Of a DNA stretch of 64,000 nucleotides, positions 1 through 64,000 are shown in pieces. The position numbers were made by a program, and so were the translations under genes. Each line of letters begins with the position of its first letter. The stretch's first letter is position 1. The notes under the pieces are model-generated. The model searched no databases. It worked only from the letters and a program-made list of their open reading frames with translations, and was not told the DNA's origin. The stretch is from assembly GCF_014203125.1 (NCBI RefSeq), contig NZ_JACHIH010000012.1, forward strand, positions 1 to 64,000, given 5' to 3'. Origin of the DNA: Rhodopseudomonas rhenobacensis. GTDB lineage: Bacteria > Pseudomonadota > Alphaproteobacteria > Rhizobiales > Xanthobacteraceae.

Positions 1-122
1 CACTCCTCCAACCGCACTCCTGCGCAGCGATCGCGACACATCATATCGCCGAGAGCCGCCAATCGAATAGCTTCACAGGCTCTCAGGATGACGGCGGTGG
101 ATTGCGCGGTAGCGAGCCGCCC

Positions 123-1778
123 TTAGCCCAGATTCAACTCCTTGAAAAAGTCGTTGCCCTTGTCGTCGATGATGATGAAGGCGGGGAAATCCTGCACCTC
201 GATCTTCCAGATCGCCTCCATGCCGAGCTCGGGATATTCCACCAGCTCGACCTTCTTGATGCAGTGCTCGGCCAAGTTCGCCGCGGCGCCGCCGATCGAG
301 CCGAGATAGAACCCGCCGTGTGTCTTGCAGGCCTCGCGCACCGCGACCGCGCGATTGCCCTTGGCGACCATCACCATCGAGCCGCCGGCGGCCTGGAACT
401 GATCGACGAAGGAATCCATCCGTCCCGCGGTGGTCGGGCCGAACGCGCCGGAGGCGTAGCCCTCGGGCGTCTTCGCCGGGCCGGCGTAATACACCGGATG
501 GTTCTTGAAGTAGTCCGGCAGCGGCTCGCCGTTGTCGAGCCGCGCGCGCAGCTTGGCGTGCGCGGAATCGCGGGCGACGATCATGGTGCCGGTCAGCGAC
601 AGCCGGGTCTTGATCGGGTAGTTCTTCAAGGTGGCCAGAATATCTTGCATCGGCTGGTTGAGGTCGATCTGCACCACCTCGCCGCCGAGCGCCTGCTCGA
701 CCTCGGGCAGGAACCGCGCCGGGTTGTGCTCGAGTTCTTCCAGATAGACGCCGTCCCTGGTGATCTTGCCGAGCACCTGGCGGTCCGCCGAGCACGACAC
801 GCCAAGCCCGATCGGCAGCGAGGCGCCGTGGCGCGGCAGCCGGATCACCCGGACGTCGTGGCAGAAATATTTTCCGCCGAACTGCGCGCCGACGCCGAGC
901 GACTGCGTCATCTTCAGGATCTCTTGCTCCATCTCCAGGTCGCGAAACCCGTTGCCGTCTGCCGAGCCATGGGTCGGCAGCGCGTCGAGATATTTCGCTG
1001 ACGCCAGCTTCACCGTCTTCATGCAGAGTTCGGCCGAAGTGCCGCCGATCACGATCGCCAGATGATAGGGCGGGCATGCCGCGGTGCCGAGCGTCAGCAC
1101 CTTTTCCTTCAGGAACGCCAGCAGCCGGTCTTTCGTGAGAACCGACGGCGTTGCCTGGAACAGAAAACTCTTGTTGGCGCTGCCGCCGCCCTTGGCCATG
1201 AACATGAACTTGTAGGCGTCATCGCCCTCGGCGTAGATCTCGCACTGCGCCGGCATGTTGTTGGCGGTGTTCTTCTCCTCGTACATCGACAGCGGCGCCA
1301 CCTGCGAATAGCGCAGATTGCGGCGCAGATAGGCGTCGCGCGCGCCTTCGCTCAAGGCGGCCTCGTCGCTGCCGTCGGTGATGACGTTAAAGCCCTTCTT
1401 GCCCATGATGATCGCGGTGCCGGTGTCCTGGCACATCGGCAGCACGCCGCCGGCGGCGATATTGGCGTTCTTCAGAAAGTCCAAGGCGACGAATTTGTCG
1501 TTCGGGCTGGCGTCCTTGTCGTCGAGGATGTTGCGCAGCTGCTGCAGATGCTGCGGCCGCAGATAATGGTTGATGTCGCCGAACGCGGCCTCGGCCAGCG
1601 CCCGCAGCGCCTCGCGCTGCACCACCAGCATCTCGCGCCCCAGCACGGTCTCGACCCGCACGCCGTCGGACGTGATCTTGCGGTACGGCGTCTCGTCTGG
1701 GCCGAGCGGGAACAACGGGGTGTGCTTGTACGGCGGAACCGGGGTGGCGGCGGACGGGATCGGCGTGGGTGCGTTCAT
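123..1778 (-). CDS. fumA: Class I fumarate hydratase (iron-sulfur fumarase)
   Basis: The 551-aa product should interconvert fumarate and malate in the TCA cycle, in the cytoplasm. It matches class I (FumA/FumB-type) [4Fe-4S] fumarases in length and in the block [15 protein letters not shown] near residue 115, whose Cys is an expected cluster ligand. Further Cys residues fall in AACPPYH and GVSCSADRQ, the other expected ligand regions. The frame is open 50 codons further upstream, but I chose the ATG at 1778 (MNAPTPIPS) because a GAGG lies just before it and the upstream residues look like translated intergenic DNA. It stands alone on the minus strand. Family assignment is secure; the exact start is slightly less so. 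Confidence 0.93.
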
Positions 1779-1975
1779 GGACTGGGCCTCGAGGGGAAAT
1801 TTGGCACCCTGTCTAGGCGGTTTTGCCGGGATTTTGAAGCGTTCAAAATCGGCGGCGCGTGCCCTGCCTCGCTCAGGGGTGAACCTCAAAGGCCTTTCGA
1901 CAGACCTCTCCTCAGCCGCCGTCGGCACCGCGCGGCGGGATCTGCCGTGTCTTCGACCGTATGAGGAGCCTGCGC

Positions 1976-2335
1976 ATGCCCACCTTCAAACTGCCGCTAT
2001 CCGGCGACGTCGTGCAGACCATCAGCCCGTGGACCGCCTTCCTCAGCCCGATCGGCAACCAGTTCGGGCTGATCAACATCACGCTCGGGCAATCCAGCGC
2101 GCCGCAGGTCGAGCAGGAGGTGCTGAACGACATCGGCAGCTACGGCAAGCAGCTCGGCCGGATCGGCGACGCGCTGATCGTGCTGCTGGCGCATCTGCCC
2201 GCCGATACCAGGCTGACACCCGACGAGCGCAAGGCGATCGACGCGCTCGACGACATGCTGCAGCAGATTGCCGACGTCAAAGCCAGGCACAACCGCGCAG
2301 CACACCGCCCGCGCAAGATTGCGGCGGCGGCTTGA
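1976..2335 (+). CDS. Conserved small hypothetical protein
   Basis: A 119-aa predicted cytoplasmic protein, transcribed divergently from the fumarase gene. It has no signal peptide or obvious membrane segment. The N-terminal half is mixed and hydrophobic ([19 protein letters not shown]). The C-terminal half is helical and charged and ends in a basic, alanine-rich tail (RPRKIAAAA). The ATG at 1976 has GAGGAG about 7 bases upstream; an ATG five codons earlier (1961) is possible but has no clear ribosome site. The style is typical of the small hypothetical proteins of Bradyrhizobium and relatives. I do not recognise a function. Confidence 0.6.
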
Positions 2336-2447
2336 GGCGGGGCATTAAATTTGATAGTTTGCTTTAAGTACCAGGCCATCGGGCATTTCGGGGCACGGAC
2401 GGCGATTCGTCTGGATCGGCGATCCCCGACGCGCCGAGGAGGGTTTC

Positions 2448-2969
2448 TTGCGCGTTACACCTGCGAGCCGCCCCTATCTGATATTCGTCGCAACTCTGAA
2501 TATCCTTGTCCTAGCGCTCTGCCTCTCCGCCATCGCATTTGTAGGGGTAGACGCGGTTTCGAACGCCGTGATCAGCGGGATGTTCGCGCTCGGCGCGCTA
2601 TACGTTTCAAGGAACGTGCTGGTTTTTGGCTGGGCCTATCTTGAGCATCGATATTTCGAGATCGATGCCACGCCGGGAATGCTGACGATCCGAAACCGGG
2701 CGCGCCAGATCCAGATCAAGAGCTCCGAGGTTTCCGATTACTATGTCTATTACAACAAGATCGTGCTTCGCGTGCCGGCTGATCCGGGCCAGGAAAGCGT
2801 TCCGCCGTACGTGAACGTGCGCGCCGATACGATCGTTATCAACATCTACCTACTGCAAGATACCGCCAAGGTCATCGCCGCGCTTCGTGAATTCGACGAT
2901 GCCTACCAATCCAAGAACCGCGTGAATGTTGGAATGATCATTCAGACGATCGGAGGCAACTTCTCTTAG
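2448..2969 (+). CDS. Hypothetical inner-membrane protein with a cytoplasmic beta-rich domain
   Basis: A 173-aa protein starting at TTG 2448, with a strong GAGGAGGG 5 bases upstream. Residues about 10-32 (YLIFVATLNILVLALCLSAI) and 38-62 form two hydrophobic segments, so the N-terminus is a membrane hairpin. The remainder (about 65-173) is soluble, with alternating beta-type pattern (ATPGMLTIRNRARQIQIKSS), and resembles the small PH-like folds that follow two-helix anchors in other bacterial membrane proteins. That fold is inferred from pattern only. Base composition is slightly lower in GC than neighbouring genes. Function unknown. Confidence 0.65.
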   Translation: MRVTPASRPYLIFVATLNILVLALCLSAIAFVGVDAVSNAVISGMFALGALYVSRNVLVFGWAYLEHRYFEIDATPGMLTIRNRARQIQIKSSEVSDYYVYYNKIVLRVPADPGQESVPPYVNVRADTIVINIYLLQDTAKVIAALREFDDAYQSKNRVNVGMIIQTIGGNFS

Positions 2970-3073
2970 AATGAAAAATCAGCCCGCGCGCCCATCGTGT
3001 TGGACGCTTTGTCTGACCGCAGCCCGAATCAGTGGAGCGGCGGCGCAGGGCGCAGCACGCCACGGTAGTCGTT

Positions 3074-3105
3074 GTAGCCCGGATGAGCGTAGCAAAATCC
3101 GGGGG
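3074..3105. repeat. Palindromic intergenic repeat, family E, copy 1
   Basis: GTAGCCCGGATGAGCGTAGC followed by AAAATCCGGGGG. It is the inverted counterpart of the sequence at 3239-3268 and is itself an imperfect hairpin (CCCGGAT...ATCCGGG). The two copies face each other about 130 bp apart and bracket a decayed antitoxin fragment. Confidence 0.75.
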
Positions 3106-3114
3106 AGCGGAGCT

Positions 3115-3237
3115 TCACCGTCCAACGCGCAGCACGAGCATGTCCGGCGGCGGCAGAAAGTCCTCGACGATCCTGACCCGACCGATCTCGCCTTTGCTTT
3201 ATTTAACCATCGGCTTCTTCATCGGCTTGACCTTCAT
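3115..3237 (-). pseudogene. Decayed 5' fragment of a CopG/BrnA-like antitoxin gene
   Basis: Read on the minus strand from ATG 3237, the frame gives MKVKPMKKPMVK, then TAA at 3199-3201, then continues in the same frame as SKGEIGRVRIVEDFLPPPDM, LVLRVGR and a second stop at 3115. I recognise the KGEIGRVRIVEDFLPPP block as the N-terminus of a CopG/BrnA-like antitoxin family common in rhizobia, where the stop position is normally Tyr. One nonsense codon plus loss of the rest of the gene indicate a pseudogene. It lies between inverted copies of repeat E and upstream of nothing that looks like a toxin. Family recognition is from memory and was not searched. Confidence 0.55.
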
Positions 3238-3238
3238 T

Positions 3239-3268
3239 CCCGGATTTCGCTTCGCTCATCCGGGCTAC
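3239..3268. repeat. Palindromic intergenic repeat, family E, copy 2 (inverted)
   Basis: CCCGGATTTCGCTTCGCTCA followed by TCCGGGCTAC, the inverse of the element at 3074-3105, with its own stem CCCGGAT/ATCCGGG. Its GTAG end supplies the stop codon (TAG at 3265-3267) of the adjacent minus-strand gene, so the repeat abuts or cut into that reading frame. Confidence 0.75.
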
Positions 3269-3513
3269 ATCATCTCTTGGGGCCGAGCCGCGATGCGTTG
3301 CTGCAGCCGCGCGGTGAACTCCTCAAGCGTCAGCGTCTCGGCGTCTGGATCATCGCGCCGCCGCCGGACTTCGGCGATCTGGTCGTGGGTCAACCGATAG
3401 GCGCTCGCATCCGAGGCTTCCATCATCAGCAGCATCTCAACGGCGTCCTGCTGGCGCTCGGGCGGCCAGGTCAGCACGCGGTCGAGAATGGCTTTGACGT
3501 CTTCGCTGCTCAT
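3265..3513 (-). CDS. Antitoxin-like small protein, orphan
   Basis: An 82-aa acidic protein starting MSSEDVKAILDRVLTWPPER, with the segment DASAYRLTHDQIAEVRRRR and a C-terminal LTLEEFTARLQQRI helix. This layout is known to me from antitoxin components that precede RelE/ParE toxins in Bradyrhizobium. No toxin gene follows it on the minus strand. Directly downstream are palindromic repeats and the decayed fragment of another antitoxin. The stop codon lies inside repeat E, so the C-terminus may be altered. It may be a residual antitoxin or an expressed orphan; the antitoxin label is inference. Confidence 0.5.
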   Translation of the reverse strand: MSSEDVKAILDRVLTWPPERQQDAVEMLLMMEASDASAYRLTHDQIAEVRRRRDDPDAETLTLEEFTARLQQRIAARPQEMM

Positions 3514-3648
3514 GCTGCAATCCTAGCACAATCTGCCGCCGCCGCGAAGCCGCCGAGCCGCGCCGGCAACGACCCTTGCCCCCCTCCCCCCGCTTGCCTA
3601 ACGCGTTGCGTCGCGCTTCACTCTGCGCGGGACTGAGGAGACCGCGTG

Positions 3649-4137
3649 ATGCTATCGAAACGCTCGCCCGGCCGGATGCCGGCCGCCGCCCTGTTGCCCG
3701 CTGCCTTGCTGGCGGCGCTGCTGCTATCATCCACCGCCGCGCGCGCCGATCGCTGCGACGACATCGCCCTGCATTTGAAGAGCCAGATCGACGGCGTGGT
3801 GATCGGCAGGACCATCGCCAATGCGATCTATCTCAGCCATCCGGCGGCGAAGCAGGTCAGGCTCGGCTGCGCCAGCCGCAATGTCAGCAACGAATTGTCG
3901 GCCACCGCCGAGGGCCGCAAGCCGTCCGCGGCGTTCCTGCAATTCGTCGCCGGCGCGGCGGCGGTGATCTTCACCATCCCGAAAGCCGATACGCTGCGCG
4001 GCGCCAGCCGCTGCCTCGGCCGGCTCGGGCTGTTGCGCGGCGACGACATCAAGACCCGCTATCGCCGGCTCGACATGCATTGCAGCCGGACCAAGACCGC
4101 GGCGACCATCACCATCGCGCGGGGCCGCGACGAGTAG
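3649..4137 (+). CDS. Secreted hypothetical protein with conserved cysteines
   Basis: A 162-aa protein with a clear Sec signal: basic start (MLSKRSPGR), hydrophobic core (ALLPAALLAALLLSS) and probable cleavage after ARA, before DRCDD. The mature part has four Cys (DRCDD, LGCAS, RCLGR, HCSR), consistent with disulfides in the periplasm. AGGAG lies about 10 bases before the ATG at 3649; a GTG one codon earlier is equally usable. I do not recognise the family. The neighbouring genes give no functional hint. Confidence 0.6.
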   Translation: MLSKRSPGRMPAAALLPAALLAALLLSSTAARADRCDDIALHLKSQIDGVVIGRTIANAIYLSHPAAKQVRLGCASRNVSNELSATAEGRKPSAAFLQFVAGAAAVIFTIPKADTLRGASRCLGRLGLLRGDDIKTRYRRLDMHCSRTKTAATITIARGRDE

Positions 4138-4293
4138 TTTTCGCGCAAAGCATCGCATTTGAGCTAATCCGGTCGCGCATCGTTCACCACTGTGAGGCGA
4201 TGCGTCGGATTGTGTCCAATTGTAAAAATGGATTCACCACTCGTTGGCGCCGGCGGCACAGAGTCCACGAACAATCCATCGAAAGGACAGCCG

Positions 4294-4491
4294 ATGAGTA
4301 TTTCCAGCGTCACGGCGTCACCGCCGCCGCCCCCGCCGCCGCCGGTCGAAGCCAGGCCGGTTGCGCAGCCGGTCGAGGCCAAAGCCTCGGAGCCGGAAAA
4401 CGACAACGACAAGGACAATTCCCGCTCCGCGCCGCCGCCGCCCCCGCCGCTGCCGCCGGGCCAAGGCACCCGCGTCGACATCATCGCCTGA
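4294..4491 (+). CDS. Small proline-rich protein
   Basis: A 65-aa protein starting MSISSVTASPPPPPPPPVEA. It has two polyproline runs (8 and 6 Pro) separated by a charged, disordered middle (SEPENDNDKDN), and ends GQGTRVDIIA. GAAAGGAC sits 7 bases before the ATG at 4294. A Rho-independent terminator follows within 25 bp, which supports a genuine monocistronic gene. Low complexity precludes a family call. An upstream in-frame ATG (4192) is less likely because nothing resembling a ribosome site precedes it. Confidence 0.55.
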   Translation: MSISSVTASPPPPPPPPVEARPVAQPVEAKASEPENDNDKDNSRSAPPPPPPLPPGQGTRVDIIA

Positions 4492-4511
4492 GCCGGCGCG
4501 TTGTGATGGTC

Positions 4512-4545
4512 AAGCCCCGCCCGCGCGGGGCTTTGGCGTTTTCTG
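4512..4545 (+). terminator. Rho-independent terminator after the proline-rich gene
   Basis: AGCCCCGC-CCGC-GCGGGGCT forms an 8-bp perfect GC stem, followed by a T-rich tract (TTGGCGTTTTC). It sits about 20 bp after the stop codon at 4491. Confidence 0.75.
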
Positions 4546-4602
4546 CCCTTAGCCGTTAGCCGGGTTCGGCAGCAAGACATGAAGTTTGCATGGCCAAGCG
4601 TT

Positions 4603-4744
4603 CACCTCTCCCCGCTTGCGGGGAGAGGTCGATCGGCGAGCGCAGCGAAGCCGGTCGGGTGAGGGGGCGCCGCTGCGGGGGGAGCGCTTCACACAAGAGC
4701 GACGCCCCCTCACCCCGACCCTCTCCCCGCAAGCGGGGCGAGGG
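4603..4744. repeat. Long palindromic intergenic repeat, family A, copy 1
   Basis: About 142 bp. Each end is itself a hairpin (CCTCTCCCCGC-TTGC-GGGGAGAGG at the left, CCTCTCCCCGCAAGCGGGG at the right). The interior carries GGGTGAGGGGGCGCC on one arm and the inverse GACGCCCCCTCACCC on the other, so the whole element can fold on itself. Related copies lie at 14789-14945 and 51163-51317. No open reading frame is credible inside. Confidence 0.85.
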
Positions 4745-4829
4745 AGCTCGCTGCCGATGTGGCAAGGGAGCCCCCCAAATAGCGACGTTTAGGTCGAGCA
4801 TTGAACAGCGCGTGCAAGGGAGCGGCGCG

Positions 4830-5528
4830 TTACCGATCCAGCGCCTTGTAGTGCCGGAAGATGCCGTCCTCGTTGAAGGCGATGCGGCGTGGGCTCGCGA
4901 GATAGGCCGCGATGTTCGGCCGTGCCGCGACGCGGTCGTGCAGCGCGACGAGGCGCGGCACCTTGCGCTCGAACCGTTTCATTCGCTGCGGAAACGCGTA
5001 GCGCAGGCCGTCGACGATCTGGAACAGCGAGAGGTCGACATAGCTGACCCGCCGCCCGCTGAGATAGTTGCCGTCGCCCAAGAGCTTCTCGAAATAGCCG
5101 AGAAATTTCGGCACCCGCTCTGTCCAGAACTCCTCGGTGCGCTTCTTCGCCGCCGTGCGCTGATCTTCGTAATACAACGTCACGCCGAGCGGATGATGGG
5201 TGTCGTGGATCTCCACCACGAGGTCGGCGATGGTGAGCTGCAGCTGATGCAGCCACAGCCGGCCGGCTTCGGATTTCGGCGCCAGCCCATGGCGCGGCCC
5301 GAGATAGAGCAGGATGTTGGCGACCTGGCCGATCACGAGCGAGCCGGCTTTCAGAAACGGCGGCGCGAACGGCGGGGTGTCGCCGCTCTCCAGCAGTTGG
5401 TTCATCGCCGCCATGCCGCCGCCCTCGCGGGCGACGTCGCGATAGTCGGCGCCGGCCTCCTCCAGCGCGAGGCGCACGTATTCGCCGCGGCCCTGGATGC
5501 TCGGCCAGTAGTACAACTCATAACGCAT
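4830..5528 (-). CDS. Glutathione S-transferase family protein
   Basis: A 232-aa cytoplasmic protein with a thioredoxin-like N-domain (MRYELYYWPSIQGRGEYVRL) and an all-helical C-domain. The start YYWP..GRGEYVRLALEEAG matches the alpha/mu/pi/sigma-like GST type, where the Tyr near residue 7 activates glutathione. QVANILLYLGPRHGL fits the glutathione-side helix after the cis-Pro loop. ATG 5528 is chosen because GGAGAAAG lies upstream; the frame is open further but runs into palindromic repeat B. It probably conjugates or reduces electrophiles; the substrate is unknown. The gene is monocistronic and minus strand. Confidence 0.85.
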   Translation of the reverse strand: MRYELYYWPSIQGRGEYVRLALEEAGADYRDVAREGGGMAAMNQLLESGDTPPFAPPFLKAGSLVIGQVANILLYLGPRHGLAPKSEAGRLWLHQLQLTIADLVVEIHDTHHPLGVTLYYEDQRTAAKKRTEEFWTERVPKFLGYFEKLLGDGNYLSGRRVSYVDLSLFQIVDGLRYAFPQRMKRFERKVPRLVALHDRVAARPNIAAYLASPRRIAFNEDGIFRHYKALDR

Positions 5529-5600
5529 CGCGCTTTCTCCTTGCGGCGGCCCGCTCACAGCCCGACAGACAACGTTGCCAGAAAAAACGTGGACTCTTCG

Positions 5601-5708
5601 GCATTGCGAACCGAGGGCGGCGCATAGCGCCGGCCGAACAGCGAAGCAATCCAGGGGCCTCGTGCGTGGCCCCGGATTGCTTCGTCGCAAGTGCTCCTCG
5701 CAAAGACG
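5601..5708. repeat. Palindromic intergenic repeat, family B, copy 1
   Basis: About 108 bp, beginning CATTGCGAACCGAGGGCGG and ending TCGCAAGTGCTCCTCGCAAA, with internal inverted arms GCGAAGCAATCCAGGGGCC and CCCGGATTGCTTCGTCGC. Four further copies are at 34545, 44339, 62353 and 63509. It lies between the starts of two genes and contains no credible gene. Confidence 0.85.
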
Positions 5709-5778
5709 AACTCAAACGCCTGCTTTCGTTGCGCATCTGGCTCACGCGCTCAGAACGTCCCAACGCGCGCTGTGAAAA

Positions 5779-6486
5779 TCAGTTCACCGCAAAGCAATAC
5801 AGCAGCCCCTCGCCGCCGGTCGATTTGAGGTCGGCTTGCGAGCAGCCGCCGTCCGGTCCGCGCGACGGATGTGCCGCGTTCCAGGATTTCGCGGTCGGGT
5901 TAGCGGCCGGGCCGGTGACATCGGAATGCCCGAGCATCGCCGCGCCCTGCACGCTGCTGCTCCAGTTCTGACAGGTCCGGTCGGTGCCGGGCGCAAACGC
6001 GGTGCCGTCGGGCTGGCTGCCGGTGAGAATGTCGTGGCGGTTCGGCTGATCGCCGAAGCCGTTGATCACCTCGCCCTTCTCGCTGAGCGCGGTCTGCTTG
6101 GTGATGGCATTGCCGCCGTGCAGTTCGGCGATGTCCTTGGCGATCACCACGCCCTTGGCGTTCTGCCACGGCCCGTTGCCGATGCGGTCGCGGGCGTTGA
6201 TCGCCGGCTTGCCGTCGGCCTGCTGGGTCGAGAGATAAGCGTGCCAGGAGCGCACGCCGGCGGCTGTAACGCCGATGCCGGCCGCCTGCGCCAATTCCTG
6301 GCAATGATTGTCGGCGCCGGCCAGCCCGCCGAGATTGCCGCCGTTGCCGATCGAAACGCTGGTTACGAAGAAGCGGGTCTGCGGCGCGGTCTGCGCCTGG
6401 GCGGTCGCGCTCGCCAGCAACGCCGCGGTCAGCGCGAGACCGCCCCACATCCTCGCCGTTTGAATCGTCCTGAACTTCGCCGTCAT
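5779..6486 (-). CDS. Secreted lectin-fold-like protein
   Basis: A 235-aa exported protein. Residues 1-30 form a signal peptide (MWGGLALTAALLASATAQAQ after a basic start) with cleavage near AQA-QTAPQ. The mature region carries RFFVTSVSIGNGGNLGGLAG and an ADNHCQELA segment, followed by RSWHAYLS, NGPWQN and a C-terminal LLYCFAVN. These features recur in bacterial proteins with a C-type-lectin/endostatin-like fold, which use the same N- and C-terminal Cys arrangement. I infer that fold; ligand and role are unknown. ATG 6486 is chosen because the signal peptide starts there; upstream codons look random. Next to it, in the same direction, is the Tim44-domain gene. Confidence 0.6.
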   Translation of the reverse strand: MTAKFRTIQTARMWGGLALTAALLASATAQAQTAPQTRFFVTSVSIGNGGNLGGLAGADNHCQELAQAAGIGVTAAGVRSWHAYLSTQQADGKPAINARDRIGNGPWQNAKGVVIAKDIAELHGGNAITKQTALSEKGEVINGFGDQPNRHDILTGSQPDGTAFAPGTDRTCQNWSSSVQGAAMLGHSDVTGPAANPTAKSWNAAHPSRGPDGGCSQADLKSTGGEGLLYCFAVN

Positions 6487-6632
6487 GGTTGTCTCCGAGT
6501 TCCTCGCCGCGACGCCGCGAACCGGGCCGCGCAGCTGTCGCAAGCAGGATAGCAACGTTGCGCCCGGCGTCGGACAGGAAAAAGGCGCCGCGGTTTCCCG
6601 CGACGCCCTGTCTCAAATCATGGCGCCAGCGC

Positions 6633-7628
6633 TCAGGTCTGCTGGATCGCCGACAATTCCCACTCCGAGCCGCGGCGGCGGGCGAAGGTCCACACCTCGG
6701 TGGCTTCGGTCGGCTGCTCGCTGCCCTCGACGATCTTGCCGGTGGCGCGGTCGAGCGTCTTGTCGACCAGCGAGAAGCGCATCGCCACGCTGGCGTAATC
6801 GGTCTCGCCTTCGCGCCAGGCTTCGGCGAGGTCGCCCTGCAACAGCTTGACGTCGGACACCTTGTTCTCGACGCCGCGGGCCTTGTTGGCTTCGAGGTCG
6901 CCGCTGAAATACGACACCATTTCGGGGGTCGCCAGCGTGTGCAGGTGACCGATGTCGCCGTTCGACCAGGTGGTCTGGACCTCGCCGAGCAACTTCTCGA
7001 ACGCCTCATAGTCGGCCGGGCCGATTTCCAGCGGCGCGGTGGAGCCGCCGAGGCCGAAGCCCGAGCCGGTGCGATAGTTCTGCTGCGCGCCGGGCCCGAC
7101 GTCAGGGCCGGCGCCCGGGGCCGCATAGGCGGAGGCCGAAGCCGACGCCGGAGCGGCGGCGTTGCGGCGCTGCCACCACGACATCGCCAGCCGCACCACG
7201 ATGATGATTAGGCCGATCTGCAGGATCAGGCCGATGATCGACGAGATGCCGCCGAGGCCCGAGAACAGTCCGCCGCCGAACAGCATGCCGAGCAGGCCGG
7301 CGCCGAGGAAGCCTGCGGCGAGGCCGCCGAGCATACCCATGCCGGGCCGGTTGAAGAAGCCGCCCTTGGCGGCGGCGCCGGCGGCCGGCGCGGCCATGCC
7401 GGGGCTGCCGGGCTGGGTCATGGTGCGGTTGAACGGCTGCGCGGCGCTGGGCGCCGTCGAGGTCGACGGCGGCGCCGAGAAGGTCCGCGAGCCGCGCGAA
7501 CCGGAGCTCGAGCCGCCGCCGACGCGGGCGTCGGCCGACGAGGCGACGACCAGCATGGCCGGCAACGCCAGCGACATCACAACGGCGATGGCACCGACGA
7601 AGCCGCGGGTGCGTTGCACAAATTTCAT
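6633..7628 (-). CDS. Tim44 domain-containing membrane protein
   Basis: A 331-aa protein. Order: signal or anchor (VGAIAVVMSLALPAMLVVASS, about residues 9-30), a Gly/Ser/Pro-rich linker with GSRGSRTFSAPPSTSTAPS, a Gly-rich double hydrophobic stretch (GMLGGLAAGFLGAGLLGMLF and IIGLILQIGLIIIVVRLAMSWW), and a C-terminal Tim44-like domain of about 150 aa (DYEAFEKLLGEVQTTWSNGD...EVWTFARRRGSEWELSAIQ). Bacterial Tim44-like domains are thought to bind membrane lipids. The precise role here is unknown. ATG 7628 gives the signal peptide; the upstream in-frame ATG at 7667 does not. Confidence 0.85.
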   Translation of the reverse strand: MKFVQRTRGFVGAIAVVMSLALPAMLVVASSADARVGGGSSSGSRGSRTFSAPPSTSTAPSAAQPFNRTMTQPGSPGMAAPAAGAAAKGGFFNRPGMGMLGGLAAGFLGAGLLGMLFGGGLFSGLGGISSIIGLILQIGLIIIVVRLAMSWWQRRNAAAPASASASAYAAPGAGPDVGPGAQQNYRTGSGFGLGGSTAPLEIGPADYEAFEKLLGEVQTTWSNGDIGHLHTLATPEMVSYFSGDLEANKARGVENKVSDVKLLQGDLAEAWREGETDYASVAMRFSLVDKTLDRATGKIVEGSEQPTEATEVWTFARRRGSEWELSAIQQT

Positions 7629-7772
7629 GGTCTTTCCCTCACTTCCCCGATAGGGGGACGACGCCACTTAGATGGGCAGAGATGCATAGATGTGAAGCTG
7701 TCATTATGTCTCAGGGCTGCGGCGCTGCGTCGCGGCGCGGTCCCAAGGTGAAGGCGGTCTTAATCCGGGCGA

Positions 7773-10355
7773 TCAGACCGCCGCCATCGTCTCCTTCACC
7801 GCCGCCACCAGCTGGCTCAGCGTGAACGGCTTCGGCAGGAAGGCGAATTGCTGGTTTTCCGGCAGGCTCTTTTCGAATGCATCCTCGGCATAGCCGGAAA
7901 CGAAGATGATCTTCAGCTTCGGATTGCGGACCCGCATTTCCTTCAGCAGCGTCGGGCCGTCCATTTCCGGCATCACCACGTCGGAGACCACGAGGTCGAT
8001 GGCGCCGTTCTGCGCCTCGATGGCGTCGATCGCCTCGAGCCCGTTGCCGGCCTCGATCACGCTGTAGCCGCGCGAGCGCAGGCCGCGGGCGTTCAGCGAG
8101 CGCAGCCCTTCCTCGTCCTCGACCAGCAGGATGGTACCCTGCCCGGTGAGATCCGCGGCGCGCGGCTTGGCCTCCGGCTTCGGCTCGGCCGCCACTGCCG
8201 CGACCGGGCCGGCGCCGGCGACGGCGGAAGGCTCCGGCTGGACGTCCTTCTCGGCGTTGTAGCGCGGCAGGAAGATGTGGAAGGTGGTGCCCTTGTCGGC
8301 TTCGGAGGCGACATAGATGAAGCCCCCGGTCTGCTTGACGATGCCGTACACCGTCGACAGCCCGAGCCCGGTGCCCTTGCCGACTTCTTTAGTTGAGAAG
8401 AACGGCTCGAAGATCTTGTCGACGATGTCGGCGGGAATCCCGGTGCCGGTGTCGGTGACGTCGATCCGGACGTAATCGGCGGGCGGCATGCCCTTGTAGG
8501 ACAGCCGCTCGGCCTCCTGCGCCGAGACGTTGGCGGTGCGCACCGTGAGCTTGCCGCCGCTCGGCATCGCATCGCGCGCATTCACAGCCAGATTGACGAT
8601 CACCTGCTCGAATTGCGAGACGTCGACCTTGACCGGCCACAGGTCGCGGCCGTGCACCAGATCAAGCTTGACCTTCTCGCCGATCAGCCGGCGCAGCAGC
8701 ATGGTGAGGTCGCTCAAAGCGTCGCCGAGATGCAGCACCTGCGGCCGCAGCGTCTGCCGCCGCGAGAACGCCAGCAGCTGCCGCACCAAGGTCGCAGCGC
8801 GCGTGGCGTTCTGCTTGATCTGCATGATGTCCTGGAACGACGGATCGGTCGGCTTGTGGGCGTTCAGCAGGAAGTCGTTGGCCATCATGATGGCGGAGAG
8901 CACGTTGTTGAAATCGTGCGCGATGCCACCGGCGAGCTGGCCGACCATGTCCATCTTCTGCGACTGATTGATCTGGTTTTCCAGCGTGCGGCGCTCGGTG
9001 GTCTCCAGCATGTAGACGATCGCGGCCTCGGTATCGCGCTCGTCCTCCTCGATCGCGGTGACGAAGAACTGCGCCCAGCGTTCGCGGGTGCTGTCGAGCA
9101 TCGCCTCGACCGGCGGGATGTCGCCCTGGCCCTGCGCGGCGAGGTTGATGGCGTCGCTAAGTTGGCCGCGCTCGCGGTCGCTGACCGCGGCCAGCACCGA
9201 CTTGTTGACGGCGCCGCCGGGATTGAGGCTCTGCGCCAGTTTGGCGAAGCGGGCATTGCCGCGCACCACCGCGCCGGTCTTGTCGACGGTGGCGATCGCC
9301 ATCGGAGTGTGGTCGAAGAACCGCATGAAGCGCACTTCGGCGGTGCGCTGCGGATCGGCGCGCTCGTCCCGCGCCCGGCTGATCACCAAAGTGCGCGACG
9401 GACCCGGCTTGCCGTCGGCGCCGAACGCCAGCTTGTGGAACAGCCGCGCCGGCATGGTCTTGCCGTTGCGCATCCGCAGGTCGACGTCGAACACTTCGGT
9501 TTTGACTTCGCCCGGCACCGCCGAGATCGAGGTCAGCAGCGAGGCGCCATCGCCCGACATGATGTCGTTGAGCTTCAGCCCGCCGGAGCCGATTTCCGCC
9601 AGATCATGGCCGAGCCAGTCCGCCAGCGTGGCGTTGACATAGACCAGGTCGCCCGCGGCATCGACCGAGAAGAAGCCGGCGGGGGCGTGGTCGAGATATT
9701 CAATGGCGTGCTGCAGCTCCTGGAACACGTCTTCCTGGCGCTCGCGGTCGCGGGTGATGTCGGCGAGCGACCACACCGTGAACTTGGCCTCGCGCTTGGT
9801 GAGCCCGAGCGGCCGCACCCGCATCCGCAGCCAGCGGCCCGGCGCGCCCTCGGTGCCGGCGACCCGCACCTCCTCGGTGTGGCGCTTGGCTTCGCGCGAC
9901 GCTTTGAGCAGCCGAAACACCGCCTCGGAGACGTCGGGATTGCCGATGAACACCCGCTCGACCGGCCGCACGTCCTGCAGCGTCGCCGCGCCGGTGAGGT
10001 TGAGATAATTGTGGTTGGCATAGACCACATGGCCGCGCGGATCGGTCACCGCGACGCCGTCGAAGGCGTGGTCGGCCATCGGCCGCATGATCGGATCGTC
10101 CGCCACCCGATCGGCGAAGCGCACGATGCCGGCGGCGAAGGCGAACAGCGTGAACAGCCCGACCATCGCCAGCAGCGCCAGCGAGCCCATGATGTAGGGC
10201 TGCGCCGCGGCGCGGCCGAGCGTCATGAACGCCACCGCGGCGGCGACGATGGCGCCGGCGATCAACAGCACTAGCACGATGCTACCGCTGCGCCGCGGCG
10301 GCTCCGGGTTGCCCAAGGGATCGCCGGACGGATCGTTGGTGGCGTCGGTGGTCAT
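7773..10355 (-). CDS. cckA: CckA-type hybrid histidine kinase/response regulator
   Basis: An 860-aa inner-membrane hybrid kinase. Two transmembrane helices lie near residues 20-80 (IVLVLLIAGAIVAAAVAFMT and MGSLALLAMVGLFTLFAFAA). Three PAS-like modules follow (around FDGVAVTDPRGHVVYANHNY, PAGFFSVDAAGDLVYVNATL and PMAIATVDKTGAVVRGNARF). The HisKA helix has phospho-acceptor His480 in GGIAHDFNN, the ATPase domain has DTGTGIP and GKGTGLGLSTVYG, and the C-terminal receiver has Asp792 in SDVVMPEMDG. This order and the GGIAHDFNN box are those of CckA, which in alphaproteobacteria passes phosphate through ChpT to CtrA and CpdR. ATG 10355 is preferred; an ATG 11 codons upstream is possible. It sits next to a flagellar locus containing CtrA-like boxes. 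Confidence 0.93.
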   Translation of the reverse strand: MTTDATNDPSGDPLGNPEPPRRSGSIVLVLLIAGAIVAAAVAFMTLGRAAAQPYIMGSLALLAMVGLFTLFAFAAGIVRFADRVADDPIMRPMADHAFDGVAVTDPRGHVVYANHNYLNLTGAATLQDVRPVERVFIGNPDVSEAVFRLLKASREAKRHTEEVRVAGTEGAPGRWLRMRVRPLGLTKREAKFTVWSLADITRDRERQEDVFQELQHAIEYLDHAPAGFFSVDAAGDLVYVNATLADWLGHDLAEIGSGGLKLNDIMSGDGASLLTSISAVPGEVKTEVFDVDLRMRNGKTMPARLFHKLAFGADGKPGPSRTLVISRARDERADPQRTAEVRFMRFFDHTPMAIATVDKTGAVVRGNARFAKLAQSLNPGGAVNKSVLAAVSDRERGQLSDAINLAAQGQGDIPPVEAMLDSTRERWAQFFVTAIEEDERDTEAAIVYMLETTERRTLENQINQSQKMDMVGQLAGGIAHDFNNVLSAIMMANDFLLNAHKPTDPSFQDIMQIKQNATRAATLVRQLLAFSRRQTLRPQVLHLGDALSDLTMLLRRLIGEKVKLDLVHGRDLWPVKVDVSQFEQVIVNLAVNARDAMPSGGKLTVRTANVSAQEAERLSYKGMPPADYVRIDVTDTGTGIPADIVDKIFEPFFSTKEVGKGTGLGLSTVYGIVKQTGGFIYVASEADKGTTFHIFLPRYNAEKDVQPEPSAVAGAGPVAAVAAEPKPEAKPRAADLTGQGTILLVEDEEGLRSLNARGLRSRGYSVIEAGNGLEAIDAIEAQNGAIDLVVSDVVMPEMDGPTLLKEMRVRNPKLKIIFVSGYAEDAFEKSLPENQQFAFLPKPFTLSQLVAAVKETMAAV

Positions 10356-10848
10356 GAGACTGTGCACATCCCGTCGATGGCGGCGCAAAAGCCGCGCGCG
10401 CCTGGCCTTGAGTGCCTGAATCGGAGCCGTCCGCGCAAGCGGATCATGCCCATAATGCAGGTATTTTGCGGGTCGTGCGGCATCTCAGGGACAGTGAACG
10501 AAGAATCTCGTCTTGAAGAGAGGTGCTTCGACACGTCGGCACTGGTCTTGTGAAGGTCCCTCGCTGCTCTTGTGAAGATCCCTCGCTGCAGTCAAGCTAC
10601 CCCGCCTTGGAGGTGAAACTTCGATGAGCAAGGGCTCACATCTCGGCTTTGCCCGACGCTTGGCGGCAGATCGTCCCGCGGCACGGATTGGTTGGGTGCG
10701 GCGTCCGCGACCAGCCGGCAATAGCTTTGGAGCTTTGTCTTGTAACCAATTCTACTGTGGAGGGAGCCATGACAGGCGCCTTGGCAGGGCGCGCGGCTTT
10801 GGCCGTCACTTCTGAAATCCATAGCGTTAGGGTGGGCTTTCTGCCGAT
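10356..10848. other. Intergenic region with a 22-bp tandem duplication
   Basis: No supported gene. At 10546-10589 a 22-bp unit (TCTTGTGAAGGTCCCTCGCT plus GC) is repeated head to tail with one mismatch (GG to GA). A 63-codon frame at 10624-10815 has GGAGG upstream but no family features. The region is the left edge of the lower-GC insert between cckA and flhB. Confidence 0.6.
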
Positions 10849-11640
10849 ATGCGAAGCAAATTTTTCCGAATTTTCAGATTTTACCTGCGGTGCCTTGTCG
10901 AGGCGTGGAAGGGATCGTTTAGCATCGCGAACGCATGGAATGGCCTTTGGGGGCCATTCATCCTGTTCGGAATTCTCTATTATCGGGGGGAGACATTGCC
11001 CCTTTCAGATAAGCTCGATGGCTACGCCCTTCTGATTACCTTAGCATTCCTAGCATCAACCTGGGTTCCGATTTTCATCGTCCGGCTGATCCTCGCTCCG
11101 GAAAAATTACTCCACGAAATCGAATCTGAAATTAATCGGATGAAGGCGCTTGAACCTAAAAAGCACAAAAACAGCATTATTTCAGGGGTACAACTTGTCC
11201 CATCCGGTGATAAAATGTGCCTTGTAATCACTCCGAAAATCGGCGGCAAAGTGGTTCGTATATTCGCGGATGTAGCCCATCATAACTCAGGCAGTCGATT
11301 GGATGAACTCGGCTGGCCATATGGAGAGCGGTACTATCTAGGGCGGGTAAAGCTAGTCGCAGAAAATCTTAAGTTTTCCGTCGACGTCATGAAGAGCGGG
11401 CCAAAAGAAGCGCCCCCACAATTGAGGGGCTGGTTGTGGAGTTTGATTGACCCACAGAACGACAAAGAAAATGGCGCTCTTCCGTGCTTCATGTTCGGCA
11501 AAGAGCGTGTGACCTTTTCGTTTATGGACGACATTGGAGTGACGGATAGATTTCAAATGCTTCTAGTTAGGCCGAAAGACTGCGCGCCTAGCATTCATCC
11601 AATCGTACTAACTCTAGAGGACATGAGCAAATCCGCCTGA
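10849..11640 (+). CDS. Hypothetical membrane protein, lower GC (probably acquired)
   Basis: A 263-aa protein. The N-terminus has two hydrophobic segments (FSIANAWNGLWGPFILFGILYYR, about residues 25-47, and YALLITLAFLASTWVPIFIVRLIL, about 60-83), then a charged helix (HEIESEINRMKAL) and a soluble domain of about 160 aa. Codon use is visibly AT-rich (AAA, ATT, GAA frequent), unlike the flanking genes, which points to transfer. The start at ATG 10849 has only a weak ribosome site. I do not recognise the family. Together with the next gene it separates cckA from flhB. Confidence 0.65.
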   Translation: MRSKFFRIFRFYLRCLVEAWKGSFSIANAWNGLWGPFILFGILYYRGETLPLSDKLDGYALLITLAFLASTWVPIFIVRLILAPEKLLHEIESEINRMKALEPKKHKNSIISGVQLVPSGDKMCLVITPKIGGKVVRIFADVAHHNSGSRLDELGWPYGERYYLGRVKLVAENLKFSVDVMKSGPKEAPPQLRGWLWSLIDPQNDKENGALPCFMFGKERVTFSFMDDIGVTDRFQMLLVRPKDCAPSIHPIVLTLEDMSKSA

Positions 11641-11733
11641 AGCCCCGTCATCGCCCAGATTCCGCGATTTTCTGCGCTCTGTCATGCTAGAATTCAATGT
11701 CGAGGGCTTAGGGGATTTTCCAAGTCCTCCCAG

Positions 11734-12501
11734 TTGGCAGGTGATCCTGTGATTGTGAAGCAATCCGCCCTTTCGATTGAAAAGATCGCCATCGAGGTCG
11801 CTCAGGCTCTGGTGAGGATTTCCACCTACGAGGATACGGTGCGGCTGTCGCTGCCGCTGCTGTATCCCGGCGGAGCGATGGTCGGGGTTGAAGTCTCGCG
11901 CCTGCGGGATGGATTTCTAGTGTCCGACGCCGGCGGAGCTCGTCGCGAAGCAGGACTCATGGGGGCGGAGCGCTCGTTCCAGCGCATTGCACTGGACGTC
12001 GCACAGCGGTTTGGCATTCGGTTTGATCATCATATGATGTTCGATCTCGATGTTGCCGAAGTTCATCTGGTCCCGGCGGTGATCGCGGTCGCAAACGCAG
12101 CCAAGACCGCGGTCGAAAATGCAGCGCTGCATCTTGCAACCACGGAGCACGCGGATCATCGAGCCTACCTCTGGGATAAGCTGCAAACGGCCTACGGCGC
12201 CGCTGCGATTGCGCGCGAGCCGGTGCGCTTCCAGGGCTCTTCCGAAAGCTGGGACTTCGATGCTGGGCTTCAAATGGAGGGCAAGTTGGCGCTCTTCGAA
12301 ATTGTCACGCCCTACGCCAATTCGGTGAATAGCGCCGTTACTAAGTTTTTGGATGTAATGGATCTTGGGGAAGAAATCGCTCCGAAGAGGATTGCGGTTG
12401 TAACCAACCCTGACAAGACGCCCCGTCTTCTGGTTCTGGGCCGGACATCCAGGATTTTGCCCGCCGAGGCTTCAGCAGAACAGTATCGACGCGCGGCTTG
12501 A
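11734..12501 (+). CDS. Hypothetical protein, possibly DUF1828-like
   Basis: A 255-aa predicted cytoplasmic protein using TTG 11734 (GTG 11749 is an alternative). The first 120 residues contain SLPLLYPGGAMVGVEVSRLR followed by DGFLVSDAGGARREAGLMG, resembling the DUF1828 pattern of a short beta sheet ending in a turn with Asp and Gly. The second half (AYLWDKLQTAYG... ALFEIVTPYANSVNSAVTKF) is mixed alpha/beta. It follows the lower-GC membrane protein gene in the same orientation and ends 22 bp before the convergent flhB stop. The domain resemblance is tentative and no function can be assigned. Confidence 0.55.
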   Translation: MAGDPVIVKQSALSIEKIAIEVAQALVRISTYEDTVRLSLPLLYPGGAMVGVEVSRLRDGFLVSDAGGARREAGLMGAERSFQRIALDVAQRFGIRFDHHMMFDLDVAEVHLVPAVIAVANAAKTAVENAALHLATTEHADHRAYLWDKLQTAYGAAAIAREPVRFQGSSESWDFDAGLQMEGKLALFEIVTPYANSVNSAVTKFLDVMDLGEEIAPKRIAVVTNPDKTPRLLVLGRTSRILPAEASAEQYRRAA

Positions 12502-12523
12502 GCTGACAAGGCGACGCTCGGCT

Positions 12524-13600
12524 TCACCGCCGCCGGCCCGACAAGCCGCGCTTCAGGCCCATCACATAGCCGATAATCTCGGCGACCGCGTGATAGTGCT
12601 CGACCGGGATCTCCTCGTCGATCTTCACCGTGGCGTACAGCGCGCGCGCCAGCGGCACGTTTTCGATGATCGGCACGTCGTTGGCCTTGGCGACTTCGCG
12701 GATCTTGAACGCCACCGAATCGACGCCCTTGGCGACGCAGACCGGCGCCGCCATGCCGCTTTCGTAGGACAGCGCCACCGAATAGTGGGTCGGGTTGGTG
12801 ATCACCACCGAGGCCTTCGGCACCGCGGCCATCATCCGCTTGCGCATCCGCTGCTGGCGGATCTGCCGGATCCGGCCCTTGATGTGGGGATCGCCTTCCG
12901 ACTGCTTGTGCTCTTCCTTGACCTCCTGCAGCGACATCTTCTGCTTTTCGTACCAGGTGCGGTACTGGAAGAAGAAGTCGGCGATCGCCACCGCGGCCAG
13001 CATCGCCACCACGGCGGCCATCAGCTTCAGCGTCAGCGCGATGGTCAGCCCCATGATGGCGCCGATGTCGAGCCGGATCATGGCATCGAGCCGATGCCGC
13101 TCCGGCCACAGGATCGCCACCATCACCGCGCCGAGCGCGATCACCTTGAACAGGCCCTTGAGGAAATTCGCCGCCGCCTGCTTGCCGAACAGCCGCTTGG
13201 CGCCGGCCATCGGCGAGATCTTGCTGAATTTCGGCTTCAGCCCCTCCGCGGAAAACACCAAACGGTGCTGCAACATATTGCCGGCCAAAGCTGCGATGAT
13301 CAGCATCAGGAACGGCACGCCCATCGCGGCGATGGTGGCGTAGAGCAGGCTCTGGGTCAGCGCCATCAATCCTGCGCCGTCGGTGCGGATCATCCAGGAA
13401 TTTTCGATCAGGTTGCGCAGCGGGTTCTGCAGCCCGTTGCCGACCGAGGTCGAGAACGACGACAGCACCAAGGTGGCGCCGGCGATCATGAACCAGGTGT
13501 TGACCTCCTGGCTTTTGGCGACGTCGCCGCGTTGGTGAGCGTCGTCGAGACGCTTTTGTGTAGGGTCTTGGGTTTTTTCCGAGGAATCTTCGTCGGACAT
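12524..13600 (-). CDS. flhB: Flagellar type III export switch protein FlhB
   Basis: A 358-aa inner-membrane component of the flagellar export gate. The cytosolic N-terminus (SSEKTQDPTQKRLDDAHQRG) and four hydrophobic helices are followed by the C-terminal cytoplasmic domain with the autocleavage motif NPTH (in VVITNPTHYSVALSYESG). Cleavage there lets the export apparatus switch from rod/hook to filament substrates. Length and motif are normal for the family. It is the last gene of the minus-strand flgB-flgC-fliE-fliQ-fliR-flhB operon and starts 11 bp after the fliR stop. Confidence 0.96.
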   Translation of the reverse strand: MSDEDSSEKTQDPTQKRLDDAHQRGDVAKSQEVNTWFMIAGATLVLSSFSTSVGNGLQNPLRNLIENSWMIRTDGAGLMALTQSLLYATIAAMGVPFLMLIIAALAGNMLQHRLVFSAEGLKPKFSKISPMAGAKRLFGKQAAANFLKGLFKVIALGAVMVAILWPERHRLDAMIRLDIGAIMGLTIALTLKLMAAVVAMLAAVAIADFFFQYRTWYEKQKMSLQEVKEEHKQSEGDPHIKGRIRQIRQQRMRKRMMAAVPKASVVITNPTHYSVALSYESGMAAPVCVAKGVDSVAFKIREVAKANDVPIIENVPLARALYATVKIDEEIPVEHYHAVAEIIGYVMGLKRGLSGRRR

Positions 13601-13611
13601 GGCTCAGCCCC

Positions 13612-14382
13612 TCACAGTCCGGGGATCAGCTGATGCAGCACGCCGGTGAAGTAGTTCAGGAACGTGGTCATCATCGTCGCCAGCACGGCGCCGAAGATCA
13701 GGAAGCCGGCGAAAATCGACAGCGGCACGCCGACGAAATACACCTGCATCTGCGGCATCAGCCGCGCCAAGACGCCGAGCCCGATATTGAACACCAGGCC
13801 GAACACCAGGAACGGCGCCGACAGCTGCATGCCGATCTTGAAGGCGGCGGCGAACGCCTGGGTGGCCAAGGATGCGACGTCGCCGCTCGACATGAATTCG
13901 CCGGGCGAAAAGATCCGGTAGCTGTCGTTGAGCGCCGCGATCACCAAATGATGGGTGTCGGTGGCGAACAACAGCGTCAGCCCGAGCAGCGTCAGGAAAT
14001 TGCCGATCACCGCGCCCTGCTGGCCCTGGGTCGGATCGACCGAGGTGACGAAGCCGAGCCCGAGTTGCTGGGCGATCACCGAACCCGCGACCTGCAGCGC
14101 CGACAGCGTCACCCGCGCGGTGGCGCCGAGCACGATGCCGATGACGATCTCGTGCAGCATCAAGACGATCAGCGGCGTCAGCGAGGTCATGTCGACGTTG
14201 TAGTCGCTGCGGTGCAGCGGCAGGATCACCAGCGTCAGCACCAGCGCGATGGCGAGCTTGATGCGCGTCGGGATGTTGGTCTCGCCAAAACCCGGCATCA
14301 GCATCACCATCGCGGCGATGCGGGCAAACACCAGCATGAAGGCGGCGGCGAGCGCGGGCAGGAATGAGATGTCGATGCGCAT
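13612..14382 (-). CDS. fliR: Flagellar export apparatus protein FliR
   Basis: A 256-aa polytopic membrane protein with about six hydrophobic helices. The N-terminus ISFLPALAAAFMLVFARIAA and the conserved motifs PGFGETNIPTRIKLAIAL and HEIVIGIVLG are characteristic of FliR. It forms the export gate core with FliP and FliQ. It lies between fliQ and flhB on the minus strand, 91 bp after fliQ. The family call is certain from gene order and motifs. Confidence 0.95.
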   Translation of the reverse strand: MRIDISFLPALAAAFMLVFARIAAMVMLMPGFGETNIPTRIKLAIALVLTLVILPLHRSDYNVDMTSLTPLIVLMLHEIVIGIVLGATARVTLSALQVAGSVIAQQLGLGFVTSVDPTQGQQGAVIGNFLTLLGLTLLFATDTHHLVIAALNDSYRIFSPGEFMSSGDVASLATQAFAAAFKIGMQLSAPFLVFGLVFNIGLGVLARLMPQMQVYFVGVPLSIFAGFLIFGAVLATMMTTFLNYFTGVLHQLIPGL

Positions 14383-14473
14383 GGCCGCCTTGCGCGAGGC
14401 TGTCGCGTCGCAAGCAGGTGTGACGGTGTCGGGCCGGCCCCGGCGATGCGGCGCTGCCCGACCCGATCATGCC

Positions 14474-14737
14474 CTAGCCCCCCATGATTCGCGACGAAAT
14501 CCGCATCATGTGGCTGTGCAGCGCGTCGGCCATGAACGGCAGCGCCAAAATCAAAGTGACGAAGATGGCGATGATTTTCGGCACGAAGACCAGGGTCTGT
14601 TCCTGGATCTGGGTCAGCGCCTGCACCAGCGACACCACCACGCCGACCACGAGGCCCACCACCATCAGCGGCGACGACACGATGACGATGGTCCAGATCG
14701 CGTCGCGCGCGACGTCGAGGGTTTCCATGCCGGTCAT
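14474..14737 (-). CDS. fliQ: Flagellar export apparatus protein FliQ
   Basis: An 87-aa protein with two membrane helices (AIWTIVIVSSPLMVVGLVVG and FVPKIIAIFVTLILALPFMA) separated by the short conserved loop ALTQIQEQTL. Size and sequence are typical of FliQ, which assembles around FliP/FliR in the export gate. It follows fliE after an approximately 300-bp gap that holds palindromic repeat A, which may affect transcription continuing from flgB-flgC-fliE. Confidence 0.95.
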   Translation of the reverse strand: MTGMETLDVARDAIWTIVIVSSPLMVVGLVVGVVVSLVQALTQIQEQTLVFVPKIIAIFVTLILALPFMADALHSHMMRISSRIMGG

Positions 14738-14788
14738 TTCAAGTCCTTTGGTCGTGTCGAGTTTGATAGGAGCGTTGCGGCATCTTTT

Positions 14789-14945
14789 CCCCTCGCCCCG
14801 CTTGCGGGGAGAGGGTGGCTCGAATGCGCGCAGCGCGTTCGAGTCGGGTGAGGGGGCGCCGCGTTATGTCGAGACGCCCCCTCACCCGACCCGGCTTCGC
14901 TGACGCTTCGCCGGGTCGACCTCTCCCCGCAGGCGGGGAGAGGTG
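14789..14945. repeat. Long palindromic intergenic repeat, family A, copy 2
   Basis: About 157 bp with end hairpins (CCCCGCTTGCGGGGAGAGGG at the left, CCTCTCCCCGCAGGCGGGGA at the right) and interior arms GGTGAGGGGGCGCCGCG and GACGCCCCCTCACCCGAC. It sits inside the flagellar operon between fliE and fliQ, so it is probably transcribed and could form a large RNA stem. Confidence 0.85.
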
Positions 14946-15033
14946 AAGTCGGTGCTCGGAACGAGCGTTCGGGCGCAACGTGGCGCATCGATTACTTTCT
15001 AGGATCCGTTGCGGCGAAGGCTGACGCCCCGCA

Positions 15034-15351
15034 TCAGATCGACATCTTCATGATGTCTTCGTAGGACTGGATCATGCGGTCGCGCACCGAGACCAGCGTC
15101 GACACCGCGACGTCGGTCTCCGCCACCGCGGTGACCACGTCCATCACGTTGGATTTGCCCGACGCCATCGCCACGGTCTGGGCGTCGGACTTGCGGCCGG
15201 AGTCCAGCACGCTGCCGACCGCGTTCTTCAGCACGTCGCCGAACGACTGGCCGCCGCCGAGATCGGTCGGCTTGGCGCCGGCGCCGCCGGCGGAATCCAT
15301 GATCCGGGCCAGGCTCGCATAGGCATTGGCGGCGACGGTGGGGGTTGCCAT
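15034..15351 (-). CDS. fliE: Flagellar hook-basal body protein FliE
   Basis: A 105-aa protein. It is mostly helical, with the C-terminal block DVAVSTLVSVRDRMIQSYED (then IMKMSI), which is the FliE signature. FliE is an early type III substrate that joins the MS ring or export gate to the proximal rod. It follows flgC by 14 bp. The length is normal. It has no cleavable signal, as expected for a type III substrate. Confidence 0.95.
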   Translation of the reverse strand: MATPTVAANAYASLARIMDSAGGAGAKPTDLGGGQSFGDVLKNAVGSVLDSGRKSDAQTVAMASGKSNVMDVVTAVAETDVAVSTLVSVRDRMIQSYEDIMKMSI

Positions 15352-15365
15352 GGGTCAGCTCCTGA

Positions 15366-15791
15366 TCACGCCTTGAGGATGTCGAGGGTGCGTTGAATCA
15401 TCCGCCGCGTGGCGCTGATGATGTTGAGGTTGGCCTCGTAGGATCGCTGCGCATCGCGCATGTCGGTCATTTCGACCAGCGGATTGACGTTGGGATATTT
15501 GACGTTGCCGGCGGCGTCGGCGGCCGGGTTGCCGGGCTCGTATTTGACCCGGAACGAGGAATTGTCCGGCTTGATGCGACCGAGCGTCACCACCTTGGCG
15601 TCGAGCGCGCGGTCCAGCGCCGAGGTGAAGGTCGGCACCTTGCGGCGATACGGGTCGCCGCCCGCGGTCTGCGCGGTGGATTCGGCATTGGCGATGTTTT
15701 CCGAGATCACCCGCATCCGCCCGGCCTGCGCCCGCAGGCCCGAGGTCGCGATCCCCATCGCGCGGGAGAAGTCCATCGAATCGTCGGCCAT
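15366..15791 (-). CDS. flgC: Flagellar proximal rod protein FlgC
   Basis: A 141-aa rod subunit. The N-terminal helix has ATSGLRAQAGRMRVISENIA and NAEST; the central part PYRRKVPTF and the C-terminal helix DMRDAQRSYEANLNIISATR are both conserved in FlgC. It polymerises with FlgB, FlgF and FlgG to make the drive-shaft rod. It lies between flgB (22 bp upstream) and fliE (14 bp downstream) in one operon. Confidence 0.95.
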   Translation of the reverse strand: MADDSMDFSRAMGIATSGLRAQAGRMRVISENIANAESTAQTAGGDPYRRKVPTFTSALDRALDAKVVTLGRIKPDNSSFRVKYEPGNPAADAAGNVKYPNVNPLVEMTDMRDAQRSYEANLNIISATRRMIQRTLDILKA

Positions 15792-15813
15792 GGCGGGGTG
15801 TCCCTAACGCGGC

Positions 15814-16224
15814 TCAGCGCTTGCCGATTGCGGTTTTCAACAGGCTCAGGCTGCGGCTGTAAAGCGAGGTGGCGGCGGCGTAATCCATCTGGTTGGCCGA
15901 GGTCTTCATCATCTCGTCCTCCAGGTTGACGGCGTTGCCGGCCGGGCGGGTCTGGAAGCCGGAGTTGCGGTTCTGCGCGAAGCTCTCCGCCCCGCCGGCG
16001 GCGGCGAGGTGGCTGGCGCTGGTGCGCAGCATCGGCAGCGAGCCCATCGGGCCCCAGGGGGCGAGCTGCCCGGTCGGAGCGAATTTCGGCTCGATCAGTT
16101 CGCGCGGCTTGAAGCCGGGGGTGTCGGAATTGGCGATGTTGTCGGCCAGCACCTTCTGGCGCTCCTGATGCCATTGCATCTTGGTGCGCAGCGCCGACAG
16201 CACGGGAAGATCGTTGATGGGCAT
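15814..16224 (-). CDS. flgB: Flagellar proximal rod protein FlgB
   Basis: A 136-aa rod protein with the N-terminal MQWHQERQKVLADNIANSDT and PGFKPREL segments, the disordered middle containing Gly/Ala/Ser, and the C-terminal EDEMMKTSANQMDYAAATSL, all typical of FlgB. It is the first gene of the minus-strand operon that runs to flhB. A TTAA-N7-TTAA box lies 68 bp upstream of its start, which suggests CtrA control. Confidence 0.95.
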   Translation of the reverse strand: MPINDLPVLSALRTKMQWHQERQKVLADNIANSDTPGFKPRELIEPKFAPTGQLAPWGPMGSLPMLRTSASHLAAAGGAESFAQNRNSGFQTRPAGNAVNLEDEMMKTSANQMDYAAATSLYSRSLSLLKTAIGKR

Positions 16225-16613
16225 CGCTGGCTCCGCCTCTCCGGTTCCGCGGCGCAGACCGGTAGGTGGGCAGATTTTGCCGCCCTCATGGTTAACAGCC
16301 AGTTAATTTCGCGAAAGGCAGATATCTCGGCCGCCTGATGCGTTACCTGTGCAGAATGCGGCGGTGTCATCGCGTCGGCGCATTTTCGCCCCAGATGGTG
16401 CGCTAACCGATCCATCTGATGGCGATTTGACGTCAGAAGTCGTTTTCGCTCGACCGATTCCTAGGCTATGTAAGAGCTTGCACGGCAACTCTTGCCGGCC
16501 AGATTTAAGAGATGGGCAAGACCAGGATTTGTTCGTAGTCCGTTGCATCGGTGCGGCCAGCGCGCCGGCGGTGTAACGCGGCGGACAACAACGTGAGTTG
16601 CCGGGGATAAAGC
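16225..16613. other. Divergent flgB/fliO control region
   Basis: A 389-bp gene-free region between divergent flagellar operons. It holds one clear regulatory element, the TTAA-N7-TTAA box at 16292-16306. I see no confident -24/-12 sigma-54 element in either direction. Base composition is lower in GC than the coding flanks. Confidence 0.7.
16292..16306. promoter_or_regulatory. CtrA-type box (TTAA-N7-TTAA)
   Basis: TTAA-CAGCCAG-TTAA matches the full CtrA consensus exactly in both half-sites and spacing. It is 68 bp upstream of flgB (minus) and 308 bp upstream of fliO (plus). In Caulobacter and relatives CtrA drives early flagellar genes from such boxes, and cckA, which feeds CtrA, is encoded 6 kb away. 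Confidence 0.7.
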
Positions 16614-17678
16614 ATGCAGTCGCCAGTTGTTTTCTTTTTCGCATTCGTGGCCGTCCTGGCCCTGATCGGCATCGCGGCCTGGCTGGTCCGCCGATTCGCC
16701 GGCAGCCGGCTCGGCGCCAGCACGAATCGCGGCCGGATGCCGCGGCTGGCGGTGATCGATGCTGCGGCGGTCGACGGGCGGCGCCGGCTGGTGCTGGTGC
16801 GCCGCGACAATGTCGAGCATCTGTTGATGATCGGCGGCCCGACCGACCTCGTCGTCGAACCCAATATCGTGCGGGCCAATCTGGCGCGCGAGCCGATGCC
16901 GCAGCGTCCGGCGGTCGGCACCGAGCCGCCGCCGCGGATTTCGCCGCTGGAGAGCGCCAATTGGGAGCCCGAAGCGACCGAGCCGCCGGAGCCGGTCATG
17001 CCGGAGCTGCCGCCGCGCCCGCAGCGTCCGGCCTATGCCGAGGAGCCGCGGCGGACGCCGCCGCCGCTGCCCGAACGTCGCGGCGGCAACGATCTCTTGG
17101 GCGGCCTCGATTCGCTGAGCCGGCCGGAGCCGCGCCCCGAACCGCAGCTGCGTCCGGAGCCCCGTCCCGAGCCGGTGATCCGCGCCGAACCGCCGGTCAG
17201 CCGTCCCGAACCGCGCCCTGACCCCCGACCCGATCCGCGGCCGGAGCCGCGTCCCGAACCCCGCATGGAGCCGGCGCCGCAGCGTCCGCAGCGCGCCGAG
17301 CCGGCCATGCCGCGCCCGATGCGCGAGCCCGCGATGAAGCTGCCGCGCACCGAGCGCGCCGCACCACCGCCGCCGCCCGCCGCGCCGGCGATGCCGCCGG
17401 CCTCGAACCTGTCGGCCGCCGACCAGAACCTCGCCGACATGGCGCAGCGGCTCGAAGCCGCGCTGCGCCGCCCGATCGGCGAGCATCGCGAAGCCTCGCC
17501 GCCGGTGGCGCCGGAGCCGCCGAATAGGCCGCAGCCGCGCGCCTCCAGCGACACCTCGGGCGGCAACGCCGCGCCCGCCGGCGAGCCGCCGGCCGCGGCC
17601 CCCTCGATCAAGACCGGCTTCGAAAATCTCGAGGACGAGATGGCCTCGCTGCTCGGTCGTCCGAAGAACCCTACGTGA
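16614..17678 (+). CDS. fliO: FliO-like flagellar biosynthetic protein with a long Pro/Glu/Arg tail
   Basis: A 354-aa protein. Residues 1-25 form one membrane helix (FFFAFVAVLALIGIAAWLVRR). Residues about 30-100 form the small FliO beta domain (RLAVIDAAAVDGRRRLVLVRR and NVEHLLMIGGPTDLVVEPNI). Residues 100-354 are a disordered, Pro-rich tail with many R-P-E-P and R-P-D-P units, far longer than FliO of enterobacteria (about 120 aa). FliO assists assembly of the FliP ring. The gene overlaps fliP by 4 bp (GTGA), consistent with translational coupling. Family assignment rests on the N-terminal domain and position before fliP. Confidence 0.85.
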   Translation: MQSPVVFFFAFVAVLALIGIAAWLVRRFAGSRLGASTNRGRMPRLAVIDAAAVDGRRRLVLVRRDNVEHLLMIGGPTDLVVEPNIVRANLAREPMPQRPAVGTEPPPRISPLESANWEPEATEPPEPVMPELPPRPQRPAYAEEPRRTPPPLPERRGGNDLLGGLDSLSRPEPRPEPQLRPEPRPEPVIRAEPPVSRPEPRPDPRPDPRPEPRPEPRMEPAPQRPQRAEPAMPRPMREPAMKLPRTERAAPPPPPAAPAMPPASNLSAADQNLADMAQRLEAALRRPIGEHREASPPVAPEPPNRPQPRASSDTSGGNAAPAGEPPAAAPSIKTGFENLEDEMASLLGRPKNPT

Positions 17679-18439
17679 GATCGCCGACCACCCCGCGTAG
17701 AGTTGTTGCATTTCTCCTCACATTGATCGCCGCCGGATCGCTCGCCGATCCGGCGTTGGCGCAGGATATCAGCATCAATCTCGGCGGCGGCCCGGGCGGC
17801 GGCGGCGTCACCGAACGCGCGATCCAGCTGATCGCGCTATTGACGGTGCTGTCGATCGCGCCGTCGATCCTGATCATGATGACGTCGTTCACCCGCATCG
17901 TGGTGGTGCTGTCGCTGCTGCGCACCGCGCTCGGCACCGCGACCGCGCCGCCGAATTCGGTGATCCTGGCGTTGGCGCTGTTTCTCACCGCCTTCGTGAT
18001 GGGGCCGGTGCTGCAGAAATCCTACGACGACGGCATCAAGCCGCTGATCGCCAACCAGATCACCGTCGAGGAAGCGCTGCAGCGCGCGGTGGTGCCGCTG
18101 CGCGGCTTCATGCAGAAGAACGTCCGCGAAAAGGACTTGAAGCTGTTCATGGACCTGTCCAACGAACCGATCCCGGCGACGCCCGACGACCTGTCGCTGC
18201 GCATCCTGGTGCCGGCCTTCATGATCTCCGAACTGAAGCGCGCCTTCGAGATCGGCTTCCTGCTGTTCCTGCCGTTCCTGATCATCGACCTCGTCGTCGC
18301 GTCGGTGCTGATGTCGATGGGCATGATGATGCTGCCGCCGGTGGTGGTGTCACTGCCGTTCAAGCTGATCTTCTTCGTGCTGGTCGACGGCTGGTCGCTG
18401 GTCGCGGGGAGCTTGGTGCAGAGTTACGGGCCGAGTTAA
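17675..18439 (+). CDS. fliP: Flagellar export gate protein FliP
   Basis: A 254-aa protein with a cleavable signal (VVAFLLTLIAAGSLADPALA, then QD), as in other FliPs. The membrane helices contain LLTVLSIAPSILIMMTSFTR, IVVVLSLLRTALGT, and the C-terminal block RAFEIGFLLFLPFLIIDLVV and SMGMMMLPPVVVSLPFK, all FliP signatures. FliP forms the pentameric core of the export gate. Start GTG 17675 overlaps the fliO stop. Confidence 0.96.
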   Translation: MRSPTTPRRVVAFLLTLIAAGSLADPALAQDISINLGGGPGGGGVTERAIQLIALLTVLSIAPSILIMMTSFTRIVVVLSLLRTALGTATAPPNSVILALALFLTAFVMGPVLQKSYDDGIKPLIANQITVEEALQRAVVPLRGFMQKNVREKDLKLFMDLSNEPIPATPDDLSLRILVPAFMISELKRAFEIGFLLFLPFLIIDLVVASVLMSMGMMMLPPVVVSLPFKLIFFVLVDGWSLVAGSLVQSYGPS

Positions 18440-18448
18440 GCGCCGTAT

Positions 18449-18757
18449 TCAAAACCAATGAAATCCCTTGGCCATCAGCCCGGCCATACCGACCGCGACG
18501 CTGATGATCGCGCCGAACAGGAGGCGGAAATCGCCACGCGCATTGTCGCGTAGCGTCCGCAGATCGGTTTTGATATCGCCGATATCGCGTTGAATATGCT
18601 CAACGGCGGCTTCGAGTTTGGCGATCCGGGGTCCCATACCGTCAAATGTGCCCCCTCCGTCGGGCGGCTGCAAGGGGGGCCCCGGAGGCTTCGATCCGCC
18701 GAACCGGTCAGCCGCATTGATCAGCGACGGTGAATAGCCGGCGCCCTGTTCAGCCAT
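18449..18757 (-). CDS. Small coiled-coil protein with a C-terminal membrane helix
   Basis: A 102-aa protein: disordered Pro/Gly N-terminus (GSKPPGPPLQPPDGGG), a coiled-coil heptad region (IAKLEAAVEHIQRDIGDIKT, then DLRTLRDN) and a single C-terminal membrane helix (LLFGAIISVAVGMAGLMAKG). This layout resembles XhlA-like small membrane-anchored proteins, but such resemblance is generic. It overlaps the preceding gene by 8 bp and so is translationally coupled to it. It ends 9 bp from the convergent fliP stop. Confidence 0.6.
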   Translation of the reverse strand: MAEQGAGYSPSLINAADRFGGSKPPGPPLQPPDGGGTFDGMGPRIAKLEAAVEHIQRDIGDIKTDLRTLRDNARGDFRLLFGAIISVAVGMAGLMAKGFHWF

Positions 18758-19091
18758 GTTTTCGCTCGCGAAGCGCAGATGCCATCAGCGCGGCGGCTAA
18801 TTGTCGAATATTGTTTTGCGCGTCCGCATTCTGGCGCCGAAACTCGGCCAGCGATTGGTTGGCAGCGTCCAACCGTCCATTCGACCAATCGATCATCACC
18901 CTTTCAAGCGTCGACTGCGACTCCAACGCGCGTAGCAAACCCAACAGAAGATGATCGACGTCCTGACGCGTCAGCGGAATGACGACACGCTCAGTTTGCG
19001 GGATTTCGTTCCATTGTTCGACCAGAGCTGTCGGGATCGTAAACAGCTCCGGAGCGGGTACATGCGGTGGCTGATGTGTGTCGTCCAACAT
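18750..19091 (-). CDS. Hypothetical protein coupled to the coiled-coil membrane protein
   Basis: A 113-aa acidic, soluble, mostly helical protein beginning MLDDTHQPPHVPAPELFTIP and containing ERVVIPLTRQDVDHLLLGLL. I selected ATG 19091, which has a GGGGGAAGA stretch upstream; the frame remains open 16 codons earlier. The stop overlaps the start of the coiled-coil gene by 8 bp, so the two are probably co-expressed. No family recognised. GC content is lower than that of the flagellar genes on either side, which hints at an insertion. Confidence 0.55.
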   Translation of the reverse strand: MLDDTHQPPHVPAPELFTIPTALVEQWNEIPQTERVVIPLTRQDVDHLLLGLLRALESQSTLERVMIDWSNGRLDAANQSLAEFRRQNADAQNNIRQLAAALMASALRERKHG

Positions 19092-19176
19092 TCTTCCCCC
19101 TCGGGTCAGAATATCGCAAAGCCTCTTGAACGCAACCAAGGATTGCCGACGACGTTGGTACGGACTACGGCGCCAA

Positions 19177-22100
19177 CTACCTCGTCAGCGGGATCTTCCT
19201 CACCGCGATCTCCGGCAGCGCGCCCGTGGTCTCGGTGTCGGACGGCTTCTGCTGCGGCAGGATCGCCCGGGCGCTGGCGTCCGGGAAGCGGGCCTTCATT
19301 TCGCGCAGGAAGCCGTCCAGCGTATCGACGCTGGCGGCCATCTTGGCGATCGCGCTGAATTCGGCGTTGCTGCCGGAGGACGGCGTCGAGGCGATGTCGA
19401 ACGCGATCTTGTCGGCGCCGCCCGGCATCAGCGGGGCGAATTTCTCGCGAAACCGGCCGAGCCCGAGCGCGTCCTCGGCCAGCGCGTAGCCGACCACGGC
19501 GCGGATCACGTCGCTCTTTTCGGCGGCGTCGAGCGGCTTGAAGTCGCGCCAGCGGTCGCCGAGATAGAGTTCGATCTGTTCGGAGGCCTCGCGCCAGCGC
19601 CGGCTCGCCCAGTAGATGTCGGCGCGCAACCGGATCGCTTCGCGGCCGGAGATGTTGGCGATGATGTCGAGCGCCAGGTCGTGGCGGCCGATGTCGCTCT
19701 GCGCGCGCGCCTCCAGCAACAACCGCTGGCTGCGCAATTCGCCGGACAGATCGGCGATCCGGGTCGAGCGCAACGCGGTGATGGCGCGGTCCGGCTTGCG
19801 GTTCATCAGATAGACCATGGCGAGCCGGGCCGCGACCTGGGCGCGCGCGGCGCCCTCCATGCGGCGATCGACCTGATACTGCAAGAGTTCGGCGGCCTGA
19901 TCGAGCAGATCGACCGCGACCAGCCGATCCGCCAGCCGGCGGATCATTTCGTCGCCGCGGCGGCCGATCGGCGTCAGCCCGCGGTAGTCGTAGAACATCG
20001 CCAAAGCGTCGATCGGCGGCATGTCGTCGCCCTTCGGACTGAGAAACACCTGCGCGAACAGCGCCGAGGCGTCGTCCTGCGCCTGCCGCGCGCTCTGCGA
20101 ATTCGGCAACAATTCGGTGGCGAGCCGCGCCGCCGCCAGCGCTTCCCGATAGCGGCCGAGATCGGCATACATCTTCGCCATCATCTGCTGGGCGCGGACC
20201 TCGATCTCGTCGCCGCGCCAGGTCAGCGCCAGCCGCTCCAGCTCGGGCAGCATGTCGGCAGGCTGAATCTCGCCGCGCTGCTGCCGCAGCATCAGGTCGA
20301 GCAGTTTGGCTTCGGTCGACGCCGCCCGGTTCGGCGAGACGATGGCGTCGCGATATTTCACCAGCGCGTCGCCGTCGCGGCCCAGCGCCTGGTCGAGCCG
20401 GCCGCGCAACACCGCCACCGCCGGCTGCAACTCGGCCGGCACGCCGACATGGTCGAGTTCGCTGGAGAGGTTGGTGGCGCCGGCATAGTCCTTGACCTCC
20501 AGCGAGGCGCGCATCGCCTCGCTGAGCACCACGCGCTGCATGTCGAGCGGCAGTCCGTTGGTGATGAATTCGACGTTCTTCAGCTTCTCGCGGGCTTCCG
20601 GCCATTTGCCCTGCTTGGCCACCGCCAGTGCCCGCCAAAGCTGGGCGTCGAAATTGGCGCCGATCGCCGGATGGCGGAGGTCCTTCAGCGCCTCCTCGGG
20701 GTGGCCGATCATCACGCTGCAGGCGGCGCGGATGATCAGCGCGATCGGATCGTCCTGGCCGGATTTCAGGTCGCCGAGCACCAGGTCGATGACGCCCTTG
20801 GCCTCGGCATACATGCCGCGCGCCATGTAGAACCGTGCCAGCTCGTAGCGCGCCATGGTGCGCGCCTCGCCGCTGGCTTTGGCCGAGGCGTTGATCAGTT
20901 CGTCCTGCTTGTCGGCGAAACTGCCCTGCTGGTTCTTCTGCCACTCGTTGACGTCGAAGATCGGCCGGGTCCGCGCGGTGTCGCGATCGCTGCCGCCGAA
21001 CGAAGCCGACGACAGCGTCAGCCCGCCGGGCCGGCTCACCACCACCTTGTCGTCGGCCACCGTCGCGGTGACGTCGTCGGAATACGGCTGCACCACGACG
21101 CCGTGCAGCGATTCCAGCAGCGCGAACTCGACGAAGTCCTGGCGCTTGATGATGCCGCGCGCCGGCGGCGCCGCGGTGACCACCAGCAGCGTATCGCCGG
21201 CGTCGGGGTCGACGATGCGATGCAGCGCTCCCGCCGTGGTGAGCGGCACCGCGACATTGGCGCGCGCCGGATCGGAGATGTTGCGCACCGCCTTCAGCGG
21301 CAATGACGGCGACTGCACCGCGTCGGCAAAGGTCAGCGTCCAGCCCTGCGCGTCGCCGGTCAAGGACGCCAGCTGCGGCCGGCTGAGCCGGATGCGGACC
21401 GCCTGCCCGGTCGGCAGCGCGAGGCCGGAGATTTCGGCGATGTTGGAGCCGCCCTGGCGGCGCACCGGCTCGAGATCGACGAGCTTCGGGGAATCGAACA
21501 CCAGCCACAGCGTGTCGGCGCGGTTGAACAGCGCCGCGGCGACCGGCGTGGCGAACGGAAACTGCAGCCGCAAGCCGGCATTGGTGCGGCGGATGTCGAC
21601 CGCCATGCCGGGCTCGGTGGCGGCGGCGGCGGGCGCAGCGGCGACCGGCGTGGCGGGTTTTTCGGGCGCCGGCTTGGCGGCGACGGCGCTCTCCGGCTTG
21701 GCGGCCGGCTGTTCGACGCGCGCCGCCTCCGGCTTGGCAGCAGGCTGCGGCTCGACGATGGGCTCCGCGGCTTTTAGCGCCGCTTCAGCCTTCGGCTCCG
21801 GCTTGGCTTCAAGCTTGGGTTCGACCTTGGGGTCGACCTTCGCCTCGATCTTCGCCGCCTCGACCTTCGCCGCCGCCTTGGCGTCGGCCTTCATCTGCTG
21901 CGCGATCTGCTCCGAGTTTGGCGGCGTGATCTCGCCGGGCGGCGAGGCGCGGACCGCGCTTTGCAGCCGGGCTATCGCCGCCGGCAGGGATTGCGCCGGC
22001 TCGGGCTGCTGGAAGCCGATATCGACGATGTAGTTCTTCTCTTCGCGGAACGAATGCACGTCGACATTGCCGATCAGCCCGATCTCGACCGCCGAGCGGT

Positions 22101-22857
22101 CGGCGTCATTGGTCTGGCCGATCGAGGAAATGTTCGGCGGCGCCGCGAGCTTGGCATCGGCGAGGTCGAAGCTCAAAGGCGCGGTAAACAGCAAAGAGAG
22201 TTTCTGGTCGCTCAGCGTCGAATTGACGGTGACGCCGTCGGGCATTTCGAACACGTAGCGCACGAAGGTCGGCTGCACCGCGGCGCGCACCCGCACCGGC
22301 GGCCGAGCCTTGCCGGCCAAGGCGGCGCGCTGCGCCCGCAGCGCCTTTTCGGCGGCGCGGGCGCGATCGGACAATTCCTTCAGCACGTCCTGCGGCAATC
22401 CCGGCGGCGCGCCTTTCCAATCGTCCGGCAACAGGTCGACGTAGAGCCGCTCGCCGGCGGCCATCGAATTGACCGTGACCTTGCGCTGCAGCGCCAGCCG
22501 GATCGCGCCGCCGTCGGGATCGCGGCGCGCCGAGCCGACATAGTCCGGCACCGCGTCGGCCAATTTGTCGATCGGCACATAGACCGGCCGCTTGAAGCGG
22601 ATCACCAGCACGCTGCCGGCGACCACGACGTCGGATTCCACGTCCTCGTCGAGCTTCAGCACCAGCCGGGCATAGCCGCCGCCCGCCGACAGCGTCGCCT
22701 CGCCTTTGACCAGCTGCGCCTGCGCGAGCGCCGGCACCGCGGTCGCGATCAGCATGGCGCCGGCGACGAAACCGAGCCCGGCGGCAAGCCAACGCCGCGC
22801 CGCCCGCGAGATTTCGCAGGCGCGCGACCAACCAAGCTTCGCAGCCGTTCGTGCCAT
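19177..22857 (-). CDS. Large periplasmic TPR protein of the flagellar/motor operon
   Basis: A 1226-aa exported protein, the last gene of the fliL-fliM operon. Order: signal peptide (LAAGLGFVAGAMLIATAVPA, cleavage near ALA-QAQ); beta-rich domain about 45-290 (GEATLSAGGGYARLVLKLDE; VRYVFEMPDGVTVNSTLSD); low-complexity Lys/Glu/Ala/Pro linker about 320-420 with KVEPKLEAKPEPKAE; a second beta-rich domain about 420-620 of similar style (RTNAGLRLQFPFATPVAAAL); then a helical TPR-like half from about 640 onward with many A-rich pairs (ARTMARYELARFYMARGMYA). Family unknown. Its position behind the motE-like gene suggests a motor or chaperone function, comparable only in context to rhizobial MotC. Confidence 0.7.
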   Translation of the reverse strand: MARTAAKLGWSRACEISRAARRWLAAGLGFVAGAMLIATAVPALAQAQLVKGEATLSAGGGYARLVLKLDEDVESDVVVAGSVLVIRFKRPVYVPIDKLADAVPDYVGSARRDPDGGAIRLALQRKVTVNSMAAGERLYVDLLPDDWKGAPPGLPQDVLKELSDRARAAEKALRAQRAALAGKARPPVRVRAAVQPTFVRYVFEMPDGVTVNSTLSDQKLSLLFTAPLSFDLADAKLAAPPNISSIGQTNDADRSAVEIGLIGNVDVHSFREEKNYIVDIGFQQPEPAQSLPAAIARLQSAVRASPPGEITPPNSEQIAQQMKADAKAAAKVEAAKIEAKVDPKVEPKLEAKPEPKAEAALKAAEPIVEPQPAAKPEAARVEQPAAKPESAVAAKPAPEKPATPVAAAPAAAATEPGMAVDIRRTNAGLRLQFPFATPVAAALFNRADTLWLVFDSPKLVDLEPVRRQGGSNIAEISGLALPTGQAVRIRLSRPQLASLTGDAQGWTLTFADAVQSPSLPLKAVRNISDPARANVAVPLTTAGALHRIVDPDAGDTLLVVTAAPPARGIIKRQDFVEFALLESLHGVVVQPYSDDVTATVADDKVVVSRPGGLTLSSASFGGSDRDTARTRPIFDVNEWQKNQQGSFADKQDELINASAKASGEARTMARYELARFYMARGMYAEAKGVIDLVLGDLKSGQDDPIALIIRAACSVMIGHPEEALKDLRHPAIGANFDAQLWRALAVAKQGKWPEAREKLKNVEFITNGLPLDMQRVVLSEAMRASLEVKDYAGATNLSSELDHVGVPAELQPAVAVLRGRLDQALGRDGDALVKYRDAIVSPNRAASTEAKLLDLMLRQQRGEIQPADMLPELERLALTWRGDEIEVRAQQMMAKMYADLGRYREALAAARLATELLPNSQSARQAQDDASALFAQVFLSPKGDDMPPIDALAMFYDYRGLTPIGRRGDEMIRRLADRLVAVDLLDQAAELLQYQVDRRMEGAARAQVAARLAMVYLMNRKPDRAITALRSTRIADLSGELRSQRLLLEARAQSDIGRHDLALDIIANISGREAIRLRADIYWASRRWREASEQIELYLGDRWRDFKPLDAAEKSDVIRAVVGYALAEDALGLGRFREKFAPLMPGGADKIAFDIASTPSSGSNAEFSAIAKMAASVDTLDGFLREMKARFPDASARAILPQQKPSDTETTGALPEIAVRKIPLTR

Positions 22858-22953
22858 GACGTCGTTTCTCGAGCGCGCCGGGGCTCGCTGATGCAGCGAG
22901 CCGACGCCTCGGAATCTAGATTTCGCGATTTAAGGAGTTGTTAAATATCCTGA

Positions 22954-23721
22954 TTAGTTGCGATTTTGCTGCGCCGGTTTGCCTTCGATCTTCGGCAGTT
23001 CGACCGCGATCGCCGCCCGGTCGCCGCCGCCGCCGGCGCGGCGCGCCAGTTCGACGGTCAGCCGCTCGGCGGCTTCCGGCGCCATCAGCCCGAGAATGTC
23101 GGACATCTTGCGCGGCGCGATCTGCGAGGCGATTTCGAACAGCACCGGCATTTCCAGCCGGTCGAACACCTTGGCGGCGTCCTTCGGCTTCATGCCCTCG
23201 TACATCGTGATGATGCCCTTGAAGCGGCTGGCCTCGGTCTCGGTCTTCTGGCCGCTGGTGGCGGCGATCCGCGACTCCACGCCCTTGAGTTCCTCGACCT
23301 TGGATTCGATGCGCTTCTCCGCCGCCTTCAGCAGGCTCTCGCGGATTTCGACTTCGCGGGCGCGGGCGTCGAGCTCCTGGCGGCGCGACTGCAGCCGCTC
23401 CAAGAGCGCGCGCTCGGCCGGCGACACCTGCGGCGGCGGCTCGTTGATCACCGGCGGTTCGGTCGAGGTGGAGATTTCGGGGGCGGCGACCGCCGGCTTG
23501 TCGTCTTTCTTCGCCGCGGTCGAGCCGGTGATATCCTCATCGTAGCTGCGCCCGGTCGGGAAATTCAGGTTCTCCTCCGCCCACGACCGCTTGGCGGCGT
23601 TGGGCTGGTAGTCGAACACATAGCCGCCCTCCAGCACCAAGCCTGCGACCTTCAGCACCGCGAGGGCGAAGATCGCGACCAGCACCAGGGGGATGACACG
23701 GATATCCCGGAACAGCTTCAT
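22954..23721 (-). CDS. MotE-like protein (MgtE N-domain family)
   Basis: A 255-aa protein: N-terminal membrane or signal helix (VIPLVLVAIFALAVLKVAGL), a linker, a coiled coil of about 75 residues (LLERLQSRRQELDARAREVE...RIESKVEELKGVESRI), and a C-terminal helical block FKGIITMYEGMKPKDAAKVF and DRLEMPVLFEIASQIAPRKM of the MgtE N-terminal type. Rhizobial MotE has this layout and is a periplasmic chaperone needed for motility. The start overlaps the DUF6468 gene stop by 4 bp, and the TPR gene follows 96 bp later. Confidence 0.8.
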   Translation of the reverse strand: MKLFRDIRVIPLVLVAIFALAVLKVAGLVLEGGYVFDYQPNAAKRSWAEENLNFPTGRSYDEDITGSTAAKKDDKPAVAAPEISTSTEPPVINEPPPQVSPAERALLERLQSRRQELDARAREVEIRESLLKAAEKRIESKVEELKGVESRIAATSGQKTETEASRFKGIITMYEGMKPKDAAKVFDRLEMPVLFEIASQIAPRKMSDILGLMAPEAAERLTVELARRAGGGGDRAAIAVELPKIEGKPAQQNRN

Positions 23722-24161
23722 GCGGCGATGCCATCGGCCCTTCTGCGTTCGGCGAAAGCCTGCGCCGCGGCGGCGACCGCCTTGGCGGGCGACAATTGCG
23801 TCGGCGCGTGCGGCGCCGGCTCGGCGACGGGGGCCCGCGCCGCGCTGGCGATCCGCGACAGCCGGCGCAACACGTTGTCGCCCTCGGCGAGCTGTTTTTC
23901 AAGCTGTTCCGACAGGCTGCCGGCGGCCGAGATCTGGTTGCGCAGGTTCTCGTTGACCTCGCGCACCGTCATCTTCAGCCCGCCGATCGCGCGCTCGGCG
24001 ATTTCGGTGGCGGTGATCAGTTCGCCGATCGTCGCCTTCAGCGAATGCTCGTCGGCCTTCAGGCACTTCAACCGCTTGTTGAGCAGCATGCAGTAGGCGA
24101 TGGTCAGCACCAGCAGCACGGCGACCAGGCTTTCGATGACGATTCCTAATGAATGGCTCAT
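23718..24161 (-). CDS. DUF6468-type membrane-anchored flagellar-locus protein
   Basis: A 147-aa protein with an N-terminal membrane helix (IVIESLVAVLLVLTIAYCML), a basic stretch (NKRLKCLK), a coiled coil (ATEIAERAIGGLKMTVREVN ENLRN) and an Ala/Pro-rich tail. I recognise it as a conserved alphaproteobacterial flagellar-locus family (DUF6468). A link to flagellar positioning has been suggested for a Caulobacter protein of similar layout, but I am not sure it is orthologous. It overlaps fliM and the motE-like gene by 4 bp each (ATGA), so it is part of a translationally coupled set. Confidence 0.75.
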   Translation of the reverse strand: MSHSLGIVIESLVAVLLVLTIAYCMLLNKRLKCLKADEHSLKATIGELITATEIAERAIGGLKMTVREVNENLRNQISAAGSLSEQLEKQLAEGDNVLRRLSRIASAARAPVAEPAPHAPTQLSPAKAVAAAAQAFAERRRADGIAA

Positions 24162-25381
24162 TGTGTCTCCATTAGTTTGGTTTGCTCGTCGGCCTTTTCA
24201 AACATCGCGTAGGTGGTGTTCGGCTTGCGCAGCTGCTTGGTGACGCGGATCGCGACGCGGTCCGCCACCCGGCCCATCCGCCCTTCGGTCAAGGTGACGT
24301 TGCCGCAGCGCACCGCGACCAGCGCGTCGGCGCGCAATTCCAGCGGCAGGGTGTCGCCGACTTTCAGCCGCATCAGCTGCTTCAGCGGGATCTCGGCTTC
24401 GTACAGCACGGCGTCGACCGAAATCTCGGCCTGCGCGATCTCGGTCGACAGATGGCCTTCCCAGATCGGATCGCGGCCGAATTTTTCGCCCATGAACATC
24501 TGCATGAGCACGGCGCGGATCGGCTCGATCGTGGCGTAGGGCAGCAGCAATTCGATGTTGCCGCCGCGGTCTTCCATGTCGATATGCAGCCGCACCAGGA
24601 TCGCGGCGTTGGCCGGCCGGGTGATCGCGGCGAAGCGCGGATTGGTTTCCAGCCGGTCGATCTTGAAGGTCACCGGCGACAGCGGCCGGAACGCCTGTTC
24701 GGCGTCGGCCAGCACCACTTCGACCAGCCGCTTCACCAGGTTGGTCTCGATCGTGGTGTAGGGCCGGCCTTCGACCCGCATCGAGGGCTGGCCGCGGCGG
24801 CCGCCGAGCAGCACGTCGATCATCGAATAGATCAGCGCCGAATCCACCGTCGCCAGGCCGAAATTCTCCCATTCCTCGGCCTTGAACACGCTCAGCACCG
24901 CGGGCAGCGGGATCGAGCTCATGTAGTCGGAGAACCGCACCGAGGTGATGCGGTCGAGCGAGACTTCGACGTTGTCGGAGGTGAAGTTGCGCAAGGACGT
25001 GGTCATCAACCGCACCAGGCGGTCGAACACGATTTCCAGCATCGGCAGACGTTCGTAGGAGACCATCGCCGAATCGATGATCGCCCGAATGCCGGAGTGA
25101 TCGTCGAGATTGATCTCGCCGATCGAGAAGCCGAGTAGGTTGTCGATTTCCTCCTGCGACAGCACGCGCTCGCCGCCGCTCTTGCCGCTGCTGCTGCCGC
25201 CGCCGCCGCTACCGAGGTCGCGGCTGCCGTCCTCGACCATCGCCGCCCACTGGTCGGCCATCGCGCCGGTGAGTTCGTTGGCGGCGGCGTTCTTGGCGGC
25301 CTCTTCGGGATCCTCCGACGCCATCTGCGCTTCCCATTGCGCAGCGATGGCGTCCTGATCGACCTGGTCGTTACCCGCCAT
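24158..25381 (-). CDS. fliM: Flagellar motor switch protein FliM with an N-terminal extension
   Basis: A 407-aa C-ring protein. The canonical FliM start, LSQEEIDNLLGF (the CheY-P-binding EIDNLL region), appears only around residue 75. Ahead of it is an acidic 70-aa extension containing two related units, DAIAAQWEAQM and GAMADQWAAMVEDG, and a Gly/Ser linker. Then come the middle domain (PMLEIVFDRLVRLMTTSLRN) and the C-terminal SpoA domain (LPLELRADALVAVRCGNVTL). It forms the rotor switch with FliG and FliN, neither of which is in this window. It starts 15 bp after fliL and overlaps the next gene by 4 bp. Confidence 0.94.
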   Translation of the reverse strand: MAGNDQVDQDAIAAQWEAQMASEDPEEAAKNAAANELTGAMADQWAAMVEDGSRDLGSGGGGSSSGKSGGERVLSQEEIDNLLGFSIGEINLDDHSGIRAIIDSAMVSYERLPMLEIVFDRLVRLMTTSLRNFTSDNVEVSLDRITSVRFSDYMSSIPLPAVLSVFKAEEWENFGLATVDSALIYSMIDVLLGGRRGQPSMRVEGRPYTTIETNLVKRLVEVVLADAEQAFRPLSPVTFKIDRLETNPRFAAITRPANAAILVRLHIDMEDRGGNIELLLPYATIEPIRAVLMQMFMGEKFGRDPIWEGHLSTEIAQAEISVDAVLYEAEIPLKQLMRLKVGDTLPLELRADALVAVRCGNVTLTEGRMGRVADRVAIRVTKQLRKPNTTYAMFEKADEQTKLMETQ

Positions 25382-25396
25382 GGGATGTCCGCCCGC

Positions 25397-25879
25397 TCAT
25401 TGGATCACGATTTCCTTGAACAGGACCACGTTGACCACGGCCGGGGCCACCGCGAGGTTGACCCGGCGCAGCATCTCTTCCTTGAGCCGGAACAGCCCGG
25501 CGGAGCCGGAAATGTCGCTGGAGCGCAGTTCGCGCAGATAGGTCTGGAAGATGTCGGTGACGCGCGGCATCGCCGGCTTGATCTGCTCGACCACCTTCTC
25601 GTCCTTGACCTCGAGCACCGCCTTGACCCGCAGATACTGGATCCGCTCGCCGGGCATGCCGGCGAGGTTGATGGTCATTTCCGGCACGTCGATGAACACC
25701 GGCTTCACGACCTCGACCTTGTGGGTCTCTTCGGCGCCGTGGCCGCGGAAGAACATGAACCAGGTGCCGCCGCCGATCGCCAGCAGGCCGACCACCGCGC
25801 CGATGATGATGAACAGCTTGCGCTTGCTCTTCGGAGCGGCTTCGCCGTCCTTGCCTTCTTCGACTTCGGTCTCTGCCAT
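25397..25879 (-). CDS. fliL: Flagellar basal body-associated protein FliL
   Basis: A 160-aa protein with a short basic cytosolic tail (GEAAPKSKRKL), one membrane helix (LFIIIGAVVGLLAIGGGTWF) and a periplasmic domain (PEMTINLAGMPGERIQYLRV) ending in the FliL motif VVNVVLFKEIVIQ. FliL forms rings around stators and supports torque. It is the first gene of fliL-fliM-DUF6468-motE-like-TPR on the minus strand and faces the flgF operon across a 330-bp control region. Confidence 0.94.
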   Translation of the reverse strand: MAETEVEEGKDGEAAPKSKRKLFIIIGAVVGLLAIGGGTWFMFFRGHGAEETHKVEVVKPVFIDVPEMTINLAGMPGERIQYLRVKAVLEVKDEKVVEQIKPAMPRVTDIFQTYLRELRSSDISGSAGLFRLKEEMLRRVNLAVAPAVVNVVLFKEIVIQ

Positions 25880-26209
25880 GGCTTGCCGTCCGAATGCCCG
25901 AAATCGATGCCCGAGACGCCCAAGCGCCCGGTTAAAAACTTATGTCGCAATGGTTAATGGAACCTTTCTTTCGCCCGCCAGCTAGGAAGATTTTGCCGGC
26001 AATTATGGTCAACAAACCGTTTTTGCCGCCTTTTGTGCCCCCCGTGAATCTACGCAATTGATTGTAATTGCTTGTAAATTCGCTGTGGCACAGGATTCGC
26101 TTTGCTGTTGGCTGAAGCGCGGCTTGGGAGAGCCTTAGCGCTTCGCAGCAACCACGGACGGCCTTTGGGAGAGGGGCGTGCGCGGGACAGCCAAAGGGGA
26201 GATCGACCG
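25880..26209. other. Divergent fliL/flgF control region
   Basis: A 330-bp gene-free region with local AT richness (25930-26060). It contains a CtrA-like half-site ATGGTTAA at 25950-25957 and a sigma-54-type element for flgF at 26086-26101. The frame open from 26102 into flgF is read-through of this leader, not coding sequence. Confidence 0.65.
26086..26101 (+). promoter_or_regulatory. Sigma-54-type -24/-12 element before flgF
   Basis: TGGCACAGGATTCGCT: the invariant GG (26087-26088) and GC (26099-26100) are exactly 10 bases apart and TGGCAC matches the -24 consensus. One base of the -12 TTGC is C. It lies 109 bp upstream of the flgF ATG and points toward it. Confidence 0.6.
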
Positions 26210-26971
26210 ATGGAGAATGCCCTTCTCATCGGACTGACGCGGCAGATGACGTTGGAACGACAGATGGATGTCGTCGCCAACAACGTCGCGAACGTCAACA
26301 CCACCGGCTTCAAGGCCGACAAGTCGCTGTTCGAGGAATATCTGTCGCCGGGCGCCCATGAGGACAACTTCGTCGGCCGCGACCGCCGCGTCAGCTACGT
26401 GCAGGACCGCGCCACCTTCCACGATTTCTCCTCCGGTCCGCTGGAGCAGACCAAGAACCCGCTCGACGTCGCGATCGACGGCAACGCCTTCCTGGCGGTG
26501 CAGACCCCGGCCGGCGAGCGCTACACCCGCGACGGCGGGCTGCAGATCAACACCCAGGGTCAATTGGTCAATGCGTCGGGCTATCAGGTGCTCGGCACCA
26601 ACGGCCCGATCGTGTTCCAGCCCACCGACAAGGACATCACCATCGCCGACGACGGCAACGTCACCGTGCTGGAGGGCTCCTCGGCGGTGGATTCGCTGCG
26701 CGGCAAGCTCCGCCTGGTCAGTTTCGCCGACGCCCAGCGGCTGCTGAAAGAAGGCTCCAACCTCTATGCCGGCAACGGCGCCGCGGCGCAGCCGGCGCCG
26801 ACCGCCCGGGTGCACCAGGGCTACATCGAGAAATCCAACGTCAACGCGGTGGCGGAGATGAGCCGGATGATCGAAGTGACCCGCGCCTACACCCAGCTGT
26901 CGTCGATGCTGCAGCAGCAGGGTGACTTGCGCAAAACCGCGCTCGAGAAACTCGCCGACGTTCCGGCGTAA
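26210..26971 (+). CDS. flgF: Flagellar proximal rod protein FlgF
   Basis: A 253-aa rod protein. The N-terminal helix RQMTLERQMDVVANNVANVN, then TTGFK, is the rod/hook signature, and the C-terminal half ends SRMIEVTRAYTQLSSMLQQQ. Compared with FlgG it is more divergent in the middle, as expected for FlgF. ATG 26210 is preceded by AAGGGGAGA; the longer open frame from 26102 is rejected because it covers the promoter. It is the first gene of flgF-flgG-flgA-flgH. Confidence 0.93.
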   Translation: MENALLIGLTRQMTLERQMDVVANNVANVNTTGFKADKSLFEEYLSPGAHEDNFVGRDRRVSYVQDRATFHDFSSGPLEQTKNPLDVAIDGNAFLAVQTPAGERYTRDGGLQINTQGQLVNASGYQVLGTNGPIVFQPTDKDITIADDGNVTVLEGSSAVDSLRGKLRLVSFADAQRLLKEGSNLYAGNGAAAQPAPTARVHQGYIEKSNVNAVAEMSRMIEVTRAYTQLSSMLQQQGDLRKTALEKLADVPA

Positions 26972-26992
26972 CGGCTTTTTGGAGACGAACCC

Positions 26993-27781
26993 ATGCGCGC
27001 ACTTTACACCGCGGCGACCGGGATGGCGGCCCAGGAGCTCAACGTCCAGGTGATCTCGAACAACATCGCCAACATGCGCACCACCGGCTTCAAGAAGCAG
27101 CGCGCGGCATTCCAGGATCTAATCTACGACCACGTCCGCCGGGTCGGCGCCCAGGCGTCCGATCAGGGCACCATCGTGCCGGTCGGCGTCGACATCGGCG
27201 GCGGCGTCAAGACCGTCGGCACGCCGCGCATGATGACGCAGGGCACGCTGTCGCCGACCGGCAACGACCTCGACATCGCGGTGCGCGGCGAAGGCTTCTT
27301 CAAGATCCAGATGCCGGACGGCACCTACTCCTACACGCGCGACGGCTCGTTCACCACCGACAACACCGGCCGCGTGGTGACGGCGAACGGCAATCCGCTG
27401 CAGCCCACCATCACCATCCCGACCGGCGCCAGCGGTCTCACCATCGCCAGCAACGGCCAGGTCTCGGTCACCGTCACCGGCTCGACCACGCCGACCGTGA
27501 TCGGCCAGATCAGCCTGACCCGCTTCATCAACAAGGCCGGGCTGCAGCCGCAGGGCGACAACCTGTTCATTGAGACCGGCGCCTCCGGCCCGCCGCAGGA
27601 CGGCATCGCCAATGCCGACGGCTACGGCGACATCCAGCAGCAGACGCTGGAGCAGGCCAACGTCGAAGTGGTCACCGAGATTTCCGACCTGATCGCCGCG
27701 CAGCGCGCCTACGAGATGAACGCCAAGGTGGTCAGCGCCGCCGACCAGATGCTGCAATCCACCTCCAACATGTTCCGCTGA
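26993..27781 (+). CDS. flgG: Flagellar distal rod protein FlgG
   Basis: A 262-aa protein. The N-terminus ALYTAATGMAAQELNVQVIS, then NNIANMRTTGFKK, the middle DLDIAVRGEGFFKIQMPDGT and the C-terminus QQQTLEQANVEVVTEISDLI are characteristic of FlgG. It makes the distal rod that passes through the P and L rings. It follows flgF by 21 bp and precedes flgA by 8 bp. Confidence 0.96.
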   Translation: MRALYTAATGMAAQELNVQVISNNIANMRTTGFKKQRAAFQDLIYDHVRRVGAQASDQGTIVPVGVDIGGGVKTVGTPRMMTQGTLSPTGNDLDIAVRGEGFFKIQMPDGTYSYTRDGSFTTDNTGRVVTANGNPLQPTITIPTGASGLTIASNGQVSVTVTGSTTPTVIGQISLTRFINKAGLQPQGDNLFIETGASGPPQDGIANADGYGDIQQQTLEQANVEVVTEISDLIAAQRAYEMNAKVVSAADQMLQSTSNMFR

Positions 27782-27789
27782 GGACTTAA

Positions 27790-28917
27790 ATGATGCGCGC
27801 CCCTTCGCTGCTCATCGGCCTCGCCATCGCCTTCGCCGGCGCCGGCCCAAGCCTCAGTCAGAATCTCAATCAGAATCTCAATCAGAGTCTCAATCAGAGT
27901 CTCAACCAAACGCCGGACCAGAGCCCCGCCCCGACCCGCGACGACGTCATCGCGCCCCCGGTGCTGCGCGCCAGCGTCACCGTGACCAGCGACCTGGTGC
28001 TGATCGGCGACGTCATCGACAATGCCGGCAGCGCCGGCAAGATTGCGATCTATCGCGCCCCCGATCTCGGCACCACCGGCGCGCTGCCGACCGCCAAACT
28101 GCTGGCGGCGTTGCGCGCGCATCAGGTGATCGGCGTCGAGACCCGCGACATCCGCGAAGTGAGCGTGACGCGGCTCGCCCGCACGGTGGCGGGCAGCGAG
28201 ATCGAAACCCAGGTGGCGCGCGCCTTGGCGCAGGCCAACGGCCGCGCCGAGGCCGGCAATTTCGAGATCAGGTTCGACCGCGAACCGCAGACCCTGCAGC
28301 TCGACCCGTCGAACAGCGGCGCCATGGAGCCGGTCGCGGTCCGGCACGACCCGCGCAGCGGCCGCTTCGACGTCACCTTCGAGATCCCGCGTGACGGCGC
28401 TGCTCAGCCGACCAAGCTGCGCTTCACCGGCACCGCGATCGAGACCGTGGAAGCCGCGGTGCTGGTGCGCGGCGTCGAGCGCAACGAGGTGCTGAAATCC
28501 TCCGACGTGGTGGTCGAACGCCGGCCGAAGACCGAGGTCGGCAACGACGTCGCCAGCCGCGACGCCGCGGTCGGCATGCAGGCGCGGCGGCAGTTGCGCG
28601 CCGGCCAGGCGCTGCGGATCGCCGACCTCGCCAAGCCCGATCTGGTGTCGCGCGATCAGGCCGTCACGCTGATCTACGAGTCGACCGGGCTGTACCTCAC
28701 CGTGCGCGGCAAGGCGGTCGAAAGCGGCACCGAGGGCGACGTCGTCAACGTGATGAATCTGCAATCCAAGCGCACCGTCGCCGGCACCGTGATCGGCCGC
28801 GGCCAGGTCGCGGTGCAGGTCGCCGCCCCCCGCATGGTGGCCTCGGCCGCTCCGATCGAAGCTCCCGTGGCGGCGCCAACCGCCGTCAAGACTCCCGCCT
28901 CTCGTCAACCTGAGTAA
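27790..28917 (+). CDS. flgA: P-ring assembly chaperone FlgA with a tandem-repeat N-terminus
   Basis: A 375-aa periplasmic protein. A signal peptide (SLLIGLAIAFAGAGPSLS) is followed by a tandem QNLN/QSLN repeat (residues about 24-39), encoded by four 12-bp DNA units, then the SAF-type C-terminal domain (VVERRPKTEVGNDV... RRQLRAGQALRIADLAKPDL and TGLYLTVRGKAVESGTEGDV). FlgA escorts FlgI into the P ring. It is longer than enterobacterial FlgA (about 219 aa), as often seen in alphaproteobacteria. It sits between flgG and flgH. Confidence 0.92.
   Translation: MMRAPSLLIGLAIAFAGAGPSLSQNLNQNLNQSLNQSLNQTPDQSPAPTRDDVIAPPVLRASVTVTSDLVLIGDVIDNAGSAGKIAIYRAPDLGTTGALPTAKLLAALRAHQVIGVETRDIREVSVTRLARTVAGSEIETQVARALAQANGRAEAGNFEIRFDREPQTLQLDPSNSGAMEPVAVRHDPRSGRFDVTFEIPRDGAAQPTKLRFTGTAIETVEAAVLVRGVERNEVLKSSDVVVERRPKTEVGNDVASRDAAVGMQARRQLRAGQALRIADLAKPDLVSRDQAVTLIYESTGLYLTVRGKAVESGTEGDVVNVMNLQSKRTVAGTVIGRGQVAVQVAAPRMVASAAPIEAPVAAPTAVKTPASRQPE
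27859..27906 (+). repeat. Tandem 12-bp coding repeat in flgA
   Basis: Four consecutive units: CAGAATCTCAAT twice, CAGAGTCTCAAT, CAGAGTCTCAAC. They encode QNLN, QNLN, QSLN, QSLN immediately after the signal peptide. Unit length is a multiple of three, so gain or loss of a unit keeps the frame. Confidence 0.9.
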
Positions 28918-28922
28918 TCGAC

Positions 28923-29681
28923 ATGTCCCAGTCACCGACGTTCAACCGCATCGTCCTCGCCGGCCTCCTTATGGCCACCGGCGGCCTCGCGGGCGGCTGT
29001 TCATCGATCGATCGGCTGTCGCAGATCGGCGAACAACCGAAGCTCGCGGCGATCGAAAATCCCACCGCGCAGCCCGGCTACAAGCCGGTGCAGATGCCGA
29101 TGCCGAAGCCGGAGGCGGCCTCCTACAACGCCAATTCTCTGTGGCGCAACGGCTCGCGGGCGTTCTTCCGCGACCAGCGCGCGCATCAGGTCGGTGACAT
29201 CCTCACCATCACGGTGAACTTCACCGACAAAGCCAACATCGCCAACGAGACCACCCGCAGCCGCACCAATTCCGAGGATTCCGGCATCACCGATTTCGCC
29301 GGCAGCCAGGTGATCGGCGGCAACGCTTCGAAGATCATGCCGGGCCGGATTCTCAGCGCGGATTCCACCTCGTCCAGCGACGGCAAGGGCACCGTGGTGC
29401 GCCAGGAAAACCTGCAGACCAGCGTCGCCGCGGTGGTCACGCAATTGCTGCCGAACGGCAATCTGGTGGTCGAGGGCAAGCAGGAGATCCGGGTCAATTT
29501 CGAAATCCGCGAACTGATCGTCGCCGGCATCGTGCGGCCGGAGGACATCCAGAGCGACAACACCATCGACTCGGCCAAGATCGCCCAGGCCCGCATCGCC
29601 TATGGCGGCCGCGGCCAGATCACCGACGTGCAACAGCCGCGTTACGGCCAGCAGGTGATGGACGTGCTGCTGCCGTTCTGA
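28923..29681 (+). CDS. flgH: Flagellar L-ring lipoprotein FlgH
   Basis: A 252-aa outer-membrane lipoprotein. The signal contains the lipobox LAGGC (Cys at about residue 26, in GGLAGGCSSIDRLSQIG). The mature part carries SLWRNGSRAFFRDQRAHQVG and DILTITVNFTDKA, and ends with YGGRGQITDVQQPRYGQQVM, all FlgH signatures. It forms the outer bushing around the rod. It starts 5 bp after flgA and is the last gene of the operon; a strong hairpin follows about 250 bp later. Confidence 0.95.
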   Translation: MSQSPTFNRIVLAGLLMATGGLAGGCSSIDRLSQIGEQPKLAAIENPTAQPGYKPVQMPMPKPEAASYNANSLWRNGSRAFFRDQRAHQVGDILTITVNFTDKANIANETTRSRTNSEDSGITDFAGSQVIGGNASKIMPGRILSADSTSSSDGKGTVVRQENLQTSVAAVVTQLLPNGNLVVEGKQEIRVNFEIRELIVAGIVRPEDIQSDNTIDSAKIAQARIAYGGRGQITDVQQPRYGQQVMDVLLPF

Positions 29682-29890
29682 CGCCGATCCGCTCAGGCAT
29701 GATCTCCGAAAGCTCACGCATGATCGCGAAAAATGCATCGCGGATTTCGGGTCATGCTCCCCACCACTCCAGCGCAGGAGGACACGTCCTGAACTGACCG
29801 CGGCGCGCCGGTTCTCCCAACCGCGCCCCGCGCTCTCCCAGCCGGCGTCCGGCTCTCCCCGACTTCGCCAGACGCCGCTCTCCCGAGCTC

Positions 29891-29926
29891 CCACACCGCA
29901 TCGCGAACCTAGGCGCGACGCGGTGT
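29891..29926. repeat. Inverted repeat, 13-bp stem
   Basis: ACACCGCATCGCG and CGCGACGCGGTGT pair with a single mismatch around the loop AACCTAGG. It lies just before a second hairpin that could terminate flgH transcription. Confidence 0.7.
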
Positions 29927-29933
29927 CCTACGC

Positions 29934-29970
29934 GGCCTCCGTCAGCTCCCCTGACGGGGGCCGTGCTCGT
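29934..29970 (+). terminator. Probable terminator of the flgF-flgG-flgA-flgH operon
   Basis: GGCCTCCGTCAG-CTCCC-CTGACGGGGGCC is a 12-bp stem with one G-T pair, followed by GTGCTCGTTTTGG. The T-run is short, so efficiency is uncertain. Confidence 0.45.
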
Positions 29971-30074
29971 TTTGGGGGGGAATCGCCGCGATGACGGGGA
30001 CGTGTCTCCCGTATGGCGGAGTTGTTCTCCCAAAATTAGTCAGTTCATGATAATGGTTCTTGTAGGAGGCCCTG

Positions 30075-30428
30075 ATGGTGAAGGCCAAATCCAGTTCGAC
30101 GTCGTTGCCCGAGTCGCTCGATCTTAAGGTCCGCAGCATCGCCTTGCGAGAAAATCGCACGCCGGCCAATGTACTGGAGAACGCGGTTCGCGTCTTCACA
30201 TCGATGCCGCCGGAGCTCCGCGCGCTGCTGATCGAAACCTCCGCTGACGAAACCGAGGGCCGCTTGCGGCTGGAAGATCTCAGCCGCCGCATCATGTTCG
30301 CCTTGGCGCGTGATCGTTTCGAAGCCGCCGCGGCGAAGCTGGCGCGCTCATCAGCAGACATCGACGATGAGTTGCTGACTGCGGACGAGGTGAGCGTCGA
30401 ACCGTTACCCCGCCGGTCCGCCCGCTGA
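30075..30428 (+). CDS. Probable antitoxin of a PIN-domain toxin pair
   Basis: A 117-aa protein. The N-terminus (SSTSLPESLDLKVRSIALRE and NRTPANVLENAVRVF) has the beta-helix-helix pattern of ribbon-helix-helix DNA-binding antitoxins. The C-terminal part is acidic and helical and would wrap the toxin. TAGGAGG is 6 bases before ATG 30075. The PIN-domain gene starts 9 bp after its stop. Antitoxins of this layout usually repress their own operon. The family is inferred from pattern and neighbour. Confidence 0.65.
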   Translation: MVKAKSSSTSLPESLDLKVRSIALRENRTPANVLENAVRVFTSMPPELRALLIETSADETEGRLRLEDLSRRIMFALARDRFEAAAAKLARSSADIDDELLTADEVSVEPLPRRSAR

Positions 30429-30437
30429 GGCGGCGCG

Positions 30438-31037
30438 ATGCTGATTATCGTTCCGGACGTCAACGTGCTAGTCGCCCGGGCCAACGCGGACCGCGCCGGG
30501 CGATCATCGACCATCAGCCAGAAGGTAGTGCGTCAGCTCATTTCCGGAACGCTCAATGGCGAACCGGTCCAGCTTGCGATGTCGTTTAAGATGATCGACA
30601 CCTATCGCGGCGTACTGCTCCAAAAGGGTTACGATCGCGACGCCGCCGAGCAGTCCGCCCAAAGCTTGATCGAGCTGATGCGCTACGGCCCAGCCGGCTT
30701 CGATCCTTATCTGGTGCTCGGCGGCACCCCCGACCCATCGTTGCGGGATATCGAAGACGGAGGGGTTCTTTCGACCGCCTATGCCGCGCATGCCAACGTC
30801 GTGATCACCGACAATCTGAAGGATTTCGCAGGACAAGACGCCGAGGGGTACGTCACCTCGGTCGCTCGGATGGCAGACGGATCGGTCCGTGAATTGTATT
30901 GCTTGATACGCCAGCGGCCAGACGGCAAATCGCTGATCGTCGTGCATCCCGCGGATTTCGTCATGTGGACGCAAAGCGGATTGAAATTTTCCGCGGCTGC
31001 GATCAGGGCCCGCTATGCGGCTAAGCCGCAACCTTGA
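30438..31037 (+). CDS. PIN-domain ribonuclease toxin (VapC-like)
   Basis: A 199-aa protein starting MLIIVPDVNVLVARANADRA; Asp in PDVNVLV is the first acidic residue of a PIN nuclease site. The C-terminal half has RDIEDGGVLSTAYAAHANVV and ITDNLKDF, containing further expected acidic ligands (Asp/Glu in DIEDGG, Asp in TDN). It probably cleaves RNA and is held inactive by the gene product 9 bp upstream. It is somewhat longer than a minimal VapC (about 130 aa). The pair stands between flgH and dksA inside the flagellar locus and has no obvious flagellar role. Confidence 0.75.
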   Translation: MLIIVPDVNVLVARANADRAGRSSTISQKVVRQLISGTLNGEPVQLAMSFKMIDTYRGVLLQKGYDRDAAEQSAQSLIELMRYGPAGFDPYLVLGGTPDPSLRDIEDGGVLSTAYAAHANVVITDNLKDFAGQDAEGYVTSVARMADGSVRELYCLIRQRPDGKSLIVVHPADFVMWTQSGLKFSAAAIRARYAAKPQP

Positions 31038-31169
31038 TTCTGGCGCGGGCGGATAACCGGCTGACCGCCGCCTTTATCCGCGCGACGATACGCAGCCGAC
31101 AATGCGCAGCCTCTCCCCTCGCCGCCCGAAAATTCCGGCCGGCGAACTAATCACGGGCGGCAGCGCCAA

Positions 31170-31586
31170 CTACTCGTCGCGATACACCTTCTCGCGCTTT
31201 TCGTGGCGTTCCTGCGCTTCCACCGAGAGCGTGGCGATCGGGCGCGCCTCGAGCCGCTTCAGCGAGATCGGCTCGCCGGTTTCTTCGCAGTAGCCGTAGG
31301 TGTTGTCTTCGATGCGCTGCAGCGCGGCGTCGATCTTGGAGATCAGTTTGCGCTGGCGGTCGCGGGCGCGCAGTTCGATGGCGCGGTCGGTTTCCGAGGC
31401 GGCACGGTCCGCCAGATCGGGGTGGTTGACGTTTTCTTCTTGCAGGGTTTGTAGGGTGATCCTGGATTCCCGCAGGATCTCGTCCTTCCAGGCTAGCAGC
31501 TTTGCGCGAAAGTAATCGCGCTGCCGATCGTTCATGAAAGGCTCTTTTTCGGAGGGGCGGTAGCTTTTCAACTTATCCAAGGCCAA
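31170..31586 (-). CDS. dksA: DksA/TraR-family RNA polymerase-binding regulator
   Basis: A 138-aa protein. It contains EPFMNDRQRDYFRAKLLAWK and a long coiled coil with ADRAASETDRAIELRARDRQ, where the acidic tip residues that reach into the RNA polymerase channel lie. The C-terminal YGYCEETGEPISLKRLEARP, then IATLSVEAQERHE, corresponds to the zinc finger of E. coli DksA but keeps only one of four Cys, as is usual for this alphaproteobacterial subgroup. With ppGpp it modulates stringent-response transcription. It lies between the TA pair (convergent) and fliX (same strand, upstream). Confidence 0.92.
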   Translation of the reverse strand: MALDKLKSYRPSEKEPFMNDRQRDYFRAKLLAWKDEILRESRITLQTLQEENVNHPDLADRAASETDRAIELRARDRQRKLISKIDAALQRIEDNTYGYCEETGEPISLKRLEARPIATLSVEAQERHEKREKVYRDE

Positions 31587-31743
31587 TCCATCTGTCCGAG
31601 GGAGCCGGTTGTGACCCGGTCGCGCCGCCGCTTATATAGCGACGGCTTGTGACAGACAATATCGTCCGCGAGACGAACAGCGGAGGTTTTCCACCCTTCT
31701 GCGGGCGATGAAATCAACGGCAGCGCTGCCTTGGAACTAGCCG

Positions 31744-32154
31744 TTAGAACTGCCCGGCCTTGGCGAGTTCGACCTCGACCCGCAGCTCGATCTCCGACAG
31801 CACGGCGTCGAGCCCGGGGTCGCCCGACGAGCTCTTGAGGTCGGCGGCGGCGGCGCGCAGCCGCGCCACGGTGGCATTGTCAAACGAGCCTGACAGCAAT
31901 CCCATCTTCAATTCGTCGAGCACGTCGAGCGCGCCCCTGCCGCGCGCCACCGAGCGGCGGCGGCGTTCCACCGGGTCCTCGATGCCCTGCATCGCCAGCA
32001 GCGCGTCGATGTTGGCGGTCGGCTTCGGCGCCGAGAGCGGCCGGGCCTCCGGGGCGGTGGTGGCCTCGGGCAGCGCAAAGCTGCTGCCGCCGCTGCGCCG
32101 TGGCGCGCTGGAGGGAGTGCCGAGTGTGGTGCCGTTCGGTCCGTAAATGCGCAT
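31744..32154 (-). CDS. fliX: Flagellar assembly regulator FliX
   Basis: A 136-aa protein starting MRIYGPNGTTLGTPSSAPRR, with a Pro/Ala linker and the conserved C-terminal ALLAMQGIEDPVERRRRSVA plus RGRGALDVLDELKMGLLSGS. FliX is specific to alphaproteobacteria; in Caulobacter it couples class II flagellar assembly to FlbD-driven sigma-54 transcription. The start at 32154 matches the family N-terminus; the ATG five codons upstream is less likely. It is divergent from flgI, the arrangement seen in Caulobacter, with a CtrA-like box between them. Confidence 0.93.
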   Translation of the reverse strand: MRIYGPNGTTLGTPSSAPRRSGGSSFALPEATTAPEARPLSAPKPTANIDALLAMQGIEDPVERRRRSVARGRGALDVLDELKMGLLSGSFDNATVARLRAAAADLKSSSGDPGLDAVLSEIELRVEVELAKAGQF

Positions 32155-32255
32155 CGTGGGTTTTTCCACCTGGGTCCGTCATACGGAGGGAACGCCGGCG
32201 CTGTTTGCCCATCCGTGAACGACAAGGCCTTCCCGGCAAACCTCGCCGGTTATGG

Positions 32256-32270
32256 TTAACGCCAGGTAAA
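32256..32270. promoter_or_regulatory. CtrA-like box between fliX and flgI
   Basis: TTAA-CGCCAGG-TAAA: the first half-site and 7-base spacing are exact and the second half differs at one base. ATGG precedes it, as in many CtrA sites (TTAACCAT on the other strand). It lies 102 bp from fliX and 195 bp from flgI. Confidence 0.55.
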
Positions 32271-32396
32271 CGGCCCGGCAGAATCTGCCGGGCACGGCAG
32301 TTTCGCCGCGCAAGGCCCCCCTGCCCGGCCCCGCTCCGTCGCATTTTATCAAATCAAAACAGAGGTCTAACGGTAACGAAAGCGATGGCATGGCGC

Positions 32397-32412
32397 TGGC
32401 ATAGAGATAGCA
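32397..32412 (+). promoter_or_regulatory. Sigma-54-type -24/-12 element before flgI
   Basis: TGGCATAGAGATAGCA: GG at 32398-32399 and GC at 32410-32411 with exactly 10 bases between; TGGCA and GCA match the consensus. It ends 53 bp before the flgI ATG and has the right orientation. Confidence 0.6.
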
Positions 32413-32464
32413 GGATCGCCATCGGGAGCTGGCGGATCCGGATCGACCTCAGCGGGGAGCCGAG

Positions 32465-33601
32465 ATGCCAAGCGTGGGTTTGCCGAAACTGCTGCAGCTG
32501 ATTTGCCGGGCGGCCGTTGCGGCCGGCGTGGCGATGACGCTGTCCTGCACCGGCGCGGGCGCCACGTCGCGGATCAAGGACCTCGCCAATATCGAAGGCG
32601 TGCGGCAGAACCAGCTGATCGGCTACGGCCTGGTGGTCGGCCTCAACGGCACCGGCGACACCCTCAACAACATCCCTTTCACCAAGCAGTCGCTGCAGGC
32701 GATGCTGGAGCGCATGGGCGTCAACATCCGCGGCGCCACCATCCGCACCGGCAACGTCGCCGCCGTCATGGTCACCGGCAACCTGCCGCCGTTCGGCACC
32801 CAGGGCACCCGGATGGACGTCACGGTGTCGGCGCTCGGCGACGCCAAGAACCTGACCGGCGGCACCCTGCTGGTCACCCCGCTGCTCGGCGCTGACGGCA
32901 ACGTCTACGCCGTCGCCCAGGGCTCGGTCGCGATCAACGGCTTCCAGGCCGAGGGGGCGGCCGCCAGCATCACCCGCGGCGTGCCGACGGTCGGGCGGAT
33001 CGCCAACGGCGCCATCATCGAGCGCGAGATCGAATTCGCGCTGAACCGGCTGCCCAACGCCCGGCTGGCGTTGCGCAATCCCGACTTCACCACCGCCAAG
33101 CGGATCGCCGCGGCGATCAACGATTTCGTCGGCGCCAAGAGCGCTGAGCCGATCGATCCGTCGACGGTGCAGCTCAGCATTCCGGCCGAGTTCAAGGGCA
33201 ACGTGGTCGCCTTCCTGACCGAGATCGAGCAGTTGCAGGTCGAGCCGGATCTCGCCGCCAAGATCGTGATCGACGAGCGCAGCGGTATCATCGTCATGGG
33301 CCGCGACGTCCGCGTCGCCACCGTGGCGGTGGCGCAGGGCAACCTCACCGTGACGATTTCCGAAAGTCCGCAGGTCAGCCAGCCCAATCCGCTGGCGCGC
33401 GGCCGCACCGTGGTGACGCCCAATACCAAGATCGGCGTCACCGAGGATGGCAAGAAGCTGGCGCTGGTCAAGGACGGCGTCTCGCTGCAGCAGCTGGTCG
33501 ACGGCCTCAACGGGCTCGGCATCGGCCCGCGCGACCTGATCGGCATCCTGCAGGCGATCAAGGCCGCCGGCGCGATCCAGGCCGACATCGAGGTGATGTG
33601 A
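32465..33601 (+). CDS. flgI: Flagellar P-ring protein FlgI
   Basis: A 378-aa periplasmic protein with a signal peptide (LLQLICRAAVAAGVAMTLSC), then the FlgI core ATSRIKDLANIEGVRQNQLI and GYGLVVGLNGTGDTLNNIPF, and the C-terminal VSLQQLVDGLNGLGIGPRDL with IGILQAIKAAGAIQADIEVM. All are family signatures. It forms the P ring in the peptidoglycan layer with help from FlgA. The stop overlaps the ATG of the flgJ-like gene (TGATG). Confidence 0.96.
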   Translation: MPSVGLPKLLQLICRAAVAAGVAMTLSCTGAGATSRIKDLANIEGVRQNQLIGYGLVVGLNGTGDTLNNIPFTKQSLQAMLERMGVNIRGATIRTGNVAAVMVTGNLPPFGTQGTRMDVTVSALGDAKNLTGGTLLVTPLLGADGNVYAVAQGSVAINGFQAEGAAASITRGVPTVGRIANGAIIEREIEFALNRLPNARLALRNPDFTTAKRIAAAINDFVGAKSAEPIDPSTVQLSIPAEFKGNVVAFLTEIEQLQVEPDLAAKIVIDERSGIIVMGRDVRVATVAVAQGNLTVTISESPQVSQPNPLARGRTVVTPNTKIGVTEDGKKLALVKDGVSLQQLVDGLNGLGIGPRDLIGILQAIKAAGAIQADIEVM

Positions 33602-33948
33602 TGATCGCCAGCGCCGCCCACGGTTACTCCGCCGCCGCGATGCCGACCATCAACGGCCGCCCCGACATCCAGCTCGCCGAGGCGCTGAAGAAGGTGTCGC
33701 CGCAGATGCAGGCCAAGGCGCAGACCCAGGCCACCGATTTCGAGGCGATGTTCCTGAATTCGATGTTTTCGCAGATGACCAGCAGCGTGAAGGGCGAAGG
33801 CCCGTTCGGCGACACCGTCGGCACCGGCGTGTGGCGCTCGATGCTGACCGACCAATATTCCAAATCTTTCGCCAAGGCCGGCGGCGTCGGGGTTTCCGCC
33901 GACGTGTTCCGCCAGCTCATTCTTCAGCAAGCCAGCCGCGCCAGCTAA
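33601..33948 (+). CDS. flgJ: Rod-binding protein, FlgJ N-domain type
   Basis: A 115-aa protein equal to the N-terminal rod-capping domain of FlgJ: KAQTQATDFEAMFLNSMFSQ and MTSSVKGEGPFGDTVGTGVW, then RSMLTDQYSKSFAKAGGVGV. The muramidase domain of enterobacterial FlgJ is absent, as in most alphaproteobacteria, where the gene is also called cheL. It probably scaffolds rod assembly in the periplasm. Its ATG overlaps the flgI stop by one base; a GTG one codon earlier is possible. Confidence 0.88.
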   Translation: MIASAAHGYSAAAMPTINGRPDIQLAEALKKVSPQMQAKAQTQATDFEAMFLNSMFSQMTSSVKGEGPFGDTVGTGVWRSMLTDQYSKSFAKAGGVGVSADVFRQLILQQASRAS

Positions 33949-33964
33949 GCGCAAAGGACGCATC

Positions 33965-34459
33965 ATGCAGCAGCAGCGAGCTCAATCCATGCCGGCGCCG
34001 TCGGCGTTGCCGCCGATTTCCACCGCCGCCGAGGCGCGGCAACTGGCCGAAGGCCTGATGGACGTGATGACCAACCTGCTCGGGGTGATCGAAAAGGAAA
34101 CCGAGCTGGTGCGCGCCGGCCAGGTCGGCGAGGCGATCCAGCTCGAGCCGAGCAAGACCGAGCTGTCGCGGCGCTATGTCAGCACCATCCTGCGGGTGAA
34201 GGCCAGCCAGCAATATTTCGCGCTGACCACGCCCGACTTGCTCGCCGCGCTGCACCGCCATCACGAGGTGTTCCGCGCCATGCTGCAGGTCAACCTCACG
34301 GTGCTGGCGACCGCGCACGCGGTCTCCGAGGGCATCGTGCGCGGCGTCAACGCGCAGATGCAGCGCCGCAACATCCCCAACACCTACACCGCGAGCGGCC
34401 AGCGCGCCGCCCCCGGCCCGCGCAACATGACGCCGATCGCGATCAGCCGCTCGATGTAA
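33965..34459 (+). CDS. flgN: FlgN-like flagellar export chaperone
   Basis: A 164-aa helical protein. The middle (AAEARQLAEGLMDVMTNLLG and VIEKETELVRAGQVGEAIQL) has the FlgN-family pattern of long amphipathic helices with a conserved E-K-E-T-E-L core, and the C-terminus is disordered. FlgN chaperones hook-filament junction proteins FlgK and FlgL, whose genes lie 10 kb further on. It follows the flgJ-like gene by 16 bp and is the last gene of this plus-strand operon. Confidence 0.78.
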   Translation: MQQQRAQSMPAPSALPPISTAAEARQLAEGLMDVMTNLLGVIEKETELVRAGQVGEAIQLEPSKTELSRRYVSTILRVKASQQYFALTTPDLLAALHRHHEVFRAMLQVNLTVLATAHAVSEGIVRGVNAQMQRRNIPNTYTASGQRAAPGPRNMTPIAISRSM

Positions 34460-35066
34460 CGCGGCGCCCGGCGGCGCTTTGCGGCCGCACGCGGCGCCTC
34501 ACCAGGGGCCGTACCGCGCGCGGTCACATTCAAAGCAGCCGCGGCGTCATCGCGAGCCGAGGACGGCGCGCAGCGCCGGCCGAACAGCGAAGCAATCCAG
34601 AAGCGCCGAGCCCGGAGCCCCTGGATTGCTTGGTCGCAAGAGCTCCTCGCAATGACGGGTTGAGCGCTTGTGGTCGCGGCGCCGGCCCGTGCCGCGCGCG
34701 CGATGGCACGCTGCCGCAGAGAAATATCTGCTCGCAAAACCGCCCGCATATTTCTGCTTCGATCGACTCAATCCGTCGGCAATCCGGAAGAATTGCGAAA
34801 ACCATGCCGCGCAGCGGCGGGTGTTTCGCCGCAGACTCCGCTTGCAACCCCGTAGATTCCCCAGCATTGATGCGCGCGATCGAGTTCGCCATCGCAATGC
34901 ACGCGGCGAACCGGCACGGTCGGCGGCGCGGGTCGCGCCGGCCGCATCAGCCATTGGCATTTGAATCAAATCATCACGCGTTACGTAGCTACGAATTTAG
35001 ACATTCGGCGCATCGTCCATGCTGGGACGGGTTGGGATTAGACTTTGTGGAGGCCAGGAGGCTGCC
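34460..35066. other. 600-bp gene-free region after the flgN-like gene
   Basis: It contains repeat B copy 2 (34545-34658). An imperfect inverted repeat GAAATATCTGC...GCATATTTC lies at about 34721-34758. The rest shows no credible coding pattern in any frame; short frames there lack family features and ribosome sites. Confidence 0.6.
34545..34658. repeat. Palindromic intergenic repeat, family B, copy 2
   Basis: About 114 bp, beginning CGTCATCGCGAGCCGAGGAC and ending GCTCCTCGCAATGACGG, with arms GCGAAGCAATCCAG and CTGGATTGCTTGGTCGC. Same orientation as copies 1 and 5. Confidence 0.85.
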
Positions 35067-35441
35067 ATGGGAGCCGATTTCAACATCAAGCCGGTTGGGT
35101 CGCCGGTCGCGGCACAGTTCATTCGACCCGCGCCCGAAGCGGCGCGGACGGCTGTAGCGACCGAACTACCAACCGAGAAGAGCGTCGCGGCATCGGACAA
35201 ATCATCGGCGACGACGTCGTCGGCGAGCTACGATCTGATGGCCGCAACCGACCAGGTCGCGCATCAGGTGATCGTCGATCGCGCCGCCGCGCAGGTGGTC
35301 TATGTCACCGTCGACACCACCACCAATCTCGTCGTCAATCAGTATCCGGAAGCGTCGCGGTTGCGGGCGCGGGCCTATATCCGCGCGCAGGACAACGCCA
35401 AGCTCGACCAAAAGACCCTGCCGACCGACCGCACGGCCTAG
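35067..35441 (+). CDS. FlaG-like hypothetical protein
   Basis: A 124-aa protein starting MGADFNIKPVGSPVAAQFIR, with a Thr/Ser/Ala-rich low-complexity part and a C-terminal block QVVYVTVDTTTNLVVNQYPE and ASRLRARAYIRAQ. That block resembles the FlaG pattern of two beta strands with a D-x-x-T turn followed by a Pro and a helix. FlaG limits flagellar filament length in some bacteria. GGAGG lies 8 bases before ATG 35067; the earlier ATG (35019) has no such site. It lies immediately before the convergent flaF-flbT-flagellin block. The resemblance is moderate only. Confidence 0.5.
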   Translation: MGADFNIKPVGSPVAAQFIRPAPEAARTAVATELPTEKSVAASDKSSATTSSASYDLMAATDQVAHQVIVDRAAAQVVYVTVDTTTNLVVNQYPEASRLRARAYIRAQDNAKLDQKTLPTDRTA

Positions 35442-35558
35442 CGCAACGGCCTGCCGCAGTTCGTTGCGATGCCCGCCGGCTGCTGCCGCGCGGCGCTTTG
35501 TCGTGGGTGGATTTTGCCGAGCGCTTTGAACGACGCGGCGCGGCGCATCGCCTGGGAT

Positions 35559-35924
35559 TTACGCCCGGCCGCTGAGCCCGGTGGCGATGTTGCGGTTGAT
35601 GTCGATCAGCACCTGCAGCCGTTCGCGCTCCGGCTTGAGCTGCAGCGCGGCGCAATGCGTCAGCACGAAGATGCCGATATTGGCGATGTTCTGCCGGATC
35701 GCGATGGCTTCCGGGTTGGCGTCGCTCAACGCATCGCTGACGAAGATCGACCAGAGCTTGCGGTTGAAGATCAGCGCGGCCGAGAGCCCGGAATCCGACT
35801 CGTTCCAATTGGTGACGGCGTCCTGCAGCTGTCGGGCCGCCTTGAGCAGGGCCTGCGCTTCGATGTCCCGGGGAGATGCGATCTGCTGCGCTGTGCGAGC
35901 ATAGGCCTGGGCACCGACAGACAT
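35559..35924 (-). CDS. flaF: Flagellin biosynthesis regulator FlaF
   Basis: A 121-aa protein starting MSVGAQAYARTAQQIASPRD, with the conserved DAVTNWNESDSGLSAALIFN and RKLWSIFVSDALSDAN, then LPxxIRQNIANIGIFVLTH-like helices. FlaF is alphaproteobacterial; in Caulobacter it promotes flagellin translation and secretion and acts opposite FlbT. Its ATG directly adjoins the flbT stop (TAA then ATG), so the two are translationally coupled. It is the last gene in the flagellin direction. Confidence 0.93.
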   Translation of the reverse strand: MSVGAQAYARTAQQIASPRDIEAQALLKAARQLQDAVTNWNESDSGLSAALIFNRKLWSIFVSDALSDANPEAIAIRQNIANIGIFVLTHCAALQLKPERERLQVLIDINRNIATGLSGRA

Positions 35925-36305
35925 TTACGACCTCAACAATTCTTCTTCACGCTTGATCAGCGACCGCAATTCCCTGAGAGCTTTGTAAAGATTGCCGCTT
36001 AAAATTAGATTACTCGCGGCCTCGATCTGCTCCCTAAAACTCGGCACAGCTTCGATCAATTCCTTGATGAAGCCGAGATAGAGATCCTGATACGCCGGAA
36101 TGTCGTTCTCCAGATACATCATCTGCACGCACAGATAGATGCGCTTGGCCGGCGTGTTGGCGGTCTCCGATGTGAGAATATCCTTCTCGCGCAAAATCGG
36201 CGCGTCGCCGTCGATCAGAAACGCGGTTCGGGAATCCGAATTGGTGATGACGCTTTGACCGATGATGATCCGCTCGAACGGCTTCAGCTCAACTCGCAAA
36301 GGCAT
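35925..36305 (-). CDS. flbT: Flagellin mRNA regulator FlbT
   Basis: A 126-aa protein starting MPLRVELKPFERIIIGQSVI, with the family motifs RTAFLIDGDAPILREKDILT and KRIYLCVQMMYLENDIPAYQ. FlbT binds the 5' leader of flagellin mRNA in Caulobacter and lowers its stability. ATG 36305 is chosen: GGAGAG lies upstream and the residues before it look non-coding. It follows the third flagellin gene and is separated from it by a strong hairpin. Confidence 0.94.
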   Translation of the reverse strand: MPLRVELKPFERIIIGQSVITNSDSRTAFLIDGDAPILREKDILTSETANTPAKRIYLCVQMMYLENDIPAYQDLYLGFIKELIEAVPSFREQIEAASNLILSGNLYKALRELRSLIKREEELLRS

Positions 36306-36472
36306 ACCACTCTCCTTCTGGGTGCGTGCTGCGGCCGTCAAAACGCCGACGGCCCCGGCGGCCCGAATCACATGCTGCGCGGACCTCTGCCATCCACCCA
36401 GCATATAGAACTGTCGCAACTGACGACAGTTGCCGCGAGCGAAGCTTACCCGAGGGCTCCCGCCCCCTCAAA

Positions 36473-36514
36473 CGACGAAAGCGGCGTGGTTGCCCGCGCC
36501 GCTTTCGTCGTCGA
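36473..36514 (-). terminator. Strong hairpin between flagellin gene and flbT
   Basis: ACGACGAAAGCGGCG and CGCCGCTTTCGTCGT pair perfectly around a loop of about 10 bases. It lies 18 bp after the flagellin stop on the minus strand. There is no clean T-run, so it could be a weak terminator or an mRNA 3' stabiliser allowing reduced read-through into flbT-flaF. Confidence 0.65.
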
Positions 36515-36531
36515 GCGTGGCGAAATCGCGG

Positions 36532-38799
36532 TTATTGCAGCAGCTTCAGCACGCTCTGCTGCGACTGGTTGGCCAAGGCCAGCGCCGAGACGGCGATCGA
36601 CTGCCGGGTCGACAGCGCCTGGCTGTTGGCGGCCTCTTCGTTGGTGTCGGCCAGCGTCAGGTTGGACGAGCCGGTCTGCAGCACGTTGATCAGGTTCTTG
36701 GCGAACTCCTGGCGGATCTGCACGATCGACAGGTTGGAGCCGAGCGAGGAGGCCTGCGAGCGCAGCGTGGTGGAGGCGACGTTGAGCGCGGCCATGGTCT
36801 TGTTGGTCGCGGCGTTGTCGATGAAATCGGTGCCGATGGTCAGCGTCGGCACGCCGAGCCCGGCCGGGGTCAGCGCCGTGCCGACGATGTTGAGGGTGGA
36901 TTTTCCGGTTTCGTTGAACACCAGCTTCAGGGTGTCGCCGGCGAGAAGATTGACGCCGTTGAACGAGGCGTCCTGCGAGGTGGTGGTGATCTGCTCAATC
37001 ACGTTGTTGTACTGCCGAACCAGGTTGGCGCGGGCCGCCTGCGAGGTGAGATCTTCGACCGGCGGATTCGGCACGGTGAAAGTCAGCGCCGAGGTAATCG
37101 TGCCGCCGATCGCGCCGCCGTCGAGCGTCGAGCCCAGCGTCGATGACGCGTAGTCGTTGCCGGCGGCGATCACCAATGTTCCGGTGGCGTCGAGCGAGGC
37201 GCTCATATTGTTGGCTTTCAGAGCCACGTTGAGCTGCGCCAGGGTCTTGACGGTGCCGTTGGTGCCGTCGCCGAAGGTGACGTTGACCGGGGTGCCGCCC
37301 TTGAACGAGCTGAAGCTCAAGGTCTTGCCGCTGACGCCACCGATGCCGGCCGAGCGCGTCGCCGTAAAGGTGGTGTTGGTGCCGGTGTTGCCGGCCAGCC
37401 CGAGCGCCACCAGCGCGTTGCCGGTGGCGGAGATCGTGAGGTCGGAGCTGGTGCCGGTGGAGATCTTCAGCGCCCCGGCGACGACCTGGGACGCGACCCC
37501 GGTACCGGGGGTCAGCGACAGCGCGCCGCCGGCCGAAATGCTCTTGCCCTGCGCGCCGGTGGCGATGTCGATCGCGGTCAGCACATCGGCCATCGTCCCA
37601 CCCTGCAGATAGACGGTGGAATTGCCGTTGGCGTCGGCGACGACGCCGTTGAGCACGCCGGACCCGCTCGCCACATTGGCGGCGAGCGGCGGCGCGCTGT
37701 TCTTGAAGGTGATGGTCTTGCCGTTGACGTTCAAGGTCGAGCCGTCTTCGATCAGGGTGCCGAGCGAACCCGCCGTAATCTGGCGCGGCTGGGTGACGGT
37801 GACGTCCCCGGAGCCCAGCGAACTCGTCAAACCAAGGCCGTTGAGCAGATCGGCGTGGCCGGTGATGCTGAGATCCGAACCGGTGCCGGTGGTGAGCGTG
37901 AGAACGCCGCCGATGATCCCGGCGTCGGTGCCGGAGGAGTGCGAGACCGCCGCCTGGCCGTTGCTGATCAGCGCTTTCTTGACGCCGCTCGCCAGATCGA
38001 TCGCGTCGGTGAGATCCTGGACGGTCGCCTTCGGCGTGCCGGTCGATCCGAGATAGACCGTGGTATTGCCGTTGCCGTCGGTGATCAGATTTCCGGCACC
38101 CGCGTTGTTGATTCCGGACCCCGCGGGCAGCACCGCGGTTTGCGCGGTTCCGGCGCGGAAGGTGATGGTCTTGCCGTTGACCATCAGGGTGTCGCCATCG
38201 ACCGGCGCCGAGCTGCCCTGGATGGTCGTGGCACCAGGCGTCCCGATCAGCGTCAGGCCCGGCGCCAGTGAGGCGGCGGTGCCGGCGCCGTTCGGGGCCG
38301 CAACACCCGCCAGCGAGGTCGAGGTGGCGCCGAGCGTCGTCGTTGACGTAATCGGGTGAGCGCCGCCCGCCGTGCCATCGACCACCACCTTGGAGACCGC
38401 ATTGGCGCTGGTGTAGCTGGTGGTGCCGCGCAGATCGTCCGGGGTCGCGCCGGTGATTTGGGTCGAGACGTTGGATTTGGTGGAATAGCCGACGTTGGAC
38501 TGCAGCGCCTGGTTGGCGATCGACTTCGCGGTGTCGATCAGCTTTTGCAACGAGGTGATGCCGGTGTTGGCGGCCTGCAGGATCTGCACGCCGTTGCCGA
38601 TGCCGTCCAACAGATTGTTGATGTCGGAGGCGCGGCTGTCGAGCCCCGCCGCGGTGAAGAAATTGGTCGGATTGTCGAGCGCCGTGTTGACCTTCTTGCC
38701 GCTGGCAAGCCGGTTCTGCGTGGTTGACAGGAGGTCCGCCGTCGATTGGAGCGAGAGCAGGTTCTGACGAACTGATGCCGAGAGAACGACGTTTGACAT
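36532..38799 (-). CDS. fliC: Large flagellin, copy 1 (nearest flbT)
   Basis: A 755-aa filament subunit. The N-terminal D0/D1 helices (ASVRQNLLSLQSTADLLSTT; LASGKKVNTALDNPTNFFTA) and C-terminal helices (LGSNLSIVQIRQEFAKNLIN; LSTRQSIAVSALALANQSQQ SVLKLLQ) are canonical. The 400-residue middle is built of beta modules of about 150 aa: units begin at about residue 200 (VDGDTLMVNGKTITF) and 351 (EDGSTLNVNGKTITF), with a third, diverged unit at about 490 (SGKTLSFSSFKGGTPVNVTF). Such 65-75 kDa flagellins are known for the thick subpolar flagellum of Bradyrhizobium. The leader carries a CAGGAAGGT ribosome site, 6 bp before ATG. Confidence 0.95.
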   Translation of the reverse strand: MSNVVLSASVRQNLLSLQSTADLLSTTQNRLASGKKVNTALDNPTNFFTAAGLDSRASDINNLLDGIGNGVQILQAANTGITSLQKLIDTAKSIANQALQSNVGYSTKSNVSTQITGATPDDLRGTTSYTSANAVSKVVVDGTAGGAHPITSTTTLGATSTSLAGVAAPNGAGTAASLAPGLTLIGTPGATTIQGSSAPVDGDTLMVNGKTITFRAGTAQTAVLPAGSGINNAGAGNLITDGNGNTTVYLGSTGTPKATVQDLTDAIDLASGVKKALISNGQAAVSHSSGTDAGIIGGVLTLTTGTGSDLSITGHADLLNGLGLTSSLGSGDVTVTQPRQITAGSLGTLIEDGSTLNVNGKTITFKNSAPPLAANVASGSGVLNGVVADANGNSTVYLQGGTMADVLTAIDIATGAQGKSISAGGALSLTPGTGVASQVVAGALKISTGTSSDLTISATGNALVALGLAGNTGTNTTFTATRSAGIGGVSGKTLSFSSFKGGTPVNVTFGDGTNGTVKTLAQLNVALKANNMSASLDATGTLVIAAGNDYASSTLGSTLDGGAIGGTITSALTFTVPNPPVEDLTSQAARANLVRQYNNVIEQITTTSQDASFNGVNLLAGDTLKLVFNETGKSTLNIVGTALTPAGLGVPTLTIGTDFIDNAATNKTMAALNVASTTLRSQASSLGSNLSIVQIRQEFAKNLINVLQTGSSNLTLADTNEEAANSQALSTRQSIAVSALALANQSQQSVLKLLQ

Positions 38800-39029
38800 A
38801 GTGTAACCTTCCTGTTCCGTGCTGGAGGCCGACCTTCAGGTCGAGCGACGCATGGGAACGTCCCGGGCGAACGCAATCTCGCCGTGACGCTTTACGGTAG
38901 TGCCTGACGCCTTCTGGTGAGGGACCTCGAACCACATTTTGCGTGTGGCAACCGGGTCAACGCGGCCGATTCTCGGCCTACCTCATTCCTACTTATCCCA
39001 ATCATTAACCATGACGTTTTAAGATATGG

Positions 39030-39044
39030 TTAACAGCCCCTTAA
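39030..39044. promoter_or_regulatory. CtrA-type box upstream of flagellin copy 1
   Basis: TTAA-CAGCCCC-TTAA is an exact TTAA-N7-TTAA match. A second CtrA-like half-site TTAACCAT lies 18 bp away at 39005-39012. The box is 231 bp upstream of the flagellin ATG. Confidence 0.6.
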
Positions 39045-39103
39045 AGGATTCCGCCGCGGCCCGGGGGGCGGCGAAATAATTCCGGCGGCCGGCCCGGAAC
39101 GCA

Positions 39104-39136
39104 AAAAGACGGCGGGGTTTCCCCCGCCGCCGTCGT
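39104..39136 (-). terminator. Rho-independent terminator after flagellin copy 2
   Basis: On the minus strand GACGGCGG-rich arms close CGGCGGGG-GAAA-CCCCGCCG and are followed by TCTTTTTGCG. It starts 27 bp after the stop codon at 39163. It is nearly identical to the terminator of flagellin copy 3. Confidence 0.85.
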
Positions 39137-39162
39137 CTGATGGGTCCGTTAGGTCGGGTCGT

Positions 39163-41403
39163 TTAGCGCAGCAGCTGCAACACGCTCTGCTGCGAGGTGT
39201 TGGCCAGCGACAAGGCTGACACCGCGATCGACTGGCGGGTCGACAGCGCCTGGCTGTTGGCCGCTTCCTCGTTGGTGTCGGCCAGCGTCAGGTTCGACGC
39301 GCCGGTCTGCAGCACGTTGATCAGGCTCTTGGAGAAGTCCTGACGCAACTGCACGATCGACAGGTTCGAACCCAAGGCCGAGGCCTGCGAACGCAGCGCG
39401 GTGCTGGCGGTCGTCAGAGTTGCCAAGGTCTTGTTGGTGTTCGAGTTGTCGATGAAGTCGGTGCCGCCGGTCAGGTTCGACAGGCCGAGGCCTGCTGCGT
39501 TGAAGGTCACGCCCTGCACGTTCAGCGTCGACTTGCCGGTTTCGTTGAAGGTCAGCTTGAGGTTGTCGCCGTTCAACAGGTTGACGCCGTTGAACGAGGC
39601 ATCCTGCGCCGTGGTGTTGATCTGGTTCAGGATGTTGTTGTACTGCGTCACGAGATTGGCGCGGGTGGTCTGCGCCACCGTGTCGGCAACCGGCGCCGCC
39701 GCGGTGGTGAAGGTGGTCGAGGTGGTCAAGGTTCCGCCGATCGCGCCGCCGGACAGGGCCGAACCGAGCGTCGAAGACGCGTAGTCGTTGCCCGCCGAGA
39801 TCGTCAGCTTGCCGGACGCATCCACGGTGGCGTCGAGGTTGTTGGCTTGCAGCGCAGTCTTGAGCTGGGCCAGCGTCTTGACGGTTCCGTTGGTGCCATC
39901 GCCGAGCGTGACATTGACCGCGCTTCCGCCGTTGAAGGAAGAGAAGGTCAGGGTCTTGCCGTCGATGCCGCCGGCGCCGGCCGCACGCGTCGCAGTGAAC
40001 GTGCTGCTGGTGTGGGTCGGGCCGTCGAGACCGAGTGCCGACAAGGCATTGCCGACGCCGCCGGCGATGCTGAGGTCGGACACCGTGCCGGTGCTGAGCT
40101 TCAGTGTGCCGTTCGCCGCCACGGTGGACGCCGAGACGCCGCTGGCAGTCGCCAGGGTCGAGACGCCGGCGGCAATGGTGGCGGTCTGCACGCCGGTCGC
40201 AAGGTCGATCGCTTTCAACGTGTCAGCGATGGTCGCACCCTGCAGATAGACGATCGAGTTGCCCTTGCCATCGGTCTGCAGATGACTGCCGGCCTCGATG
40301 CCGGAACCGGACGGAACGTTCGCCGGAAGCGGCTGGTAAGCGTTCGAGAAGGTGATCGTCTTGCCGTTCACATTCAGGGTCGAGCCGTCTTGGATCAGGT
40401 TCGAGGTGGTGGTCGCAGCAGTGGTGCGAGCGACGCCGACCCCGACGTTGCCGGACCCGATCGAGGTGGTCAGGCCGAGGGCATTGAGCAGATCGGCCTT
40501 GCCGGTGATGCTGAGGTCGGCGCCGGTCGAGGAGTTGACCGTCAGCACGCCGGCTGCGAACGCCGCGGTCGAGCCGGTGATCGTCGCCGCGCCCGCGGTA
40601 TTCACGGTCTTGGCAACGCCGCTGGCCAGATCGACGGCCTTGAGAACGTCGGCAACGGTGCCGCCGGTCAGATAGATCTGCGAGTTACCGGATCCATCGG
40701 TGACGATGTTGCCGCTGACGCCCGAGCCAGTCGCAACGCCGGCCGCCGCGGGAGCCGCCCCGCCCTTGAAGGTGATGGACTTGCCGTTGACGACCAGAAC
40801 GTCGCCGTCTTTCGGAGCCGCGGCGGCCAACAGAGTGGTCGCAGTGGCACCGGCTGCCAGCGTGACGGTGCCGGACAGAGCGGTGGAGCCGTCGCCCGCG
40901 GTGGCCGCAGTTCCAACCAGAGCTCCAGCGACGCCGCCGAGGGTGGTGGCCGTCGTGATCGGCGAAGCGCCGCCGGAGGTGCCGTCGGTGACGACGCCGC
41001 TGACCGCGAACGCGTTGGCGTAGGTGGTGGTGCCGCGGATGTCGTCGGCGGTGGCGCCGGCGATCGTGGTCGAGACGTTCGACTTGGTGGTGTAGCCCGA
41101 GACGGTCTGCAGCGCCTGGTTGGCGATCGACTTCGCGGAGTCAACGAGTTTGTTGAGCGAGGTGATGCCGGTGTTGGCGGCCTGCAGGATCTGCACGCCG
41201 TTGCCGATGCCATCGAGCAAATTGTTGATGTCGCTGGCGCGGCTGTCGAGGGAGGAGGCGGTGAAGAAGTTGGTCGGGTTGTCGAGCGCGGTGTTGACCT
41301 TCTTGCCGGTCGACAGGCGGCTCTGAGTGGTCGCAAGCAAGTCGGCAGTGGACTGCAGCGAGAGCAGGTTCTGACGCACGGCTGAGGAGAGGATAACGGA
41401 CAT
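39163..41403 (-). CDS. fliC: Large flagellin, copy 2 (middle)
   Basis: A 746-aa flagellin closely related to its neighbours. The conserved N-terminus (SSAVRQNLLSLQSTADLLAT; LSTGKKVNTALDNPTNFFTA) and C-terminus (LGSNLSIVQLRQDFSKSLIN; ALSLANTSQQSVLQLLR) flank a variable core. Beta modules start at PKDGDVLVVNGKSITF, IQDGSTLNVNGKTITF and IDGKTLTFSSFNGG. Unlike copies 1 and 3, its upstream region has two direct copies of a GTATTTATAC-like element. CAGGAAGGT lies 7 bp before ATG 41403. Confidence 0.95.
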   Translation of the reverse strand: MSVILSSAVRQNLLSLQSTADLLATTQSRLSTGKKVNTALDNPTNFFTASSLDSRASDINNLLDGIGNGVQILQAANTGITSLNKLVDSAKSIANQALQTVSGYTTKSNVSTTIAGATADDIRGTTTYANAFAVSGVVTDGTSGGASPITTATTLGGVAGALVGTAATAGDGSTALSGTVTLAAGATATTLLAAAAPKDGDVLVVNGKSITFKGGAAPAAAGVATGSGVSGNIVTDGSGNSQIYLTGGTVADVLKAVDLASGVAKTVNTAGAATITGSTAAFAAGVLTVNSSTGADLSITGKADLLNALGLTTSIGSGNVGVGVARTTAATTTSNLIQDGSTLNVNGKTITFSNAYQPLPANVPSGSGIEAGSHLQTDGKGNSIVYLQGATIADTLKAIDLATGVQTATIAAGVSTLATASGVSASTVAANGTLKLSTGTVSDLSIAGGVGNALSALGLDGPTHTSSTFTATRAAGAGGIDGKTLTFSSFNGGSAVNVTLGDGTNGTVKTLAQLKTALQANNLDATVDASGKLTISAGNDYASSTLGSALSGGAIGGTLTTSTTFTTAAAPVADTVAQTTRANLVTQYNNILNQINTTAQDASFNGVNLLNGDNLKLTFNETGKSTLNVQGVTFNAAGLGLSNLTGGTDFIDNSNTNKTLATLTTASTALRSQASALGSNLSIVQLRQDFSKSLINVLQTGASNLTLADTNEEAANSQALSTRQSIAVSALSLANTSQQSVLQLLR

Positions 41404-41528
41404 GGTGAATACCTTCCTGGTATAAGCAACAACTGATCTTCTTGATCAGCCGCGGCACACTCTGTCCGGGCGTCGTAACGAGGTATTAATTTAGGGGCTA
41501 GGAATAGTACCTGTGAACCGCCGTTGTC

Positions 41529-41560
41529 GGTATAAATACCACCCCTAGTATAAATACCCC
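41529..41560. promoter_or_regulatory. Twin GTATAAATACC motif upstream of flagellin copy 2
   Basis: GGTATAAATACC (41529-41540) and GTATAAATACCCC (41548-41560) are direct repeats with start-to-start spacing of 18 bp. Each is near-palindromic (GGTAT/ATACC). The site is 126 bp upstream of the ATG. It looks like a paired operator or promoter; the binding protein is unknown. Confidence 0.5.
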
Positions 41561-41658
41561 CAAAACAACAAAGTTAGCGCTGCGCTGCAGGCGTTTTCGG
41601 ATTCGCCCGGAGCCGCATTTTTCGCCGTTAACCAGCTATCAACCATGTTTCTCAACAC

Positions 41659-41688
41659 AAAAAAACGGCGGGGTTGCCCCCGCCGTCT
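41659..41688 (-). terminator. Rho-independent terminator after flagellin copy 3
   Basis: ACGGCGGGG-TTGC-CCCCGCCGT is a 9-bp perfect stem. On the minus strand it is followed by TTTTTTT. It lies 24 bp after the stop codon. Confidence 0.88.
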
Positions 41689-41712
41689 TCCGATTGGTGC
41701 TCGAGAGAGCGA

Positions 41713-43944
41713 TCAGCGCAACAGCTGAAGCACGCTCTGCTGCGAGGTGTTGGCCAACGACAGCGCGGACACCGCGATCGACTGGCGGGTCGACAGCGCC
41801 TGGCTGTTGGCCGCTTCCTCGTTGGTGTCGGCCAGCGTCAGGTTCGACGAGCCGGTCTGCAGCACGTTGATCAGGCTCTTCGAGAAGTCCTGACGGGTCT
41901 GCACGATCGACAGGTTGGAACCCAAAGCCGAGGCCTGCGACCGCAGCGTGGTCGCGGCGGTGGTCAGGGTCGCCAAGGTCTTGTTGGTCGCGGCGTTGTC
42001 GATGAAGTCGGTGCCGGACTGCAGGCTCGACAGGCCGAGGCCATTCGGGTCGAAGGTGACACCCTTGATGTTCAGGGTGGACTTGCCGGTTTCGTTGAAC
42101 ACCAGCTTCAACTCGTCACCGTTCAACAGGTTGACGCCGTTGAACGAAGCGTCCTGGGCCGTGGTTTTGATCTGGTCCATGACGTCGTTGTACTGCTTGA
42201 CCAGATTGCTACGGGTGGTCTGCGCAACCAGGTCGGCAACCGGATCGGTCGGCGTCGAGAAGAACGACGCCGCGGTGCCGCCGATCTTGCCGCCCGACAG
42301 CGTGGAGCCAAGCGTCGAGGAGGCGTAGTCGTTCGCCGCCGAGATCGTGAGCTTGCCGGTGGTGTCGATCGAGGCCTGCATGTTGTTGGCCTTCAGCGCC
42401 GTATTCAGGTCGCTGAGCGACTTGACGGTGCCGTTGGTGCCGTCGCCGATCGTGATGTTGACCGCAGTGCCGCCGCTGAACGACTCGAAGGACAGCGTCT
42501 TGCCGCTGATGCCGCCGGCGGATGCCGTGCGGGCCACGTTGAAGCTGGTCCCGGTTCCCTGGGCGCCGGCCAGACCCAATGCCGACAGCGCGTTGCCGGT
42601 GCCGGAGATCTTCAGATCGCCTGCCAGGCCCGAGCTGATCTGCAATTGACCACCGGAGAGCACCTTGGACGCCTCGCTCCCCGCGGCCACCGCCAACGTG
42701 GCGGCACCGTTGCTGACCGGAGCAACCTGGGCGCCGCTGGCGATGTCGATGGCGGTGAGCACATCGTCCATCGTGCCGCCCTGCAGGTAGACGGTCGAAT
42801 TGCCGCTGCCGTCGGTGATGACGTTCTTGCCGGTCACTTTGCCCGAACCGTAGTCCGCATCGGCGGGAAGCGCCGCATCCGCGAAGGTGATGGTCTTGCC
42901 GTTCACGGTCAGCGTCGAGCCCGCCTGCACCATGCCGGCGCGGCTGACGCTGGTTCCTGCGCTCGTCGCGGCGGTTCGGTCGGCCGCGAAGCTGCCGACG
43001 CCGGTCGCTCCCGAATTCAGTCCGAACGCCGAGAGCAGGGTGTTGTTGCCGGAGATCGACAGGTCGGAGCCAGTCGAGGTGCTGAAGATCAGCTTGTTAG
43101 CATCGGCACCGGCTCCAACTGAGGCTGCGGTAGCACCGGTGTTGGTCGTGAGGGTCGCGCCGCCGCCGACGATCGACGCCGACTTCACGCCGCTCGCAAC
43201 ATCGATGGCGTTCATCACGTCTTGAAGCTTGCCGCTGTTCAGATAGACGGTGGAATTACCCTTGCCGTCGGTGACCAGCTGATTGTTGACGCCCGAACCG
43301 GCCGGCAAAGTGGTCGCGGCCGGCGCGTCGCCGTTTGCAAAGGTGATCGTGTGGCCATTCACCGTCAGGGTGTTGCCGGCCACCGGCTTGTTGGCGCCGA
43401 GAGCGCTCAGCAAAGTGGCAGCACCGTCGGTTGCGATAGCCGCAACTGCCGCCCCCTTGTTCGTCCCAGCGGTACCGCCGAGCAGGGTCGCGCCGGAAAT
43501 CACGCCGGGAGTGGCTTGACCGTCCTGCAGGCCGAGGCTCTGCGCCGAGCCGTTGGAATAGGTCGAGGTGCCGCGCAGATCGTCGGCGGTGGCGCCGGCG
43601 ATCGTGGTCGTGACGCTGGACTTGCTGGAATAGCCGGCGACGGTCTGCAGCGCCTGGTTGGCGATGGACTTCGCGGAGTCCACCAACTTCTGCAATGAGG
43701 TGATGCCGGTGTTGGCGGCCTGCAGGATCTGCACACCGTTGCCGATGCCGTCCAACAGATTGTTGATGTCGCTGGACCGGGCGTCGAGCGAGGAGGCGGT
43801 GAAGAAGTTGGTCGGGTTGTCGAGCGCCGTGTTCACCTTCTTGCCGGTGGAGAGGCGGCTCTGGGTGGTGGCGAGCAGGTCCGCGGTGGACTGCAGCGAG
43901 AGCAGGTTCTGACGGACGGAGGACGAGAGTGTGATGCCGGACAT
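41713..43944 (-). CDS. fliC: Large flagellin, copy 3 (first in the tandem array)
   Basis: A 743-aa flagellin: N-terminus SSSVRQNLLSLQSTADLLAT and C-terminus SIAVSALSLANTSQQSVLQL match copy 2 almost exactly. The variable core has modules starting PVAGNTLTVNGHTITF, VQAGSTLTVNGKTITF and SGKTLSFESFSGGTAVNITI, each followed by GN-S-TVYL and a helix like DVLTAIDIASGA. Conserved ends plus diverging middle suggest duplication followed by domain divergence. CAGGAAGGT lies 9 bp before ATG 43944. Confidence 0.95.
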   Translation of the reverse strand: MSGITLSSSVRQNLLSLQSTADLLATTQSRLSTGKKVNTALDNPTNFFTASSLDARSSDINNLLDGIGNGVQILQAANTGITSLQKLVDSAKSIANQALQTVAGYSSKSSVTTTIAGATADDLRGTSTYSNGSAQSLGLQDGQATPGVISGATLLGGTAGTNKGAAVAAIATDGAATLLSALGANKPVAGNTLTVNGHTITFANGDAPAATTLPAGSGVNNQLVTDGKGNSTVYLNSGKLQDVMNAIDVASGVKSASIVGGGATLTTNTGATAASVGAGADANKLIFSTSTGSDLSISGNNTLLSAFGLNSGATGVGSFAADRTAATSAGTSVSRAGMVQAGSTLTVNGKTITFADAALPADADYGSGKVTGKNVITDGSGNSTVYLQGGTMDDVLTAIDIASGAQVAPVSNGAATLAVAAGSEASKVLSGGQLQISSGLAGDLKISGTGNALSALGLAGAQGTGTSFNVARTASAGGISGKTLSFESFSGGTAVNITIGDGTNGTVKSLSDLNTALKANNMQASIDTTGKLTISAANDYASSTLGSTLSGGKIGGTAASFFSTPTDPVADLVAQTTRSNLVKQYNDVMDQIKTTAQDASFNGVNLLNGDELKLVFNETGKSTLNIKGVTFDPNGLGLSSLQSGTDFIDNAATNKTLATLTTAATTLRSQASALGSNLSIVQTRQDFSKSLINVLQTGSSNLTLADTNEEAANSQALSTRQSIAVSALSLANTSQQSVLQLLR

Positions 43945-44604
43945 TTGCTTGAGACCTTCCTGGTTCAGCTAAAATCACGATCATTCAGATCGCGCTGGAA
44001 CCCTGGCCCCGAACATCTAACAAAGCGTAAAACTACCCGGGTACATTTACGATGAAGTTCTGCCATATGGCGTGCATAGCGACCCGGCCGCACCCCGCCG
44101 GCCGCACCGTGGCTTCAGACGATTTCTGATGTGAAACAGCGGCTTGCTGACGAGATCGAGCCTGCCGGGGCGGCGGCAAGCCTCCTCCTGCCGCGGCCGG
44201 GGCCGCGCAAGCGCAGCCGGCCACTCGGGTCGTTACGAGGTTGGGTTAACGATCTCAGCATGGCGCCCGCCCCATCTCGGGCGCCGTCATCCTGAGAGTC
44301 TGACTCAAAAAGCGATCAATGGAATCAGGCATTAAATCCGTCATTGCGAGGAGCTCTTCTGACGAAGCAATCCAGGGCTACGCGGAGGCCCCTGGATTGC
44401 TTCGCTGTTCGGCCGGCGCTGCGCGCCGCCCTCGGCTCGCAATGACAAAACCCCTGGTTTTGCGCGCTACTTTTTCGGTCAGGCTCTGAGGCGCCCGAGC
44501 GTCTTCGCGAGGGCCTCGAAGGATGCGGCTCAGGATGACGCGGGGAGTGAGCAATATCCGGACGGCCGACGGCGGGCGGCGTTGGCTCGCAATGACGGAG
44601 CGGC
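43945..44604. other. 660-bp gene-free region between flgL and flagellin copy 3
   Basis: It contains the ribosome site of flagellin copy 3 (43954-43962), a gene-free GC-rich middle, repeat B copy 3 (44339-44446) and a short repeat-B end fragment near 44582-44600 (GGCTCGCAATGACGG). No supported gene or clear promoter consensus. Confidence 0.6.
44339..44446. repeat. Palindromic intergenic repeat, family B, copy 3 (inverted)
   Basis: About 108 bp, CGTCATTGCGAGGAGCTCTT at the left and CTCGGCTCGCAATGACA at the right, with arms CGAAGCAATCCAGGG and CCTGGATTGCTTCG. Orientation is opposite to copies 1, 2 and 5. Confidence 0.85.
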
Positions 44605-46185
44605 CTACAGGAACTTGACCAGGCTCATCTTATAGAGGTCCGAGGTGGTCTGATACGAGGCCTGCAGCGCGGTCTGCAGCGCCAGGATCTTGGTGGCGAC
44701 CTCGTCGTTGTTGATGCCCTCGATCGAGTCCAGCATGGTCTGCGAGATCACCTTGCTCTGCGCCTGGCGGTCGGTGGTGGCCTTGATCGAGGACTGCGCG
44801 CCGGCGAAATCCGCCTGGATGTCCTGGATGGTCTGGGTGCCGGGGATCACCGCCAGGTTCTGCGCGATGCGCTGGTTGAGCGCGGCGATCTTGCCGTTGG
44901 CGTTGACGTCGCTGACGTTGGTGGTCACCGCGGCGAACACCGCGACGTTCTGCAGCTGGGTGCGCAGCGCCTGCTCGTTGGCGCGGGCGCCGTAGCGCAC
45001 CGTGATGGCGTCATCGATCCGCGCCACCGCGGTGCCGCGCGCCGGATCCGCCGGCGCCGGCGGCGGCGCTTCCGTCTCGCCGGTGTACCAGATCACGGTG
45101 TCGGCCGCCGAACCGTCGACCAGCGTGGTCGAGGCGCCGAAATTCGGCGCGCCGCCGACCCGCTGCGGCGGATCGTCGAAGAAATTCTGCCCGGCCTGCA
45201 CCGCCGAGGCCGCGGCCATCGCGCCGTTGGCGAGCTGGGTCATCGACTTGCCGAGCTCGGTGTTGAGGTTGGCGGCGGTGGCGGCGGTGTCGGCGCCGAT
45301 CAGGAAGGTGTTGGCGTCCATCGGCGTCTTCAACGTCGTGGTCGCGGTCATCACGATGTCCTCCGAGGTGCCGTCCGGCATCTTGAAGGTGAACTTGATG
45401 GTGTCGCCCTCCTTCGGCAGCGTGGCGCCGAGATCGACCGACATCGCCTTTTGCGCCGCGGGCGCCGGCGACACCGGCACCGAGGGCTGCGTCACCGTGG
45501 CGCCGACGATGTTGGTGGAGACCGCCGACACCTTCATGCCGAACGGCTGCGCCGTCGCCGGCGCAGGCGCGGTCAGCTCTTCCTCGGTGACCGACACGCT
45601 GGTCGGCGGCGCCGCCGGCAGCACGCCGACCGCGCTGCCGACCCGGCCGTTGGCGTTGACGCCGAGATCGGCCAGCTTGCGCTCGGAGATCACCTGCTTC
45701 AGCCCGGCGATCGCCGCACCATTGCCGTTGAGGATCTGATCGGCCGCCGCCACCGGCGCCGCGTCGGTGATGCGGCCGCCGAACAGATAGCGGTCGCCGG
45801 ACTGCGCGTTGAGCATGTCGACCGAGTCGAAGAAATCCAGGTTGGCGGTCTTCTGCCCGGCGGTCTGCCCGGTGTTGTCGATGGTGCTGCCGGCGCTGAC
45901 GGCGGCGCCCTTGACGTCGGAATTGATCGCCACCAGCCGCTGCAGCGACAGGTTGGCGACGTTGATGCGGGTGTTCACATTGGTCGCGGTGTCGGCGTAG
46001 CTGCTGTAGGCGTTGAGCTGGGCGCGGATGCCGAGCGCCAGGCTGCGGCCGGAGCCCTGCCCTGCGTAAGTTGTGGCGATCTTGCCGCTGGCCAATTGCT
46101 CGGTCAGCGAATCCAGCTGACTGCGCAGATTGAGGATGCCGGAGCCGATGTAGGACGTTCGTCCGCTGACGCCATCGATTGACAT
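44605..46185 (-). CDS. flgL: Hook-filament junction protein FlgL
   Basis: A 526-aa flagellin-related junction protein. The N-terminal helices (GSGILNLRSQLDSLTEQLAS and GKIATTYAGQGSGRSLALGI) and C-terminal helices (EGINNDEVATKILALQTALQ and ASYQTTSDLYKMSLVKFL) fit FlgL. The middle has an Ala/Pro-rich linker (about 190-230) and an inserted domain (GDTIKFTFKMPDGTSEDIVM) that make it longer than the 317-aa enterobacterial protein. It joins FlgK to the filament. It is the last gene of flgE-flgK-flgL, 8 bp after flgK. Confidence 0.9.
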   Translation of the reverse strand: MSIDGVSGRTSYIGSGILNLRSQLDSLTEQLASGKIATTYAGQGSGRSLALGIRAQLNAYSSYADTATNVNTRINVANLSLQRLVAINSDVKGAAVSAGSTIDNTGQTAGQKTANLDFFDSVDMLNAQSGDRYLFGGRITDAAPVAAADQILNGNGAAIAGLKQVISERKLADLGVNANGRVGSAVGVLPAAPPTSVSVTEEELTAPAPATAQPFGMKVSAVSTNIVGATVTQPSVPVSPAPAAQKAMSVDLGATLPKEGDTIKFTFKMPDGTSEDIVMTATTTLKTPMDANTFLIGADTAATAANLNTELGKSMTQLANGAMAAASAVQAGQNFFDDPPQRVGGAPNFGASTTLVDGSAADTVIWYTGETEAPPPAPADPARGTAVARIDDAITVRYGARANEQALRTQLQNVAVFAAVTTNVSDVNANGKIAALNQRIAQNLAVIPGTQTIQDIQADFAGAQSSIKATTDRQAQSKVISQTMLDSIEGINNDEVATKILALQTALQASYQTTSDLYKMSLVKFL

Positions 46186-46193
46186 GGTCTACC

Positions 46194-48068
46194 TCAAAAA
46201 GCCTGCATCAGGGTCTGATACATCTGGTTCACCGTCGACATCACCCGCGCATTGGCGGAGTAAGCGTTCTGCAGCGACAACAGATGCGCCATCTCCTCGT
46301 CCATGTTGACGCCCGAGACGTCGGAGAATTTCTTCTCCAAGGTATTCAGCACCACGGTCTGGCCGTCGGCGACCTGGGCGGCGGATTGCGCCGCGGCGCC
46401 CTGCTGCGCGGTGAATTGCTGCATGTAGCTCAGCAGCGTGCCCTTGAACGGCGCGCTGGAGGAGCCGACCCCGGTCTGCGGCGAATAGCTGTAGGTCGAT
46501 TTGGTGAGCTGCCTGGTGATGAAATCGGCGCGGGTGCTGTCGCCGGACGCGGTCAACGGCGAGGTGCTGAACACCACGAGCCGCGACGGATCGGCAACCA
46601 GACCGTTGTTGACGCTGAGCCGCTGCGCCAGTCCGGTGATCTGACTGCCCGAGCCGCCGATCGCGCCGCTGTAGGCGGCGCCGTTGTCGGTGAACAGCGC
46701 CACTTCCGGCCCGCCGCTGGTCAGGTTGGTCGGCGACAGCGTGGTGGTCACCGACGCCGCGGTGACGGTGGAGAAGCCCGGATTGTTGAGCACGTTGATC
46801 GAACTGCTCGTGCCGGTGAAATACAGGTTCGACGGGTTCAGCGCGGCGTTGAGCTGCGCGATCACCGTGCCGGGCTGCGAGAAGTCGATCCCCACCACGA
46901 CGTCGTTGGGATCGTTGGTGGCGGAATTCGGCAGCGGCAGCACCGACGGATCGTCGACCCGCACGATCGAGATGTTGCGCTGGGTGCCGGTGGTGGCGTC
47001 GGTCACCGTGACGTGCATCACGTTGCCGGTCATCATGCCGGCGGTGTCGATGGTCTGTCCCGCTTGCGTCCCGACCGTCACCGGGGTTCCGGCGGTGGTC
47101 TTGTCGGACAACGAGCTCGCCAGCGTCGCGGCGAACTGATCGATCTGGTTCTGCGCCTCGACCAGGGTCTTGTCGCGAGCCTCCACATAGGCGGCGATCT
47201 CGCCGGACTTGATCGTCGAGGTGAGATCGATCGAGCCGCCGTTGGAGTAGCTGACCTTGATCGAGCCGAGCGAGCTCAGCGAGGACTGCGAATTCCAGGT
47301 GGTGCTCGGCGTCACCGTGCCCTGGGCGTTGAACGACAGCGTCGCCGCCTCGTTGCCGACCAGCTGCACGCCGGCGCCGGTGAACACCGTGATCTGGTTG
47401 ACGCTGTTGGTGGTGACGCGGATGTCCATCAGCTGCGACAGCTGGGTGACGTAGCGGTCGCGCTGGTCGAGCAAGGCCGCGGTCGAGGAATCCGTCGAGG
47501 TGCCGCCGAGCGGATTGGTCTGCAGCTTGTTGTTGATGTCGGCGATCTGCTTCATCAACGTGTTGGCGTTGGCGACCGCGTCCTTGATGCCGGTTTCGGC
47601 GGCGCCGCGCAGCGTCTGGATGCCGTTCGACATCGCGTTGAGCTGGCCGGCGATGGTCTGCGCCGCGTTGATGACGCCGATCCGCGCCGACTGGCTGTCC
47701 GGACTGGTGCCGAGCGCTTGTACCGCCGCGGTCAGCGCGTTGAAACTGTCCTCCAGGGTGCCCGAGGAATCCGGGTTGCCGTACAGGCCCTGCAGCTGCT
47801 GCAGGAAGTCCGACTTCAGCGACGCGTAGCCGGCGCCCGAGGTCTCGGTGCGCAGCTGGGTCTGCACGAACTCGTCGAGCTCGCGGTTGATGCCGTTGAT
47901 GTTGACGCCCGACCCCGTCGAGCCGGTGTTGGTGGTGACCTGGTCGACGGTCTTGCGGACGTAGCCCGGCGTTTCCGCGTTGGCGACATTCGACGACACC
48001 AGCGACATCGCCGCCTGATTGGCGCGAAGCCCGGCCATTGCGATGGAGAGTGCGTCACCGAGACTCAT
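46194..48068 (-). CDS. flgK: Hook-filament junction protein FlgK
   Basis: A 624-aa protein. The N-terminus LSIAMAGLRANQAAMSLVSS and NVANAETPGYVRK is the FlgK/rod signature, and the C-terminus SDVSGVNMDEEMAHLLSLQN plus AYSANARVMSTVNQMYQTLM is diagnostic. A central variable domain carries Ser/Thr-rich beta sequence. It is the first junction protein between hook and filament. It lies between flgE (34 bp upstream) and flgL. Confidence 0.94.
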   Translation of the reverse strand: MSLGDALSIAMAGLRANQAAMSLVSSNVANAETPGYVRKTVDQVTTNTGSTGSGVNINGINRELDEFVQTQLRTETSGAGYASLKSDFLQQLQGLYGNPDSSGTLEDSFNALTAAVQALGTSPDSQSARIGVINAAQTIAGQLNAMSNGIQTLRGAAETGIKDAVANANTLMKQIADINNKLQTNPLGGTSTDSSTAALLDQRDRYVTQLSQLMDIRVTTNSVNQITVFTGAGVQLVGNEAATLSFNAQGTVTPSTTWNSQSSLSSLGSIKVSYSNGGSIDLTSTIKSGEIAAYVEARDKTLVEAQNQIDQFAATLASSLSDKTTAGTPVTVGTQAGQTIDTAGMMTGNVMHVTVTDATTGTQRNISIVRVDDPSVLPLPNSATNDPNDVVVGIDFSQPGTVIAQLNAALNPSNLYFTGTSSSINVLNNPGFSTVTAASVTTTLSPTNLTSGGPEVALFTDNGAAYSGAIGGSGSQITGLAQRLSVNNGLVADPSRLVVFSTSPLTASGDSTRADFITRQLTKSTYSYSPQTGVGSSSAPFKGTLLSYMQQFTAQQGAAAQSAAQVADGQTVVLNTLEKKFSDVSGVNMDEEMAHLLSLQNAYSANARVMSTVNQMYQTLMQAF

Positions 48069-48102
48069 GACTGACTACCGTTCAAAAATCGACCGCCGCG
48101 CC

Positions 48103-49902
48103 TTAGCGGATCACGTTCAACAGGTCCGAGACCATGGTATTGGCCGTGGTGATCACCTTGGTGTTGGCCGAATAGGCCTGCTGGGTGACGATCAGCTTGG
48201 TGAATTCGTCGGCGATGTCGGTGTTGGAGGCCTCCAGCGACGAGCCGGAGATGCTGCCGCCCTTGCCGAACAGCGCCGCGCCGGATTCGTTGGTGACCTC
48301 GAACGCGCCGCCGTCGAGGCGTTTGAGGAAGTTGGCGCCGTTGAAGGTGGCGATGCTGACTTCCGCGAGGTCGATGTTGCGGCCGTTGGAATAGGCGCCG
48401 ACCACGCGGCCCTCGTTGCTCACCGAGACGCTGGTCAACTGCCCGGCGGCGTAGCCGTCCTGCTGCAGCTGGTTGACCTGGACGTTGCCGTTGGTGTCGG
48501 CGAACTGGGTCAGGCCGCCGGTGCCGAACGACATCGTGACGTTGCCGAGCGAGACGCCGCTCACCGTCAGGTCGGTCAGCGTGATGGCGCCGATCACCGG
48601 GTTCATTTCGCCGTTCGAGCCGAAGGTGAAATTGGTGCCGACGTTGACCCAGCTGGTGTTGGTGCCGGTGGCCGCGGGATTGGTCTGATAGAACAGGTTC
48701 CAGGTGTCGTTGTGGCCGGTGCCGAGCGACGCGGAGTCGGTCTTGGCCCAGCGCAGCTGCACGTTCACCGGCGCGCCGTTGCCGTCATAGGCGGTGGTGG
48801 CGCCGCCGGAGATCGACTCGTCGAGGAAGGTCTGGTTGTCGCTGCCGATCACCTTGCCGGTGCCGACCGAGCCGCCGCCGGTGCGCACCACGGTGACCGG
48901 GCTGGTGAGGCCGAGCGAAGCGAAGCCGGCGCTGGTCGAGACCAGCGACAGGTCGGCCGCGGCGCCGGTGTGCAGCACGATCGCGCCGTTGGTGACGGTG
49001 GACGGCGTGCCGGTGTTGCCGGTCAGCGCATCGATCTTGCCGAGCAGCGTGGTGATCGAGCTGTCGACCGGGATGTGGGTGCCGTCATTGACGCCGCCCG
49101 ACGCCGTCACGATGAGATCGGTGCCGTTGACCTTGACGATGTCGCCGACCGCGAAGTTGACGCCGAGCGAGTCGGTCGCCGAGGCGCCGCTCAACGTGGT
49201 GGCGCCGGTGATCGCCACGCCGGTCTTGTTGTTGACCTGCAAGCCGGTCTTGGTGTTGTCGCCGAACGGCGGCGGCTGGGTGCCGTTGACCTGCGGGTTG
49301 ACGGTGAAATCCGCCGGCCGCAGCAATTCCGAGCCCGGCACCGAGGTGTCGTGCTTGGTGGTCAACGGGTAGCTCGCCAGGTTGGCGCGGTAGCTGATCT
49401 TGGTGGTCTGCTGCGACGGCAGGAAGTCGTTCTGGAATTTCAGGATCGCCGGCGCGCCGCCGGACGGGTTGCCGGTGCTGGGGTCGATCGACACGCCTTG
49501 CAGATAGTAGCCGGCGCCGTTGACCAGATAGCCGTTCTTGTCGAGCGAGAAGTCGCCGCGCCTTGTGTAGTTGTTGACGCCGGTGAAGATCGGGTTGTTG
49601 TCGGAGAACGAGCCCGGCTTCTGCACCGCGAAAAAGCCGTCGCCGTTGATCGCCATATAGGTCGAGACCGCGGCCGATTGCACCGAGCCCTGGATGGTGT
49701 TGGTGCTGCGCGATTTCGCGGTGACCGAGCCGGCGAGCTGCTGGTCGTTGCCGGTCTGCGGGATCAGGTCGAGGAACGAGGTGTCGATCCGCTTGAAGGC
49801 GGTGGTCTGCGAATTGGCGATGTTGCCGGAAATGTTCTCCAGCGCATAGGACTGGGTCCTGAGCCCCGCAACGGAGGTGGTGAGAGCGCCGAAGATACCC
49901 AT
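48103..49902 (-). CDS. flgE: Flagellar hook protein FlgE, enlarged
   Basis: A 599-aa hook subunit, larger than enterobacterial FlgE (about 402 aa). N-terminus: FGALTTSVAGLRTQSYALEN, then ISGNIANSQTTAFKR; C-terminus: EFTKLIVTQQAYSANTKVIT. The insertion in the middle includes a beta module (VGDIVKVNGTDLIVTASGGV ... IDALTGN ... LHTGAAADLSLVSTSAGFAS LGLT) that follows the same order as the repeated modules of the flagellins. It is the first gene of flgE-flgK-flgL, with a consensus sigma-54 element upstream. Confidence 0.94.
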   Translation of the reverse strand: MGIFGALTTSVAGLRTQSYALENISGNIANSQTTAFKRIDTSFLDLIPQTGNDQQLAGSVTAKSRSTNTIQGSVQSAAVSTYMAINGDGFFAVQKPGSFSDNNPIFTGVNNYTRRGDFSLDKNGYLVNGAGYYLQGVSIDPSTGNPSGGAPAILKFQNDFLPSQQTTKISYRANLASYPLTTKHDTSVPGSELLRPADFTVNPQVNGTQPPPFGDNTKTGLQVNNKTGVAITGATTLSGASATDSLGVNFAVGDIVKVNGTDLIVTASGGVNDGTHIPVDSSITTLLGKIDALTGNTGTPSTVTNGAIVLHTGAAADLSLVSTSAGFASLGLTSPVTVVRTGGGSVGTGKVIGSDNQTFLDESISGGATTAYDGNGAPVNVQLRWAKTDSASLGTGHNDTWNLFYQTNPAATGTNTSWVNVGTNFTFGSNGEMNPVIGAITLTDLTVSGVSLGNVTMSFGTGGLTQFADTNGNVQVNQLQQDGYAAGQLTSVSVSNEGRVVGAYSNGRNIDLAEVSIATFNGANFLKRLDGGAFEVTNESGAALFGKGGSISGSSLEASNTDIADEFTKLIVTQQAYSANTKVITTANTMVSDLLNVIR

Positions 49903-50225
49903 TACATCGTCTCCAACTTCGATCCGGGCGGCCGCCGGTCATGCCCGAAGGGGGGGCCGCATCGAAAGCAGACGTCGCAAGGCCCGTGCCAACTCGTCTT
50001 TCCGAGTTGTTTCAGAGTGTTACAAATCCGCCGGGGGGCCAGGCACAGGTCCGGAATTGCCGAGCCGGGTAATATTTGCCGGGATAACCGGGTCGCCTCG
50101 CCCTGCTGCGGCGCTGGAACCTGGGTCGAAGGGCGGCGGCAAATTGCGCGTTTGTTTGAGCGAAATCACGGCGTCGCCCCGAAAAGCGTGACATTGCAGT
50201 CGTCGTCCGACCGGAGCGAGCCGTC
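49903..50225. other. flgE promoter region
   Basis: A 323-bp region between flgE (minus) and a plus-strand hypothetical gene. It holds the sigma-54 element for flgE at 49977-49992. The remainder shows no gene or clear repeat. Confidence 0.65.
49977..49992 (-). promoter_or_regulatory. Consensus sigma-54 -24/-12 element before flgE
   Basis: On the minus strand TTGGCACGGGCCTTGC. TGGCACG-N4-TTGC is an exact consensus match, with GG and GC 10 bases apart. It lies 75-90 bp upstream of the flgE ATG. It is the best sigma-54 element in the window. Confidence 0.8.
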
Positions 50226-50570
50226 ATGAGTGAGTTCGAGATCGCGCAACAGGTGTTGTCGTGCCTGCGGCAGGCGGCCCGCGAGGCGCCGCAGACCGCG
50301 TTGCCGATGCTGAAGCGGCTGACCCGTCTGGTCGGCGGCGACGGCTGCCGGCATCCGCTCGAGGTCGACGAGGCGCGGTCGGCCGCCTTCATGGCGGTGT
50401 GCGGCTATGCCAAGGCGCTGCACCGCGGCCAGCCGGCGGACCGGCTGTGGAGCCTGGCGGTGCAGGCCACCGAGCACTGGCAGTCGCTGACCCGGCGCCC
50501 GGTCTATTCGTCTCAGCTCGCGCTCGGCGTCGCCGGGTGGAACACCAGTGCAAAGCCGTCCATGCAGTAG
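50226..50570 (+). CDS. Small hypothetical protein overlapping msrB at its 3' end
   Basis: A 114-aa helical soluble protein starting [20 protein letters not shown]. Its core [20 protein letters not shown] resembles small helical proteins but no family is recognised. The last 58 bp overlap the 3' end of msrB on the other strand; the C-terminal [20 protein letters not shown] is therefore the complement of MsrB sequence, and the true ancestral stop may have been lost. ATG 50226 has GCGAGCC upstream, a weak ribosome site. Confidence 0.55.
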
Positions 50571-51013
50571 CGCAGGCCGGTCGGCTTCGGGCCGTCGTCG
50601 AACACGTGGCCGAGATGGCCGCCGCAGCGCCGGCAATGGATCTCGGTCCGCGTCATGCCCAGCGTAGAATCCTTGCGCTCGCCGACCGCATTCGGGAGCG
50701 GTTGATAGAAGCTCGGCCAGCCGGTGCCGCTTTCGAACTTGGTCTCGGAGGCGAACAGCGGCAGGTCGCAGCCGGCGCAGGCGAAGGTGCCCTTGCGGTG
50801 TTCCTTCAAGAGCGGGCTGGAGCCCGGGCGCTCGGTGCCCTCCTCGCGCAGGATATGGTACTGCATCGGGGTGAGCTGCTGCTTCCACTGCTCCGGGGTC
50901 TTTTCGATCTCGAATTTTTCCGCGGCGCGCGCCTCGTCGCCGCGCAGCCAGCGGAACCCGAACAGCGCGGCCAGGCCGGCCACCGAAGCCAGCAATAAAC
51001 GCCGGTCCATCAT
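50513..51013 (-). CDS. msrB: Exported peptide-methionine (R)-S-oxide reductase MsrB
   Basis: A 166-aa protein. The N-terminus [20 protein letters not shown] has a twin-Arg followed by a hydrophobic core and an ARA-like cleavage site (Tat- or Sec-type signal). The MsrB domain has zinc Cys pairs CAGC and [13 protein letters not shown], and GHVFDDGP. The expected catalytic Cys is in [11 protein letters not shown] (usual RYCINS). It should reduce R-methionine sulfoxide in periplasmic proteins. ATG 51013 or 51010 is chosen over 51031 because the signal starts there and GGAGA precedes it. Confidence 0.92.
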
Positions 51014-51367
51014 GATGTCTCCGTTTCGCAAGGGGGTCGCCGCGGCGGCGCCGCGCGGCCCTTGCTGCAGATACGTCGCCGAACCGCCAACGTTACACGC
51101 GCCTCACCGCCCGGCGCTCACATTGTCGCGAGAAGCATGGTGCTCCGCCGCGTGCACGGCTTCACCTCTCCCCGCGTGCGGGGAGAGGTCGACCCGGCGG
51201 AGCGCGAGCGAAGCCGGGTCGGGTGAGGGGGCGTCTCGGCATAACGCGGCGCCCCCTCACCCGGCGCGACACGCTACGCGTGTCACGCCACCCTCTCCCC
51301 GCAAGCGGGGCGAGGGGCCGATGCCGCGCCGCTGCCGTCACTTTCGCCGCTGAGTTCGCAGCGTAGC
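51014..51367. other. Gene-free region holding repeat A copy 3
   Basis: A 354-bp region between msrB and the FAD oxidoreductase, both on the minus strand. Nearly half is occupied by repeat A (51163-51317). No gene is supported. Confidence 0.65.
51163..51317. repeat. Long palindromic intergenic repeat, family A, copy 3
   Basis: About 155 bp: CACCTCTCCCCGCGTGCGGG at the left, CCTCTCCCCGCAAGCGGGGC at the right, inner arms GGTGAGGGGGCGTC and GGCGCCCCCTCACCC. Same architecture as copies at 4603 and 14789. Confidence 0.85.
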
Positions 51368-52801
51368 CTACCCCGGCCCGCCGCCGCCGTCCGGCAGCCG
51401 CGGTTCCTGGCGCGCCTTCAGCGCGGCGCTGCGGGCCATCTGGCGGCGGACCTCGTTGAGCAACGCCCGCGCCCGCGCCCGCTCGCGGCGCCGCGCCAAA
51501 ACGCCCTGCACCGCGGCATTGCCGCGCACCGCGTCGCCGATCAATTGCCCGGCGACGCGGCCGATCCGGCCGCCCGCCCACACCAGTTCGAACGGCGAGA
51601 ACGCCTTCCAGCGCTCGTCGCCGGTCAATAGGCCCTGGGCGATCAGTTGCCCGGCCATCGCGGTGGTGTTGAGGCCCTGGCGGCCGAAGCCGCTCGCCAC
51701 CCACAGCCCGGGGCGCAATTGCCCGATCTGTGGCATGCCGTGCACGGTGAGCCCCACCGTGCCGCTCCAGACGCGGTCGATCGCCACCTCGCCGAGCTGC
51801 GGGAACACGCTGCGGATGCGTCGCGCGATGGTGCCCTTGAAGCGCGCCGGGTCGACCGCGAAGGTGGTCTCCGGGTTCGACCACAGCAGCCGGTCGCCGC
51901 CGACGATACGGTAGTGATCGATGCTGTCGGTGTCGGCCACCGAGCCGGCAAAGCTGATCGCCGCGGCGAGCTTGGCGCCGAGCGGCGCGGTCAGCGCCGC
52001 ATAGCGCCAGATCGGCAGCAGCGTATCGGACAGCCGCTGCAGCGGCGCGCCGAGATGGACGTTGCCGGCCAGCACGATATGCGAGGCGCGCAACCGCGCC
52101 TGCGGCGTGAAGATGCGCTTGCGGATGCCGGCCGGATCGATGCTGATCGCCGGGGTGTCCTCGTAGATCCGGGCGCCGGCTTCGACCGCGAGGTCGGCGA
52201 GCCCGCGCAGATAGCGCCGGCCGTCGAGCTGGAACGCGGTCGGGTAGTGCACCGCGTGGAAATAGCGCTTGGTCTGCAGCACCTGGCGCACCTGGTCGAC
52301 CTGCCAGCCCTGCACCTCGGTGCCGAAATCCTCGCCGAGCATCTGCAGCCGGCTGATCAGCTTGTCGCCGATCTCCACATTGGAGACCTCGAGCGCGCCC
52401 TCGGTCAGCGGCAGCCCGAGGATCTGCGCCGCGGTGGCGCGGACATAGTCGGCGCCGTCCTTCGACAGCGCCCACAATTCGCGGGTCGGCTCGAAGCCGA
52501 TCCGCGCGATCAGTTCGCCGATCGGATGGCCGAACCCCGGCATCACCGTGCCGAGCTGATGCCCCGAGGCGTTCCAGCCGACCTGGCGGCCTTCCAGCAC
52601 GGCGACGCTGAGTCCGCCCAGCGCCGCCTCGCGCGCCACCGTCAGCCCGGCGAGGCCGGCGCCGATCACGCAGACGTCGACGTCGAGATCGAGGCCGAGC
52701 CGCGGCCGCGGCGGCAGATCCGGGAGCGTCAGCTCTTCGGCGGCCGGGGCGGCGGCCTGCGCATCGATCGGGCCGGGAACGGTCGCGGTCTCGCTGGTCA
52801 T
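51368..52801 (-). CDS. FAD-dependent oxidoreductase (DadA/gamma-glutamylputrescine oxidase type)
   Basis: A 477-aa flavoprotein. After a disordered N-terminus comes the Rossmann motif VCVIGAGLAGLTVAREAALG, then VLEGRQVGWNASGHQLG, a signature of the DAO superfamily including gamma-glutamylputrescine and sarcosine oxidases. The C-terminal FGRQGLNTTAMAGQLIAQGL is the second FAD-contacting segment. A basic, disordered tail ends the protein. It probably oxidises an amine or amino acid; the substrate is not inferable. It is monocistronic, and upstream repeat A separates it from msrB. Confidence 0.85.
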   Translation of the reverse strand: MTSETATVPGPIDAQAAAPAAEELTLPDLPPRPRLGLDLDVDVCVIGAGLAGLTVAREAALGGLSVAVLEGRQVGWNASGHQLGTVMPGFGHPIGELIARIGFEPTRELWALSKDGADYVRATAAQILGLPLTEGALEVSNVEIGDKLISRLQMLGEDFGTEVQGWQVDQVRQVLQTKRYFHAVHYPTAFQLDGRRYLRGLADLAVEAGARIYEDTPAISIDPAGIRKRIFTPQARLRASHIVLAGNVHLGAPLQRLSDTLLPIWRYAALTAPLGAKLAAAISFAGSVADTDSIDHYRIVGGDRLLWSNPETTFAVDPARFKGTIARRIRSVFPQLGEVAIDRVWSGTVGLTVHGMPQIGQLRPGLWVASGFGRQGLNTTAMAGQLIAQGLLTGDERWKAFSPFELVWAGGRIGRVAGQLIGDAVRGNAAVQGVLARRRERARARALLNEVRRQMARSAALKARQEPRLPDGGGGPG

Positions 52802-52906
52802 CCGATTTACTTACGGACCCGCCGACGCCTTGTCACCTTGTCCTGTGCCCGCTTCTCGATTAATCCGCAGGTCTGAAATGACGTTTCCCGCACCTTCGAG
52901 ACCGCC

Positions 52907-53446
52907 ATGCGCCGATTGATCCTGCTGCGTCACGCCAAGACCGAGTCCGACGCGCCGAGCGGCAAGGACTACGACCGGAGGCTCGACGACCGCGGCCGCG
53001 AGGACGCCGCCGCGATCGGCGGCTGGCTGGTGGCGCAGAAGCTGCTGCCGGAGCTCGCGATGGTGTCGCGCGCGGTGCGCGCGCAGCAGACCTGGGCGAT
53101 CGTCGCCGACCAGATCCCGGCCGACGCCACCCAGCCGCGCGCCGTGCATCTCGACGAGCTGTATTCGGCGAGCCCGGCCACGATGCTCGCCCTGCTGCGC
53201 CAGGCCCCCAGCCATCCGCATATGGTGCTGCTGATCGGGCATAATCCCGGGCTGCACGAACTGGCGCTGGGCTTGAGCTGCAGCAATGGCGGCAGCGAGC
53301 ACAAGCCGCTGCCCGGCAACATGCCGACCGCCGCGGTGGCGGTGATCGATTTCGCCGTCAAGAAGTGGGACGACGTCGCGTTCGGCGGCGGCCGGCTCTG
53401 CCAATACATGACGCCGAAGCTGTTGAAGGCACCGCACGGCCATTGA
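52907..53446 (+). CDS. SixA-like histidine phosphatase
   Basis: A 179-aa protein of the histidine phosphatase superfamily. It opens with MRRLILLRHAKTESDAPSGK (RHAK, the SixA variant of RHG, with nucleophilic His). A second catalytic His is in LLIGHNPGLHELAL. SixA in E. coli removes phosphate from histidine phosphotransfer domains. The target here is unknown; phosphorelay (e.g. ChpT) involvement is only a speculation. It is a single gene on the plus strand, divergent from the oxidoreductase. Confidence 0.85.
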   Translation: MRRLILLRHAKTESDAPSGKDYDRRLDDRGREDAAAIGGWLVAQKLLPELAMVSRAVRAQQTWAIVADQIPADATQPRAVHLDELYSASPATMLALLRQAPSHPHMVLLIGHNPGLHELALGLSCSNGGSEHKPLPGNMPTAAVAVIDFAVKKWDDVAFGGGRLCQYMTPKLLKAPHGH

Positions 53447-53464
53447 GGTGCTGACGCTTGCGGC

Positions 53465-53612
53465 ATCGGGTCCCGGGCGAGGACGCAGCGCCCTTGGCGC
53501 TGCTCCGCAGACCCGGGACCGTTGCAAAGACTGCCTCCGTAACGGCCCGGATCTGCAGCGCACCACGCCGCCTAAGCGGCGCGCTGCACTGCGTCCGGGG
53601 CCGTTGAACGGC
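53465..53612. repeat. Palindromic intergenic repeat, family C, copy 1
   Basis: About 148 bp consisting of two palindromes: GGGTCCCGGGCGAGGACGCA... to GCAGACCCGGGACCGTT, then GTAACGGCCCGGATCTGCAG... to GCGTCCGGGGCCGTT. Same layout as 55002-55142. Confidence 0.7.
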
Positions 53613-53723
53613 TGATTTTCAAGTTTGAGCGCTGCCGTCCCGATCAAGGAATTTCCGGCCAGGCTGTGATACACCGCGGTGCGGGATCGCGCCGGTTGCG
53701 CGATCCCGGCCATGGAGGCGGAG

Positions 53724-54149
53724 ATGTTCAAATCCATTCTGGTGCCGATCGACCTGTCCGACACCGACCTGACCAAGCCCGCGCTGGATACCGCAGCGAC
53801 GCTCGCCAAAACCTACGACGCCACCGTGCGGCTGATCAACGTGCTGCAGATGACCCCGGTGATGCTGGCCGAATACGTGCCGGCGGATTTCGACATCCAG
53901 CAGCGGCAATCCTCCGAACAGGCGCTCGCCATCATCGCCAAGGAATCCGGCATCGATGCTGCGAAGATTTCCACCGTGGTGCGGCAGGGCGGCGTCTATC
54001 ACGAGGTGCTGGACGAGGCGACTTCGGTGGGCGCCGACCTGATCGTGATGACCTCGCACCGCCCGGCGATGCGCACCTACTTCTTGGGCTCCAACGCCGG
54101 CCACGTGGTGCGCTACGCCACCTGCTCGGTGCTGGTGGTGCGGCACTGA
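53724..54149 (+). CDS. Universal stress protein (UspA family)
   Basis: A 141-aa single-domain protein. The N-terminus MFKSILVPIDLSDTDLTKPA and the C-terminus SNAGHVVRYATCSVLVVRH contain the G-x9-G(S/T)-like ATP-binding segment (here LGSNAGHVVRYATCS). The central DEATSVGADLIVMTSHRPAM is also typical. UspA-type proteins bind ATP or AMP and support stress tolerance. ATG 53724 has GGAGGCGGAG upstream; upstream in-frame ATGs are less well placed. Confidence 0.9.
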   Translation: MFKSILVPIDLSDTDLTKPALDTAATLAKTYDATVRLINVLQMTPVMLAEYVPADFDIQQRQSSEQALAIIAKESGIDAAKISTVVRQGGVYHEVLDEATSVGADLIVMTSHRPAMRTYFLGSNAGHVVRYATCSVLVVRH

Positions 54150-54192
54150 GGCAGTTTTTCGGTTGGGCTCAAAGAAGCCGAGCCAAATACGG

Positions 54193-54311
54193 TCGTCATT
54201 CCGGATTGCGAGTTCGTCAGAACGAGCAAGTCCGGAATCCAGTATCCTAGGGCGGTGATTACTGGATCCCGGGTTCACTCGCAGCTTCGCTGCTCATGCC
54301 CGGGATGACGG
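54193..54311. repeat. Palindromic intergenic repeat, family D, copy 1
   Basis: About 119 bp: GTCATTCCGGATTGCGAG and AAGTCCGGAATCC in the left arm, ACTGGATCCCGGGTTC and GCCCGGGATGACGG in the right arm. Ends are inverse (GTCATTCC...GGGATGAC). Other copies at 62218 and 63356. Confidence 0.75.
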
Positions 54312-54368
54312 CCCGGGACTATTCAAGCGCATCAGCGCAGTCGTCGAATGCCCCCGGGGCAACGGCCA

Positions 54369-54962
54369 TTACGGTATCAGCTCCTTCGGCAAATCCTCGA
54401 ACGTGTAGTTGCGCGGCTTGTTGCGGCGGATGAAGCCGCCGATCTGCCAGCCGAACAACGCGGCGAAGCCGAGGATGAAGACGATGCCGGCCCATTCGCC
54501 GGTCGCCACCGCGCGCGCCAACAGGCCGGCCATCGCCACGCCGAGCAGCGCGAGCACCACCAGGCCGATGTTGTAGATCCACGGCTTCAAGCCGCCGATC
54601 AGCGCGGCGCGGCTGCCGGCCTGTTGCATCCGCTGGTGCAGCAGCGTGACGAAGGCGCGGTAGTCGACGTCCTGCGGCGCCATCAGCGCCACGGTCTGCC
54701 ACGAGGTCGACAGGATGCGGATCCGCTCGCCGCTGCCATATTCGATGTCGGCGCGAAACCGCCGCGACTGCATCGACACCGGCCGATAGCTCAGCCGCAC
54801 GCTGGCGATGGTGTCGTAGCGCCACAGCCCCGACTTGCCGCCGATGCTCCACACCAGGCCGTCGTCGGCGAGTTCGAAACTCTGGCCGCCGCCGATCAGC
54901 GAGGCGCGGTAGGCGTAGCGCGTGCCGGGCGTGGCTGGCGTGGCGGCTGCCGGTTGGGTCAC
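54369..54962 (-). CDS. Hypothetical membrane protein with two helices
   Basis: A 197-aa protein with a soluble beta-rich N-domain (TRYAYRASLIGGGQSFELAD; ASVRLSYRPVSMQSRRFRAD) and two C-terminal membrane helices (IYNIGLVVLALLGVAMAGLL and AGIVFILGFAALFGWQIGGF), ending in a basic RRNKPRNYTFEDLPKELIP. I chose GTG 54962 because GAGGA lies upstream; the earlier in-frame ATG lies in repeat C. No function is recognised; it is reminiscent of two-helix membrane proteins with a PH-like domain. Confidence 0.6.
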   Translation of the reverse strand: MTQPAAATPATPGTRYAYRASLIGGGQSFELADDGLVWSIGGKSGLWRYDTIASVRLSYRPVSMQSRRFRADIEYGSGERIRILSTSWQTVALMAPQDVDYRAFVTLLHQRMQQAGSRAALIGGLKPWIYNIGLVVLALLGVAMAGLLARAVATGEWAGIVFILGFAALFGWQIGGFIRRNKPRNYTFEDLPKELIP

Positions 54963-55262
54963 AGGGTTTCCTCGATCGAATAGCAGACCATAACCAACAC
55001 CGTGCCCCGGACGAGAGCGCATCACGTCGCTTGCGACGTGGTGCGCCGAGAGCCGGGGCCGTTACGGACCACGGCCTTGTTCGTAACGGTCCCGGTTCTG
55101 CGGAGCCGCGCGAAGCGCGCGGCTCCTTGCCCGGGACACGAGCCCCTCCCCGTCGCGCCGCGTTGCCTGGCCCGCGGCTTTGTCCTACAACCGCAGCCGT
55201 CCGACAAGCCCGCATCTTGCCGCGCGGCAGGCGCGGCGCGAGACCCAGAGCGCGAGACCTCG
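54963..55262. other. Intergenic region with repeat C copy 2
   Basis: A 300-bp region between divergent membrane-protein genes. Repeat C (55002-55142) occupies the centre. The remaining sequence shows no recognised regulatory pattern. Confidence 0.6.
55002..55142. repeat. Palindromic intergenic repeat, family C, copy 2
   Basis: About 141 bp: GTGCCCCGGACGAGAGCGCA... GCCGGGGCCGTTACGG, then CGTAACGGTCCCGG... GCCCGGGACACGAG. It consists of two palindromes joined, as in copy 1. Confidence 0.7.
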
Positions 55263-55697
55263 ATGCCCGAGACCGCTTACTTCCCGCGCCGGCTGATCTT
55301 CGCCGCGGCGCTGATTTCCGGTGTGTTGCTGGCGCTGGCGCTGCACATGATCGGCCAGCGCTTCGGGCTCGACCTCTCCGGGCTGTGGCGCTCCGACATC
55401 AACGACTTCATGCCGGCCGGCGCCGCGCTGGCGTGGTGGCTGATCGCCACCGCGGGTTTCGCCGGCGGTTACTTCACCGCGGTGCTGATGCACAGCGCGG
55501 TGTCGGGCGAGATCCCGCCCAGGATGCGCCAGTTCCTGATCGCGGTCGGCGTGCTGGTGCTGGCGGCGGCGGGCCAGGCCGCCTCGGAGCCGAGTGCGAT
55601 CCCGACCGTCAACGGCGTGCTGGCGGGGCTCGCGGCACTCGGCCTCGGCGCGGTGATGGCGTTCTGCGGCGTGCACTTCGCGCTCAGCAAAGCCTGA
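55263..55697 (+). CDS. Hypothetical four-helix membrane protein
   Basis: A 144-aa integral membrane protein. Hydrophobic segments: LIFAAALISGVLLALALHMI; AALAWWLIATAGFAGGYFTA; FLIAVGVLVLAAAGQAASEP; and VLAGLAALGLGAVMAFCGVH. ATG 55263 is used because the upstream in-frame codons run through repeat C. It converges with the YciE-like gene, and a shared bidirectional terminator lies between. Function unknown. Confidence 0.65.
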   Translation: MPETAYFPRRLIFAAALISGVLLALALHMIGQRFGLDLSGLWRSDINDFMPAGAALAWWLIATAGFAGGYFTAVLMHSAVSGEIPPRMRQFLIAVGVLVLAAAGQAASEPSAIPTVNGVLAGLAALGLGAVMAFCGVHFALSKA

Positions 55698-55717
55698 GAG
55701 CCGTGCACGCAGCAAAA

Positions 55718-55744
55718 CGCCGCGCTGGGCTGTCCAGCGCGGCG
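55718..55744. terminator. Bidirectional terminator between convergent genes
   Basis: CGCCGCGCTGG and CCAGCGCGGCG form an 11-bp perfect stem around a 5-base loop. On the minus strand it is followed by TTTT (in GTTTTGCTGC), serving the YciE-like gene; on the plus strand by GGGGTTT. Confidence 0.75.
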
Positions 55745-55779
55745 CGACGGGGTTTGCGCAAAACGCCCGGCTCAGAAAA

Positions 55780-56286
55780 TCAGCCGGCGGCGCGCAGGTT
55801 GATCTTGCTCTCGGCCAAGGTGGTCAGCTTCTTGTCGGTGGCCTTTTCCTCGTCGAGGGTCTTCTGCAGCACCGCGGCGCAATCGTTGCGGCCGAGCTGC
55901 TTGGCCCAGGCGACCAGGCTGCCGTAGCGGGTGATCTCGTAGTGCTCGACGGCCTGCGCGGCGTTGATCAATGCGGCGTCGAGCACCGACTTGTCGTCGA
56001 CCTCGCCGGCCACTTCCTCGGCTTCTTCGATGATGCCGTCGATCGCGGGACAATCCACCGCCTTCACCGCGGCGCCGTGCATTTCGAACACCTGTTCCAG
56101 GCGCTGCACGTGAACTTTGGTCTCGGCGAGATGGGTCATGAAGCCCTGCTTCAGGGTCGCGTCGGTGGCCTTGTCGGCCATCTTCGGAATCGCCTTCACG
56201 AGCTGTTTCTCGGCGTAATAGATGTCCTGCAGCTGATGCACGAACAGGTCATCCATGGTCTTGATGTCTTTGGTAAAAAGTCCCAT
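55780..56286 (-). CDS. YciE-like ferritin-fold protein (DUF892)
   Basis: A 168-aa protein starting MGLFTKDIKTMDDLFVHQLQ. DDLFVHQLQDIYYAEKQLVK is the YciE/YciF signature, and ETKVHVQRLEQVFEMHGAAV and NAAQAVEHYEITRYGSLVAW carry the Glu/His residues of the four-helix di-iron fold. Such proteins are induced by stress; the precise activity is unknown. Start 56286 matches the family N-terminus. Confidence 0.88.
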   Translation of the reverse strand: MGLFTKDIKTMDDLFVHQLQDIYYAEKQLVKAIPKMADKATDATLKQGFMTHLAETKVHVQRLEQVFEMHGAAVKAVDCPAIDGIIEEAEEVAGEVDDKSVLDAALINAAQAVEHYEITRYGSLVAWAKQLGRNDCAAVLQKTLDEEKATDKKLTTLAESKINLRAAG

Positions 56287-56675
56287 CTCGCGGTTCCTCA
56301 TGGTTGCAACATCCGCAGCATGTGCGTTCCCGCTGGATGTTCGTTGTGGAGACCTGTGTTAACCGGCGAGGCTGGGCTCCGTTCCCTGCTGCGACCAAAT
56401 CGACCGGGACCGCGCCGATGGCGCCGGCGACGACGCCCCTATATGGTGGAAGCGGCGAAACGCCGCGTTCGCGTGTCGCATTGCCGATATGGTTTGCGCT
56501 ATATCAAGGGCATTTGCTGGTGACGCTCGCATGGATAGGCGGCGTCGTTTCGGCGGCGCCGATTGCGCAGCGAGCCGTTTTTGCCTTAAGGAATTGCGCG
56601 TATGTGTTGTTTGGCAGCCGCTCGCCTGTTTTCACCTCGATCGGCGTTCAACGCGTTGCCCCGCCCGGAGGATGA
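56287..56675. other. 389-bp gene-free region upstream of the YbhN-like gene
   Basis: No repeat family or confident promoter is seen. Frames open across it have no family features. A GGAAC-N15-GTT sequence on the minus strand is a poor match to the stress sigma EcfG consensus and is not claimed. Confidence 0.5.
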
Positions 56676-57782
56676 ATGCATCGAGTGTTGACCGCGCTGC
56701 GGCGTGGTTTCAAGGAGCGAGTGGGCTGGAAGCGGCTCGGGATCGTTGCAAGTCTCCTCATCATCGGTTTCGCGATCCACTCGCTGGTCAAGACGCTGAA
56801 GGGCGTCGACAGCGGCGTCATACTTGTTGCGTTGACCGCGAAATCCTCCGGTCAGATCGCACTCGCGGCGTTGTGCGTGATCGGCGCGTTCTGCACGCTG
56901 ACGTTTTATGATTTCTTCGCGCTGCGAACCATCGGCAAGCGCCACATCCCCTATCGCATCGCCGCGCTGACCGGCTTCACCTCCTACACCATCGGCCACA
57001 ACATCGGCGCCACGGTGTTCACCGGCGGCGCGATCCGGTTCCGGATCTATTCCGACTACGGCCTCACCGCGATCGACGTCGCCAAGATCTGCTTCATCTC
57101 CGGACTGACGTTCTGGCTCGGCAATCTGTTCGTGCTCGGCATCGGCATGGCCTGGCATCCGGCGGCGGCGAGCTCGATGGATCTGTTGCCGGAATCCGTC
57201 AACCGGCTGATCGGGCTCGGCTGCCTCGCCGGCATCGCCGGCTATCTGACCTGGATCGCGATGGGCAAGCGGCGCCGCGAACTCGGCCAGAACGGCTGGA
57301 AGGTGGTGCTGCCGTCGGCCAAGCTGACGCTGCTGCAGGTGCTGATCGGCGTGGTCGATCTCGGCTTCTGCGCGCTGGCGATGTATCTTCTGATGCCGGC
57401 GCAGCCGGGGATCGATTTCGTCTCGCTGGCGGTGGTGTTCATCCTCGCCACCCTGCTCGGCTTCGCCAGCCACGCGCCGGGCAGCCTCGGGGTGTTCGAC
57501 GCCGCGATGCTGCTGGCACTGCCGCAATTCGCCCGCGAGGAACTGGTCGCCACGCTGGTGATCTTCCGGCTGCTGTATTTCGTGATCCCGTTCGGAATCT
57601 CGATCACCATCATGGGCACCCGCGAATTGTGGCTCAATGTGGTGCAGCCGTGGCGGGCGCGACGGCTCAATGGCCACGGCCATCCGCCGATCGCCGCGAT
57701 CGCGCAGCGCCCCGGCATCCCGAAACGGCTACCGCCGCCGGTGCAGCCGACGCAGGCCGCCAAACGGCACTCCAAGGGCTGA
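56676..57782 (+). CDS. YbhN/UPF0104-family integral membrane protein
   Basis: A 368-aa protein with about eight membrane segments (GIVASLLIIGFAIHSLVKTL; IALAALCVIGAFCTLTFYDF; GNLFVLGIGMAWHPA, and others). The motif TGFTSYTIGHNIGATVFTGG and AIRFRIYSDYGL is the flippase-like signature of the lysylphosphatidylglycerol synthetase N-terminal/YbhN family. The C-terminal LGFASHAPGSLGVFDAAMLL is also conserved. The family is involved in lipid translocation; the substrate is unknown. GGAGGATGA precedes ATG 56676. Confidence 0.85.
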   Translation: MHRVLTALRRGFKERVGWKRLGIVASLLIIGFAIHSLVKTLKGVDSGVILVALTAKSSGQIALAALCVIGAFCTLTFYDFFALRTIGKRHIPYRIAALTGFTSYTIGHNIGATVFTGGAIRFRIYSDYGLTAIDVAKICFISGLTFWLGNLFVLGIGMAWHPAAASSMDLLPESVNRLIGLGCLAGIAGYLTWIAMGKRRRELGQNGWKVVLPSAKLTLLQVLIGVVDLGFCALAMYLLMPAQPGIDFVSLAVVFILATLLGFASHAPGSLGVFDAAMLLALPQFAREELVATLVIFRLLYFVIPFGISITIMGTRELWLNVVQPWRARRLNGHGHPPIAAIAQRPGIPKRLPPPVQPTQAAKRHSKG

Positions 57783-57850
57783 GGCGGCGGCGTGCAGGCC
57801 TCCCGCCGCATGTCCCATACTTTCGCCCCATCCGTGGCGTTGAAGGCGCC

Positions 57851-59851
57851 ATGACCGAAAATATTGCGCTGCGTCACCCCATCAAGCTCGGCCTGATCCT
57901 GATCGGGCTGGCGCTGTCCGCCGCCCAACCGCTGGCCGCCCAGCCGGCGCCGCTGGCCCAGCCGGCGCCGCTGGCCGGCGCTGGCGGGCTGCAGATCAGC
58001 TGGGAGGTGCGCAACCGATTCCGGCTGTTCCGCGAGGAGCGCGATTTCCTCGGCCACGTCGAAACCCTGCGCGCCGGCAGCGTGCTCGCCTCCGAGCAGG
58101 CGCTGGGCGTACAGAGCGACGGCCGCGGCTGGGCCCGCAACACCGTCAACCGGCTGTGCATCGACCTCGCCGGCCGGGTCAGCGAGCCCTGCACCCGCGA
58201 CAACGTCAAGGAAAGCTATCTGACGCCGACCGAGCATCCGGTGACGGTGCGGCTGTCCGGCGCGATCCCGGTCGGCGCCACCTGCGCCTGGTCGTTCGAC
58301 GAAGGCGAAGGCCCGCCGCGCACCTCGACCCAGGACTGCGTCGAGCCGATCAATTTCCGCGCCCGCTACGGCCGCCCGACCGCGGTCAGCGTCGATGTGT
58401 CGAGCGGCGCCGATCCGGCGCAGCACGTCACCGGCCAAGTGTTGGTGCGCGACATCCTGATCGCCGGGCTGGGGGATTCCATCGCGTCGGGCGAAGGCAA
58501 TCCGGACCGCCCGATCAACCTCTCCGACGACGGCTTCTGCTTCCGCTCCTATCTCGGCGGCCCCGGCCAGTTCTACCGGCCGAGCCGCGCCGGCTACAAA
58601 GGCGGCCGGGCCTGCGAGGCGCCGGAAACGCTGCAGGTGTGGCAGCGGCAGAGCGCGCTGTGGTTCAATGCGGCCTGCCACCGCTCGCTGTATTCCTACC
58701 AGACCCGCACCGCGATCGGGCTCGCCGCGCGCTATCCGCACATCGCGGTGACCTATCTGCCGCTGGCCTGCACCGGCGCCACCATCCCCGACGGGCTGTT
58801 CGGCAGCCAGCGCGCCCGCGAATGCCTGCCGGGCAAATCCGGCGCCAGCTGCCAGAGCAACGTCGCCGCCCAGCTCGCCGAATTGCGCGAGGCGCTGAGC
58901 GCTGCGAAGAAGCGGCAGCCCGGCCGCGGCCTTGATCTGCTGCTGCTGTCGATCGGCGCCAACGACATCAACTTCTCCGGTCTGGTCGCCGACGTCATCG
59001 TCGACAATTCCACCGAGCGCACGCTGTTTCGCCGCTCCGGGGTGATCGGCTCGGTGGACGAATCCCGCGCGGCGCTGGCGCGCGAGCTGCCGCAATCCTT
59101 CGCCAAGCTGCGCGAAGCCTTGAAGCCGTTGGTCGGCGGCGAGCTGGCGCGCGTGGTCTACACCGCCTACGCCAATCCGGCACTCGACAATGACGCGCCC
59201 TGCCCCGGCGGCCGCGGCGGCTTCGACATTCATCCGTCGTTCAACGCCGATCCGGCGCGGCTCGCCGCCGTCGCCGGCTTCGTGCAGCAGGAATTTTTGC
59301 CGCAACTGAAGAATCTGGCGCTATGCCGCGGCGGCGTGCTGTGCCGCGATCCCGCCGCCGACCAGATGACCTTCGTGGATTCGCATCAGCAGGTGTTCGC
59401 CAATCACGGCTTCTGCGCCCGCGCCACGAGCGATCCGGAATTCGATCGGCAGTGCTTCTTGCCGAAGGGCGACAGCTTCGATCCCGATATCGTTTCGGCG
59501 GCGTCGCAGCCGATGTCGTGCGGCTTCGGCGCCAGCAATTACCGCCCCTATCTGCCGCGGGCGCGCTGGATCCGCGACGCCAATGACAGCTATTTCGCCG
59601 CGATGACCTATCCGCAGGGGCTGCCGGCGGCGATCCAGCCAGCGGACATCCACGACGCCACCTGGGGCATCGTCTCGGCGGTGTATGGCGGCGCGGTGCA
59701 TCCCTCCGCCGAAGGCCACGCCGCGATGGCGGACGCGGCGCTGCCGGCCGCAGCCAGCGTGCTGCATCTCGACGCCGCCGATCCCGCCGAGGTGGTGCAA
59801 GAGCCGTTGCCGCCGCCGAACGCGGCTCCGGAGAATCGTTCGGAGCGCTGA
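57851..59851 (+). CDS. Secreted SGNH-type hydrolase, 666 aa
   Basis: A signal peptide (LGLILIGLALSAAQPLAAQP) is followed by a short PLAQPAPLAGA repeat and an N-terminal beta-sandwich-like domain of about 160 aa (about 40-195, WEVRNRFRLFREERDFLGHV). The SGNH domain begins at about residue 207: GLGDSIASGEGNPDRP with Ser210; SIGANDINF near 367; and VHPSAEGHAAMA with His617. Cys pairs (YLPLACTGA, RECLPGKSGASC) suggest disulfides. It should act on an ester in the periplasm or outside the cell. The Asp of the usual D-x-x-H is not obvious (GAVH), so activity is unproven. Confidence 0.8.
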   Translation: MTENIALRHPIKLGLILIGLALSAAQPLAAQPAPLAQPAPLAGAGGLQISWEVRNRFRLFREERDFLGHVETLRAGSVLASEQALGVQSDGRGWARNTVNRLCIDLAGRVSEPCTRDNVKESYLTPTEHPVTVRLSGAIPVGATCAWSFDEGEGPPRTSTQDCVEPINFRARYGRPTAVSVDVSSGADPAQHVTGQVLVRDILIAGLGDSIASGEGNPDRPINLSDDGFCFRSYLGGPGQFYRPSRAGYKGGRACEAPETLQVWQRQSALWFNAACHRSLYSYQTRTAIGLAARYPHIAVTYLPLACTGATIPDGLFGSQRARECLPGKSGASCQSNVAAQLAELREALSAAKKRQPGRGLDLLLLSIGANDINFSGLVADVIVDNSTERTLFRRSGVIGSVDESRAALARELPQSFAKLREALKPLVGGELARVVYTAYANPALDNDAPCPGGRGGFDIHPSFNADPARLAAVAGFVQQEFLPQLKNLALCRGGVLCRDPAADQMTFVDSHQQVFANHGFCARATSDPEFDRQCFLPKGDSFDPDIVSAASQPMSCGFGASNYRPYLPRARWIRDANDSYFAAMTYPQGLPAAIQPADIHDATWGIVSAVYGGAVHPSAEGHAAMADAALPAAASVLHLDAADPAEVVQEPLPPPNAAPENRSER

Positions 59852-60160
59852 CGCCGGGTTGCAGGTGCGTAGCAATTCGCGCGGCCGCGGCGCAGCTATA
59901 ATCTTAAGCGCCTCGCCCAAACTATGTTAACCCGCCGACATTATGACCACGTTCGACGCTTCCGCCGGCCGACCGCGTGCATTACTCACGCTCAGCGGCA
60001 CCGCACGACGGCGGATCAGTTGCGACGCGCAGGACGGAACAACAAAACCGGCCGCGCAAGGAACTGCAGGAACGCACGAGACACGACAGGGCGCCACCCG
60101 GAACCGCAATGCGATTCCGGCCAATAGGTGTTTCCGACGGCCGGACTCAAGGAGCGAGCC
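59852..60160. other. Leader region of the cobalamin-binding/GGEEF operon
   Basis: A 309-bp region. It includes an AT-richer stretch (CAGCTATAATCTTAAGC at 59893-59909) that could provide a housekeeping-type promoter, and TGTTAACCCGCCGACA at 59925-59940. Short frames across it lack ribosome sites. GGAGCGAGCC immediately precedes the ATG at 60161. Confidence 0.5.
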
Positions 60161-61255
60161 ATGCAGGCTGAACTGAAGACGCTGGGACCGGCCGCGCTGC
60201 GGCAGTTTCAAAGCCTTGAATTCGATGCTGCAAGGACCGTCACCGAGCGGTTCTTTCCCGACTCGCGTCCTATTCCCAATCAGTTCCAGCGCCAGGACGA
60301 GTGCCGCGAATATCTGATCCATCATCTGGAATTCCTGAAGCCGGTGCTGCAATTCGGAACATTGGCACCGATGACGAAGTATCTGCACTGGCTCGATAGC
60401 GTGCTGACCGCCCGCAATGTGCCGCCCGACAGCCTGGAACAATCGCTGCAGTGGCTCGCGGAGTATTTCTCCGCGCGGATGGATTGCAGCGACGCCGAGG
60501 TGGTGAACGCGGCGCTGCTGGCGGCGCGCGACGATTTCATCGCCACCAGCGATCCGGCGAGCGCGGTCGCGCCGTCTAAGCCGAACGTCGAGGTCGCGGC
60601 GTTTCAGGCTGCGTTGCTCGACGGCGATCAACGCACCGCGCTGGCGATCGTCAATCGCTGTCTCGACCACGGCCGCAAGCTGACCGATGTCGAACTCGAA
60701 CTGATCCAGCCGGCGCTGTACGGCATCGGCGAGGCCTGGCAGGCCAACGAAGTCAGCGTCGCGCAGGAACATCTCGCCACCGCGATCGTGCATTCGATCA
60801 TGACCGTGGCGCTGCTGCGCGCCAAACCGCCGGCGCTGAACGGCAAGCGCGTGCTGTTGGCCTGCGTCGCCGGCAACCAGCACAGCGTCGGGCTGCGCAT
60901 GGTTGCGGACGCGTTCCAGCTCTCCGGCTGGGAGGTGCAATATCTCGGCGCCGACGTGCCGACCGGCGCGCTGATCGAGCAGATCGCAGGCTGGTCTCCG
61001 CACATTGTCGGGCTCGCGGTGTCGTTTACCCAGCAGATCGGCGCGGTCAAGGATGCTATCGTGCAGATCAACCAGCGTTTCGGAGCGGCGCGGCCGCCGG
61101 TGCTGATCGGCGGGATGGCGATCAATCACTTCGACTGGCTGGTCAATATGGTCGGCGCGGACGGCTCCGGCGCCGACGCGCAGCACGCCGTCGCGGCGGC
61201 CGAACGCCTCGTCAACGATAAGGACAGCCGGTGTCGTGGATCACGCCCGAACTGA
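60161..61255 (+). CDS. Stand-alone cobalamin-binding sensor, CarH-like domain without DNA-binding part
   Basis: A 364-aa cytoplasmic protein. Residues 1-135 form a helical domain of unknown family. Residues about 143-225 are a four-helix B12 cap with W193-x9-E203-H204 (EAWQANEVSVAQEHL), the signature of the light-sensing CarH/LitR cap. Residues about 229-345 form the cobalamin Rossmann domain: GNQHSVG carries the lower-ligand His241 in N-x-H-x-x-G (usual D/E-x-H-x-x-G), then WEVQYLGADVPTGALIEQIA and VLIGGMAI. No MerR DNA-binding domain is present. It overlaps the following GGEEF gene by 25 bp. Likely it senses adenosylcobalamin and possibly light and signals to the cyclase. Binding and light response are inferred. 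Confidence 0.8.
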   Translation: MQAELKTLGPAALRQFQSLEFDAARTVTERFFPDSRPIPNQFQRQDECREYLIHHLEFLKPVLQFGTLAPMTKYLHWLDSVLTARNVPPDSLEQSLQWLAEYFSARMDCSDAEVVNAALLAARDDFIATSDPASAVAPSKPNVEVAAFQAALLDGDQRTALAIVNRCLDHGRKLTDVELELIQPALYGIGEAWQANEVSVAQEHLATAIVHSIMTVALLRAKPPALNGKRVLLACVAGNQHSVGLRMVADAFQLSGWEVQYLGADVPTGALIEQIAGWSPHIVGLAVSFTQQIGAVKDAIVQINQRFGAARPPVLIGGMAINHFDWLVNMVGADGSGADAQHAVAAAERLVNDKDSRCRGSRPN

Positions 61256-62154
61256 AGCAGCTCTCCGCCGTGGTGGCAGCGACGCTGGCTGACGACGGCA
61301 CGCTGATCGAAGCCAATGCCGGCTTCCTGCGCGTCGCCCGGCTGCCCGCGCAACAGCCGGCCAACGCCTCGGTGGCGCGCGCTTTCGTCCAACCGACGTT
61401 CGCCGCGCTGCTGCGCGTCGTGCCCGACGCCGACGGCGAGATCCACCACGGCCTGTTGACCATGGGCGATCCGATGGCGGCGACGCGGACGCTGCGCGGC
61501 CGGGTCTGGCACCGCGACCGCGTGCTGCAGGTCTTGGCCGAATACGACATCGACGAGCTGGAGCGGCTCAATGCCAAGATGCTCGAACTCAACCGCGACT
61601 ACGCCGAGGCGCAGTTCGAGCTGGCGCAGACCAATATCAAGCTGCAGCAGCGCGAGGCCGAGATCCTCGCCCTGACGCTGACCGACTCGCTGACCGGGGT
61701 CGGCAATCACCGCCGGCTGGAGCAGGAGCTCGCCACCGAGATCAAGCGCTTCGAGCGCACCGGCGAGCCGCTCAGCGCCTTCATGGCCGACCTCGATCAC
61801 TTCAAGAGCATCAACGACAGCTACGGCCACGACGTCGGCGACAAGGTGCTGGCGGCGTTCGGCGCGCTGCTACGCGCGCAGACCCGCGCCACCGAAGTCG
61901 CGGCGCGGATCGGCGGCGAGGAATTCGTCGTGCTGCTGCCGCACACCAGGCTCAAGGAAGCGCTGCTGACCGCGGAACGGATCCGCGCCGCGCTGCAGGC
62001 CTTGTCGATCGCCTCGATGCCGATCCGCCCCACCGCCAGCTTCGGCGTCGCCACGATGGCCAAGGCGGAGAGCCGCGACGCCTTCATGCGCCGCGTCGAC
62101 ACCGCGCTCTACGCCGCCAAACGCGCCGGCCGCAATTGCGTGGTCGCGGGGTAG
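61231..62154 (+). CDS. Diguanylate cyclase (GGEEF) with a PAS-like N-domain
   Basis: A 307-aa cytoplasmic protein. Residues 1-105 resemble a small PAS fold (ADDGTLIEANAGFLRVARLP). Residues 106-145 form a coiled coil (DELERLNAKMLELNRDYAEA) that would dimerise the catalytic part. The GGDEF domain follows: TDSLTGVGNHRRLEQEL, DLDHFKSINDSYGHDVGD and the active-site GGEEF at 228-232. The product-binding I-site is R219-A-T-E222 instead of RxxD. It should make c-di-GMP, which in relatives shifts cells between motility and attachment. GTG 61231 overlaps the B12 gene; translational coupling is likely. Confidence 0.88.
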   Translation: MSWITPELKQLSAVVAATLADDGTLIEANAGFLRVARLPAQQPANASVARAFVQPTFAALLRVVPDADGEIHHGLLTMGDPMAATRTLRGRVWHRDRVLQVLAEYDIDELERLNAKMLELNRDYAEAQFELAQTNIKLQQREAEILALTLTDSLTGVGNHRRLEQELATEIKRFERTGEPLSAFMADLDHFKSINDSYGHDVGDKVLAAFGALLRAQTRATEVAARIGGEEFVVLLPHTRLKEALLTAERIRAALQALSIASMPIRPTASFGVATMAKAESRDAFMRRVDTALYAAKRAGRNCVVAG

Positions 62155-62217
62155 AGGGGTTTTGGAGCGGGGTTTTCGGTCGGGTTCAGTTCAGTCCGAA
62201 GCATCACCCCACTTGCC

Positions 62218-62315
62218 GTGGTCATTCCGGGCCGCGAGCAGCTTTAGCTGCGAGCCAGCCCGGAATCCCTAGCCCCTGCAGAGGATATGGATTCCGGGCT
62301 CGCTCGTTCTAGAGT
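62218..62315. repeat. Palindromic intergenic repeat, family D, copy 2
   Basis: About 98 bp: GTGGTCATTCCGGGCCGCGA, then AGCCCGGAATCCCTAGCCCC and GGATTCCGGGCTCGCTCG. It looks truncated at the right because the closing GGAATGAC is missing. Confidence 0.7.
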
Positions 62316-62352
62316 CTCCGAAAAAGCTATCGATGGAATCAGTCGTTCAACG

Positions 62353-62461
62353 CGTCATTGTGAGGAGCTCTTGCGACGAAGCAATCCAGGGCCACACATG
62401 AGGCCCCTGGATTGCTTCGCACTTCGGCCAGCGCTGCGCGCCGGCCTCGGCTCGCAATGAC
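62353..62461. repeat. Palindromic intergenic repeat, family B, copy 4 (inverted)
   Basis: About 109 bp: CGTCATTGTGAGGAGCTCTT at the left and GGCCTCGGCTCGCAATGACA at the right, arms GAAGCAATCCAGGGCC and CCTGGATTGCTTCGC. Same orientation as copy 3. Confidence 0.85.
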
Positions 62462-62599
62462 AAAACCGCTGATGTGGCGGCTGCTTTTGCGTCCGACTCG
62501 ACGACTCGCAATCCGGAATGACGACTGTATCTGTTGGCGGCCAGATTTATTCCTCAGCCCAGGTTTGAGCCGGCAGCCACACACAAAGGAGCAGCGACA

Positions 62600-63337
62600 A
62601 TGACACCAACCAACAGGGTTGCGATCGTCACCGGAGCGTCGCGCGGCATCGGCGCCGCGATCGCGCGGCGGCTGGCGCACGACGGCCTCACCGTGATCGT
62701 CAATTATGCCGGCAGCGCCGACGCCGCCGCCAGGCTGGTCGACGAGATCGAGCGGTCGGGCGGTCGCGCCATCTCCTGCCAGGCCGACGTCGGCGATCCG
62801 CAGGCGGTGCGGCGGATGTTCGATGCCGCCGAGGCCGCCTATGGCGGCGTCGACGTGCTGGTCAACAATGCCGGCATCATGAACCTGGCGCCGCTCGCGC
62901 AAGCCGACGACGCGAGCTTCGACCAGACCATCGCGGTCAACCTCAAAGGCACCTTCAACGGCCTGCGCGAGGCGGCGAAGCGGCTGCGCGACGGCGGCCG
63001 CATCGTCAATTTTTCGTCGAGCGTGGTCGGGCTGTACCAGCCGGGCTACGGCGTCTATGCCGCCAGCAAGGCGGCGGTCGAGGCGCTGACGCATATCCTC
63101 GCCAAGGAGCTGGGACCCCGCGGCATCACCGTCAACGCGGTGGCGCCGGGGCCGGTCGCCACCGAGCTGTTTCTGTCAGGCAAGGATCAGGCGACGCTCG
63201 ATCGCATCACCCAGATGAACCCGCTCGGCCGTCTCGGCGAGGTCGACGACATCGCCGGCGTCGTCGCCTTGCTGGTCGGGCCGGACGGCGGCTGGATCAA
63301 CGGCCAGATCCTCCGCGCCAATGGCGGCGTGGTCTGA
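62600..63337 (+). CDS. Short-chain dehydrogenase/reductase (SDR)
   Basis: A 245-aa NAD(P)-dependent oxidoreductase. The Rossmann motif VAIVTGASRGIGAAIARRLA near the N-terminus, VLVNNAGIMNLAPL, the catalytic Ser in IVNFSSSVVGL and Tyr-x3-Lys in YGVYAASKAAVEAL are all present. The C-terminus ALLVGPDGGWINGQILRANG is that of classical SDRs. AAGGAG lies 9 bases before ATG 62600; the longer open frame starts inside the intergenic region. Substrate unknown. Confidence 0.92.
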   Translation: MTPTNRVAIVTGASRGIGAAIARRLAHDGLTVIVNYAGSADAAARLVDEIERSGGRAISCQADVGDPQAVRRMFDAAEAAYGGVDVLVNNAGIMNLAPLAQADDASFDQTIAVNLKGTFNGLREAAKRLRDGGRIVNFSSSVVGLYQPGYGVYAASKAAVEALTHILAKELGPRGITVNAVAPGPVATELFLSGKDQATLDRITQMNPLGRLGEVDDIAGVVALLVGPDGGWINGQILRANGGVV

Positions 63338-63355
63338 GCGGCGCAACCAGAATCC

Positions 63356-63483
63356 GTCGTCATTCGGATTGCGAGTTCGCAACAACGAGCAAGCCCGAGC
63401 AAGTCCGGAATCCATGACCCCTGCAGGGGTCATGGATTCCGGGCTCACGCGCAGCTGAAGCTGCTCGTGGCCCGGAATGACGG
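63356..63483. repeat. Palindromic intergenic repeat, family D, copy 3
   Basis: About 128 bp: GTCGTCATTCGGATTGCGAG, GTCCGGAATCCATGACCCC-TGCA-GGGGTCATGGATTCC as a perfect central palindrome, and GTGGCCCGGAATGACGGC at the right end. Confidence 0.8.
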
Positions 63484-63508
63484 CAACCGAAAATGCACTA
63501 ACAGTGAA

Positions 63509-63616
63509 CGTCATTGCGAGCCGAGGCCGGCGCAGCGCCGGCCGAACAGCGAAGCAATCCAGGGGCCTCACGCGTAGCCCTGGATTGCTTCGTCGCAAGA
63601 GCTCCTCACAACGACG
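63509..63616. repeat. Palindromic intergenic repeat, family B, copy 5
   Basis: About 108 bp: CGTCATTGCGAGCCGAGGCC at the left and AAGAGCTCCTCACAACGACG at the right, arms GCGAAGCAATCCAGGGGCC and CCTGGATTGCTTCGTCGC. Confidence 0.85.
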
Positions 63617-63627
63617 ACCTCAAGCCC

Positions 63628-64000
63628 TCATTTCGCCGCCGGAGCCGGAGCCGGGGCGGCCTTCGGCTTGGCGGGCGCTGGCGCCTTCGGCGCGCCGGCT
63701 GCAGCCGCGGTGGTCGCCGCCGGAGTGGCCTGCGCGGCCTGGGCCGGCAGGAACTTGGCGACGATCGCCGGGTCGAGCTGCGACACCGCGGTGTCGGGCA
63801 GCCGCTGCCAGGTCTCGTCCTTGCCCAGCATCGGCGTCATCAGATAGCCGCGCAGCGTCAGCGCCTGGCCGTCCGGGCTGACCTTGAGCTGCGCCTTCCA
63901 GATGTCGCCGTTGCGCGGGTCGAGGATGTTGCCGCCGAGATATTCCAGCCCCTTGCGCTTCATGTCGCGGATCAGCGAAATGCCGAGGATCGGCGCGTCC
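63628..64000 (-). CDS. DUF2147-family protein, partial (N-terminus outside the window)
   Basis: The frame enters from the right edge (DAPILGISLIRDMKRKGLEY), so the gene begins beyond position 64000; at least 123 residues are visible. GGNILDPRNGDIWKAQLKVS and TLRGYLMTPMLGKDETWQR are the C-terminal core of DUF2147 periplasmic proteins. A 50-residue Ala/Pro/Lys-rich tail follows (PKAPAPAKPKAAPAPAPAAK at the end). The role of DUF2147 proteins is unknown. The ATG at 63963 is internal and should not be taken as the start. Confidence 0.8.
   Translation of the reverse strand, partial: DAPILGISLIRDMKRKGLEYLGGNILDPRNGDIWKAQLKVSPDGQALTLRGYLMTPMLGKDETWQRLPDTAVSQLDPAIVAKFLPAQAAQATPAATTAAAAGAPKAPAPAKPKAAPAPAPAAK

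Follow-up and report, generated by a model that had tools for sequence, protein, structure and literature searches.

Two overlapping genes at the end of the window, i.e., the whole stretch of 64,000 nucleotides of Rhodopseudomonas rhenobacensis DNA analyzed here, probably form a split photocobilin cassette, in which an adenosylcobalamin (AdoCbl) photoreceptor encoded by gene A acts on a GGEEF cyclase encoded by gene B by means of a PAS-coil module. The analysis established the domains and motifs of the two proteins, the conserved pairing of their genes, the dedication of the partner module to the sensor and the swapping of outputs behind that module.

Gene pair and sensor domains

All features of the pair lie on the forward (+) strand. 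Gene A (60161–61255) begins with ATG at 60161 and ends with TGA at 61255, a ribosome-binding site AAGGAG (60149–60154) being placed 6 nt 5' of the start, and encodes a photocobilin-type sensor of 364 aa that, according to Pfam, profiles and an AlphaFold2 model (pLDDT 94.2, pTM 0.91), is composed of photoglobin, B12-binding_2 and B12-binding domains in this order. Gene B (61231–62154) begins with GTG at 61231 and ends with TAG at 62154; its ribosome-binding site AAGGA (61220–61224) lies within gene A, 6 nt 5' of the GTG, and the ORF coordinates define an overlap of 25 nt between the stop of gene A and the start of gene B (61231–61255). Length, coordinates and overlap agree with those of the preliminary description. 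Neither a cobalamin riboswitch nor any other known RNA element was found near the genes when 57000–64000 was scanned. Just 3' of the pair, two pairs of inverted repeats of 86–87 nt (62221–62439 and 63396–63616; 85% and 92% complementary) lie on either side of a gene for a short-chain dehydrogenase (62600–63337) and may represent a mobile or intergenic repeat family.

The cobalamin-binding part of gene A was recognized by Pfam as a B12-binding_2 four-helix cap (aa 148–216, 60602–60808; E 2.7e-15) followed by a B12-binding Rossmann domain (aa 230–344, 60848–61192; E 6.3e-17). The motifs read in the preliminary description, W193-x9-E203-H204 (W193 at 60737–60739, E203-H204 at 60767–60772) and the lower-ligand His241 (60881–60883) in N239-Q-H241-S-V-G244, are exact, and Pfam likewise returned no MerR domain. 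Light-responsive cobalamin domains carry the signature GxxW / EH / GxxH / GxxxP, of which TtCarH W131, E141, H142 and H177 are part (PMC11796333), and gene A has it in full (G190..W193, E203-H204, G238..H241, G263..P267). Relatives were collected by a scan of 84,980 genomes, which yielded 424 matches; the best 80 of these were kept and plasmid records of Azospirillum, Skermanella and Ilyobacter were added. In this set W193, E203 and H204 are invariant (83/83) and H241 is present in 82 of 83, so that the motifs are not due to chance. Judged from these residues, the input to gene A is presumably AdoCbl and light.

The N-terminal domain (aa 1–128, five helices; 60161–60544), previously regarded as helical and of unknown type, turned out on profile and Pfam evidence to be a photoglobin, i.e., a homologue of phycobiliproteins. 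When gene A was searched as a single sequence against the PDB, the best matches were the photocobilins 8j2w, 8j2x and 8j2y, residues 7–100 matching the C-terminal globin of 8j2y. A family profile made from 69 gene A relatives, searched against the same database, gave the photocobilins SasPcob (1.2e-57) and AbPcob (5.5e-44) as the closest solved structures, with matches in both domains, and its N-domain matched the SasPcob globin (i-E 2.7e-8) together with many phycocyanin, allophycocyanin and smURFP chains. The profile of the N-domain alone recovered the SasPcob globin at 3.4e-8 and phycocyanin and allophycocyanin chains from 5.8e-7 (CpcA 5.8e-7), while the Pfam Phycobilisome model matched ten out of 20 relatives (best 3.2e-8) and did not match the gene A sequence of the window on its own. 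Comparison by Foldseek was confined to the B12 part and the identity of the globin was settled by sequence profiles; Foldseek alignments follow sequence order and therefore miss the permuted globin of gene A. Since the N-domain is a photoglobin, gene A is of the photocobilin type with the order globin-B12, a single protein predicted to unite an AdoCbl-type domain and a photoglobin domain, and it belongs with the photocobilins rather than being, as first proposed, a CarH-like sensor deprived of MerR. Its assignment to CarH/LitR was rejected, given the absence of MerR, the globin nature of the N-domain and a CarH model score of 62.8 against a cut-off of 400.

The bilin site of this globin is altered. 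Alignment to phycocyanin alpha superposes the bilin motif Cys-x-x-Asp on the family such that its Cys coincides with Cys48 and its Asp with position 51, and gene A reads C48-R-E-Y51 (60302–60313), with Tyr (TAT) in place of a near-invariant Asp. Of the 74 relatives whose sequence has a residue at position 51 (from the best 80 of 424 and the plasmid records), 70 carry Asp; Cys48 is present in gene A and in 49/74 relatives, and Trp77 is invariant. With SasPcob Trp296 anchored on Trp77, position 51 would be the equivalent of SasPcob Asp270, a key residue for biliverdin, whereas AbPcob has His at that position and a biliverdin occupancy of only about 20% (PMC10979010). The bilin-contacting Asp is typical of photocobilins and not defining, AbDPcob having His, and its replacement by Tyr51 suggests that gene A senses mainly through AdoCbl, in which case a red-light (bilin) input would be weak or absent. 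As GAT to TAT needs one base change, Tyr51 may conceivably be an artifact of sequencing in this draft assembly. Beside two sensor relatives we observed an IsdG/HmoB-type heme-degrading monooxygenase domain, encoded in a Gemmatimonadota MAG by a separate gene with a 4-nt overlap (locus L089:3324–3698) and in a Nitrospirales MAG fused to the kinase partner (L050:6931–7200). The position of these enzymes suggests a local source of linear tetrapyrrole for the globin, possibly other than biliverdin.

Partner module, conserved pairing and distribution

Gene B is predicted from Pfam, AlphaFold2 and fold matches to be a diguanylate cyclase of 307 aa, and its composition of PAS-like domain, coiled coil and GGEEF corresponds to that originally described. 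The AlphaFold2 model (mean pLDDT 93.3) comprises a PAS-type fold (aa 1–105), a continuous signaling helix of 43 residues (aa 107–149, LNRDYAEAQFELAQTN) and the GGDEF domain, the first two making up, by model and alignment, a partner module (61231–61677) that is common to cyclase and kinase partners. PAS-GGDEF-EAL proteins, SiaD (7e6g among the top), PleD, WspR and DgcB were the fold matches. The catalytic domain (aa 150–302, 61678–62136; Pfam E 2.5e-44) retains GGEEF (aa 228–232, 61912–61926), ADLDHFK and NDSYGHDVGD, with the metal-binding residues intact. The RxxD site of product inhibition, common among GGDEF proteins and not defining for them, is replaced at the I-site position by RATE (RxxE; 61885–61896), while 23 of 23 relatives carry RxxD.

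The best 80 of the 424 relatives are spread over Alpha-, Beta- and Gammaproteobacteria, Gemmatimonadota, Planctomycetota, Bacteroidota, Acidobacteriota, Spirochaetota, Chloroflexota, Bacillota, Nitrospirota and others. Pairing was counted in the 83 loci, from these 80 and the plasmid records, with at least 600 nt downstream of the sensor. Directly 3' of the sensor and on the same strand, a GGDEF gene was found in 24 loci and a histidine kinase gene in 43, together 67/83, and the PAS-coil module occupied this place in 71/83; elsewhere in the same loci, the remaining ~917 kb held 52 GGDEF, kinase or module matches. A Pfam scan of 78 downstream genes concurs (HisKA 40, GGDEF 24). Azospirillum is over-represented among the loci, nonetheless the pattern holds across the tree, and Ilyobacter (Fusobacteriota) shows a 20-nt overlap between the sensor and a GGDEF gene. 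Sensors with no adjacent partner exist, e.g., Skermanella L012 and L014, and a single polypeptide fusing a globin-first sensor to an output was not seen among the 83 loci (best 80 of 424 genome matches kept).

The output behind the sensor changes while the module is kept. On a maximum likelihood tree of the 83 sensors (quick search), output type needs ten changes, at least six of them forced by well-supported branches, and in partners of both types the N-terminal part consists of one kind of PAS-like domain together with the coil LNxELAxxQRxLxxxN. The module of gene B is nearest to those of L016 (cyclase), L017 (kinase), L021 (other) and L019 (kinase), irrespective of output. When 19 genomes were searched with a PAS-coil profile, 18 gave matches, one per sensor, always within about 150 bp and nowhere else, and a Gemmatimonadota genome with two sensors had two modules; the profile was made from sensor-linked partners and would therefore miss remote PAS relatives, but the one-to-one pattern stands. 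The linkage that the preliminary description had proposed to look for in other genomes thus held, with a cyclase or kinase directly downstream in most loci and the module only beside sensors in the 19 genomes. Because of the pairing, the swapping of outputs with the module kept and the restriction of the module to the vicinity of sensors, trans control via the PAS-coil module is very likely, and the earlier proposal that a B12 sensor, very probably of the AdoCbl-binding and light-responsive type, is coupled in trans to the GGEEF cyclase is supported.

Three loci deserve separate mention. In a Gemmatimonadota MAG the partner (L021:7056–7721) has the PAS-coil module, is neither cyclase nor kinase and has a cysteine-rich end (CMHCKK...CPEC), hinting at a third output type. 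In Thiohalocapsa sp. ML1 (L042, sensor 5914–6978) the cyclase follows in the same frame after a single TGA within an otherwise open frame of 708 codons, which is probably fortuitous, since about a third of the pairs share frame. The closest sensor relative among the best 80 of 424 (56% identity) is located in a MAG labeled Bordetella parapertussis (L016), a doubtful species label for an environmental bin.

The host is the only one of 199 genomes in its family to carry the sensor, its genus being represented by this genome alone, and relatives occur in two of 385 genomes of its class at E 1e-60. The nearest relatives on the tree (among the best 80 of 424 and the plasmid records) are from beta- and gammaproteobacteria and Gemmatimonadota, and this rarity and placement suggest a horizontal acquisition of the sensor. 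By gene content the host is an anoxygenic phototroph able to make biliverdin, because its genome encodes heme oxygenase (C45:97–780) with an AerR-like B12 protein beside it, followed by bchF and a gene of the bchN type; positions 1–4000 of this contig (L096) are a photosynthesis gene cluster. The idea that heme oxygenase always accompanies the sensor was rejected, as PF01126 was matched in only 13 of 35 genomes or records, with MAG incompleteness as a caveat. The cassette occurs also in lineages without obvious life in light, i.e., Ilyobacter, Bacteroidales and an archaeal MAG; in these the sensor could respond to B12 status or to some other cue.

Proposed mechanism and alternatives

Protein A would be a dimeric B12 photoreceptor, the photoglobin forming its N-terminal and the AdoCbl domain its C-terminal part. 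In the dark, AdoCbl would be bound base-off/His-on through His241, with Trp193 and Glu203-His204 holding the adenosyl group. On exposure to green, blue or UV light the Co-C bond is expected to break, and the cap helix and the dimer to shift. We infer that protein A physically contacts the PAS-like domain and signaling helix of protein B, translated next to it, and that this contact determines the register of the GGEEF dimer and hence c-di-GMP production. Separate photocobilins have been found to alter the activity and oligomeric state of a cyclase in trans, with complex formation (PMC10979010). As to polarity, our guess, by analogy with AbDPcob and with the sign held loosely, would be a cyclase of low activity in darkness that becomes highly active under light: in AbDPcob, cyclase activity falls with AdoCbl and rises on illumination, by more than tenfold, whereas SasPcob lacking biliverdin had the opposite sign on the cyclase and polarity varies among the photocobilins tested (PMC10979010).

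The nature of the signal admits two other readings. Gene A might mainly sense the supply of AdoCbl, whose binding rather than photolysis would switch the partner; the AdoCbl pocket is invariant also in lineages of dark and/or oxygen-free life, and binding of AdoCbl alone lowers AbDPcob cyclase activity with respect to the apo form (PMC10979010). We consider this unlikely, as Trp and Glu-His are residues of light-responsive domains and ordinary corrinoid carriers score far lower, the host is phototrophic, AdoCbl held in this way is intrinsically photolabile, and the link to a bilin-type globin suits light better. A contribution of that globin itself, which would bind a bilin and, as in SasPcob, confer red-light sensitivity by coupling between bilin and B12, is a minor possibility to which the heme oxygenase of the host, the retention of Cys48 and Trp77 and the IsdG/HmoB-type enzymes encoded beside relatives lend some weight; it is opposed by Tyr51 at the position of SasPcob Asp270, Asp in nearly all relatives, and by the low biliverdin content of AbPcob with His there (PMC10979010).

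A few sensors stand alone, which would suit a protein A that acts on other targets, with the neighboring cyclase an operon bystander, but the pairing across phyla, the short overlaps, the one dedicated PAS-coil module per sensor and the exchange of outputs with the module kept make this very improbable. Hardly conceivable is a role of protein A as corrinoid methyl-carrier of a methyltransferase system: the B12-binding_2/B12-binding fold is common to both and weak matches to MtgC/MtbC models were obtained, yet no methyltransferase lies beside gene A, the photoreceptor signature and a signaling partner are present, and the assignment was rejected with all matches far below curated cut-offs. Light sensing through AdoCbl with action on the adjacent cyclase is the reading we favor.

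Relation to known systems

The photocobilins SasPcob and AbDPcob (PDB 8j2w, 8j2x, 8j2y) share with gene A a light-type AdoCbl domain and a photoglobin, AbDPcob controlling a GGDEF cyclase, and the class is divided according to the end of the protein, N- or C-terminal, that carries the B12 domain (PMC10979010). Gene A differs from these two in its reversed, globin-B12 order, in a globin with Cys48 and Tyr for the bilin-contacting Asp, and in having no fused output, the cyclase, equipped with a PAS-coil module, being encoded by an overlapping gene of its own. The statement that no characterized example of the pair was known proved valid in part: our literature search found no characterized native split pair, while the fused photocobilin-cyclase AbDPcob has been characterized and the stand-alone SasPcob and AbPcob were shown in vitro to influence a cyclase in trans (PMC10979010). 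The photocobilin class, its members with the B12 domain last and the in vitro activation of a cyclase in trans are already published, and the native split photocobilin-cyclase pair appears uncharacterized. The photoglobin family, to which the N-domain of gene A belongs with links to a B12 domain and signaling genes, was reportedly examined for its gene neighborhoods by Schneider et al. in 2022 (doi 10.1016/j.csbj.2021.12.022), and that study may describe part of the pairing.

New here are the split, globin-first and partner-dedicated arrangement, the exchangeable outputs and the substitution in the bilin site. We give about even chances to the broader proposal of a widespread and hitherto uncharacterized two-protein light/B12 class, in which globin-first photocobilins would act in trans on a PAS-coil adaptor with interchangeable outputs, the pair of the window being bilin-blind and its cyclase possibly escaping product inhibition. 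The natural partners of stand-alone photocobilins have been called unclear (PMC10979010), and the recurrence of the cassette with interchangeable enzymes suggests a common way for such sensors to act on a separate partner. With a cognate partner beside each sensor, the question of partners can be put to a direct test in a compact, soluble system of two proteins. The swapping of cyclase for kinase behind one adaptor in nature also points to a ready design by which different enzymes could be brought under green-light control. The maintenance of the cassette in non-phototrophs raises the question of what the sensor actually responds to, B12 photochemistry or B12 status.

CarH/LitR proteins (PDB 5c8d) have in common with gene A the AdoCbl cap with Trp and Glu-His and the lower-ligand His, but gene A lacks MerR, has an added globin and carries after the cap Trp the WQ of SasPcob and no His, so that the bis-His light state of CarH is not expected. 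In SiaC-SiaD (PDB 7e6g) a cyclase is switched through a helical stalk by a separately encoded activator, as proposed for the pair described here, with the differences that SiaC is no photoreceptor and SiaD has no PAS-like domain. AerR/PpaA (PDB 7te2) resembles gene A in binding B12 and exerting its regulation on a partner protein; the sequence similarity is weak (7.7e-11 with the profile), AerR has no globin and its partners are transcription factors. The paralogous, AerR-like B12 protein of the host, 303 aa long and encoded on the minus strand (C45:837–1748), adjoins bchF.
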